Source of the DNA: Bernardetia sp.
GTDB lineage: Bacteria > Bacteroidota > Bacteroidia > Cytophagales > Bernardetiaceae
Direction of reading: 5' to 3'
DNA length: 38,965 nt
NCBI RefSeq assembly: GCF_020630935.1
Contig: NZ_JAHDIG010000049.1
Coordinates: 1 to 38,965 of the forward strand
The notes under the pieces are model-generated. The model was given only the letters and a program-made list of their open reading frames with translations. It searched no databases and was not told the origin of the DNA. Positions within the stretch are counted from its first letter, which is position 1; every line of letters starts with the position of its first letter. Both the position numbers and the translations under genes were made by a program. Positions 1-38,965 of this stretch are shown piece by piece.

Positions 1-59
1 AAACAATAGCCAAAATTCAAAGTTTTATGGGACAAGATAAGGATTCCATCTTGTGTTTA

Positions 60-135
60 CCGTTTTGTCAGCATATGCTGACGAACTGAAAGTCGGCGTA
101 GCCAAAAAGTACGTCCAAGCAGAATGCTTGAACGA
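60..135. repeat. Palindrome-rich non-coding block
   Basis: This block is visibly richer in G and C than its surroundings. It holds a perfect 16-bp palindrome, GTCAGCATATGCTGAC (67-82), and a second small hairpin, CAAGCA-gaa-TGCTTG (116-130). No start codon with a long frame crosses it; the minus strand has only a short open stretch without a clear start. It may be a dispersed intergenic repeat or the remnant of a gene beyond the left edge. I cannot tell which from one copy. Confidence 0.3.
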
Positions 136-159
136 GAAACAATAATTAAAATCCACTCT

Positions 160-184
160 ATACCTCATTAAAGGTATTTTTTTC
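160..184 (+). terminator. Weak terminator-like hairpin
   Basis: A six-base-pair stem ATACCT/AGGTAT with loop cattaa is followed by a run of T. It would end a rightward transcript entering from the left edge. The stem is short, so confidence is modest. Confidence 0.35.
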
Positions 185-288
185 CATTCTTAAACAACTC
201 CATAGAAGTGAGTTTTACTTCTACATTGGTCTAACTTGACATCTATTCGTATGCCCCTGCTTAAAATAGGTTGATTCTTATTTTAGTA

Positions 289-1578
289 TCATTTAAGTCT
301 TTCTATCAGCAAGGAAGAAAAATAATTAACTCCTGTTTTGATACAATTTTCATCAACAGCAAAATTTGCAGAATGGGGCATTGAAATTATTCCCTTTTCG
401 AAGTTAGATGCTCCTATTAAAAAATAAACTCCAGTTACTTCTTTTTGGAACAAAGCAAAATCATCACTACGTCCGTCTGGTATTACACCATATAAAGAAA
501 GTGCTTTGTCTGTCCCATAAATTTCACTAATGCTATTGATAGATAGTTTTGCTAGTTTTTCGTCATTCAAAACAAGTGCTATGCTATCAGAGTAAAATAC
601 ATCTATCAAGTCTTTTGCATATTCAGACTTTAAAATACTTGCTCTTAAATTTGCCCTAACAGAATCTATAATACTTGTACTACTAGCACTTATAGCTGAT
701 TGTATTGTTATTTTGTCATCTGTTTGTTTAACTCCGACATTTGAACCTATCGTAATATAATTTTGAAATATTGTATTAGAATTACCTAAGCCAATATTGG
801 CATCCATTAAATTTCTATTGTCCCAAAATTTACTATCTGATGCAACATTTTGCATCTTTGATACTAAGTTTTTAGTATAATCAATAATTTCATCTTTTTT
901 GTCATTTGTCTTGTATGAAATGTTGAGAGTTTTGTAATCTGCAAATAGATTTTGAGGTTTTGTAGCAATAATTCCTTGAGGCATAGGTGAAACATGTAGA
1001 GCATAAATTTCACTTGGGTTGATAATATCAAACAAACCATCATCCATCATTGCCTTTGCGCCTTTTAAATTCTCTTCTGAGGGTTGAAATATAAAATAGA
1101 TTGTTCCTGTAAGCTGTCCTTTTAGGCTAGTCAATACATTGGCGATACCTAAAGCTATTGTTGTATGAACATCATGTCCACAAACATGATTTGCTTCTTC
1201 ACTTTCAGCTGTAGCACTATTAACCTCATGATTATGAGAAGGTAATGCATCAATATCAGCACGCCACGCAATTCTCTTTCCTTCTTTACCTGTCTTTAAT
1301 ATTCCCACTACGCCATATCCTCCAATATTTGAGTGAACCTCTAAACCTAATGCCTTTAAATAATCTTCTATTTTTTTGGATGTTCTTTTCTCTTGCTCTG
1401 ATAACTCGGGATGAGCATGCAAGTCTCTACGCACTTTTACTAAGCTGTCAAAAAGTTGTTCTGTTTGTTGTTGCACAGCTTCATGTATAGTATTATTATC
1501 TTGTCCTAATAAAGTTAGTGAAACAAAAATGAATAAAAGTGAAAGCCCTATCTTAAGAAATTTGGTATTTGAGTTCAT
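289..1578 (-). CDS. M20-family metallo-amidohydrolase, exported
   Basis: This is an M20 (amidohydrolase/aminoacylase type) zinc peptidase homologue that would hydrolyse an amide bond of an N-acyl amino acid or small peptide. Visible landmarks are the N-terminal RRDLHAHPELSEQE motif (about 50-63), ADIDALP (107-113), the metal-binding CGHDVHT (133-139), QPSEEN (165-170) with the catalytic Glu pair, ALHVSP (about 194-199), and a late MPHSANFAVDE stretch that supplies the C-terminal metal His. Residues 1-26 form a hydrophobic signal peptide ending LLGQ, so it probably works in the periplasm. The dimerisation lid (about 205-310) is unlike typical hippurate hydrolases, and the substrate cannot be named. 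It stands alone, about 90 bp after the Crp/Fnr gene on the same strand. Confidence 0.87.
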   Translation of the reverse strand: MNSNTKFLKIGLSLLFIFVSLTLLGQDNNTIHEAVQQQTEQLFDSLVKVRRDLHAHPELSEQEKRTSKKIEDYLKALGLEVHSNIGGYGVVGILKTGKEGKRIAWRADIDALPSHNHEVNSATAESEEANHVCGHDVHTTIALGIANVLTSLKGQLTGTIYFIFQPSEENLKGAKAMMDDGLFDIINPSEIYALHVSPMPQGIIATKPQNLFADYKTLNISYKTNDKKDEIIDYTKNLVSKMQNVASDSKFWDNRNLMDANIGLGNSNTIFQNYITIGSNVGVKQTDDKITIQSAISASSTSIIDSVRANLRASILKSEYAKDLIDVFYSDSIALVLNDEKLAKLSINSISEIYGTDKALSLYGVIPDGRSDDFALFQKEVTGVYFLIGASNFEKGIISMPHSANFAVDENCIKTGVNYFSSLLIERLK

Positions 1579-1669
1579 CTGTAAAAAGTTTTAGAAATTA
1601 GTTATCTATGATTTATTACAAAGATGCATAGCTCAATTGGTTTATACCTGACACATTTGTGACAAAATA

Positions 1670-2257
1670 TTATTTACTAAGTTTATTTCTGATTCGGCTT
1701 AGTGATTGTCTTTTAATACCTAAGAAAGATGCTAAATGAGTCAGACTAACTCTTTGCATAAGGTCTGGATGTTCTTTTACAAACTTTAAATATCTCTCTT
1801 CTGCCGTATTAAACAAAAAACTTTCTACTCTATCACTCAAAATAGTCAAGACAGTCTCTGCTACTAACCTGCCTTGCATTTCACTATTTTTAAATTTCTT
1901 ATAACACTCTTGAATGACTTCGTAAGAGAGATTAACCATTATGGTAGGTTCTAAGCACTGAAAATAATATTTAGTAGATATTTGCCTTATAAACGAAGGA
2001 TAATCAGTAACATATTCATTTTCCTTTGTAAACCCTGTAGTTATTTCATTGCCTTGTTCATCTATAAAGAACCTTCTTACTAAGCCTTCATAAAGAAAAC
2101 CTATTTGTGTTTGTACTTCTCCACTTTTCAGAATGAAGTCACCTTTTTCTAGCTTTTCAATAGATAAATATTTTCTAATAAAGTTTTTTTCATTAGGTGT
2201 AGAGTAAATGAATTGCTTTAAGTATGCATCAAAATATTTATCAGTGTTCTTATCCAT
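1670..2257 (-). CDS. Crp/Fnr-family transcriptional regulator
   Basis: The protein has the Crp/Fnr layout: a cyclic-nucleotide-binding-like beta barrel (about 25-120, with the GDFILKSGEVQTQIGFLYEG stretch) followed by a C-terminal helix-turn-helix (about 150-195, with SLTHLASFLGIKRQSLSRIRNKL as the recognition unit). The length of 195 aa is usual for the Bacteroidota subgroup of single-domain regulators that often lack the cAMP-contacting Arg-Ser motif. No Fnr-type cysteine cluster is present. In this group such genes often sit beside the genes they control, so the neighbouring M20 hydrolase or the exported protein upstream could be targets; that is inference. Confidence 0.88.
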   Translation of the reverse strand: MDKNTDKYFDAYLKQFIYSTPNEKNFIRKYLSIEKLEKGDFILKSGEVQTQIGFLYEGLVRRFFIDEQGNEITTGFTKENEYVTDYPSFIRQISTKYYFQCLEPTIMVNLSYEVIQECYKKFKNSEMQGRLVAETVLTILSDRVESFLFNTAEERYLKFVKEHPDLMQRVSLTHLASFLGIKRQSLSRIRNKLSK

Positions 2258-2284
2258 GATTTAATGTAGCCTTTGTTTCTCTAT

Positions 2285-2326
2285 ATCCTTGCTGACATCA
2301 CATAGCTTGTAAACGCCAGCAAGGAT
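2285..2326. other. Inverted repeat between exported-protein gene and crp-like gene
   Basis: ATCCTTGCTG (2285-2294) pairs perfectly with CAGCAAGGAT (2317-2326) across a 22-nt loop. It lies just after the stop of the 192-aa gene and before the Crp/Fnr start, both leftward. There is no T tract, so it may be a weak terminator, a processing site or an operator. Confidence 0.4.
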
Positions 2327-2339
2327 GAGTTTAAAATAC

Positions 2340-2918
2340 TTACTTATTGCTATCAAATTTGAGCATTTTTTTATCTACTCTATACACAGCTACCTCTGAT
2401 TCTTTCACACTTTTATCAGGTTGATTTAGGGTTTTATTCTCAAAGGTTATTGTTTCTCCATCATATTTTAGATTAGCAATGTAGGTTTCTTTTTTTCTTT
2501 TGATTTCCCCACTTACCAATAAATATTGAAGCAATGAACCTTCTATAAATGCGCCACTTTTTTTGTCTAGTGCAAGCGAGTTGATATAGACTAAATCCTG
2601 CTCATTTTTATTATATGCTGCTTTTACTTCTCCATAAATAATGATAACTGCTTTTTTTGTATCTATCTTTCCAATTGGAATAAACTTGGTATCCTCTGAG
2701 TAAACAGTTTGCTTAGTTACTGATTGATACAACTTTGATATATTAGTTTCCGATTTTATTTTATCTTGAAATTCTTGATTAGTTATCTCTTTGTCTAATA
2801 CAGGAAATTTACTTATAAAATCGCTAAAGTCTGACGCATCTTCACCTAAGTTACGAAATGAAAAGAGTGAAAAAGTCAAAAGAATACTTAGAAGGAAAGA
2901 TGATTTGTTAAGTGTCAT
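2340..2918 (-). CDS. Exported protein of unknown function
   Basis: I do not recognise this 192-aa protein. It starts with a signal peptide (about 1-25: a Lys near the start, then a Leu/Phe/Ser-rich hydrophobic run), and the rest is polar and lysine-rich with alternating beta-like stretches such as KAVIIIYGEVKAAY and IEGSLLQYLLVSGEI. There is no lipobox, no cysteine pair and no catalytic motif. Its stop lies about 80 bp before the Crp/Fnr start on the same strand, with an inverted repeat between. It is likely periplasmic and possibly co-regulated with the regulator. Confidence 0.65.
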   Translation of the reverse strand: MTLNKSSFLLSILLTFSLFSFRNLGEDASDFSDFISKFPVLDKEITNQEFQDKIKSETNISKLYQSVTKQTVYSEDTKFIPIGKIDTKKAVIIIYGEVKAAYNKNEQDLVYINSLALDKKSGAFIEGSLLQYLLVSGEIKRKKETYIANLKYDGETITFENKTLNQPDKSVKESEVAVYRVDKKMLKFDSNK

Positions 2919-3500
2919 AAAAGTTAAATTTTGGATAAAAAAAATAAAAACTCCATTCGTAGTAGTATTTTAATTGTTTAAGAATACAAAAAATTTTCTC
3001 AGAATTATTTTTGTGTTCATTACTAACAAAAGTATTTTGTTTGTACTAAAAAGCCTTAGAACTTGTCTAAATTTTTGACTTATCAAAGCATTTTTAAGTA
3101 GGACAGCGAGCTATTTGACGAAAAAATAACACAGATATAGGCTCAAATCCATTATTTGTAGCTTAAATAAATAATTTGAAACAAGCTCTTACTTATAATT
3201 AGTTTGTTAGTATCCGATACAGTTAGCAAAAAGTAATCCTAAACACATAATACTTTTAAAGTAGTGTGCTAGTTATTCATATTATTTGATTTGTTGAAGA
3301 GCAAATGCTGATAGCCAGTATAGTACATCTATGGCTTTTTCAACTTCTATCTTTTTACTGAGTTAAAACCAGTTTAGAAGTAAAAATTGAACTACTAAAA
3401 AAATAATCTGTCATTTTGTAATAAAACATTCTCTTTAACTACTTATGAGTAAATGAATAATGTATCCAATCTAAAAATACGATAACAAAATATAAATTAT
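2919..3500. other. Gene-free spacer between exported protein and sppA
   Basis: No coding frame with a credible start is visible in these 580 bp on either strand. The only structure I see is the pair of imperfect inverted repeats at 3056-3078 and 3169-3191, listed separately. I find no exact TAnnTTTG promoter for sppA here. Confidence 0.6.
3056..3191. mobile_element. Possible MITE-like element with imperfect terminal inverted repeats
   Basis: The left end (TTAGAACTTGTCTAAATTTTT, 3056-3076, of which AGAACTTGTCTAAATT is the core) and the reverse complement of the right end (TAAGAGCTTGTTTCAAATT, 3191-3173) match at most positions with one gap. The interior of about 95 bp codes for nothing. Ends of the form GAxCTTGTxTxAAATT resemble insertion-sequence termini. 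I see no clear target-site duplication, so this is a suggestion only. Confidence 0.35.
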
Positions 3501-5435
3501 ATGAGTGAGCCAACCGACCCACTAAATCAAAAAAATCAGAATATAGATTCAAATGCTGCACAAGAACGCAGACAAACACAGACTAGAAGAGTAGTACGTC
3601 CAGCCAAACCGTCTTTCGGACAAAAATTACTAGGTTTTATTAAAATCGTTTTTGCTACTTCGTTTGGAGTAGGGCTTTTCTTTATGTTTATGTTTCTCAT
3701 ATTTGCTATCATAGGAGCAAGCTCTGGAGGAGAAGTAGAAATTTCAGAAAATAGTGTGTTGAAGATTACACTAAATCAGCCTATTGCAGAATATGCCAAA
3801 GATGACCCTTTTGCAGATTTAGCAGCCGAACTTCAAGGAAGTCCAACTCCATTAAGTTTGGTAAACATCAAAGCAGCTCTAAAGAAAGCTAAAACAGACG
3901 ACAACATAAAAGGTATTTACTTAGAAATTACTGATGTTCCTGTTGGTTTTGCGATGTTAGAAGAACTTCATGCTGCTTTAGTAGATTTCAAAACTTCTAA
4001 CAAGTTTATCTATGCGTATAGTAAATATTATGGTGAAAAAGGATATTATTTAGCTTCTACAGCTGATGAAGTCTATCTTTATCCACAAGGAGCATTAGAA
4101 ATGAACGGATTTTTCTCTCAAATTCCATTCTTCAAAAAAATGCTTGATAAACTAGATATTGAGCCAAGAATCTATAAAGTGGGTACGTTCAAATCTGCTG
4201 TTGAGCCACTTATCTTAGAAGAAATGAGTGATGCAAACCGTAAGCAAACAGAAGTCTATCTAAACTCTCTTTACAATACATATTTGAAGAACGTTGCCAC
4301 TGCCAATACAAATAGTGGACGTACATTATCAGCAGAAAAATTGAGAGAAATTAGTGATAAAATGCTTATCAGAAAAGCTGGAGATGCTGTTACCTATAAC
4401 CTTATCAATGATACACTTTATTACGACCAAGTAGAATCAAAACTAAAAGTGGCACTAGGAATAATAGACGAAGAAACAGAAAACGATGATGAAGCTAAAA
4501 ATAATAAAAAGAAAATCTCTTTTGTATCACTTCCAAAATATATCAAAACATTAAGCAACAATCTTGAAGGCGATTCTCAAAAACGAGTAGCTGTTATTGT
4601 AGGAGAGGGAAGTATTGTGGATGGAAGAGGACAGACAGGACAAATTGGTGGCGATGCTCTAGCTGCTGCCATTCGTAAAGCTCGTAAAGACAAGCGTGTG
4701 AAAGCTGTGGTGTTGCGTATCAACTCTGGTGGAGGAAGTGCCTTAGCATCTGATATTATGTGGCGTGAGGTAATGCTAACTAAAGAAGTAAAGCCAATTA
4801 TTGCTTCTATGTCTGATGTAGCTGCTTCAGGTGGATATTATATGGCGATGGCGTGTGATACGATTGTAGCACATCCAAATACGATTACAGGCTCAATCGG
4901 AATTTTTGGAGTAATACCAGGAGTAGATAAGTTTTTAGAAAATCAAATCGGAATTACGTTTGATGGTGTCAAAACAGCAGAGTTTGCAGACTTGGGCTAC
5001 CCTACTCGCCAACCTTCTCCAGCAGAAGACTCTATTATTCAAACTTCTGTCAATCGTGGTTATATAGATTTTACTACAAAGGCTGCACAAGGCAGAAATA
5101 TGCAAGTAGAAGCATTGAGAGAATACGCAGAAGGACGTGTTTGGACAGGAATTGATGCTAAGGAGCGTGGTTTGGTAGATGTCTTGGGAAGTCTTGAAGA
5201 TGCTATTTCTATTGCAGCAAACAGTGCAGGCTTAGAAGATGATTATCAAGTACGTTATTATCCAGAACCAGAATCTTTCCTAGACCAAATTCTCAATCAA
5301 GGAAATAAAGCACAACAAAGAGCAATCAGAAAAGAACTAGGTAGTTTTTATACGTATTATCAGTATTATCAAGAACTACAAGCTATGCAAGGCATACAAG
5401 CTCGTTTGTTTTTAGATGCTCAAGAAATTGAATAA
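3501..5435 (+). CDS. sppA: Signal peptide peptidase SppA, 67K type
   Basis: SppA is a membrane-bound serine protease that degrades cleaved signal peptides. The 644-aa length matches the long form with two tandem ClpP-like domains. A charged N-terminal tail precedes one transmembrane segment (about 48-72). The catalytic lysine is expected in GTFKSAVEP (K231) of the first domain and the nucleophile in DVAASGGYY (S443) of the second, the same split active site as the E. coli enzyme. The glycine-rich RINSGGGSALASD stretch (407-418) precedes it. A poorly conserved acidic linker (about 322-338, DEETENDDEAKNNKKK) joins the domains. The gene is monocistronic and ends in a strong terminator. Confidence 0.95.
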   Translation: MSEPTDPLNQKNQNIDSNAAQERRQTQTRRVVRPAKPSFGQKLLGFIKIVFATSFGVGLFFMFMFLIFAIIGASSGGEVEISENSVLKITLNQPIAEYAKDDPFADLAAELQGSPTPLSLVNIKAALKKAKTDDNIKGIYLEITDVPVGFAMLEELHAALVDFKTSNKFIYAYSKYYGEKGYYLASTADEVYLYPQGALEMNGFFSQIPFFKKMLDKLDIEPRIYKVGTFKSAVEPLILEEMSDANRKQTEVYLNSLYNTYLKNVATANTNSGRTLSAEKLREISDKMLIRKAGDAVTYNLINDTLYYDQVESKLKVALGIIDEETENDDEAKNNKKKISFVSLPKYIKTLSNNLEGDSQKRVAVIVGEGSIVDGRGQTGQIGGDALAAAIRKARKDKRVKAVVLRINSGGGSALASDIMWREVMLTKEVKPIIASMSDVAASGGYYMAMACDTIVAHPNTITGSIGIFGVIPGVDKFLENQIGITFDGVKTAEFADLGYPTRQPSPAEDSIIQTSVNRGYIDFTTKAAQGRNMQVEALREYAEGRVWTGIDAKERGLVDVLGSLEDAISIAANSAGLEDDYQVRYYPEPESFLDQILNQGNKAQQRAIRKELGSFYTYYQYYQELQAMQGIQARLFLDAQEIE

Positions 5436-5459
5436 TTAATTTGTGTATATACTCATAAT

Positions 5460-5499
5460 AAAATACCTTATCTAAGATGCTTAGATAAGGTATTTTGTT
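5460..5499 (+). terminator. Rho-independent terminator of sppA
   Basis: A perfect 16-bp stem, AAAATACCTTATCTAA (5460-5475) and its complement (5481-5496), encloses loop gatgc and ends in T residues. It lies 24 bp after the sppA stop. Confidence 0.85.
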
Positions 5500-5582
5500 T
5501 ACAGAATATATTCAAACTTATCACAGCTAGTTTTGCAAAGCTCATTTCTCCATAGAATCATAATAAAATTTATTTCTGATGT

Positions 5583-6383
5583 TTATTTATGACTTTCTTC
5601 GTCTGTTTTATTTTCCAAGATTTCTAGGGCAGTTTGTAGCTTTTGCATAGTTTGACGCAGTTCGTTTACCTGTGTCGGTACTTCTGGAAAATCTAAATTG
5701 ATATAGGCAGCAAATCGCCAAATTTCTTCAATATCTTCTACCAAAACAGAATATGATGAAAACTGTCCGTTAGTGTCTTCCAAAAGAAGCGTATCATTTT
5801 GAGCAATACGGTTTTTTACCTTTCTAAAAATGACTCCTGTATTTTCAGAAACAATAATACAAGGCTCATCGTCTTTTAGTCCATTCCAGTCAGCCACAAA
5901 TGCACCAACAACAATACTTTTAGTAGGAGCAGCCAACAAAGAATCTGAAATTTCAAAAGCTCGGTAGGTCTGATTCAGAGGTAAGGCAGGCAACTGACAC
6001 TTAGGCAAGTCAGCTACAAACTCAATATTAGAATATCCCTTGATATAATCTTCTTCCATATCTAGGCGTACAAGTTCTATATATTCGTTTTCATTTCGGT
6101 CTTGTGTAATACTCAAAATACGCAGTCTTTCAGCAGCAGCATATTTTTTAAGTTCGGGTAATGCTGGCGTGTCTTGAACAACTGATAAATCTTGATTGAT
6201 AAACTGCTCTAGCGAAACACTAAAAAAATTAGCAATTTCTAAAAGAGCTTCTAGCTTTGGAGTTGCTCTTCCCTCTTCATACGAACCAATTTTTTTCAAA
6301 GACAACTCTAAATGATTTGCTAGAGCTTCTTGAGTCAAATTATTTACACGACGAAGGTGACGCAAGTTAGAAGAGAAGAACAT
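5583..6383 (-). CDS. XRE-family regulator with degenerate S24/LexA-like C-terminal domain
   Basis: From the chosen start (266 aa) the protein opens with a helix-turn-helix (about 5-60: LRHLRRVNNLTQEALANHL, then KIGSYEEGRATP). The C-terminal half (about 110-225) resembles the LexA/S24-type domain common in Bacteroidota regulators; the family motif around the nucleophile appears here as FEISDSLLAAPTKSI, and the lysine strand as VIFRKVKN. The family's Gly and Met beside the serine are missing, so autocleavage is doubtful. An in-frame ATG at 6449 would add 22 residues, but a rightward promoter with its palindrome occupies that stretch, which argues for the ATG at 6383. It is divergent from the glucosaminidase gene, a plausible target. 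Confidence 0.8.
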   Translation of the reverse strand: MFFSSNLRHLRRVNNLTQEALANHLELSLKKIGSYEEGRATPKLEALLEIANFFSVSLEQFINQDLSVVQDTPALPELKKYAAAERLRILSITQDRNENEYIELVRLDMEEDYIKGYSNIEFVADLPKCQLPALPLNQTYRAFEISDSLLAAPTKSIVVGAFVADWNGLKDDEPCIIVSENTGVIFRKVKNRIAQNDTLLLEDTNGQFSSYSVLVEDIEEIWRFAAYINLDFPEVPTQVNELRQTMQKLQTALEILENKTDEESHK

Positions 6384-6441
6384 AAGCGATATGAGGTTTG
6401 AGAAAAATAAATAATTTTTGATAAAATTTTTAGCAAAAAAT

Positions 6442-6472
6442 TTTGCCATTATCGAATCAACTTGTATATTTG
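6442..6472 (+). promoter_or_regulatory. Bacteroidota-type promoter upstream of glucosaminidase
   Basis: TTTG (6442-6445), exactly 19 bp, then TATATTTG (6465-6472) fits TTTG-N19-TAnnTTTG. Transcription would start near 6479 and run towards the glucosaminidase gene, giving a leader of about 315 nt, or it could make a short RNA. The -33 box lies inside the possible N-terminal extension of the divergent regulator. Confidence 0.65.
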
Positions 6473-6488
6473 CTTATAATATTAGCAA
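6470..6488. promoter_or_regulatory. Near-perfect palindrome overlapping promoter: candidate operator
   Basis: TTGCTTATAATATTAGCAA is a 19-bp palindrome apart from its central base and one symmetric mismatch. It overlaps the end of the -7 box and the predicted start point, the usual place for a repressor. Further copies of the half-site TTAGCAA/TTGCTAA lie at 6430-6436, 6535-6541 and 6645-6651. The adjacent XRE-type regulator is the obvious candidate to bind; this is inference. Confidence 0.5.
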
Positions 6489-6794
6489 AAAGAGCTGTAT
6501 TACTCAAACAAGACACAGAAAAATGAGTGATTTGTTAGCAATTTCCTCCTTTTTCACTAAATATTTGGCAAGTTAGAAATTATTATTATCAATCTACTGC
6601 TTTTTTAGGAATTATTTGAGAAAAACTATCGTTCTTAATGAAAATTGCTAATTATTTTAGTTTTTGATAGTATTTATACTACTTACATTAGAAACTATCC
6701 TAATTCTATCAAACAAATTAATATTGCTATTGACCTATTTCTACTTATTACCTTGAATATATTTTGACAAAAATATATTCAGCAAACAACAACC
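6489..6794. other. Long leader or spacer before glucosaminidase gene
   Basis: About 300 bp without a coding frame that has a good start. A frame opened by a TTG at 6764 overlaps the real gene and looks like an artefact. The spacer holds two TTAGCAA-type half-sites (6535-6541 and 6645-6651) and is very AT-rich. An inexact -7 element (TATATTTTG) near 6758 might be a second promoter. Confidence 0.4.
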
Positions 6795-7877
6795 ATGATG
6801 AAGCAACTAATAATACTAGACGACGCATTCCAAACGCTAAACGAAGGAAGACAACTTCTTACTCACACTATCGATTTCGAAATTCCTTATTGGAAAAAAC
6901 GAACACACAAAGTACACGTAGATATTCGCATTACAGACCGTTGGCTTATGGTAATCATTGCTATTTTATTGATGATTATTGGACTTCAATGGTGGATTCC
7001 AAGGGCAAGCAACACGACGACACAAATTGATAATATGCTCGTTCAGATGCCTAACAAAAGTAGCGTAATTCCTACTTCTGTGCCAGCAGCCGAACCTATC
7101 AATGATGTTCTTTCTTATATCATGACGCACTTAGAAGAAACGCAATCTGAAATACCACAAACACACCAAGAACAGAGAGACAAATTTTTGGTACAGAAAC
7201 AGCTTCTGATTACTAAATATTTGATAGAGAACAAGGCTTCTCGTTTGGATAAGCTAAAAGATGATGAGCTTTTGAAACTCAATGAAGAAATCACACAACT
7301 TTTTATTGATTTGGTTTTGAATAATGTAAATGCACAAAAACACGTTTATACTTATTTTACGGACAATAAAGACCTCAATAAAATTGAAACTTCATTGATG
7401 GAGCAGGCAAAGTTTCACGTTCCAGCATCTATAAAATTAGCACAGTCAGCCCTAGAAACAGCTTACGGACAGCGCATTGTAGATAATAATTATTTTGGCA
7501 TTAAAGATAAAAATAGAAAAAGCAGTCTTACCACAACAACAGAATATTACACAGCCTTGGAAAAACAAGCTAATAAAAATATTATTATTAGCTCACAACG
7601 AGTTGTCAAGAATGGAAAAACGCTTTATAAGTGCATTGTCAAAGACCATTTTGCAGAATATAATTCGCCATGGCATTCGTTCCGTTCGCACTCTATATTT
7701 TTAAGTACCAACAAACGCTATTCGCCTCTTTTTACAAAAGGTAAAAACTATGAAGACTGGGCAGACAAAATTGGTTCTACAAAGTATGGTGGAGTAGGTT
7801 ATGCAACTTCTCCAATTTATGGCGAACTCTTGAAAAAAATTATCAAACGCTACCACTTAGACCTATTAGATTTTTGA
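6795..7877 (+). CDS. Membrane-anchored glucosaminidase (GH73-type peptidoglycan hydrolase)
   Basis: The C-terminal half (about 205-355) is a glucosaminidase domain of the FlgJ/Auto type, which cuts the glycan strand of peptidoglycan. Its landmarks are PASIKLAQSALETAYGQ with the probable catalytic Glu (E221), the NNYFGIKDKN loop (231-240), AEYNSPWHSFRSHS, and the YATSPIYGELLKKII tail. Residues 50-68 form a transmembrane segment after a cytoplasmic N-terminus of about 48 residues, so the enzyme is anchored in the inner membrane facing the periplasm with a spacer of about 130 residues. Two adjacent ATGs (6795 and 6798) are possible starts. The gene is followed by a strong terminator and has the likely regulated promoter at 6442. 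Confidence 0.88.
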   Translation: MMKQLIILDDAFQTLNEGRQLLTHTIDFEIPYWKKRTHKVHVDIRITDRWLMVIIAILLMIIGLQWWIPRASNTTTQIDNMLVQMPNKSSVIPTSVPAAEPINDVLSYIMTHLEETQSEIPQTHQEQRDKFLVQKQLLITKYLIENKASRLDKLKDDELLKLNEEITQLFIDLVLNNVNAQKHVYTYFTDNKDLNKIETSLMEQAKFHVPASIKLAQSALETAYGQRIVDNNYFGIKDKNRKSSLTTTTEYYTALEKQANKNIIISSQRVVKNGKTLYKCIVKDHFAEYNSPWHSFRSHSIFLSTNKRYSPLFTKGKNYEDWADKIGSTKYGGVGYATSPIYGELLKKIIKRYHLDLLDF

Positions 7878-7915
7878 CATAAAAAAACAACATGGTTTTG
7901 TTTGATAAATAAAAG

Positions 7916-7955
7916 AAAAACGGATTTGAGAAAAATTACTCAAATCCGTTTTTTG
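7916..7955 (+). terminator. Rho-independent terminator of the glucosaminidase gene
   Basis: A perfect 15-bp stem AAAAACGGATTTGAG (7916-7930) and complement (7939-7953) encloses loop aaaaatta and ends in six T. It directly precedes the tandem repeat. Confidence 0.85.
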
Positions 7956-7956
7956 C

Positions 7957-8145
7957 ATTTTTCCTAACGTTAGGAAAATAGCGTAATTCACTTTAAACGG
8001 CTTTTTAGACATTTTTCCTGATAGCAGGAAAATAGCACAGTTAGCTTTAAATGGGCTTTTTAGACATTTTTCCTAACGTTAGGAAAATAGCGTAATTGGC
8101 TTTAAATGGGCTTTTTGTAGATTTTTCCTAATACAAACAAAATAG
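7957..8145. repeat. Tandem repeat, 54-55 bp unit, with conserved hairpins
   Basis: Three full units start at 7957 (54 bp), 8011 (55 bp) and 8066 (55 bp), and a decayed fourth starts at 8121. Each full unit opens with a palindrome: TTTTCCTAACGTTAGGAAAA at 7959-7978 and 8068-8087, and TTTTCCTGATAGCAGGAAAA at 8013-8032. In the middle copy the change from A to G in one arm is matched by T to C in the other, so pairing is kept. The rest of the unit (an AATAGCGTAATT..CTTTAAA..GGCTTTTTAGAC pattern) is also repeated, so this is not a CRISPR array. It lies between a terminator and the promoter of the next gene. Confidence 0.85.
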
Positions 8146-8168
8146 TATATGGACAGTAAACACTAGCT

Positions 8169-8199
8169 TTTGTCCTGCATTTAAAAAAGGCTACATTTG
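8169..8199 (+). promoter_or_regulatory. Promoter of the CvfB-like gene
   Basis: TTTG (8169-8172), 19 bp, TACATTTG (8192-8199) is an exact fit to the Bacteroidota consensus. The start point would be near 8206, giving a leader of about 24 nt. Confidence 0.75.
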
Positions 8200-8229
8200 T
8201 AAACCTATTTATTTAAAAACAAAGAAATT

Positions 8230-9114
8230 ATGCCTATTCAAATTGGTCAATATAATACCGTCAAAATTTTACGCACCACTCCTCATGGTGTTTATGTAGG
8301 AAGCTCGCTTTTAGATGAGGTTTTGTTACCTCAAAAGTATATTCCTCAAGATGCAAAGGAAGGCGATGAGATAGAAGTTTTTGTCTATACAGACACCGAA
8401 GATCGTCCTGTTGCTGTTATTGAAAAACCTATTGCTGTTGTTGGAGAAATTGCAGCTTTAAGGGTAGTAGATATTACTAAATTTGGAATGTTTTTAGATT
8501 GGGGACTGATAGAAAAAGATTTGTTTCTTCCACAAGACGAAATTCCGAAAGGCAATAAAGAAGCAAGAGAAACACAGAAGCCTATTCAAAGAGGAGATTA
8601 TGTATTTGTCAAACTTGCCCTAGACCACAAGACAAATCGTGTGATTGGTTTGGGTAAATTAGGAAGTTTTATAGAGCGAGAAGATATTGATTTGGAAGAA
8701 GATGAAGAAGTTACAGCCATTGTAGGACAAGAAACAGAAATTGGCTATCGTTGCATTGTCGAAAAAGATGGCATTTATTATTATGGTATGCTTTATCATA
8801 ATGAAATTTTTGGACGAAAAAACATACAAGGAAAAAAGCATACTGTTTATGTAAGAAAAATACGTGAAGATGGACGAATAGATTTAAGATTCAGAAAAGA
8901 TGGTTTTGATGGAATAGCTGACCAAAGTAGTATTATTATGCAAAAATTAGAAGAAAACAACGGTTTTTTGCCTATTTCAGATAAAAGCTCGCCTGAGGAA
9001 ATACTAGATTATTTCAATATGAGTAAAAAAACATTTAAAAAATTAATAGGTAATTTATATAGAGAACGTAAAATTAGTATTGATAAAAAGGGTATTCAAA
9101 AAACAAGAGAATAA
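8230..9114 (+). CDS. CvfB-like S1-domain RNA-binding protein
   Basis: The protein matches the CvfB/YitL family: successive S1-like beta-barrel domains (about 5-65, 70-140 and 150-220) and a C-terminal winged helix (about 245-290) with the EILDYFNMSKKTFKKLIGNLYRERKI pattern. Typical family stretches are VDITKFGMFLDWGL (about 79-92) and LPQDEIP. The family length of about 280-300 aa fits. It is a cytoplasmic nucleic-acid-binding protein; in Staphylococcus CvfB influences virulence gene expression, but the role in Bacteroidota is not known. It is monocistronic with its own promoter, right after the tandem hairpin repeat. Confidence 0.85.
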   Translation: MPIQIGQYNTVKILRTTPHGVYVGSSLLDEVLLPQKYIPQDAKEGDEIEVFVYTDTEDRPVAVIEKPIAVVGEIAALRVVDITKFGMFLDWGLIEKDLFLPQDEIPKGNKEARETQKPIQRGDYVFVKLALDHKTNRVIGLGKLGSFIEREDIDLEEDEEVTAIVGQETEIGYRCIVEKDGIYYYGMLYHNEIFGRKNIQGKKHTVYVRKIREDGRIDLRFRKDGFDGIADQSSIIMQKLEENNGFLPISDKSSPEEILDYFNMSKKTFKKLIGNLYRERKISIDKKGIQKTRE

Positions 9115-9393
9115 TATTTGTATTTTGAAATAATTTTATATATTTACGATACATAGAGTATATCTGTTTGTCTAGTGTAGTAAAGAATATCTTCTTTCTA
9201 AATACAAAACAAAATTGCAGATTTATGTTTTTTTGATATAATTTTTTTGTATGCCATGTAATTTTGTGTATATTTCTAAAAATTAGCTCACTCTGACAAT
9301 AAAATTATGTACGGATTTGTCTAATTGCTATTTATCAAACAAACTAAAAAACTCTAAAAAATTTTAGTTCCACTCTAAAGCAGTATAAGAATC

Positions 9394-9933
9394 TTGAACC
9401 TGAATGATTACTATAGAGAAATGTTGGAAGGCGAGGTAATTGTATCGTACAAAGGAGCTCCATCACAATCTCTTTTTGATGGGATTTTGAGTGTGGCAGA
9501 TGAACGTTTAGCTGCCCTTGAACAAAAGTCCAAAATCAGAAAGAAAGTCTATCATATTATGATAGAGGCACTCCAAAATGTATATCACCACACACAAGGA
9601 GAAGGTGTACAAAAATCTGAAAGCCCAGAAACAGTATTATTTGTTCTTTCCAAACATGCGAAAGGATACGAAATTTCTACTGGAAATTATATCCCCACCT
9701 CACTTGTTTCCACTTTACAATCACACATTGAAAGGATAAATCAATCTTCTGCTGAACAAATAAAACAGCTTTATCGTGAGCAATTACACGGTGGAGAAGT
9801 TTCTATAAAAGGGGGAGCAGGCTTAGGAATCATTGATATTGCACGCCGTTCGGGCGAAAAACTCGTCTATTCTTTTGAAGACGCTGGCGAGGACAATTCT
9901 TTTTTTAGTTTGAAAGTAAAAGTTTCGGCTTAA
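9394..9933 (+). CDS. siaB: SiaB-family protein kinase (GHKL fold)
   Basis: This resembles the SiaB/DUF6272 family, GHKL-fold serine/threonine kinases that phosphorylate SiaC. Visible motifs are the N-box KVYHIMIEALQNVYHHT (51-67, with N62) and the glycine-rich G-box KGGAGLGIIDIARRSG (139-154). The annotated start is a TTG at 9394 because an in-frame stop lies at 9376 and no ATG intervenes; the next ATG (9421) would remove the conserved N-terminal helix. It is followed after 13 bp by siaC, so the two are co-transcribed. In Pseudomonas the SiaABCD pathway uses a PP2C phosphatase and a diguanylate cyclase; no cyclase is seen here. Confidence 0.82.
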   Translation: MNLNDYYREMLEGEVIVSYKGAPSQSLFDGILSVADERLAALEQKSKIRKKVYHIMIEALQNVYHHTQGEGVQKSESPETVLFVLSKHAKGYEISTGNYIPTSLVSTLQSHIERINQSSAEQIKQLYREQLHGGEVSIKGGAGLGIIDIARRSGEKLVYSFEDAGEDNSFFSLKVKVSA

Positions 9934-9946
9934 ACAATATATTTGA

Positions 9947-10333
9947 ATGGAAAATTTTTTCTTAGAAGGTACTAATAAGACACCACAACTAGATTTTAAC
10001 TCTAACGAAGGACGATTCCTCATTGCAGGACGCTCCATCCCAGAAAACTCTATTGAGTTTTATAAGCCTCTTTTTGAGTGGTTAGATAATTATGTCAGTC
10101 AAGCAAAATCAAGTACAGTTTTAGATGTAAAATTGGAGTACTTCAATACGAGTTCTTCAAAGTGTTTGGTAGAGATTTTCAGAAAATTAGAAACTCTACA
10201 ACAAAAAAATGATAATGTCTTGATAAACTGGTATTACGAAGAAGATGATGAAGACATGCAAGAGTCTGGAGAAGATTTTCAAGAAATCATAGATGTCAAA
10301 ATTGTCTTGAATGAAATGGAAGAAGAAGACTAA
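9947..10333 (+). CDS. siaC: SiaC-family regulatory phosphoprotein (DUF1987)
   Basis: This small protein has the SiaC/DUF1987 layout: an N-terminal TPQLDFNSNEGRFLIAGRS stretch, PLFEWLDNYV (41-50), and the phosphorylation loop YFNTSSSKCL (65-74). The threonine in that loop is T68, the same position I recall for the SiaB-modified residue of Pseudomonas SiaC. The C-terminus is strongly acidic (EEDDEDMQESGEDFQEI). It acts in the cytoplasm as the substrate of the upstream kinase and presumably switches a partner protein when dephosphorylated. The partner is not encoded beside it. A hairpin terminator follows. Confidence 0.87.
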   Translation: MENFFLEGTNKTPQLDFNSNEGRFLIAGRSIPENSIEFYKPLFEWLDNYVSQAKSSTVLDVKLEYFNTSSSKCLVEIFRKLETLQQKNDNVLINWYYEEDDEDMQESGEDFQEIIDVKIVLNEMEEED

Positions 10334-10368
10334 ATCCTTTTTCTTTGTAAGAGTGTAAAATATTCAGA

Positions 10369-10402
10369 TAGCTATTCTAAAATATAGGATAGCTGTTTTT
10401 TT
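10369..10402 (+). terminator. Terminator after siaC
   Basis: TAGCTATTCTA (10369-10379) pairs with TAGGATAGCTG (10385-10395) using two G-U pairs, and seven T follow. It also overlaps the 3' side of the convergent phosphatase gene's end. Confidence 0.6.
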
Positions 10403-10406
10403 GTAT

Positions 10407-10964
10407 CTAGTCTTTTGTCAGATGAATCAGATACGGAACAGCTTCGATAAGGGAAGCCGTTTCAAAATCTATTAAGGCTTTGTTTTTTATTCTTTCAAAA
10501 GTATTATACTGATTGATAAAGCATGTTTTCATTCCTGCATTGCGTCCAAACTGCATATCTGAAAGACTATCTCCTACAATAACTGAACGCTTAAAGCTAA
10601 TTTCACAAAAATCCTTCTTTGCATCAATCGCCATTCCGATAGCTGGTTTACGACGTGGAGAACCTGTTTTGGCAAGGTCTGGGCAAAAATATATTTTTTG
10701 TATTTGTGGTAACTTTTCTAGCAAAACATTATGAATAACTTCAAGGTCTTTGTCAGTCATGAGTCCTTTTCCAATCCCTTGCTGATTGGTTACTACCACA
10801 ATATTTTCAAAATGTTCTTTCAAAATATCTAAGGCTTCTACTGCCGTTTCAAAAATAGTAAATTCATCTAACGTTTTGACATAATCATTGTCTAGTTTTC
10901 TATTCAAGACACCATCTCTATCTAAAAAAAGTGTCCAGTTATTTGCTCTCTTTTTGTTCTTCAT
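10407..10964 (-). CDS. HAD phosphatase, GmhB/HisB-N type
   Basis: A DDDD-class HAD hydrolase: FLDRDGVLNRK (13-23) with nucleophile D15 and acid D17, VVVTNQQGIGKG (57-68), the lysine in RRKPAIGM (K106 region), and VIVGDSLSDMQFG near 130-143. These are the marks of D-glycero-D-manno-heptose-1,7-bisphosphate 7-phosphatase (GmhB), used in lipopolysaccharide core synthesis. The canonical zinc loop C-x-H...C-x-C is not there: only one Cys (C94) remains in CPDLAKTGSPRRKP, so this is the zinc-less form or a related sugar-phosphate phosphatase. No other heptose genes are nearby. Confidence 0.78.
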   Translation of the reverse strand: MKNKKRANNWTLFLDRDGVLNRKLDNDYVKTLDEFTIFETAVEALDILKEHFENIVVVTNQQGIGKGLMTDKDLEVIHNVLLEKLPQIQKIYFCPDLAKTGSPRRKPAIGMAIDAKKDFCEISFKRSVIVGDSLSDMQFGRNAGMKTCFINQYNTFERIKNKALIDFETASLIEAVPYLIHLTKD

Positions 10965-11060
10965 TTTCTTCGATTAGTCTATTTAATGAGAAATTGTACA
11001 AAAAACACTAACCTTTGTGTGTTTTTTACGTTATCATAATAACAATTACCAAATTTACCT

Positions 11061-11098
11061 AAAAATGCTAAAAAACTTTACTGTTGGATAGCATTTTT
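11061..11098 (-). terminator. Terminator of the ACC deaminase-like gene
   Basis: Read leftward, AAAAATGCTA (11098-11089) pairs with TAGCATTTTT (11070-11061) across an 18-nt loop. It lies about 20 bp after the stop at 11117. A TAAATTTG -7-like element (complement of 11050-11057) just beyond could serve the phosphatase gene. Confidence 0.6.
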
Positions 11099-11116
11099 TT
11101 TATTTGCTTTCTAATT

Positions 11117-12067
11117 TCAGAAAACCCCTCCAGTATGAATCAGTACAATCGTACTTCCTTTTTCAAAAAAATTATCTTTTGCTAACTCTTTTACTGCAAA
11201 AAAGGCTTTTCCCGTATAAATAGGTTCAATTTCAAGCTCATTATTTTGATGAAACTCTTTTATAAACTTTACTAATCGTTCCGATTTTTTAGCATAACCT
11301 CCTTCATGAAAATCTGTATTCAGAATCAGATGACTTAGAGCTGACTGAATTTTGTCTTCATCATTTTCATAAAAATTCTCTAAAAGTTTTTCGATATCCT
11401 CTTTTAAAAAACTCCCTCCTTTTAGTGCAGAAATAGCCAAAACTTTGTTTTTCAAATAATTTTCTTTATTTGAAACAGAATTTAAAATCCCTGCTGCTGT
11501 TCCTCCTGTTCCGATACCGAGTACAAAATAATCAATGTTTTCTTCTATCAAATTAGATGCTATATCGACAATATGACTTGTACCTTTGAGAGCTAATGGA
11601 TTTGAACCACCTTCTGGTATGAGAAAAAAACTGCCAAACTTCTGTTCTAGTTCTTTTAAAAATTGTATATCATTTTTTTCTCTGTATTGGCTTCGTGAAA
11701 TGTAATGCAGTTGCATATTTTGTTCTTTACAAAAGGCAAGTACAGGATTTAGTTCTTTGTGTTCTTCCCCCCTAATAATGGCAATACTCTCAAATCCCAA
11801 CTCTTTAGCAGCAAAAGCTGTTGCTCTCAAATGGTTGGAATATGCGCCTCCAAAAGTAAGTAGCTTTTTCTTGCCTTGTTTTTTGGCTTCTAGTAGATTG
11901 TAATAGAGTTTGTAGAGTTTGTTTCCTCCAATATGTTTGTGTTGAGCATCCAAACGAAGTACCTTTACACTTAAGTTTTTTTCATTAAAGGTTTTGTTTT
12001 CCCACTCTGAAATAAAAGCAGGGGAAAGAAATTTCTCAAATAAGGAGGGAAAGGGATAATTTAGCAA
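11117..12067 (-). CDS. ACC deaminase / D-cysteine desulfhydrase family PLP enzyme
   Basis: A fold-type II PLP enzyme of the 1-aminocyclopropane-1-carboxylate deaminase / D-cysteine desulfhydrase family. The PLP lysine lies in KHIGGNKLYKLYYNL (K50 most likely). The next stretch, TFGGAYSNHLRATAF (71-85), holds the serine-asparagine pair that binds substrate. EGGSNPLALKG and the phosphate-binding GIGTGGTAAG loop (about 184-193) follow, and the C-terminal STIVLIHTGGVF is typical. Length (316 aa) fits. In Bacteroidota most such genes are more likely desulfhydrases than true ACC deaminases, so I do not assign a symbol. The gene is monocistronic. Confidence 0.87.
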   Translation of the reverse strand: MLNYPFPSLFEKFLSPAFISEWENKTFNEKNLSVKVLRLDAQHKHIGGNKLYKLYYNLLEAKKQGKKKLLTFGGAYSNHLRATAFAAKELGFESIAIIRGEEHKELNPVLAFCKEQNMQLHYISRSQYREKNDIQFLKELEQKFGSFFLIPEGGSNPLALKGTSHIVDIASNLIEENIDYFVLGIGTGGTAAGILNSVSNKENYLKNKVLAISALKGGSFLKEDIEKLLENFYENDEDKIQSALSHLILNTDFHEGGYAKKSERLVKFIKEFHQNNELEIEPIYTGKAFFAVKELAKDNFFEKGSTIVLIHTGGVF

Positions 12068-12185
12068 AGTAAAATGGAATTAGGATAAGTGATATTTGAA
12101 ATAAAAATACAGATAAAGTCGTGTTTTTTATCTATTTTGTAAATATGAAAAATAAATTTAGTTTTCTAAATCAAATTATACCTCT

Positions 12186-12602
12186 ATGATAAAAGTAATC
12201 TATCAAGGCAAATTACGCACAGAAGCCACTCATATTAGTTCACAAAATAAATTACTTACCGATGCTCCAAAAGATAACCACGGAAAAGGCGAAACATTTT
12301 CTCCAACAGATTTAGTATGTAGTTCTCTTGCTTCTTGTCAGATGACTGTTATGGGAATTTTAGCAGAGCGAGAAGGAATAAATTTGGAAGGTTTAGAGGC
12401 GTATGTAGAAAAAATAATGGTAGATAAACCTCGCAGAATCGGACGTATCAAGATTACTTATACTTGTCCAGATAGCTTAGAGCTTTCAGTAAAAGAGCAT
12501 GAAAAATTGCATCGCACAGCCATGACGTGTCCAGTTGGGCTTAGCTTACATAGCGATATTGTACAAGAAGTAGAGTGGGAAAATTTGCATCTGAAAGCAT
12601 AA
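12186..12602 (+). CDS. OsmC family peroxiredoxin-like protein
   Basis: OsmC/Ohr-type fold, a cytoplasmic thiol peroxidase of organic hydroperoxides. The two active-site cysteines are in SSLASCQMTVMG (C51) and AMTCPVGLSLH (C115), in the usual order. The 138-aa length and the YTCPDSL segment match the YhfA-like/OsmC general subfamily rather than Ohr. It lies 14 bp upstream of the SpoIIE-type phosphatase gene, so the pair is probably co-transcribed. That links it loosely to stress signalling, by inference only. Confidence 0.9.
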   Translation: MIKVIYQGKLRTEATHISSQNKLLTDAPKDNHGKGETFSPTDLVCSSLASCQMTVMGILAEREGINLEGLEAYVEKIMVDKPRRIGRIKITYTCPDSLELSVKEHEKLHRTAMTCPVGLSLHSDIVQEVEWENLHLKA

Positions 12603-12616
12603 AACCAATCCTTTGA

Positions 12617-15358
12617 ATGTTCTACAAATTTCTCTCTACTTTTCTCATTTATTTAGTTGCCATTGCATTTCAAAATGTAATGGCTCAACGTTCTGCAAAA
12701 AACGATATTGCACAAAAAAAGTTAGACAGTCTTTGGCAAGTGCATGAAAAAACACAAAAAAATGATATAGAAGATACTTTAAAAATAAATACCCTTTTAG
12801 ATATTGCAACACAATATCTTGACATAAAAAGTGATTCTGGGCGTATTTTAGCAGAAGTTGCTATTCAGAAATCAGAAGAAGAGCTATATTTTAGAGGAAC
12901 AGCCAGCGCAGTCAGAGTGATTGGCAAATACCATCAGCAAAAAAGTAATTATGATTCAGCTATTCATTTTTTTAGAGCTTCTTCTGACCTTTATCAAGAA
13001 ATTGGAGATTCAATTACTTATTCTCTTGTCTTGAACGAACTTGCAGGAATATATTATGTACAAGGAAACTACCAGCGTGCCTTAGAAAATTTATTGGTAG
13101 CCTTAGGAATACAACAGCGTTACGACGACAAACTCAAAGTAGCTCGTGCGCTCAATAATATGGCTCTGATTTATAAACGAAATCATCAATACGATAAAGC
13201 CATACAAATGCACAAGCAAGCTATTTTGATGAAGGAAGAACTCAATGATAGCACAGGAATTGTAACAGGAAATCTCAATATTGGTAGTGCTTATTCTGAA
13301 CAGGGTAATCATCAGCAGGCTCTCTTCTATTTGGAAAAAGGATTGCCTTTAGCTCTCCAATTAGGAAATGATTTCCTTACTTGTCAGTATTATATCAGTT
13401 TGGGGATGAATATAATGCAAAGAGATTCCTTGAGAGACTCAAACTCTAAAGAAAAGACTTTTTCATACCTTATGAAAGCAGAAAAGATGATAGAAAATTT
13501 AGATAATCCACATCTTTTATTTCATGTTCATTTTGGAAAAGCTCAATATTTTTTCTTTACCAATGACTATACAAAAGCTAAAGTTTTAGCAAAAAAAGCC
13601 TTAGAATTAGCTCAAAAACTGGGATTGAGACAAAATATTGAAAATGTATATCATCTTCTATCACAAATTTATAAGAAAGAAAAGAATTTTGAAGCCTCCA
13701 CAGACTACTTAGAAAGACATATAGCTCTTACAGACTCTTTAAAAAAAGAAGAAAATCATAATGAAATCAAACGCCTTCAAGCTGTATTTGAGAGTGAAAG
13801 ACAAGAGCAGATTATTTCTACACTAAGAGAACAAAAAAAATTGCAAAAATCTGAAATTGCACGTAAAGAAATTTGGAACTACTCACTAGCAACAGGGACA
13901 ATCTTACTTTTTATCATTGCTATACTTATCTTCATACAAAAGAGAGAAAGAGAACAACAAAACAAACAAATTTTAGAAAAAAGTACAGAAATCGGTCAGC
14001 AAAAAGAAGAAATCACACAACAAAACAGCCAACTCAAAGAAACTTTTTCACGCCTTTCTATTCTCTCTGAAATTGGAAGAAAAATAACAGCTACAATGGA
14101 TGAGAATGCACTCATTTCAATTATTAAAGAAAGTATCGACTCCATTATGTTGGTCGATGGATTTGGTATCGGCGTTTATAATCCTCATTCACAAGCCATT
14201 GAATACAGTAATTTTATAGAAAACGGAGAGGTTTTGCCTTTCCATGCAGAGTCAATAACAGAAGAAAATAAAAGTCTCTCGGTACAGTGTTTTTTAAATG
14301 ATAAAGAGTATTTTACTGTGGATGTCAGAAAAGAATATTTTCAAAAATACCAAAAACATATTAGTCCTATTATTGGAGAGATTCCCCAAACGGCATTTTT
14401 TATTCCTCTTCGAATCCGTGAACGTCCCATTGGAGTCATGACGATTCAGAGTTTTAAGAAAAATCCTTATACAGAGGATAATTTGGCTTTGCTTCGCAAC
14501 CTTTCTACATATGTTTCTATTGCTGTGGCGAATGCTAATGCCTACAAGCTGATTCATAATAAGAACCAAAATATTATGGACAGTATGCGTTATGCCAAGA
14601 CCATACAAAATGTTCTTACACCTAACGAAAAAACTATTTTAAATAACTTTTCTGAATATTGTCTGATTTATGGAGGAAAAGACATTGTAAGTGGCGATTT
14701 TTATTGGCTTACAACTATTGATAAATACACGTTTATCGCTGTGGTAGATTGTACAGGACACGGAATACCGGGAGCTTTCATGTCTATGATTGGAAATATG
14801 TTGTTAGAGGAGCTTATCAATCAAGAAAAGCATTTGCAGCCCTCAAAAATATTGAGACTTATGCATGAACGCATTAGAAAACTATTGAAACAAGATAAAA
14901 ACACAAAACAAAGAAATAGTTCGAAAATTAATAAAGACGGAATGGATATAGTTCTGTGTAGAATCGAACAAAAAACGACTCGTATGCATGAAGTAACCTA
15001 TTCTGGAGCAAAACGTCCTCTTTGGTATGCAGAACCTACACAAAACGAAATTCAAGAAATTGGAGCTACAAGATGTTCCATAGGAGGAAAACAAAGAGAA
15101 AAAATACGACTGTTTGAGGAAGATATTATTTGGCTACCTACTGGCTCTTCTCTATACTTAACCACTGACGGATTTGCCGATCAACACTCTCCACAAGGAG
15201 AGCGCATTGGAAGTCATAACTTAAAATTATTTCTCAATACTATCTTAAAGCAAGATATGGCAACTCAACAAGACCTATTAATTGACTTTCTAAAGGCACA
15301 CCAACAAGGAGCAGAACAGCGAGACGACATTACATTTTGGGGAGTAAAGTTAGGATAA
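12617..15358 (+). CDS. TPR-GAF-SpoIIE transmembrane PP2C-type phosphatase
   Basis: A 913-aa signalling protein. In order: signal peptide (1-23, ending VMAQ); a TPR solenoid (about 90-375, with AxxxLNNMALIYKRNHQYDKAI and GNLNIGSAYSEQGNHQQAL units); a transmembrane helix (about 422-440); a Gln/Glu-rich coiled coil (440-478); a GAF domain (about 480-640); a linker SMRYAKTIQNVLTP; and a SpoIIE/PP2C phosphatase domain (about 665-913). The phosphatase keeps its metal-binding acids in VSGDFYW, VVDCTGHGIPGAFMS, TTDGFADQ and the terminal RDDITFWG. The periplasmic TPRs would sense and the cytoplasmic domain dephosphorylate a partner. SiaC, 2.3 kb upstream on the same strand, is a plausible substrate. 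Confidence 0.92.
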   Translation: MFYKFLSTFLIYLVAIAFQNVMAQRSAKNDIAQKKLDSLWQVHEKTQKNDIEDTLKINTLLDIATQYLDIKSDSGRILAEVAIQKSEEELYFRGTASAVRVIGKYHQQKSNYDSAIHFFRASSDLYQEIGDSITYSLVLNELAGIYYVQGNYQRALENLLVALGIQQRYDDKLKVARALNNMALIYKRNHQYDKAIQMHKQAILMKEELNDSTGIVTGNLNIGSAYSEQGNHQQALFYLEKGLPLALQLGNDFLTCQYYISLGMNIMQRDSLRDSNSKEKTFSYLMKAEKMIENLDNPHLLFHVHFGKAQYFFFTNDYTKAKVLAKKALELAQKLGLRQNIENVYHLLSQIYKKEKNFEASTDYLERHIALTDSLKKEENHNEIKRLQAVFESERQEQIISTLREQKKLQKSEIARKEIWNYSLATGTILLFIIAILIFIQKREREQQNKQILEKSTEIGQQKEEITQQNSQLKETFSRLSILSEIGRKITATMDENALISIIKESIDSIMLVDGFGIGVYNPHSQAIEYSNFIENGEVLPFHAESITEENKSLSVQCFLNDKEYFTVDVRKEYFQKYQKHISPIIGEIPQTAFFIPLRIRERPIGVMTIQSFKKNPYTEDNLALLRNLSTYVSIAVANANAYKLIHNKNQNIMDSMRYAKTIQNVLTPNEKTILNNFSEYCLIYGGKDIVSGDFYWLTTIDKYTFIAVVDCTGHGIPGAFMSMIGNMLLEELINQEKHLQPSKILRLMHERIRKLLKQDKNTKQRNSSKINKDGMDIVLCRIEQKTTRMHEVTYSGAKRPLWYAEPTQNEIQEIGATRCSIGGKQREKIRLFEEDIIWLPTGSSLYLTTDGFADQHSPQGERIGSHNLKLFLNTILKQDMATQQDLLIDFLKAHQQGAEQRDDITFWGVKLG

Positions 15359-15514
15359 TACCTTTTCTTGTTTGATTCAAATTATAGATTAAAGATAGCC
15401 TCTATTTTTAACAATTTTTGGGCTTATATTCGAATTAGTTAAATTGTCGTCTTAATGGATAAGAAAAAAGACATTTTCTAAGAAAAGCGCAATAAAAAAT
15501 AAGAATAAGACAAC

Positions 15515-16327
15515 ATGGAAGAGTTTTTAGGTTTTTTGATAGCCATTGTCGTAGGTTTCGTGATGGGTTTGTTAGGTGGAGGAGGTTCTATTTTGGCTGT
15601 CCCTATTTTTGTTTATGTACTAAATATTGAAGCTGTTATTGCCACAGGATATTCTTTGTTTGTAGTGGGAGCTGCTGCCCTTGTAGGAGCATATAGATAT
15701 TTTCAACAAGGATTAGTCAATCTAAAAATAGCTTTAGTATTTGGTGCACCATCGCTTATGATGGTCTATCTCACTCGTGCCTATATTGTTCCAGCTTTAC
15801 CAGACCCTTTTTTTACGTCTGATTATTTCAACCTTACTAAAAATGCAGCTATTGTAGTCTTTTTTGCTATTGTGATGCTAATTTCTTCAACTATCATGAT
15901 TCGCAAGGGAGCAAAACAACAGGAACAATCTCATATCCCAAAAACAGTTTCAAAAAAACCTCTAAGAATTCCTGTTCTGATTGTAGATGCTCTTTTAGTT
16001 GGACTTATTGCAGGTTTGGTGGGTGCTGGAGGAGGTTTTCTGATTGTGCCTTCACTTGTTTTTTTGGCACGTATTCCGATGAAAGAAGCTATTGCAACAT
16101 CCCTTTTTATTATTGCTATCAATTCTCTATTGGGTTTTTTAGGAGACTGGCAACAACACGAGATAGACTGGCGTTTTCTGCTTCCCTTTACTAGCTTTAC
16201 AATAGTAGGTATTTTGTTGGGCACACATTTTTGTAAATATGTTCCTGCTGCCAAACTCAAACAAATTTTTGGTTATTTGGTGTTGTTGATTGCCTTTTTT
16301 ATTCTTTACAAGGAGTTTGTTCATTAG
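15515..16327 (+). CDS. TauE/SafE family membrane transporter
   Basis: An eight-helix-type inner-membrane protein of the TauE/SafE (DUF81) family, often anion or sulfur-compound exporters. The two family half-repeats are visible: VGFVMGLLGGGGSILAVP (about 13-30) and VGLIAGLVGAGGGFLIVP (about 158-175), each followed by a PxxxALATSL-like stretch (MKEAIATSLFIIAINSL in the second). Length of 270 aa fits. A cytoplasmic loop with a KQQEQSHIPKTVSKKP stretch separates the halves. The substrate cannot be read from sequence and no sulfur genes are adjacent. Confidence 0.9.
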   Translation: MEEFLGFLIAIVVGFVMGLLGGGGSILAVPIFVYVLNIEAVIATGYSLFVVGAAALVGAYRYFQQGLVNLKIALVFGAPSLMMVYLTRAYIVPALPDPFFTSDYFNLTKNAAIVVFFAIVMLISSTIMIRKGAKQQEQSHIPKTVSKKPLRIPVLIVDALLVGLIAGLVGAGGGFLIVPSLVFLARIPMKEAIATSLFIIAINSLLGFLGDWQQHEIDWRFLLPFTSFTIVGILLGTHFCKYVPAAKLKQIFGYLVLLIAFFILYKEFVH

Positions 16328-16353
16328 AAATAAATAGTTTTCTTACCTTCTAT

Positions 16354-16384
16354 TTTCATAGCACCAAGAAAACGAGTAGCTTTG
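16354..16384 (+). promoter_or_regulatory. Promoter of the 133-aa gene
   Basis: TTTC (16354-16357), 19 bp, TAGCTTTG (16377-16384). The -7 box is an exact match and the -33 box has one mismatch. The leader would be about 38 nt. Confidence 0.5.
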
Positions 16385-16428
16385 TGGTAAATCATATTTT
16401 ATTTATTAAGTAAATCAAAACAGACACA

Positions 16429-16830
16429 ATGCAATTTAGAATCGTAGCCTTAGATGTTTTAGAAGCAAACCTAGTCGCACCTACTCAAGAATTACCAAAG
16501 CAAATTATGTTTCAGTTTGATGTTAATTTAGAACATCGTTGGAACACAAATGATAATATATTTATTGTTGTTACTACAGTTTCTATTTTCTCTGATAAAA
16601 AAGAACATACTCTTGCAAAGTTCAAGACCAATACTGTTTTTCAAATAGAAGACCTTAGCAACTATGTAGATACAGAAAATAGCAAAGTAAATATGCCAAC
16701 AGATGTAATCTTAGACATCAACGAGCTTGCTATTTCTACTACTCGTGGTTCGTTGTTTTATTTCTTGAAAGGCACTTATCTTCATAATGCTGTTTTGCCA
16801 ATCATTGACCAAACCATTCCTGTAAACTAA
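16429..16830 (+). CDS. Small protein, possibly SecB-like fold
   Basis: I cannot name this 133-aa protein with confidence. It is rich in beta-strand stretches: MFQFDVNLEHRWN, IFIVVTTVSIF, HTLAKFKTNTVFQIEDL. It ends with LDINELAISTTRGSLFYFLKG then LHNAVLPIID. The ISxxRG motif followed by a near-C-terminal hydrophobic Pro-Ile stretch resembles SecB and SecB-like chaperones, whose C-terminal helix region begins S.xTRG. It has no signal peptide or membrane segment. It is monocistronic with its own promoter and a very strong terminator. The SecB link is inference from pattern only. Confidence 0.65.
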   Translation: MQFRIVALDVLEANLVAPTQELPKQIMFQFDVNLEHRWNTNDNIFIVVTTVSIFSDKKEHTLAKFKTNTVFQIEDLSNYVDTENSKVNMPTDVILDINELAISTTRGSLFYFLKGTYLHNAVLPIIDQTIPVN

Positions 16831-16856
16831 TTTAGGAAGACATAAATAAAAGGAAT

Positions 16857-16899
16857 AAAAAAGTCTCTCAAAACAACATTGTTTTGAGAGACTTTTTTT
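16857..16899. terminator. Bidirectional terminator, 18-bp perfect stem
   Basis: AAAAAAGTCTCTCAAAAC (16857-16874) pairs perfectly with 16881-16898 around loop aacatt. Runs of A and T at both sides let it end the rightward 133-aa gene and the leftward zinc-ribbon gene. Confidence 0.88.
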
Positions 16900-16924
16900 G
16901 ATAGATAGAAAGCGAAGGATATTT

Positions 16925-17725
16925 TTACTTAGCAGACTCTTTATCTTTCTTTGTAGTACGCTTACGACGAGTAGTACGTTTTTTCTCTACTACTTCAACA
17001 GCTTCTACATCTGCAAAGACACGTCCACAGTGTTCACAAACTACTAATTTTTTTCTTTCTTTTATATCTACTTGGCGTTGAGGAGGAACAATATTGAAAC
17101 AGCCCCCACAAGCATTACGCTTTACATTCACAACAGCCAAGCCATTACGAGCATTCTGACGAATACGCTCATACGATAAATATAAATTTTCAGCTACGTT
17201 TTTGACACGTTTTTCACGCTCTTTCATGAGTTTTGCCTCTTCTTCTTCACTTTCTTTTACAATACCTTCAAGCTCATTGTTTTTAATTTCCAAATCTTTT
17301 TTGCGCTCTTCTAACGTTGCCGTTGTGTCTTCGATTTGTTTTTCTTTACGTTCTATTTTGTATTGTGTATCTCTAACTGCTTTTTCAGCAAGACGAATAT
17401 CCAACTGTTGGTTCTCTATCTCACGAGCAATTGCTTGAAACTCACGGTCGTTACGAACATCCATTTGCTGCTCTTCATATTTTGTGATGAGCTTTTTATG
17501 GTCTTTTATAGCGTTTTCTTGAGTAGATTTAAGGTCATCTAATGATTTTTTTTCAGTTTCAAATTTTGAAACTCTTGTCTGATACCCTTCTATTTCGTCC
17601 TCCAAATCTTGGACTTCTTCGGGCAAATCGCCTTTTATTTTGCGTAATTCATCTAACTTAGAATCAACTTCTTGGAGTTTTACAAGAGCATCTATTCGTT
17701 TGGCTACTGGAGTAGGTTGTTCCAT
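16925..17725 (-). CDS. Coiled-coil C4 zinc-ribbon protein (DUF164/CT398 type)
   Basis: A long antiparallel coiled coil (about 8-185 from the chosen start, heptad-rich Lys/Glu) leads into a C4 zinc ribbon: CGGC, then about 20 residues with IVPPQRQ, then CEHC. This is the CT398/DUF164 architecture, related in shape to DksA-type or flagellar/secretion chaperones; its function is poorly known. A C-terminal tail of alternating basic residues (RTTRRKRTTKKDKESAK) is unusual. The ATG at 17725 (266 aa) fits the family start; the ATG at 17785 would add 20 unconserved residues. A TACCTTTG -7 element (complement of 17833-17840) lies upstream. Confidence 0.85.
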   Translation of the reverse strand: MEQPTPVAKRIDALVKLQEVDSKLDELRKIKGDLPEEVQDLEDEIEGYQTRVSKFETEKKSLDDLKSTQENAIKDHKKLITKYEEQQMDVRNDREFQAIAREIENQQLDIRLAEKAVRDTQYKIERKEKQIEDTTATLEERKKDLEIKNNELEGIVKESEEEEAKLMKEREKRVKNVAENLYLSYERIRQNARNGLAVVNVKRNACGGCFNIVPPQRQVDIKERKKLVVCEHCGRVFADVEAVEVVEKKRTTRRKRTTKKDKESAK

Positions 17726-17832
17726 AAAATTGGTTTTGGACTCAGGTGGTTTGTAGAATGAGTTTTGGAATGTCAATTTGCTCAAACTAAATCAGTTATT
17801 GACAGTTGGTTTAAAGCAAAGACAATGATTTG

Positions 17833-17840
17833 CAAAGGTA
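17833..17840 (-). promoter_or_regulatory. -7 element upstream of the zinc-ribbon gene
   Basis: CAAAGGTA on the plus strand is TACCTTTG leftward, an exact -7 box, but no TTTG lies at the usual distance upstream. The start point would be near 17826. Confidence 0.35.
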
Positions 17841-17907
17841 GTGTTTTTTGCTTAATAAATAAAATAATGAAAAAGTAAGCCTTCCTATACAAATCATTTT
17901 CTGAAAA

Positions 17908-18699
17908 TTAATTAGCTAAAAAATTCATAACAACTTTAAAGAATTCTTCTGGTGCTTGTGCGTGTACCCAATGCCCTGCCTCTTCTATGGTATGAACTTT
18001 TGCATTAGGAAAGAGTTTTTTTATCATGGGAATATCTTTTTCTTGTATATAACGAGACTCTCCTCCATCAATAAACAAAATTTCCTTTTCATTTGCCTCC
18101 ACAGATGTTGGTATTTGCTTGTTCGTAGTAACAGCTCCTCCTATTTTATGTATAGATTTTTCCAAGACAGGCAAATTCATTTTCCACTCAAAACCATCTT
18201 TTGTGCGAGCCAAATTTTTTAATAAGAACATTCTTGTTCCTTCTTCATCTACATATTCTCCAAGTTTTGTATCTGCATCTCCTCTATTTTTTAAAGTATC
18301 TATATCAATTGCTTTCAAACCCGATAAAATATTTTCATGATGAGAAATATTATATTCTCTAGGAGCAATATCTACCACTATCATTTTGTCAAATCCGTTA
18401 GGATAGCTTAGAGCATACTGCATAACTACTTTACCTCCCATAGAATGCCCAATGAGCAATGGGTTTTTAAGCTGATGTTCTTCAATAAATATTTGCAAAT
18501 CATTAGCCAACACGATATAATCCATTTCTACATGATGTGGAGAACGTCCGTGGTTGCGTTGGTCTATCAAAAATACTTGGTAGTGTTCAGCAAACTGACG
18601 CCCTAAGGTAAGCCAGTTATCAAGTGAACCAAATACACCATGTAAAATAAGTAAAGGCTGTGCGTTTGAACTTCCTAATTCCTTGTAGTTGAGCTTCAT
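17908..18699 (-). CDS. Alpha/beta hydrolase, YbfF-like esterase
   Basis: A 263-aa cytoplasmic alpha/beta hydrolase. The oxyanion-side LILHGVFGSLDNW (17-29), LIDQRNHGRSP (44-54), the nucleophile elbow GHSMGG (84-89, S86) and the late catalytic His in EAGHWVHAQAPEEF (about H243) are all present, with LFIDGGES as the likely acid strand. The order and spacing match the YbfF/acyl-CoA esterase branch. The physiological substrate is unknown. A TATCTTTG -7 element (complement of 18769-18776) may drive it, although its -33 box is poor. Confidence 0.88.
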   Translation of the reverse strand: MKLNYKELGSSNAQPLLILHGVFGSLDNWLTLGRQFAEHYQVFLIDQRNHGRSPHHVEMDYIVLANDLQIFIEEHQLKNPLLIGHSMGGKVVMQYALSYPNGFDKMIVVDIAPREYNISHHENILSGLKAIDIDTLKNRGDADTKLGEYVDEEGTRMFLLKNLARTKDGFEWKMNLPVLEKSIHKIGGAVTTNKQIPTSVEANEKEILFIDGGESRYIQEKDIPMIKKLFPNAKVHTIEEAGHWVHAQAPEEFFKVVMNFLAN

Positions 18700-19228
18700 A
18701 ATCTTGATTTAGTATAAATTTTGATTGATTCTAAGAGACAGTTATTGCCTCAGTTTTCCTTTATAAAACAAAGATAACTCTTTATAACTTATGACCTATC
18801 CATAACCTATTTCTTTTAAACAACGAATATTGAAATTTTCAAGAGAGATTTCTGCACGATAAATTCAGTTTTTTCTCTATAAAAACTCATAAAATAGGTT
18901 AATTCAATCCTTGAATAATTCAAAAAATAAATTTTCAAAAGTTTTTTTGGTGTAACATTAGAAGTTAATTAACACATTTTCAGTATGTTACACCTCATCA
19001 AAAGCTATTTTAGAGAGTATAAGTAAAAAAAGTCTAGTTCAATAGAAAAATAAAAATTTGCCTTAAATTTTGTATATGAAGCTATAAATCACATTTTTTA
19101 CATCAAAAACCATATCATTTTGAACAAAACAGATTTTTACAAATTTAATTTTGAGTAAATTATCTTTTACAGATAACTCAAGTAATAAACTAAGGTTATT
19201 TAGTATTTGATTCTGCAACCTTATACTC
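18700..19228. other. Gene-poor AT-rich spacer
   Basis: About 530 bp between the divergent hydrolase and the small peptide gene. I see no protein gene; the only rightward frame of note is 13 codons long and starts inside the inverted repeat. The stretch holds that inverted repeat (18949-18994) and many short direct AT motifs. An upstream regulatory region or non-coding RNA is possible but not shown. Confidence 0.45.
18949..18994. promoter_or_regulatory. 10-bp inverted repeat with inner palindrome
   Basis: GGTGTAACAT (18949-18958) and ATGTTACACC (18985-18994) are perfect complements. Between them lies a second palindrome, GTTAATTAAC (18964-18973). The nested symmetry suggests a protein-binding site or a structured RNA; no T tract follows, so it is not a terminator. 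Confidence 0.4.
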
Positions 19229-19236
19229 TATCTTTG
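19206..19236 (+). promoter_or_regulatory. Promoter of the 55-codon peptide gene
   Basis: TTTG (19206-19209), 19 bp, TATCTTTG (19229-19236) is an exact consensus fit. Transcription would start near 19243 and give a leader of about 120 nt. A 12-bp palindrome AATTGTACAATT (19254-19265) lies just after the start point and could be an operator. Confidence 0.7.
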
Positions 19237-19362
19237 AGTATATAAAAACAAGGAATTGTACAATTTGATTCACACCTCCTTCATTTTATCACCTAATTAG
19301 ATTATTCTAATACAATTTACTCAACTAAATTTAATTATCTACACTCTGAAAATTTTTACGCT

Positions 19363-19530
19363 ATGAACACTTTAAATCAAATCAACACCAACGAAAATTG
19401 CAATGACCTTTTCAACGAACTAGAAAGAGAACTCCACATCGAAGAATTAGAGGAAAGACTGGAAATGACAACTGATGGAGATGGAGATGGAGATGTAGAA
19501 CCTCCAAAGCTACCTTGGCCACTAGGTTAA
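19363..19530 (+). CDS. 55-aa acidic peptide, RiPP-precursor-like
   Basis: An ATG at 19363 opens 55 codons that end at the TAA of 19528-19530. The peptide has a polar N-terminus (MNTLNQINTNENCNDLF), a strongly acidic helical segment (ELERELHIEELEERLEM), a (Asp-Gly)3-Asp stretch made by a GATGGA repeat at 19474-19491, and the tail VEPPKLPWPLG. The order of charged amphipathic leader, Gly-rich hinge and short hydrophobic Pro/Trp tail is like many ribosomal peptide-product precursors, but I cannot place it in a family. It has an exact promoter and its own terminator, which supports a real gene. No maturase, protease or exporter gene lies nearby. The single Cys (C13) is in the N-terminal part. Confidence 0.65.
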   Translation: MNTLNQINTNENCNDLFNELERELHIEELEERLEMTTDGDGDGDVEPPKLPWPLG

Positions 19531-19596
19531 ACTCTTGTTGAGCTATTCTATTTATACACTTTGATATTACAATATGAAATTTATTCTGTAACCAAG

Positions 19597-19625
19597 CCTT
19601 TTCCGATGTGGAAAAGGTTTTTTTT
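19597..19625 (+). terminator. Terminator of the 55-codon gene
   Basis: CCTTTTCC (19597-19604), loop gatgt, GGAAAAGG (19610-19617), then eight T. It lies 66 bp after the small gene's stop and about 135 bp before lysA. Confidence 0.82.
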
Positions 19626-19760
19626 GTGATATTCTTCACTAAGGATAGCCTATCCATTGAACTTTTACATTATTTTTTTTGTTAAATTGCTTGTTCTTAT
19701 CTATGAAGATATTAAGAAAAACGTGTATTATATGATTAATTCAATTAACTTTTAAAGATT

Positions 19761-21029
19761 ATGTTAGAATTCGCTCAAGACGAATATCGTATTGGAGGAG
19801 TTTCGGCTCTCTCGCTTTCAGAAAAGTATGGAACACCTTTGTATGTATATGATGCAAAGAAAATGGAAAAACAATACAAACAGCTTTGTAAGGCGTTTTC
19901 TAAGACTAAGATGAAAGTACACTATGCTTGTAAGGCACTTACGAATATTTCTGTCTTGAAATTCTTTAAATCTTTAGGAGCAGGACTAGATACAGTATCT
20001 ATTGAAGAAGTACAACTTGGTTTATTGGCTGGCTTTGAGCCATCTGATATTCTCTTTACTCCTAACTCTGTATCACTACAAGAAATCAATGAAGCTGTTG
20101 AGTTAGGTGTACAAGTAAATATTGACAGTATTTCTGTATTGGAAGAGTTTGGACATAAGTGGGGAGGAAAAATTCCTGTTTGTATTCGTATAAATCCACA
20201 CTTGATGGCTGGAGGGAATGCAAAAATTTCTGTTGGACATATAGATTCAAAATTTGGCATTTCACTCTATCAAATGCGCCACGTTTTGCGTATTGTAGAT
20301 GCCTATAAAATGAAAATTACTGGGCTTCACATGCATACAGGCTCTGATATTTTGGATGTAGAAGTATTTTTGAGAGGACTAGACATTCTGCTAGAAACAG
20401 CAGAAGATTTTCCAGACTTAGAATATATTGATATGGGAAGTGGTTTTAAAGTAGCTTATAAAGAAAACGATATTACGACCAATATTGAAAAATTAGGAGA
20501 GCAAGTTTCAGAACGTTTCAACCAGTTTTGTACAGAGTATGGAAGAGAACTAACACTTGTTTTCGAACCAGGGAAATTCTTAGTAAGTGAAGCAGGTACT
20601 TTTTTAGCCTCTGTAAATGTCATCAAAACTACACCAACAGCCGTTTTTGTAGGTTTAAACTCTGGTATGAATCACTTGATTCGTCCAATGTTTTATGATG
20701 CTTATCATCACATTGTTAATATTTCAAACCCTACTGGCATATCAAGAGTTTACAATGTAGTGGGATATATTTGCGAAACAGATACTTTTGGGGCAAATCG
20801 CAAGTTATCAGAAGTTAGGGAAAATGATGTTCTTGCTTTTAAGAATGCAGGAGCATATTCATTTATGATGTCTTCTAATTATAACTCTCGTTTCCGTCCT
20901 GCCGAAGTATTGATATATGAAGGAAAAGATTATCTCATCAGAAAAAGAGAAACATTAGAAGATATTACAAAAAATCAGATTGAAATGGATTTTAAGAATA
21001 TTTCCATTGAGCAAGAAATTATTTCATAA
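19761..21029 (+). CDS. lysA: Diaminopimelate decarboxylase
   Basis: LysA converts meso-diaminopimelate to lysine with PLP in the cytoplasm. The alanine-racemase-type barrel carries the PLP lysine in VHYACKALTN (K58), the HMHTGSD loop (190-196), the glycine-rich phosphate site DMGSGFKVAY (224-233), and EPGKFLVSEAG (269-279). The partner-active-site cysteine is in YICETDTF (C338), which matches the CESxD-like element of the family. Length 422 aa is normal. It stands alone with a strong terminator; no other lysine gene is in the window. Confidence 0.94.
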   Translation: MLEFAQDEYRIGGVSALSLSEKYGTPLYVYDAKKMEKQYKQLCKAFSKTKMKVHYACKALTNISVLKFFKSLGAGLDTVSIEEVQLGLLAGFEPSDILFTPNSVSLQEINEAVELGVQVNIDSISVLEEFGHKWGGKIPVCIRINPHLMAGGNAKISVGHIDSKFGISLYQMRHVLRIVDAYKMKITGLHMHTGSDILDVEVFLRGLDILLETAEDFPDLEYIDMGSGFKVAYKENDITTNIEKLGEQVSERFNQFCTEYGRELTLVFEPGKFLVSEAGTFLASVNVIKTTPTAVFVGLNSGMNHLIRPMFYDAYHHIVNISNPTGISRVYNVVGYICETDTFGANRKLSEVRENDVLAFKNAGAYSFMMSSNYNSRFRPAEVLIYEGKDYLIRKRETLEDITKNQIEMDFKNISIEQEIIS

Positions 21030-21040
21030 TTTTTTCTACA

Positions 21041-21078
21041 AAAAAGCCATTTATTTAATCTGAAATAAATGGCTTTTT
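21041..21078. terminator. Bidirectional terminator between lysA and trmD
   Basis: AAAAAGCCATTTATTT (21041-21056) pairs perfectly with 21063-21078 around loop aatctg. The symmetrical A/T flanks suit both convergent genes. Confidence 0.87.
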
Positions 21079-21136
21079 CGTTTCTAGTTCATTCATTTTA
21101 ATAGTCAAAGGATTGCCTTTGACCTACGTTTATCAT

Positions 21137-21823
21137 TTAACCAATGTATTTTTCCCACAAATCTGGACGGCGTTCTTTTGTTCGTTTCATTGCTTGTTCT
21201 AATCTCCAGTCTTCTATTTTAGCAGCATGTCCAGAAAGCAGAACTTCAGGCACTTCCATTCCTTCCCAGTTGGCAGGACGAGTATAAACAGGAGGAGCAA
21301 GCAAATCATCTTGAAAGGAGTCTGTAAGTGCAGAAGTTTCATCATTCATCACACGAGGAACTAAACGAATAATTGCATCAGCTACCAAAGCAGCAGGAAT
21401 TTCTCCACCAGAGACTACAAAATCGCCTACCGAAATTTCTTTTGTAACATATTTTTGACGTATTCTCTCATCAATTCCTTTATAATGTCCACAAATTATC
21501 ATTATATTTTCCTTCAATGAATAATTGTTAGCCATAGTTTGATTGAAAGTAACACCATCTGGAGTCATATAAATTATTTCATCGTATTTTCTTTCTCTTA
21601 GTAAACTATCAATACAATCTGCCAACGGTTGTGGTGTCATGACCATTCCAGCTCCTCCTCCAAAAGCATAATCATCGATACGTCCGTGTTTGTCTTTGCT
21701 ATATTCCTTGAGGTCGTGTAAATTAAGACTTACAAGGTTTCTTTCTTGCGCTCTCTGTAAAATAGAATGACTAACAAAACTCTCAATCAGTTGAGGCAAA
21801 CAGCTTATAATATCGATACGCAT
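21137..21823 (-). CDS. trmD: tRNA (guanine-37-N1)-methyltransferase TrmD
   Basis: TrmD methylates G37 of tRNAs reading CNN codons, using SAM in a deep trefoil knot. The family marks are clear: MRIDIISCLPQLI at the N-terminus, YAFGGGAGMVM (about 53-63), MIICGHYKGIDERI (about 108-121), and the knot region ISVGDFVVSGGE (about 130-141) followed by PRVMND. Length of 228 aa is typical. No rimM, rpsP or rplS neighbours are present, unlike the classical operon. A TAACTTTG -7 box (complement of 21858-21865) lies about 35 bp upstream. Confidence 0.95.
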   Translation of the reverse strand: MRIDIISCLPQLIESFVSHSILQRAQERNLVSLNLHDLKEYSKDKHGRIDDYAFGGGAGMVMTPQPLADCIDSLLRERKYDEIIYMTPDGVTFNQTMANNYSLKENIMIICGHYKGIDERIRQKYVTKEISVGDFVVSGGEIPAALVADAIIRLVPRVMNDETSALTDSFQDDLLAPPVYTRPANWEGMEVPEVLLSGHAAKIEDWRLEQAMKRTKERRPDLWEKYIG

Positions 21824-21857
21824 AATTTCTTTATTAAAATCGTCTAAAAATAAAGTA

Positions 21858-21865
21858 CAAAGTTA
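21858..21865 (-). promoter_or_regulatory. -7 element of trmD
   Basis: Plus-strand CAAAGTTA reads TAACTTTG leftward, an exact -7 box well placed for trmD, but the -33 box is not recognisable. Confidence 0.4.
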
Positions 21866-21935
21866 CGATTTTTGATTATTTTTATATAGAGACTACAGCG
21901 AAAACATCTTTATATCATTTTCACCAAAAAATATA

Positions 21936-22460
21936 TTGCCCTTGAGCCTTTTAAATAAAATAGTGCCTACAAAAAAAGTAAGTTACAAAACTTTACACTC
22001 TACACAGGAAGTAAAGCGAAGACTACAAGATAAAACTGTATCCCAACCTCCCAAAATACCTCTAATTGGATTTACCCCTTTGACCTATCATGGAAAATTT
22101 GAAGAAGATTACTTTGAATTTGGTAGAAACTCAAGAGGAAACAAAGACCATCCACCTGTGGCTTGTGGAACTATTAAAGAAAATGATGCTAATCCATTAG
22201 AGACTATAGTTGAGGCAACCATTCGTCCTCATCATAATTTTACAACAGGAATAGTTCTTTTTTTAATATTGATTGTTTTTGCCTGCCTTCCAGCTATGTT
22301 TTCTATTTTCTATGGATACTACGATTCCATTGGCTTTTTTGTATTTCTACCCATATTTTTTAGCCTTGTTTTTTTAGCCAATTACTTAGTTTTCGTAAAC
22401 TATAATAATAAGTTAGCAAAAGATATGCAAGATTTTATAGATGGAAAAATACTTAAATAA
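21936..22460 (+). CDS. Small membrane protein of unknown function
   Basis: I do not recognise this 174-aa protein. The first 100 residues are soluble and basic; a FTPLTYHGKFEEDYFEFG stretch and a PPVACGTIKENDANPLETIVEATIRPH region may form a small beta domain. Two transmembrane segments follow (about 105-125 and 131-153), and the tail is short and charged. The frame has no early ATG, so a TTG is the likely start (21936, or 21942 as an alternative). It is flanked by divergent trmD and by pdhA 120 bp downstream. No function can be assigned. Confidence 0.6.
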   Translation: MPLSLLNKIVPTKKVSYKTLHSTQEVKRRLQDKTVSQPPKIPLIGFTPLTYHGKFEEDYFEFGRNSRGNKDHPPVACGTIKENDANPLETIVEATIRPHHNFTTGIVLFLILIVFACLPAMFSIFYGYYDSIGFFVFLPIFFSLVFLANYLVFVNYNNKLAKDMQDFIDGKILK

Positions 22461-22580
22461 ATGATTTGCAATACACTAAATTCTCCTTTTTCTTAAAAAA
22501 ATAGTAACTTGCCTTACTATAAAATACATTCTAAATAGACACAAAAAACGCACAAACGTCATCTATACAATTCTATAATT

Positions 22581-23666
22581 ATGAGCGACGCAAAAAACAC
22601 AACCAAAACGCCAACAAAAAAAACGGCTGCTAAAAAAACTACCACCAAATCACGTACTACCAAAACAACAGCTAAAAAGTCTTCTTTTTCCAAAGAAACG
22701 TATATGAAGTGGTATGAAGATATGCAACTGATGCGTAAGTTTGAAGAAAAGGCTGGACAGCTTTACGGACAACAAAAAATTAGAGGTTTTTGTCATTTAT
22801 ATATCGGACAAGAAGCCTGTGTAGCTGGTGCTGTTTCAGCTCTAAATAAAGACGACAAATGGATAACAGCTTACAGAGACCACGCACATCCACTAGGCTT
22901 GGGAACGTCTCCAAATGCTGTAATGGCAGAGCTTTTTGGCAAGGAGACAGGCTGCTCAAAAGGAAAAGGTGGCTCAATGCACATGTTTGACAAAGAAGTC
23001 AATTTTATGGGAGGACATGGCATCGTGGGAGCGCAAGTTCCGATGGGTGCAGGGATTGGTTTTGCAGAAATGTACAACGAAACAGGCAACCTTTGTATTT
23101 GCTATATGGGTGATGGTGCTGTCCGTCAAGGAGCAATTCATGAAGCCTTCAATATGGCGATGCTTTGGAAAATTCCTGTAATTTTTGTGATTGAAAATAA
23201 TGGCTATGCGATGGGAACATCTGTTAGTCGTACTTCAAATGTAATTGATTTATCTACTCTTGGAGAGTCGTATGACATGCCATCAGAAGGAGTAGATGCG
23301 ATGAGCGTAGAAGCCGTACATGAAGCTGTGGCAAGAGCTGCAGAAAGAGCTAGAAAAGGAGAAGGTCCAACACTTTTAGAGTTTAGAACCTATCGTTACA
23401 AAGGACACTCTATGTCTGACCCAGCCAAATATCGTACTCGTGAAGAAGTAAATGAATATCGTAAAAAAGACCCAATAGAGCAGGTAAAAGATACGATTTT
23501 AAAGAATAAGTATGCCACAGAAGAAGAATTGAAGGAAATTGATGATAAAATCAAACAGCAAGTAGAAGAATCAGTTAAGTTTGCAGAGGAATCTGATTTT
23601 CCAGATGGAAAAGAAGCCTTTGAAGATGTTTATAGACAAGAAGATTATCCTTTTATTATGGACTAA
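22581..23666 (+). CDS. pdhA: Pyruvate dehydrogenase E1 alpha subunit
   Basis: PdhA is the thiamine-diphosphate subunit that decarboxylates pyruvate in the pyruvate dehydrogenase complex. The TPP-binding GDG..NN motif is visible as MGDGAVRQGAIHEAFNMA to IENNGYAMGT. The phosphorylation-loop-like YRYKGHSMSDPAKYRTREE and the ARAAERARKGEGPTLLE regions also match. Residues 1-36 are an unusual tail of alternating Lys, Thr and Ala (TAAKKTTTKSRTTKTTAKK) that looks like a histone-H1-type tail and is absent from typical PdhA. The E1 beta gene is not adjacent. A hairpin follows the gene. Confidence 0.94.
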   Translation: MSDAKNTTKTPTKKTAAKKTTTKSRTTKTTAKKSSFSKETYMKWYEDMQLMRKFEEKAGQLYGQQKIRGFCHLYIGQEACVAGAVSALNKDDKWITAYRDHAHPLGLGTSPNAVMAELFGKETGCSKGKGGSMHMFDKEVNFMGGHGIVGAQVPMGAGIGFAEMYNETGNLCICYMGDGAVRQGAIHEAFNMAMLWKIPVIFVIENNGYAMGTSVSRTSNVIDLSTLGESYDMPSEGVDAMSVEAVHEAVARAAERARKGEGPTLLEFRTYRYKGHSMSDPAKYRTREEVNEYRKKDPIEQVKDTILKNKYATEEELKEIDDKIKQQVEESVKFAEESDFPDGKEAFEDVYRQEDYPFIMD

Positions 23667-23675
23667 TTAGAAAAA

Positions 23676-23711
23676 TTAGATAAGGACAAGAAAATTCTTG
23701 TCCTTATCTAA
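23676..23711. other. Perfect hairpin between pdhA and batC-like gene
   Basis: TTAGATAAGGACAAG (23676-23690) pairs with CTTGTCCTTATCTAA (23697-23711). The T run lies only on the leftward-reading side, so in the direction of the genes it is a hairpin without a T tract. It could be an mRNA processing or partial termination site ahead of the next start at 23730. Confidence 0.6.
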
Positions 23712-23729
23712 AGTAAAACTGTGATACTA

Positions 23730-24557
23730 ATGCAAAAAATCGTTTGGATAATTGCTTTTTTAGGTATTTCGTTGGGTCAGGAGTGGTGGAATCCTATTTT
23801 CATCTTTCAAACCAATAGTGCAAAAAAAGAAGCAACAAAGTTATACAAGGAAAAAAATTACAAAGAAGCTGCTACCGAACTGCTCTACATGAACAATGTT
23901 TGGAAGTTAGAAGAACCTACTGTTACCCTTAACCTAGGGCATGCTTATTTTGAGCAGCAAGATACGTCTGCCATTGCTTCTGCCCTTACTTACTACTCGC
24001 AAGCAGTGAATAGTGAAAATGATAGAGTGAGAAGTGTAGCTAACCTTCAAGTGGGAGTGTTGAAGGCAAAACGTGCAGGCTCAAAGCAGACAAATCCAAA
24101 AGATAGAAAAAAAATCTATGAAGATGCTTTAGAGAATTTTAAAGAATCTTTGCGTGCTGACCAATATAATGAAGAAGCTCGTTTTGATTATGAACTCTTG
24201 AAACGTCTTTTGGAAATAGAAATGCAAAAACAAGAGCAAGAACAGCAACAAAAAGACGACCAACAACAAGAAAATCAAGAAGAACAAAGCCAAGACCAAC
24301 AGAGCGATGATAGCCAAAATCAAGATGGGCAAGACGGACAAGAAAACAAGGAGCAAGACCAAAGTAAAGAAGATGAAAATGCTCAAAAACAAAATCAGCA
24401 ACAACAAACAGCTGCTGATAAATTGAAAGATATGAACTTGTCAGAAGAAAGTGCTGAAAAGATTTTAGATGCCATGCGCCAAAACGAAGCACAATATCTT
24501 CAACAACAACAACGCAAAGGTAAAAAACCTCGTAATACAGGAAAACCAGATTGGTAG
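23730..24557 (+). CDS. BatC-like TPR protein
   Basis: A 275-aa protein starting at ATG 23730; the in-frame GTG at 23721 seems less likely. It has a signal-anchor N-terminus (IVWIIAFLGISLGQEWW), TPR-like helices (about 30-160, with AATELLYMNNVWKLEEPTVTLNLGHAYFEQ and KIYEDALENFKESLRADQYNEEARFDYELL), and a low-complexity Gln/Glu/Asp region (about 165-235). The C-terminal NLSEESAEKILDAMRQNEAQYLQQQ and final KPDW match BatC proteins of the Bacteroides aerotolerance (Bat) operon. BatA, BatB and BatD are not next to it. It is 16 bp upstream of the DnaJ-like gene and probably co-transcribed. Confidence 0.75.
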   Translation: MQKIVWIIAFLGISLGQEWWNPIFIFQTNSAKKEATKLYKEKNYKEAATELLYMNNVWKLEEPTVTLNLGHAYFEQQDTSAIASALTYYSQAVNSENDRVRSVANLQVGVLKAKRAGSKQTNPKDRKKIYEDALENFKESLRADQYNEEARFDYELLKRLLEIEMQKQEQEQQQKDDQQQENQEEQSQDQQSDDSQNQDGQDGQENKEQDQSKEDENAQKQNQQQQTAADKLKDMNLSEESAEKILDAMRQNEAQYLQQQQRKGKKPRNTGKPDW

Positions 24558-24573
24558 AAACCAAATATATTCC

Positions 24574-25458
24574 ATGCAATACAAAGATTATTACAAGATT
24601 TTAGGACTTAGCAAAAATGCAAGTGCAGACGAAATCAAAAAAAGATATAGAGAGCTTGCAAAAAAATACCATCCAGACCGAAATCCGAATGATATTTTAG
24701 CCGAAAAAAGATTTAAAGACCTCAATGAAGCTCATGATATTTTGAGCGACCCTACCAAAAGAGCGCAATACGACCTTATGGGAAAAAATTGGGGAAGCTA
24801 TCGCAAATTTGCAGAGCAAGCAAAACAAACTTATCAACAAAAAAAAGAAGAAGGTTTTGAGTTTAAAGACCTCTTTACTGGCGACCGTATGAAAGATGCT
24901 TTTAAAAATGTAGTGGATTTTGGAAGAGAAACTATCTTTAAAAATGAACCTACAAAAACAGGAATAAACAAAAAGCCAAAAACAAAAGAAATAAAGACTA
25001 CAATTTCTTTTGAAGAAGCCTACACAGGAACAACAAGAGTTATTACGGTTGATACAAACCGTATTCGTCTAAAACTCAAAGAAGGAATTGCAGATGGACA
25101 AAAACTCAAATTAGGTGCAAAAGGCGAAAAAAATGAAGATATTGTCGTTGTTGTAGAAGTAGAGGAAAGTAAAGATTTTACTAGAGAAAATGACGATTTG
25201 CATACCACAGCAATAGTTTCTCTTTACGATGCCATTTTAGGAGGGAAAATATCTGTTCCGACAATGAAAGGCAAAATTTTGTTTCCTATTGCTCCCGAAA
25301 CTGCCAATGGAAAAGTATTCCGAATCAAAGGAAAAGGAATGCCAGTCTATAACCAAGCTGGAAAATTTGGCGATTTGTATATCAAAATAGAAGTCGAACT
25401 TCCAAAAAATCTCTCTGCTAAGGAAAAAGAACTCTTTGAGCAGCTATCGAAACTGTAA
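24574..25458 (+). CDS. DnaJ-like (CbpA-type) cochaperone
   Basis: The protein starts at MQYKDYYKILGL; an earlier frame beginning at 24469 overlaps the previous gene and would add 35 unconserved residues. The J domain (1-70) carries HPD at residues 33-35. A linker (about 70-125) leads into the DnaJ C-terminal peptide-binding domains (about 130-290: IRLKLKEGIADGQKLKLGAKG and GKVFRIKGKGMPVY). There is no cysteine-rich zinc finger, which fits the CbpA type. It stimulates DnaK in the cytoplasm. It is in an apparent operon with the BatC-like gene. Confidence 0.92.
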   Translation: MQYKDYYKILGLSKNASADEIKKRYRELAKKYHPDRNPNDILAEKRFKDLNEAHDILSDPTKRAQYDLMGKNWGSYRKFAEQAKQTYQQKKEEGFEFKDLFTGDRMKDAFKNVVDFGRETIFKNEPTKTGINKKPKTKEIKTTISFEEAYTGTTRVITVDTNRIRLKLKEGIADGQKLKLGAKGEKNEDIVVVVEVEESKDFTRENDDLHTTAIVSLYDAILGGKISVPTMKGKILFPIAPETANGKVFRIKGKGMPVYNQAGKFGDLYIKIEVELPKNLSAKEKELFEQLSKL

Positions 25459-25474
25459 TTTTTTTTATCTTAAA

Positions 25475-25507
25475 AAACCCTAAGGGTCTTTAAGTCCCTT
25501 AGGGTTT
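25475..25507 (+). terminator. Hairpin between dnaJ-like and RNase D genes
   Basis: AAACCCTAAGGG (25475-25486) pairs perfectly with CCCTTAGGGTTT (25496-25507). The T tail is short. The same CCCTAAGGG core recurs at 32650-32658. Confidence 0.65.
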
Positions 25508-25523
25508 ATTATGTTTTATAAAA

Positions 25524-26801
25524 ATGTCAAAAAATTCAAGCCACTCACTTGCTGATTTATTAAGTGATGCACAACGAAAAAAGTTAGGAACAAAAAAAAA
25601 TACTGCTAATATTCCAACACCTATTTACATTCAAACCTACGAAGAGTTAAAAAAAGCTGCTCAAAAGTGGAATAATTGCTCACAAATCGCCATTGATACA
25701 GAATTTGATGATAATAACAATTATTATGGAAGGCATCTCTGTTTGGTGCAGATTTATGATACAGATAAAATTTATCTTGTTGATACAGTTAAATTAGAGG
25801 GAAATATTGAGCCTTTGCTTTCTATTTTAGAAAATCCAACCATTGAAAAGTTATTTCATAGCTGTTCTTCTGATTTGATTGTAATAGGCGATGTTTATGA
25901 TTGCCAAGTAAAAAACATTCAAGATACGGCTCTGATGTATCGTTTTTTACTTAAATCTAGTAACGATATTGGACTTCAAAGTTTGGTAGAAGAAAAACTA
26001 AACATTGAGTTAGAAAAACAAGAACAGGTTTCAGACTGGGCAAAACGTCCACTTACAGAATCACAACTGATGTATGCAGCTACTGATGTAATGTATTTAC
26101 TCGAACTTTTTGGTATTTTGAAAGATGAATTACAAAAGTTAGAACGATGGAACTGGTACGAAGAAGAAAGACAAAAACTAGAAGAAATTGGAGTAGAAAA
26201 TTTGGATGAGACAGAAGACAAAAACACTATTGCAGCTCTAAAAGCTGTCATTAAATACAAATTTTCAGAGGAAAACAGAGTTCGTTTTATGATGTATTGG
26301 AATCTTAGAGACGAGATAGCCAAGAAAGTAAATCGTCCTCATTATAGAATCATTTCAAACAATCGTTTGGCAGAAATTATTGAAAAACCACCCAAAAAAT
26401 TAGAACAATGGGAAACCTTAAAAGGCTCTTCTCACCACTTTAAAAGACGAGCAGAGAAATTTTTCCAACTTTCAAAAATTGACTTATCAAAACGAAAGCA
26501 CCCTCTATTCAAAGAAATAGATAAAAAAACAGAGCAAAAAGAAGTCTATTATCAAGAAAAAAAACAGCATCAAAGAACCCTTCATCAAAGAGAAATTATG
26601 TTTAATAATCTGCGTGATGCTCTTACAGACTACGATGGCTTAAATATTCAGTCCCTAATTCTTTCCAATAAAAATAAAAATGATGTGCTTTGGAATGGAA
26701 TAGAAAGTATTACCAATGGATGGAAAATGGATATTTTAGAAGATATTGCTAAGAAAAATGAATGGAATCTTGATATTTTGAAAGGTTCTTTGAAAAACTA
26801 A
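25524..26801 (+). CDS. rnd: Ribonuclease D
   Basis: A DEDDy 3'-5' exoribonuclease that trims tRNA precursors. The exonuclease motifs are IDTEFDD (D58, E60), HSCSSDL (D117), and the final YAATDVMYL (Y184, D188). An HRDC domain follows (about 220-300, with NNRLAEIIEKPPKKLEQWETLKG). The C-terminal 100 residues are charged and less conserved. Length of 425 aa is a little longer than the E. coli enzyme. It follows the dnaJ-like gene after a hairpin, and its stop abuts the stop of the convergent Nudix gene. Confidence 0.92.
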   Translation: MSKNSSHSLADLLSDAQRKKLGTKKNTANIPTPIYIQTYEELKKAAQKWNNCSQIAIDTEFDDNNNYYGRHLCLVQIYDTDKIYLVDTVKLEGNIEPLLSILENPTIEKLFHSCSSDLIVIGDVYDCQVKNIQDTALMYRFLLKSSNDIGLQSLVEEKLNIELEKQEQVSDWAKRPLTESQLMYAATDVMYLLELFGILKDELQKLERWNWYEEERQKLEEIGVENLDETEDKNTIAALKAVIKYKFSEENRVRFMMYWNLRDEIAKKVNRPHYRIISNNRLAEIIEKPPKKLEQWETLKGSSHHFKRRAEKFFQLSKIDLSKRKHPLFKEIDKKTEQKEVYYQEKKQHQRTLHQREIMFNNLRDALTDYDGLNIQSLILSNKNKNDVLWNGIESITNGWKMDILEDIAKKNEWNLDILKGSLKN

Positions 26802-27398
26802 TCAAAACTCAATAATTTGAGAAAGTAAATATTCAATAGAAGCCCACGTATTATTTAAAATATAAGGAATTTCAATTTCTTTGAGCCAAGATACTTTTTC
26901 TATCCCCTCTTCTGTTTGAGGTTGAGGGGTGCTTTCATCTTCCGTACTCATTTCAAACCAATACGTCTTTTTTATGATTTCTTTTCCCTCATACGTATAG
27001 ATATGATAAGTGGTAGGAAGCTCCTTAACAACTTCTGCTTTTACGCCACACTCTTCTTCAACTTCTCTGACAGCAGCCTCTGCTTTCGTTTCGTTTTCTT
27101 CTAAATGTCCTTTTGGCAAGTCCCATTTTCCATTTCTAAAAATCCAAAGTTGCAATGTATCACGCATAACCAATCCTCCAGCAGCTTCCCTGATTTTGAA
27201 TTTTTTAGCAAACTCATTGAAGGCTTCTTCTATATTGTCTGTCTGGATATAGGCTCTCGTAAATTCTGTTCTTGTTTTGAGAGAGAGATAAAGTTTGTAG
27301 CTATCTTCTAGCTTTTCTGTTTGTAGAATACGTCCTCCTGTAACGTCTGGATATTCGTTTACAAATTCTAAGTAATTATTTTGAATGAAAATACGCAT
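26802..27398 (-). CDS. Nudix hydrolase
   Basis: The Nudix box G-x5-E-x7-REUxEExGU is complete, from GHLEENETKAEAAVREVEEE onward (97-119). It removes a nucleoside diphosphate-linked group; the substrate cannot be inferred. The first 70 residues form an extra domain (ILQTEKLEDSYKLYLSL, then AFNEFAKKFKIREAAGGLV), which resembles a group of Bacteroidota Nudix proteins with an N-terminal extension. Length is 198 aa. Its stop codon directly abuts the RNase D stop on the other strand. Confidence 0.9.
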   Translation of the reverse strand: MRIFIQNNYLEFVNEYPDVTGGRILQTEKLEDSYKLYLSLKTRTEFTRAYIQTDNIEEAFNEFAKKFKIREAAGGLVMRDTLQLWIFRNGKWDLPKGHLEENETKAEAAVREVEEECGVKAEVVKELPTTYHIYTYEGKEIIKKTYWFEMSTEDESTPQPQTEEGIEKVSWLKEIEIPYILNNTWASIEYLLSQIIEF

Positions 27399-27810
27399 GA
27401 AGTTTATGTTTTTTAATGCTTTGATAAAATAGAAAAGCAGAGTTTTTGTCTAGTCTAAAAAATGGAGTTTATTTTAGTGCAAAAGTGCAAAAAATTTAAC
27501 TCTAAGGCTAACATTTTTCAATATTATATAATTAAAATTCAATTTTATATTTAAAAAAACATATAGTATTAATTTTCAAATTACTCTGTCTTTAATAACG
27601 GTTATCTCCACCTGTTTGTTAATAGATTAGCAAACTTCTACTTTTTTGTTATGTATATTTTTTCAAAAGCATTGGATTTTATCAAAAAAAATAAGTAAAT
27701 TAGTTTAGAGACTTATCTAATCTGTTTTTTTAGAAATTAGAAAAATCAGTGTACTAAAAGATTATCTATTTTATATGAGAAATAATTACTTTTATTGAAA
27801 TTGAAAAATT
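27399..27810. other. AT-rich spacer before relA/spoT
   Basis: About 410 bp of very AT-rich DNA between the divergent Nudix and RelA/SpoT genes. No credible coding frame on either strand and no exact TAnnTTTG promoter were found. An imperfect hairpin with a poly-T/poly-A stem near 27722-27749 (CTGTTTTTTT and AAAAATCAG ends) is the only structure noted. Confidence 0.45.
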
Positions 27811-30099
27811 ATGTCTATACCAGAAAAAGGAGTAGAAATTCCTAGCAACAAAGAAGAAGATGCTGCCCAAGAAAAAGAACAAAAATTAAAAAAAGAAAAG
27901 GAACGTGAGCAACAGGAAAAGGCACAAATTTTACAACGTTATCGCCATCTAATGCGTATTGCTCGTCCATATATGCAAGGCAACGATGCTCAAAAAATAA
28001 AAAAAGCCTTTCAAATTGCAACAGAAGCACACGGAAATGTACGTAGAAAATCGGGCGAACCTTATATTTTTCATCCTATTGAAGTAGCAAGAATAGTAGT
28101 AGAAGAAATGGGACTAGGAACAACTTCTATCATCTGTGCCTTGTTACACGATGTAGTAGAAGATTCGGATATTCCTCTCTCAAGACTAGAAGATGAGTTT
28201 GGTAGTCGTGTTGCAAAAATTATTGATGGACTTACAAAAGTCCCTAGCGATATGTTTGGGCAAGAAAAATCGCAGCAAGCAGAAACATTCAGAAAAGTCT
28301 TACTTACTATTTCAGAAGATATTCGTGTAGTGCTTATAAAAATTGCTGACCGTCTGCACAATATGCGTACTTTAGAGAGTATGCCAAGTGCAAAACAGCT
28401 AAAAATTAAAGCCGAAACACAGTATATTTATGCGCCTTTAGCCCACCGTTTAGGTCTTTATAATATTCGTTCGGAGCTAGACGATTTGTCGTTGAAATAT
28501 TCTAATCGAAAAGCTTATGATGAAATTGTAGAACATATAAAACGTACAAAAGCCTCTCGTACTCGTTTTATCAATGAATTTAAAAAGCCAATTGAGGAAG
28601 AACTGGCTCGCCAAGGCTTCGATTTTGAAGTCAAGAGTAGAATGAAATCTATTTCATCTATCCATAAAAAAATGGTCAAACAACAGATTCCTTTTAGTAA
28701 GGTCTATGATTTGTTTGCTATCCGAATTATTCTCAATACTGGAGTTGGTGAAGATGAAAAAGCAGCTTGTTGGCGTACTTATTCTATCGTAACTGATTTT
28801 TATCAGCCTAGTCCACAGCGTTTGAGAGACTGGATTAGCGCACCCAAAACGACAGGTTACGAATCGCTACACACGACTGTAATGAGTAAGCGAGGGCAAT
28901 GGGTAGAAGTGCAAATCAGAACACACCGAATGGATGAGATTGCTGAAAAAGGTTATGCTGCTCATTGGAAATATAAAGGAGGGACTGACAAAAGTGAATC
29001 TAGTATTGAAGGTTGGATTGCTAGAGTACGTGAAAGTATTGAAAACAAAGACCTTTCTGCATTAGAATTTATAGATGAGTTTCAAAACAACTTTTTTAGT
29101 GATGAAATTTATGTCTTTACGCCAAAAGGTGATTTGAAAGTTTTGCCACAACATTCCACCATCTTAGATTTTGCCTTCGATATTCACTCCGAAATTGGAG
29201 AGCGATGTATGGGTGGAAAAGTAAATCATAAGCTCGTCCCCTTAAATTATGAGCTTCAAAATGGCGATCAAATAGAAATTTTAGTTTCTTCCAAAACTAA
29301 AGTAAATGAAGACTGGCTCTCTTATGTCCGTACTTCAAAATCAAAGCAATGTATTCGCCAAGCTCTCAAAAAAGACCAAAAGAGTGTCATTGAAGATGGA
29401 AAAGATATTGTAAAGCGAAAGCTCAAACAACTCAAACTTGAATTTAATGATGCTACAGTCAATCAGCTTTTAGATTATTTTGGTTATAAATATGCTTCTG
29501 ATTTTTATTATGCTATTGGAAAAGGAAAAATTGTGCATACACAAATCAAGAAGTTTATAGAAGATGATGAAGCCTACAAAGCCTCAAAAGTAAAACCTAA
29601 GAAAGAAAACAAGGAACATAAGAAGAAGAAAAAAGATGATATTCTTCTTATTGGTGGCGACTCAACCATAGAATTTCATTTATCAAAATGCTGTCACCCT
29701 ATTCCAGGAGATGATATTTTTGGACTGACCACAAGTGGAAGAGGAATCCGTATTCATAGAACTGACTGTCCGAATGCTGTGGCAATTATGGCATCGTATG
29801 GTGATAGAATTATCTCTGTAAACTGGGCAAGCCAAAAATCACAAACTTTTGAAGTCTTGTTAACTATTATTGGAGCAGACCGAATGGGACTTGTCAATGA
29901 TGTTACTCGTATTATTTCCAACCAAAACAAAGTCAATATTTGTGGAATTAGCTTTAATATCAGTCAAGAAACCGTGTTTGAAGGCGAGGTTCGATTACGG
30001 GTAGTTAATACAGACCAAGTTCAAAAACTCATTGATGAGCTAAAAGAGCTTGACGGAGTAGTACAAGTAATGCGACAAGATGAAGAAATAGAGGATTAG
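27811..30099 (+). CDS. Bifunctional (p)ppGpp synthetase/hydrolase, RelA/SpoT family
   Basis: A full-length long Rsh enzyme (762 aa) that makes and breaks (p)ppGpp. The HD hydrolase domain is intact (FHPIEVA with H88; LLHDVVEDSD with HD at 113-114; RLHNMRTLESM), so it should degrade alarmone. The synthetase domain follows (about 240-390: YDLFAIRII, TTGYESLHTTVMSKRGQ, VEVQIRTHRMDEIAEKGYA). A TGS domain is at about 410-470 (IYVFTPKGDLKVLP), a CC motif CCHPIPGDD near 640 and an ACT domain at the end (about 685-760). The first 45 residues are charged and lysine-rich. No adjacent gene shares its operon. Confidence 0.95.
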   Translation: MSIPEKGVEIPSNKEEDAAQEKEQKLKKEKEREQQEKAQILQRYRHLMRIARPYMQGNDAQKIKKAFQIATEAHGNVRRKSGEPYIFHPIEVARIVVEEMGLGTTSIICALLHDVVEDSDIPLSRLEDEFGSRVAKIIDGLTKVPSDMFGQEKSQQAETFRKVLLTISEDIRVVLIKIADRLHNMRTLESMPSAKQLKIKAETQYIYAPLAHRLGLYNIRSELDDLSLKYSNRKAYDEIVEHIKRTKASRTRFINEFKKPIEEELARQGFDFEVKSRMKSISSIHKKMVKQQIPFSKVYDLFAIRIILNTGVGEDEKAACWRTYSIVTDFYQPSPQRLRDWISAPKTTGYESLHTTVMSKRGQWVEVQIRTHRMDEIAEKGYAAHWKYKGGTDKSESSIEGWIARVRESIENKDLSALEFIDEFQNNFFSDEIYVFTPKGDLKVLPQHSTILDFAFDIHSEIGERCMGGKVNHKLVPLNYELQNGDQIEILVSSKTKVNEDWLSYVRTSKSKQCIRQALKKDQKSVIEDGKDIVKRKLKQLKLEFNDATVNQLLDYFGYKYASDFYYAIGKGKIVHTQIKKFIEDDEAYKASKVKPKKENKEHKKKKKDDILLIGGDSTIEFHLSKCCHPIPGDDIFGLTTSGRGIRIHRTDCPNAVAIMASYGDRIISVNWASQKSQTFEVLLTIIGADRMGLVNDVTRIISNQNKVNICGISFNISQETVFEGEVRLRVVNTDQVQKLIDELKELDGVVQVMRQDEEIED

Positions 30100-30106
30100 C
30101 CTTATC

Positions 30107-30141
30107 AAAACCTTAAACACCAAGTGTTTAAGGTTTTATTT
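30107..30141. terminator. Bidirectional terminator overlapping the helicase stop
   Basis: AAAACCTTAAACA (30107-30119) pairs perfectly with TGTTTAAGGTTTT (30125-30137). The hairpin contains the leftward helicase stop codon (30128-30130), so both genes end in one shared structure. Confidence 0.78.
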
Positions 30142-31618
30142 TTCTGACTTCTTCCCTAGCTCGTGTTAGAGCAACATAAAGAATATTTATTTCTTCATTG
30201 ATAGCTTGTTGTCTAGCTTCTGAAATTGGTTTTCCTGTTTTGGTTTGAGTAGCTTTCAAGATTTGAGCTTCTTTGACAAAATCATTTTGAAGATAAACAA
30301 TATCCCATTCTAAACCCTTGCCTTTGTGTGCTGTTGTGAAAGTGATGTCTGCTTTATGAGGCTGAGTAATTCGGTTTTGAAGTTGTTCTAAAAGACTTGG
30401 CAACTCATTTCCATACTTTTTTACCAGTTCTACCAATCTTTTGAGCGAACGGTCTTGAGAAGCTGCTGCTGTTTCTTCAATTTGTTTCCAATCATAAAAA
30501 AAAGCCTTTTTTCTACTTGCTTTGCTTTTCAAATTTAATAATTGAGCAATAGAAGAACCATCTTCCAATTTTAGATACTGCTCAAAATTTCCTTCAAAAG
30601 CTATTGAACTCACTTTTTTAGACTCAAAAAGCCATTCTATTGCTGTTTGAATAAGTCCTAGATGTGTTCTAGCAATAACAGCATGCATTTTTTTATCTTG
30701 ATGAAAAGATGCTGAACGAGGAATCATTTCAAAGTTATTTGCTTCAAAATTTGGAAAAATATGTTTTTTCCACGCTACGACTTCTTTTGCAAAGTCTGTT
30801 ACGACAGCAGGACAGCGAAAACTTTTTTGAAGATTCAGACTAGGAAAATCTGTATTAGATAGCGAATTGATAGCACTTCGCCACCCATAAATCTGTTGAT
30901 GTTCGTCTCCAACAATAAGCCGAGTAGCTTCTTGATTCATAAAAATATCCAACATCACAGGCGAAGCATCTTGTCCTTCATCGAAGAGAATCCAATCAAA
31001 GGACAGTTTAGGATTTGAAAGTTGGTATTTTTTGAGATAAAAATCGTGTGTTATCGGAATTTGAGTATCACTCATTTTTTCAAAAAGCCACTTTACTTGT
31101 CTTTCTAATTGGTCATAATTTTTTTGAACAAAAGAAAGTCCTTTTCGTGGTGTGAGCTTTTCAGTATAATCAAAGTTTGAAATATGTGTTTCCGTACTTT
31201 GACAAAAGGCATCAAAAAAATCCTTTGTATGGCGAGCCAAAAGATAGCTATTTGTAGCTTCTCTCTCTGACAAATGAAAATAATTTTTAATAGAAGAGAG
31301 CGACAAATCCAAGACCAAAGGCGATTTTTTCTTTTTAAAAAGACTTCTGTATGCCAATGAGTGTGCCGTTTCTACCCAAAGTGTTGGAATATCGTTTTGT
31401 CCACTTAGTCGTAATTTTCTTAAAATTTCTTCTTTGATAGCTCTATTAAAAGCTAGATATAACATAAAACCTTCGCCCTCTCGCTTTTTGGCATACTCTA
31501 AAAGAGCTGTCGTTTTTCCAGAACCAGCTACAGCTTCCACCTTCAAATCGCCTTCTGATTCGATGATAGATTCTTGCTCTTGGGTAAAATTAGGTTGTAT
31601 GTTATTTTTCAAGTGCAT
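30128..31618 (-). CDS. UvrD/Rep-type superfamily 1 DNA helicase
   Basis: A compact 496-aa SF1A helicase. Walker A is AGSGKTT (31-37), the DExx box is LFDEGQDASP (about 216-225), and motif III is VGDEHQQIYGWR. The C-terminal TFTTAHKGKGLEWDIVYL (motif V) and NILYVALTRAREEV (motif VI) are complete. It is shorter than UvrD or PcrA because the 1B/2B insertions are reduced. It starts 6 bp after the tsaD stop, so the two are one operon. The link to tRNA modification is not obvious; a DNA repair role is likely by family. Confidence 0.9.
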   Translation of the reverse strand: MHLKNNIQPNFTQEQESIIESEGDLKVEAVAGSGKTTALLEYAKKREGEGFMLYLAFNRAIKEEILRKLRLSGQNDIPTLWVETAHSLAYRSLFKKKKSPLVLDLSLSSIKNYFHLSEREATNSYLLARHTKDFFDAFCQSTETHISNFDYTEKLTPRKGLSFVQKNYDQLERQVKWLFEKMSDTQIPITHDFYLKKYQLSNPKLSFDWILFDEGQDASPVMLDIFMNQEATRLIVGDEHQQIYGWRSAINSLSNTDFPSLNLQKSFRCPAVVTDFAKEVVAWKKHIFPNFEANNFEMIPRSASFHQDKKMHAVIARTHLGLIQTAIEWLFESKKVSSIAFEGNFEQYLKLEDGSSIAQLLNLKSKASRKKAFFYDWKQIEETAAASQDRSLKRLVELVKKYGNELPSLLEQLQNRITQPHKADITFTTAHKGKGLEWDIVYLQNDFVKEAQILKATQTKTGKPISEARQQAINEEINILYVALTRAREEVRKIKP

Positions 31619-31624
31619 TATTTT

Positions 31625-32626
31625 TTATAAACTCATTCGTGCAAGTGGGGCTACCGTTTGGTCAGTAAATTCTCCTTTCAAAAATTTGTAGTGTGCAGCC
31701 ATTGCAATCATAGCAGCATTGTCGGTACAATATTCCATTTTGGGAATAAAAATATCCCAGTTTTTTTCTTTTCCTAATTCTGTCATTCTTTTTCTAAGCT
31801 CTGAATTGGCAGAAACACCTCCAGCAATCGCAATCTGATTAATCCCTTCTTGCTGTGCTGCTTGAATAATTTTTCTTAAAAGTGTTTCTATAAGTGTATG
31901 CTGAATAGTTGCACAAATATCATTAATGTTTTCTTTTATGAAATTCGGATTTTTCTGTTCTTGTTTTCTGATATAATAGAGAATTGCCGTTTTGAGTCCA
32001 GAAAATGAAAAATCAAGGTTGGGCAAATCTACTTTTGGTAAACCATAGTCTTTTACTGTTCCTTTTTGAGCTAGTTTATCAATTTCTACTCCTCCTGGAT
32101 AAGGCAAACCTAATATTTTGGCAGTTTTGTCAAAGGCTTCTCCTACGGCATCGTCTTGTGTTGTTCCAATAACTTCCATTTCTAAATGGTCTTTTACCAA
32201 AACAATTTGTGTATGTCCACCCGAAACGGTCAAACATAAAAACGGAAATTTTGGCTTAGGCTCATCAATAAAATGAGCTAATACATGTGCTTGCATGTGA
32301 TTGACTTCAATGAGTGGAATCTCCAAACTAAGAGCCAACGATTTGGCAAATGCCGTTCCGACAATCAAAGCTCCCAAAAGTCCCGGACCACGAGTAAATG
32401 CAATCGCATCTAGCTCTTTTTGAGAAATACCTGCTTCTTTCAATGCTTCCATCACGACAGGAACAATATTTTGCTGATGTGCCCTAGAAGCCAACTCTGG
32501 AACAACTCCACCATACGCACGATGAATAGCTTGTGTAGCAATCAGATTGCTTTTTACTTCTCCATTTATAATTACGGCAGCCGAAGTTTCATCACAACTT
32601 GACTCAATGGCTAATATTTTTGTCAT
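31625..32626 (-). CDS. tsaD: tRNA N6-adenosine threonylcarbamoyltransferase
   Basis: TsaD transfers the threonylcarbamoyl group to A37 of ANN-decoding tRNAs, working with TsaB and TsaE. MTKILAIESSCDETSAAVI starts at 32626; the upstream ATG at 32644 would add only six residues that the family lacks. The iron-binding histidines are in IEVNHMQAHVLAHF (H110, H114), SGGHTQIVLV follows, and the family's PGxxI and GGVSANS stretches are present. Length is 333 aa. A -7-like TATATTTG (complement of 32662-32669) lies upstream. It leads an operon with the helicase and is divergent from gluQ. Confidence 0.95.
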   Translation of the reverse strand: MTKILAIESSCDETSAAVIINGEVKSNLIATQAIHRAYGGVVPELASRAHQQNIVPVVMEALKEAGISQKELDAIAFTRGPGLLGALIVGTAFAKSLALSLEIPLIEVNHMQAHVLAHFIDEPKPKFPFLCLTVSGGHTQIVLVKDHLEMEVIGTTQDDAVGEAFDKTAKILGLPYPGGVEIDKLAQKGTVKDYGLPKVDLPNLDFSFSGLKTAILYYIRKQEQKNPNFIKENINDICATIQHTLIETLLRKIIQAAQQEGINQIAIAGGVSANSELRKRMTELGKEKNWDIFIPKMEYCTDNAAMIAMAAHYKFLKGEFTDQTVAPLARMSL

Positions 32627-32646
32627 ATTTTTGTAAATAATCAATC

Positions 32647-32669
32647 AAACCCTAAGGGTTTCAAATATA
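32647..32669. promoter_or_regulatory. Palindrome and -7 box in the tsaD-gluQ gap
   Basis: AAACCCTAAGGGTTT (32647-32661) is symmetric and sits between the two starts. Next to it CAAATATA (32662-32669) is a leftward TATATTTG -7 box for tsaD. The -33 box is poor, so this is only moderate support. Confidence 0.45.
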
Positions 32670-32674
32670 AAAAA

Positions 32675-33607
32675 ATGAATCTATCAAAAATTCAATCTTT
32701 TTTAAAATCATTTCAAAAACCCATTCACTCACGCATTGCACCTACTCCCTCTGGCTTTTTACACAAAGGTAATGCTTTTTCTTTCCTCTTGACGTGGATA
32801 TTGGTCAGAAAAACAGAAGGAACGCTCACTTTACGCATCGATGACATAGACAAAAGTCGAAAACGAACAGAATATCTGCAAGATATTTTTGATACACTTC
32901 ATTTTTTAGAAATGGATTGGGACAAAGGAGCAAAAGACTCCCAAGATTTTGAAAAGAATTACTCTCAACATCATTTTTTAGAAATGTATCAAAACGAAAT
33001 TGAAGTTTTAAAAACTAAAAATGCTGTTTTTGAATGTGATTGTTCTCGTTCTGTAGTACAAGCTCGTCATGCTGAAAGTAAAAATGTTTATGATGGGTTT
33101 TGTTTTAATAATTCTGATAAAAAAATTACAAAAAAAACAGCTCTTCGAATAAACACTGATATTTCTATTGCTAAGTCTGTTCAAATAGATGATATTTTAA
33201 ATGAAAGCCTAACTGTCAATATTCATAAAAAAATGCCTTACTTCATTGCTCAAAAAAAAGACAAGCTACCATCTTATCAACTTGTTTCCTTGATAGATGA
33301 TTGTAGAATGAATATAAATGTTGTAGTAAGAGGTTCAGACTTGATACATTCAACAGCTGCACAGCTTTTTTTGGCAAATATTTTAGAAAAAAAATTGTTC
33401 TTAGAAACTACATTTCTCCATCACAATTTGATAGAAGATACAGAAGGAAATAAAATTTCTAAATCGGCTGGAAATAAATATGATTCTTTTTCAGTAAAAT
33501 ATTTTAGAGAAAATGGAGGCACAAAAGAGATATTTTTAAGACAGTTTTGTGAGTGGTTAGGAATAGAATCAAAGAAAAGTTTAGAAGCTATTTTAGATTC
33601 ACTTTAA
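32675..33607 (+). CDS. gluQ: Glutamyl-Q tRNA(Asp) synthetase
   Basis: GluQ is a shortened glutamyl-tRNA synthetase that attaches glutamate to queuosine-34 of tRNA(Asp). SRIAPTPSGFLHKGN (19-33) holds the HIGH-like signature, and KISKS (260-264) is the KMSKS-like loop. A zinc site CDC..Y..C is formed by C121, C123, Y139 and C143. The anticodon-binding domain of full GluRS is missing, which separates it from GluRS. Length (310 aa) is usual. It is divergent from tsaD, another enzyme acting near the anticodon loop. Confidence 0.9.
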   Translation: MNLSKIQSFLKSFQKPIHSRIAPTPSGFLHKGNAFSFLLTWILVRKTEGTLTLRIDDIDKSRKRTEYLQDIFDTLHFLEMDWDKGAKDSQDFEKNYSQHHFLEMYQNEIEVLKTKNAVFECDCSRSVVQARHAESKNVYDGFCFNNSDKKITKKTALRINTDISIAKSVQIDDILNESLTVNIHKKMPYFIAQKKDKLPSYQLVSLIDDCRMNINVVVRGSDLIHSTAAQLFLANILEKKLFLETTFLHHNLIEDTEGNKISKSAGNKYDSFSVKYFRENGGTKEIFLRQFCEWLGIESKKSLEAILDSL

Positions 33608-33638
33608 TTGTTGAAATGTTGATTTTAGAAAACAGAAT

Positions 33639-33669
33639 TTTGAAAAAAGATTAGTTATAGCTAATTTGA
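33639..33669 (+). promoter_or_regulatory. Candidate promoter of the TonB receptor gene
   Basis: TTTG (33639-33642), 19 bp, TAATTTGA (33662-33669). The -7 box has the right TA and spacing but ends TTGA rather than TTTG. The leader would be about 63 nt. Confidence 0.4.
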
Positions 33670-33739
33670 TAGACTGAAATCTCCCTGCTAATTTTATCTT
33701 ACTTTCTTGTTACTATCTTTCTACAATTTTTCATTGATT

Positions 33740-36028
33740 ATGAATAAAAATTTCTACCATATTGCTACGTTTCTCTTAGTTTTTTTTATAAAAATCAATG
33801 CCATTTATGCTCAAGACAAAGCTCCAAAAACATCCCCAGACTCTACCATGAGGCACTCTTTTGAGGCAAGTTTGCAAGAACTTTTAGATGAGGAAGTAGA
33901 TTATGAAAATCTTTGGTCGAATGCACGAGTAATGACAGCTAGTAGGAGTGTAGAGCGTATTGGAACAGCTCCAGCAACCATTTATGTCATCACAGACGAA
34001 CAAATCAGACAGCGAGGTTATACGTCTTTAGAAGATGTTTTGGGTGATATTCCAGAAATTGAAATCCAACAGAAGGCAAATACTTATACTAATAGTTATT
34101 ATTCTATTCGTGGAATTGGTGGAAACGAGCGTTTTGTAATTCTACAAGACGGAATCCGTATCAGTTCTATTACTGGGGTTTTGCATCCTGTACAGCACAA
34201 TTTTGCCATTTATCATGCCAAACAAATTGAGGTTATTTTAGGTCCTGCTTCAGCTTTATATGGAGCAGATGCCTTCTCTGGAATTATCAATATCATTACT
34301 AAAAATGGCGCAGAAATAAAAGGAGCAGAGGTCAATAGTTCGTATGGTAGATTCAATACAGTTGATAATTCATTTGTAGCAGGAGCAGCCATCAAAGATA
34401 TTTCGGTAATGATTTATGGAAAACAGTATTATTCGGCAGAGCCAAACTTTCCAGAATTTTATCCAGAAGATTATGATTGGTATATCAATCGTTATCAGAC
34501 CAATGGCGAGGTTTTGGTAAGTCAGTTTGTACCAGACCTTACCAGAACAGTAGAAATTGAGCCTTTTGCTATGCCTACACAAGCCTATAATGTTGGAACA
34601 AAAGTAAACGTAGGTGAAAATTTTTCAGTAGGATTTACCTATCATAAGCAATATCATTCTACTTCAGTAGCCAACCGACCAGAATATACCTTGTTTAAAA
34701 AAGACATTCGTTATGGAACAAATATCAGTAATATTTACACTTCTTTTCAAAGAACGATAGACAAACTCTATTTTAGAACTATCGCTTCTTTCAACTCTTT
34801 TACAGTAGATGACGATTCTCACTTTGAAAATGTCTATTCAGGTTATCAGAAAGGGTACAAATATGCTTCTGAATCAGCCTTTCAGTTTGACCAGCAGTTT
34901 CAATATTATTTTACTGACAAGACCAACCTAACATTTGGTGTTCTTTTTCAAAATGCAAAAGCACTTCCACAAACAGGCGACTTGCCTTTTCCTTATGATG
35001 GAAATGACCCACGCTTTTCAACAAGACAATATTATATTGGAACAAATGTAAATGATTCGGCAGGAAATGATTTGAGTATTTATCAAGATTTTTACTGGAC
35101 ACAATATCAGACTTATGGTGTATATGCACAGTTCAAAACCAGTTTTGCAGAGCGTTTGTATATGACTTTGGGAACTCGTTATGATTATAATACTCGTTAT
35201 GAGGGAGCTTTCAATCCTCGTGTTGGACTTGTTTTTTCACCTGATGCAAAATTCAATATCAAACTTTTATATGGGCAGGCATTTTTAGCCCCTTCCAACC
35301 AAAAAACATTTCAGCAGTTTGGCGATTTTATACCTATTACAAATGATAACAATCAAATTACTGGTTTTACACTTCCATTTTATCATCTTCCAAACCCTCG
35401 TTTACGTCCAGAGCTTAATCGAACGATTGAGTTAAATTCATCTTTTGCACCTACCAATAATTTACGTTTTAGTGCAGATATTTATCATAATACTTTGACA
35501 GGAGTGATTATAGATGTAATTGAATCAGGCAAAACATTTAAGGGTATTGATGTTTCGGCTGCCGAAATACCTGCTAATCAAGGAAATTCTACCACTTATG
35601 GAGGAACTTTTCAAGCTATCTATCATAAAACGTTTGGCGATTGGAAAGTACATACCAACTTTGCCTACTCTTATTCTGATGGAGAATTAAATGACGAAGA
35701 GCTTCCTCTTAGTGCTATGCACACGCTACGACTTTTAGGAGAGTTTTCATACAAAAACTTTGATTTTACACCCTCTATTCTTTACAGAAGTACTAGCTAT
35801 CATACTACTTTTAAAGATGACACTGGCGAACCCCTTGGAAATACTCCTTTTTGGGTAGCTTCTTTGTATGCAGGTTACACTATAAAAGAAAAATTCACTG
35901 TCTTTACTCGTTTTAGAAACCTTTTAGATGCTCGTTATTACAATACTTCTGTTCCAAATGTAACAACTTTTATTGGTGTTCCTCAAGACCCATTACGATG
36001 GAATGTAGGAATTAATTGGAAGTTTTAA
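33740..36028 (+). CDS. TonB-dependent outer-membrane receptor
   Basis: A 762-aa TonB-dependent receptor. The start at 33740 puts a clean signal peptide (MNKNFYHIATFLLVFFIKINA-type, ending YAQ) at residues 1-25; the ATG at 33707 adds 11 poorly placed residues. The plug domain (about 55-190) includes TAPATIYVITDEQIRQRGYTSLEDVL and FVILQDGIRISS, followed by EVILGPASALYGADAFSGIINII. The rest is a 22-strand-type barrel with a C-terminal phenylalanine (WNVGINWKF). The DEEVDYENLWSN stretch near residue 45 may hold the TonB box. It resembles the colicin-I/heme/vitamin receptor class more than SusC. The ligand is unknown. Confidence 0.92.
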   Translation: MNKNFYHIATFLLVFFIKINAIYAQDKAPKTSPDSTMRHSFEASLQELLDEEVDYENLWSNARVMTASRSVERIGTAPATIYVITDEQIRQRGYTSLEDVLGDIPEIEIQQKANTYTNSYYSIRGIGGNERFVILQDGIRISSITGVLHPVQHNFAIYHAKQIEVILGPASALYGADAFSGIINIITKNGAEIKGAEVNSSYGRFNTVDNSFVAGAAIKDISVMIYGKQYYSAEPNFPEFYPEDYDWYINRYQTNGEVLVSQFVPDLTRTVEIEPFAMPTQAYNVGTKVNVGENFSVGFTYHKQYHSTSVANRPEYTLFKKDIRYGTNISNIYTSFQRTIDKLYFRTIASFNSFTVDDDSHFENVYSGYQKGYKYASESAFQFDQQFQYYFTDKTNLTFGVLFQNAKALPQTGDLPFPYDGNDPRFSTRQYYIGTNVNDSAGNDLSIYQDFYWTQYQTYGVYAQFKTSFAERLYMTLGTRYDYNTRYEGAFNPRVGLVFSPDAKFNIKLLYGQAFLAPSNQKTFQQFGDFIPITNDNNQITGFTLPFYHLPNPRLRPELNRTIELNSSFAPTNNLRFSADIYHNTLTGVIIDVIESGKTFKGIDVSAAEIPANQGNSTTYGGTFQAIYHKTFGDWKVHTNFAYSYSDGELNDEELPLSAMHTLRLLGEFSYKNFDFTPSILYRSTSYHTTFKDDTGEPLGNTPFWVASLYAGYTIKEKFTVFTRFRNLLDARYYNTSVPNVTTFIGVPQDPLRWNVGINWKF

Positions 36029-37252
36029 TTAAAAAATAGGATTAGAAAGGATAGCTCTATCAATAGAATCTTGACGTTGTTTTTCTCTAAGTCTTAACTT
36101 TCGCATCTGTTCTTCATACTCTGGAGTAAGTTTATATTCTTCTCGTTCTACTTTTCGCTTTATTCTGATGAGCGAATTAGCATAATCTGTATTTAGTGAA
36201 TCTGCTTGGTATGCTTTTTCAAAATAATTACGTGCAATTTTGAAACGCTCTAATTTGTCTGTTGGTTGATAGAGTTTGTATTCATACAGATAACCTAATA
36301 AATAGTTAGCTATCTTTTGAGATGGTTTTTGGGACAATACTTTTTTCAAGTAATACTCTGATTGAATGTAATACTTTTTTTCATACATATATATACCTAC
36401 CTGTAAAGCAGCTTCATCTAATGTAGAGTCTTGCTCAACAGCTTTTCTATACCACACTATCGAACTATCTCTTTTATTCAGATTACTCCATGTATTTCCA
36501 TAATGTAGAGAAAGTTGAGCTAATGTTCTGTCATTTTCTTTATTTCTTACTGTTTCAGAGCTTAGTTTCTGAAAAGCAATTTGAGCCTCTCTCCATGCAT
36601 TTTTTGGAAGCTCTGAAGTATTATAGACTTTAACAAGTTCTGTATAGGCTGGAATATATGTACTATCTTTCTGAATAGCTTGTCTTAGAAATGGAATAGC
36701 TTTAGTGGTGTCATTTTTCTTATTCCAAATTACACCTTGGTAATACAATGTTTCTACCTTTTCTCCTGTTCGATGCGCCATTTCTTCAAAAGCCATCAGA
36801 GATTCTGACCATTTTTCTTGACTAAAAGCAGAATAAGCATACAGACGGTAAAGTTCTAAGTCTGTAAAATCCATATCTATCGCTTTCTTGGCAGCTTCCA
36901 TTACCTTTTCTGGTTCTTCTCTTTGTTCGTATGCCTGCGCTAAAGCAAAATAATACTTGCCCTTCGTACTGTCTAGAGAAATAGCTGTTTCAATATCCTC
37001 TAGGGCAATATTTTCTTTTCCAGAGGACAAATATAAAGAAGCTCGTTTGTAGTGATAATGTGCCTTACTTTTGTTGTTTTCACTTTGTTCAATCTGTGTA
37101 TTTAAAAACTGAACTTGATTTGATATTTTTGTAGTAACCGAATCAGGAAAAGGAGGCAGCGTTTCGACAAACTGTTTTTTATCTGACTGACAAGCTGAAA
37201 AAAAACAGAGAGAAAAGAATATTAGTAAGAAAAAAAAGCTACCTCTATACAT
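36029..37252 (-). CDS. TPR lipoprotein
   Basis: A 407-aa protein with a lipoprotein signal (hydrophobic LLIFFSLCFFSAC, lipobox Cys at C21). At least six TPR-type helix pairs cover about 60-370, for example HYHYKRASLYLSSGKENIALEDIETA, YYFALAQAYEQREEPEKVM, and ALQVGIYMYEKKYYIQSEYYLKKVL. A charged, arginine-rich helix ends the protein (EREEYKLTPEYEEQMRKLRLREKQRQDSIDR). It is likely a periplasmic, membrane-anchored scaffold. It lies 28 bp after the 117-aa gene, probably one operon, and its stop abuts the TonB receptor stop on the other strand. Confidence 0.85.
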   Translation of the reverse strand: MYRGSFFFLLIFFSLCFFSACQSDKKQFVETLPPFPDSVTTKISNQVQFLNTQIEQSENNKSKAHYHYKRASLYLSSGKENIALEDIETAISLDSTKGKYYFALAQAYEQREEPEKVMEAAKKAIDMDFTDLELYRLYAYSAFSQEKWSESLMAFEEMAHRTGEKVETLYYQGVIWNKKNDTTKAIPFLRQAIQKDSTYIPAYTELVKVYNTSELPKNAWREAQIAFQKLSSETVRNKENDRTLAQLSLHYGNTWSNLNKRDSSIVWYRKAVEQDSTLDEAALQVGIYMYEKKYYIQSEYYLKKVLSQKPSQKIANYLLGYLYEYKLYQPTDKLERFKIARNYFEKAYQADSLNTDYANSLIRIKRKVEREEYKLTPEYEEQMRKLRLREKQRQDSIDRAILSNPIF

Positions 37253-37280
37253 TTATAGTCTGTAATTTATCATTAAAAAT

Positions 37281-37634
37281 TTATTTCTTTACCCACTCTC
37301 TCACAACATCCAAAACAACAAATACATATTTTTGGTGTTCTTCTTTAGCTTCCATTTCTGGCTCTTTTCCTCCTATATTTACCATTTTACCTACATAATT
37401 TTCTTCTTTGGCTTCGTTTTCAAAAACCCATATTGCATATCCTTTAACACCAAAATTGCCATCTTCTAATTTGTCAATATCACTTTGTGTAAGCACAAAA
37501 TAAGTTTTTTCATCAATTATAAATTTGGATAACTGACGCTCACTCTCCTGTACAGAAGCCAACGAACCTGTAATTTCTACTTTAAGATTTTTATCTGAAT
37601 GAACTGTTGGAATACGAAAATTTGAATCTTTCAT
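37281..37634 (-). CDS. Small conserved-looking protein of unknown function
   Basis: I do not recognise this 117-aa protein. It has no signal peptide or membrane segment. Beta-like stretches (NLKVEITGSLASVQ, YFVLTQSDIDKLEDGNFGVKGYAIWVFEN, YVFVVLDVVREWVKK) suggest a compact alpha/beta domain. Twenty-eight bp separate it from the TPR lipoprotein downstream, so they are probably co-transcribed; Era lies 72 bp upstream on the same strand, so all three may form one leftward unit. Confidence 0.65.
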   Translation of the reverse strand: MKDSNFRIPTVHSDKNLKVEITGSLASVQESERQLSKFIIDEKTYFVLTQSDIDKLEDGNFGVKGYAIWVFENEAKEENYVGKMVNIGGKEPEMEAKEEHQKYVFVVLDVVREWVKK

Positions 37635-37706
37635 TGTTGAAATAATTGTATTTATTATAAATATATATTTAATGTATTTTTAAATTCTGAAGTCAAAATT
37701 CTATAC

Positions 37707-38642
37707 TTATTTGTAACCAAACCAATTTAATTTATTTGCTTTTTTACGCCAATTTTCACTTACCCTCACATAGAGTTCTAAAAATACTTTTTTACCAAAA
37801 AAGGCTTCCATATCTAGTCTAGCTGCTTGTCCAATTACTTTCAAAGCACTTCCATTTTTGCCAATCAAGATACCTTTTTGAGATTTTCTCTCCACATGGA
37901 TTTCTGCACTAATACGAATAATCTTTGGCTCGTCTTTAAACTCTACAATTCCTACTTCAGTAGAATAAGGTACTTCTTGCTCATAATTTAGAAATATTTT
38001 TTCTCTAATGATTTCGGCAGCAAAAAAACGCTCTGGACGGTCTGTGAGCATATCCTTATCGTAATATGCTGGGTGTTTTGGAAGATATTTCAAGATAAGC
38101 TCTAAGAGTTGGTCTGTATTAACTCCCATAAGAGCAGAGATTGGTAAGATTTCTTGAGGATTCAAAACCTCTTTCCAACGAGCAATTTTTTGTTCTATCA
38201 CATCTTGACTGACCAAATCTGTTTTATTCAAAAGAACAATCAAAGGAATTTTCCTTTTTTCTAAAACTTTACGAAGTTTGTCTATGGCATCTTCTTCGTC
38301 GTGGCTTTCATCTAAAGAAGTAACCAATAGAATTACATCGGCATCTTCCAATGATTTTTCTACAAAACGCATCATTTTCTCATGAAGCTCATATTTTGGA
38401 GAAATAATACCAGGGGTGTCTGAAAAGACAATTTGATAGTCTTCATCATTTAAAATCCCCATAATACGATGACGAGTAGTCTGTGCCTTCGGAGTTACAA
38501 TGGCTAGTTTTTCTCCTAACACAGCATTCATAAGTGTAGATTTACCACTATTTGGTTTTCCTACCAAAGCTACAAATCCAGCCTTATGATTTTCCGATTC
38601 TTTACCACCATTTAGAATGGCATCTAAATCAAGTTCTTTCAT
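37707..38642 (-). CDS. era: GTPase Era
   Basis: Era is an essential Ras-like GTPase that binds 16S rRNA and helps assemble the small ribosomal subunit. The G1 loop is GKPNSGKS (28-35), G3 is DTPG, and G4 is NKTD. A C-terminal KH domain (about 220-300) has the GILIGKNGSALKVIGQAAR RNA-binding core and the family ending GYK. The length of 311 aa fits with a short 20-residue N-terminal extension. It is the first gene of a possible leftward unit with the 117-aa protein and the TPR lipoprotein. Confidence 0.95.
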   Translation of the reverse strand: MKELDLDAILNGGKESENHKAGFVALVGKPNSGKSTLMNAVLGEKLAIVTPKAQTTRHRIMGILNDEDYQIVFSDTPGIISPKYELHEKMMRFVEKSLEDADVILLVTSLDESHDEEDAIDKLRKVLEKRKIPLIVLLNKTDLVSQDVIEQKIARWKEVLNPQEILPISALMGVNTDQLLELILKYLPKHPAYYDKDMLTDRPERFFAAEIIREKIFLNYEQEVPYSTEVGIVEFKDEPKIIRISAEIHVERKSQKGILIGKNGSALKVIGQAARLDMEAFFGKKVFLELYVRVSENWRKKANKLNWFGYK

Positions 38643-38779
38643 AACTACAAAGTTCGCTTTTTTTGTAGAATAATTTATGCTTTATGTATAAAATAATCTA
38701 AAATTACAGATTTAGACATCGTTTTTAAGTAAAATTCATGAAATTATTGAAATAAAATTCACTTTTTTTGCTTTAAACA

Positions 38780-38810
38780 TTTGCATATTCAAAAAAAAGT
38801 TGTACCTTTG
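38780..38810 (+). promoter_or_regulatory. Promoter of tRNA-fMet
   Basis: TTTG (38780-38783), 19 bp, TACCTTTG (38803-38810) is an exact consensus fit. The start point near 38817 would leave a 40-nt 5' leader to be removed by RNase P. Confidence 0.78.
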
Positions 38811-38856
38811 TAAAACATTTAAGGCAAATAGGTTTTAGATGTATCCAAAACAATGG

Positions 38857-38929
<73 letters not shown>

Positions 38930-38934
38930 CTAAT

Positions 38935-38965
38935 ACCCCTTTACATATACGTGAAGGGGTTTTTT
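38935..38965 (+). terminator. Terminator of tRNA-fMet
   Basis: ACCCCTTTAC and GTGAAGGGGT form a 10-bp stem with one G-U pair and a six-base loop (38935-38960). The T tract runs to the end of the window, so it is cut off there. Confidence 0.8.

What the first reader, a model, noticed from the sequence alone, without database searches (positions are those of the whole stretch)
19206..19625. Unlisted 55-aa peptide gene with its own promoter and terminator, resembling a peptide-product precursor
A short gene is framed by an exact promoter (TTTG-N19-TATCTTTG) and a clear terminator, which argues it is real. The product has an acidic helical N-terminal part, a Gly-Asp hinge built from a GATGGA repeat (19474-19491) and a Pro/Trp tail (PPKLPWPLG). 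This order looks like leader, hinge and core. No modifying enzyme is near, so it could be a stand-alone signal peptide, a distant partner of a maturation locus, or an unrelated small protein. The promoter is followed by a 12-bp palindrome, AATTGTACAATT.
Basis: partly seen in the sequence, partly recalled or inferred. Interest (0 to 1): 0.65.

Follow-up and report, generated by a model that had tools for sequence, protein, structure and literature searches.

The report
Orphan peptide precursor with distant protease
A tiny bacterial gene looks like the precursor of a small processed peptide, and the membrane protease that probably processes it sits elsewhere in the same genome, an unusual split arrangement that could make a short proline-rich signal or weapon peptide.

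Summary
The 55-aa gene (19363-19530, +) is real: it occurs in 7 of 7 genus genomes examined (own plus 6), with conserved promoter, terminator position and frame (pN/pS 0.11 in the leader-like part, 1.03 in the Asp-Gly linker, 0.37 in the PPKLP tail). No modifying enzyme was recognised beside it. Its acidic part, ending IEELEERLEMTT, matches the leader of small ORFs in other Bacteroidota that sit near an HExxH M50-like membrane protease, several in RiPP-like clusters. A profile from 10 such precursors at seven protease loci finds the seven genus peptides and nothing else among 5,612 frames. A protease of that family is encoded in 6 of 7 genus genomes, unlinked to the peptide (E 5e-56 or lower with a profile free of genus rows), and was not found in 4 sister genomes that lack the peptide. 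In a 395-genome class sample, leader-type small ORF and protease occur in the same four genomes. LanB (4 of 7) and YcaO (1 of 7) cannot serve all seven; an unidentified radical SAM/SPASM protein (5 of 7) is not excluded. Best reading: a RiPP-type precursor processed by a protease encoded at a distant locus. Cleavage, export and function are inferred. The 12-bp palindrome and GATGGA repeat are not conserved.

The parts
19175..19189 (+). conserved upstream element AACTCAAGTAATAAA
   Evidence: one perfect copy per genome, at this locus, in 6 of 7 genus genomes; G004 has a diverged copy
19206..19236 (+). Bacteroidetes-type promoter TTTG-N19-TATCTTTG (type recalled)
   Evidence: aligned in 7 of 7 genus genomes
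19254..19265 (.). palindrome AATTGTACAATT, not conserved in full
19363..19530 (+). 55-aa precursor-like peptide gene (stop included)
   Evidence: homologues in 6 of 6 other genus genomes; one copy in own genome
19411..19473 (+). leader-type segment, residues 17-37 (F.ELE.EL..EELEERLEMTT), strongest constraint
   Evidence: 17 of its 21 columns invariant in seven rows; the other invariant columns are M1 and PPKLP; pN/pS 0.11; matched by profiles of precursors from outside the genus
19474..19500 (+). variable Asp-Gly linker, residues 38-46
   Evidence: pN/pS 1.03
19501..19527 (+). tail PPKLPWPLG; PPKLP invariant, end varies (W, M, Y, G, WPIG, WPLG)
19594..19625 (+). intrinsic terminator (stem plus T-run)
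   Evidence: fold -13.7 kcal/mol; counterparts in relatives by eye

Best explanation
The gene encodes a RiPP-type precursor: an acidic leader ending in IEELEERLEMTT, an unconstrained spacer, and a short C-terminal product containing PPKLP. The leader is recognised by an M50-like (site-2-protease-like, HExxH) membrane protease encoded at an unlinked locus (own genome G000:C1, about 83772-85046; 424 aa), which cuts the precursor and releases the tail at or through the inner membrane. The product may be only proteolytically processed; a further modification is not excluded. Shown: the gene is under selection, the leader is homologous to precursors that lie near this protease family elsewhere, and the protease is in 6 of the 7 genomes. 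Inferred: binding, cleavage, cut site, export and any role as signal or weapon.
For: Conservation: homologues in 6 of 6 other genus genomes, E 1.7e-18 to 6.2e-9; leader pN/pS 0.11; the lysA gene is next to it in 6 of 7 (lysA by TIGR01048). Leader homology: in Flavobacterium reichenbachii (45% identity over residues 4-47) the ORF follows a radical SAM/SPASM gene, has an M50-like gene two genes on, and split LanB on the other side. Of 16 non-genus order genomes with a protease-profile hit, 14 keep HExGH; 12 of these 14 have a leader-type small ORF in the fetched locus, often in tandem. A profile from 10 precursors at seven protease loci that the motif searches had not found recovers the seven genus peptides (E 2e-8 to 8e-6; next frame E 4) among 5,612 frames; 20 precursors give the same seven. 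Partner: A3, which holds no genus row, hits 6 of 7 genus genomes at E 5.1e-56 or lower. Co-occurrence: in family f1, protease in 6 of 7 with peptide and 0 of 4 without (Fisher 0.015); order sample 11 of 12 genomes with exact-motif small ORF versus 11 of 378 others (p 1e-14); class sample, the same 4 of 395 (protease threshold 1e-20). Precedent: the review PMC10885120 (passages) reports the M50 EpeP as sufficient for EpeX production and thought to cleave and export.
Against: The two genes are unlinked in the genus, and the peptide's promoter pattern is not found in the 200 bp or less before the protease gene. G005 has the peptide but no protease hit (92% complete, 460 contigs). The tail lacks the Cys common in the other precursors. 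A radical SAM/SPASM protein of 340 aa, 88-90% identical in 5 of 7 genus genomes and missing in the two other assemblies (92% and 84% complete), matches no NCBIfam model over its cut-off and is not excluded as a modifier. A leader-binding (RRE-type) domain in the protease could not be shown: no usable Pfam or PDB match, no hhalign match to the rSAM N-terminus, poor single-sequence model of the L019 homologue (pLDDT 46.7). The daptide and YydH/LiaK protease models match well below their cut-offs, as does Pfam M50 (23 bits, cut-off 27). Some counts are partly circular: A4 holds the proteases of G132, G247, G488, G633 and G698, found through the motif; outside the genus only G394, G630 and G735 are independent among motif-found genomes. 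Genomes are related, so Fisher values are too small.
Confidence: 0.64

Rival explanations
1. The product is further modified by an unlinked enzyme, so that the PPKLP tail is a cross-linked or otherwise altered RiPP; the protease acts after it.
For: In other genomes the same leader type is found with several enzyme types: radical SAM, split LanB, an arginase-family protein, a squalene-hopene-cyclase-like protein. An unidentified radical SAM/SPASM protein is in 5 of 7 genus genomes; its matches include peptide maturases, all below cut-off, best the tungsten-cofactor oxidoreductase maturase TIGR04317 at 122 of 380 bits.
Against: LanB in 4 of 7, YcaO in 1 of 7, squalene-hopene-cyclase-like family in 0 of 7 with the control genome G630 found, though G630 is a row of that profile. 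The radical SAM gene is not near the peptide. ATP-grasp and other classes were not searched.
Confidence: 0.22
2. An intracellular small protein (regulator or protease adaptor) whose helix descends from or resembles the leaders but leads to no peptide product.
For: Acidic stretch, no partner gene beside it, one copy, seven of seven genomes, no Cys in the tail, genes unlinked.
Against: The protease tracks the peptide inside the family (6 of 7 versus 0 of 4), and the tail is conserved separately across a free linker.
Confidence: 0.11
3. Chance: ELEERLEM is a common helix and the link with the protease is coincidence.
For: Three of 15 genomes with the exact DNA motif carry it in other contexts.
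Against: Those three lack the protease at E 1e-10; the reversed-pattern control showed 0 in the rows listed; a leader-like regex hits 1 of 465 small ORFs in nine background stretches (the finding itself) against 23 of 1124 in 16 protease loci.
Confidence: 0.03

Closest known systems
Epipeptide system (EpeX with M50 protease EpeP; YydH-type)
   Same: Small precursor plus an M50-type membrane protease thought to cut and export it (PMC10885120, passages); the own-genome protease matches the YydH/LiaK model at 1e-14, below cut-off
   Different: No epimerase gene beside the peptide or protease was recognised, genes unlinked, different core
Daptide HExxH intramembrane protease (NF041824)
   Same: Best NCBIfam match of the own-genome protease, E 2.6e-28
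   Different: 99 bits against a cut-off of 300; the other daptide genes were not searched
Flavobacterium reichenbachii locus L019 (radical SAM, split LanB, M50-like gene)
   Same: Same leader motif; protease of the same family
   Different: Clustered; core with Cys and Ser; two kinds of modifying enzyme nearby
Bacteroidetes class I lanthipeptides with LxLxKx5L...GG leaders (PMC7268733, passages)
   Same: A locus of this kind is in the same genome (L044)
   Different: The 55-aa peptide has neither that motif nor a conserved GG, and its tail has no Cys
Pearlin scaffold peptides with M50 proteases TglG/TmoG
   Same: M50 protease acting on the C-terminus of a peptide (PMC10885120, passages); here the end also varies after an invariant PPKLP
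   Different: The LanB-like ligase expected there (recalled) has no counterpart by PF04738 in 3 of 7 genus genomes

Membership tests
M50-linked ELEER(L/F)E leader precursors (family as described here) | leader recovered by a profile of members from outside the genus | tested here: met
   E 2.1e-7 for the window peptide with 10 precursors; 8.5e-5 with 20
M50-linked ELEER(L/F)E leader precursors (family as described here) | protease of the family in the genome | tested here: met
   own genome E 7.8e-58 with A3, which holds no genus row; 6 of 7 in genus
M50-linked ELEER(L/F)E leader precursors (family as described here) | precursor and protease genes in one locus | tested here: not met
   different contigs or distant places in all 6 genus genomes with both
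RiPP | post-translational modification by an encoded enzyme | tested here: inconclusive
   no enzyme found in all seven; SPASM protein in 5 of 7 not excluded; not all classes searched
Class I lanthipeptide | Cys with Ser/Thr in the core, LanB partner | tested here: not met
   no Cys in the tail in 7 of 7; LanB in 4 of 7, in own genome in a locus with two GG-leader precursors
Epipeptide | radical SAM epimerase partner | tested here: inconclusive
   epimerase family not searched as such; only the SPASM domain was
C39 / double-glycine peptide | conserved GG before the core | tested here: not met
   alignment of 7; C39 genes not searched
RiPP protease with leader-recognition (RRE) domain | PqqD-like winged-helix domain | tested here: inconclusive
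   without usable match; low-confidence model of a homologue

The most novel reading that the evidence does not exclude
The M50-like protease is the one recurrent partner of an apparently undescribed Bacteroidota leader family (ELEER(L/F)E), and in this genus the system is reduced to precursor plus protease at two loci, yielding an unmodified Pro-rich peptide whose invariant PPKLP carries a species-variable end (W, M, Y, G, WPIG, WPLG), as a pheromone with strain types would.
Probability: 0.22. Interest if true: 0.75.

Novelty: new variant of a known kind. Interest (0 to 1): 0.55.

Why it matters
Peptide products are usually searched for around their enzymes; a precursor far from its processing gene is missed. 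Here a leader motif and a protease profile link the two halves, give a testable pair of genes, and point to a leader family in Bacteroidota found with several unrelated modifying enzymes. No NCBIfam model matches the window peptide or the ten other precursors tried at E below 0.1.

Tried and rejected
Own LanB locus as partner: set aside, it has its own GG-leader precursors and LanB was not found in 3 of 7 genus genomes. YcaO in G001 only; squalene-hopene-cyclase-like family absent in the genus. The SPASM radical SAM protein: I first took it for a MoaA-like enzyme by eye; the scan does not bear that out, so it stays open. Phage records: no match. Shared promoter of peptide and protease: not seen. 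The upstream element AACTCAAGTAMTAAA: one perfect copy per genome in 6 of 7, and fewer sites at up to one mismatch than the reversed control in each of the seven genomes, so no sign of a regulon. RRE domain: not shown; model of the L019 homologue too poor for a fold search. Papers: no hit for ELEERLEM; the one hit for ELEERFE is a viral protein paper; by titles and abstract starts, searches listed no paper on this leader with M50. PMC12703449 (passages) describes peptide arginases with another precursor type, DD(I/V)LF.

Dropped before counts: in the order sample G559 and G026 (motif inside long ORFs) and G757 (start-less frame); in the class sample 8 of 12 genomes with a profile match, because the match lies in a frame of 277 codons or more. 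G647 and G038 match the protease profile weakly and show no HExGH. L117 and L128 have the protease but no clear leader ORF. The L118 ORF, counted among the 12, stops right after LEMT; in L129 the ORF is 6 kb from the protease.

Changed after re-checking: confidence 0.68 to 0.64, first rival 0.20 to 0.22, second 0.10 to 0.11, third 0.02 to 0.03, novel case 0.25 to 0.22, because the SPASM protein is conserved in 5 of 7 and unidentified.

Full report
What is there. ORF 19363-19530 (+) gives MNTLNQINTNENCNDLFNELERELHIEELEERLEMTTDGDGDGDVEPPKLPWPLG. It lies between a reversed alpha/beta-hydrolase-type gene (17908-18699; best NCBIfam match an esterase, below cut-off) and lysA (19761-21029; TIGR01048, 377 bits, cut-off 298). 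Neither NCBIfam nor Pfam matches the peptide, and the genome has one copy.

Is it real. All 6 other genomes of the genus searched have it. lysA is the neighbour in 5 of these 6 and the hydrolase gene in 4 of 6 (G001, G003, G004, G005). No modifying enzyme was recognised among nine window neighbours or ten neighbours in relatives; the rest were not annotated. One public record, the contig behind L018 and G005, is titled Flexibacter sp.. Summed over the 21 pairs, pN/pS is 0.40 overall, 0.50 for residues 1-16, 0.11 for 17-37, 1.03 for the linker and 0.37 for the tail. The promoter boxes align in all seven and a terminator-like stem keeps its place with changed letters (by eye). The full palindrome is particular to this genome and the GATGGA repeat lies in the unconstrained linker.

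What it resembles. A genome-contig scan found an ORF in Flavobacterium reichenbachii with the same ELEERLEM. It follows a radical SAM/SPASM gene; one gene further lies an M50-like gene; split LanB (PF04738, PF14028) is on the other side: a RiPP-type locus. A profile of the genus peptides against 395 genomes of the class and a back-translated pattern against 390 genomes of the order gave further small ORFs: G394, G247, G132 in the class; G735, G488, G633, G630, G698 in the order. Their cores differ and often hold Cys. An HExxH protein was read near six of these loci, the Flavobacterium one included, and aligned (A3).

The partner. A3, which holds no genus sequence, finds one strong homologue in 6 of 7 genus genomes, E 1.2e-61 to 5.1e-56: in the own genome a 424-aa protein (L087:8773-10047) with HEIGH and DGYWIFSD; the other five are 63-71% identical to it. 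It lies beside a ParA/VirC1-type ATPase gene and far from the peptide. Its nearest named models are the daptide and YydH/LiaK RiPP proteases, below their cut-offs; the A4 profile reaches the archaeal site-2 protease 3b4r (E 2.5e-4). G005, a 460-contig assembly, has the peptide but only a chance-level hit.

Linkage. With A4 (6 genus and 6 other proteases) 22 of 390 order genomes match at E 1e-10: 6 of 7 in the genus, 0 of 4 sister genomes of the family (none with the peptide), 16 elsewhere. Of these 16, 14 keep HExGH. Twelve of the 14 have a leader-type small ORF in the fetched locus: L116, L118-L123, L125-L127, L129, L130, up to five per locus. In 19 compared loci the protease family is in 18 and no other family is in more than 6, but 16 of the 19 were chosen by the protease. 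In the class sample the protease at E 1e-20 occurs in G000, G132, G247 and G394 only, the same four that had leader-type small ORFs; G132 and G247 were in the profile, G394 was not, and its two genes lie on two short contigs. Fisher values are and ignore kinship.

Direct test of leader homology. A profile from ten precursors at seven protease loci that the motif searches had not found recovers the seven genus peptides and nothing else at E below 4, among 5,612 frames from the window and genus loci. They were picked by a leader-like regex or by eye from small ORFs near the protease, so the test is not wholly blind; the regex hits 1 of 465 small ORFs in nine background stretches, the finding itself.

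How it may work. The leader docks on the membrane protease, which cuts and releases the tail. For epipeptides a review says that the M50 EpeP is sufficient for EpeX production and is thought to cleave and export it (PMC10885120, passages). LanB (4 of 7), YcaO (1 of 7) and the squalene-hopene-cyclase-like family (0 of 7) cannot serve all seven peptides. One radical SAM/SPASM protein of 340 aa is conserved in 5 of 7 (88-90% identity), is missing only from the two other assemblies, both incomplete, and is not identified by NCBIfam: it could be unrelated or could modify the peptide. Proteolysis alone is the simplest reading, not a shown one. ATP-grasp, C39 and other classes were not searched. Binding, cleavage, export and function are not shown, and an RRE domain in the protease could not be demonstrated.

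Novelty. M50 proteases in RiPP pathways are known; an unlinked precursor-protease pair with this leader was not met in my paper searches, which cover open-licence PubMed Central only and of which I saw listings.

Noticed in passing
L044 (G000:C66:1-20000), 7620-14489: Class I lanthipeptide-like cluster in the own genome: LanB, LanC, luciferase-like protein and two 57-aa GG-leader precursors of the LxLxKx5L type by eye.
   Followed up: partly
L119, L121, L126, L127: ELEERFE-type precursors (1 to 5 per locus) with the protease, an arginase-family protein (PF00491 in L126 and L127; same family by BLAST in L119 and L121), a protein that looks like a TonB receptor (by eye) and, in L126, an AMP-binding ligase: perhaps ornithine-bearing, lipid-linked peptides.
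   Followed up: partly
L050, L120, L122, L130, L136: The protease lies next to a 523-714 aa protein; those of L050, L122 and L136 match the squalene-hopene cyclase C-terminal domain, the others were linked by BLAST. L050 also has a P450, with a relative in L122; L136 has a gene resembling IPP isomerase by eye.
   Followed up: no
L118, next to the protease gene at 8903-10042: Precursor-like ORF that stops directly after the leader (ELEERLEMT), perhaps a decayed precursor (read in L062).
   Followed up: no
19175-19189: AACTCAAGTAATAAA upstream of the promoter: one perfect copy per genome in 6 of 7 genus genomes, at this locus.
   Followed up: partly
L048 6049-9744 (G004); L018 6931-10626 (G005): A 1231-aa sensor histidine kinase gene lies next to the peptide gene in G004; a gene of the same length lies about 3 kb downstream in G005 (not scanned). 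Possibly a sensor for the peptide.
   Followed up: no
L026-L030: A 340-aa radical SAM/SPASM protein conserved at 88-90% identity in 5 of 7 genus genomes, not over any NCBIfam cut-off.
   Followed up: partly
L138 (G001): A YcaO gene in one genus member only.
   Followed up: no
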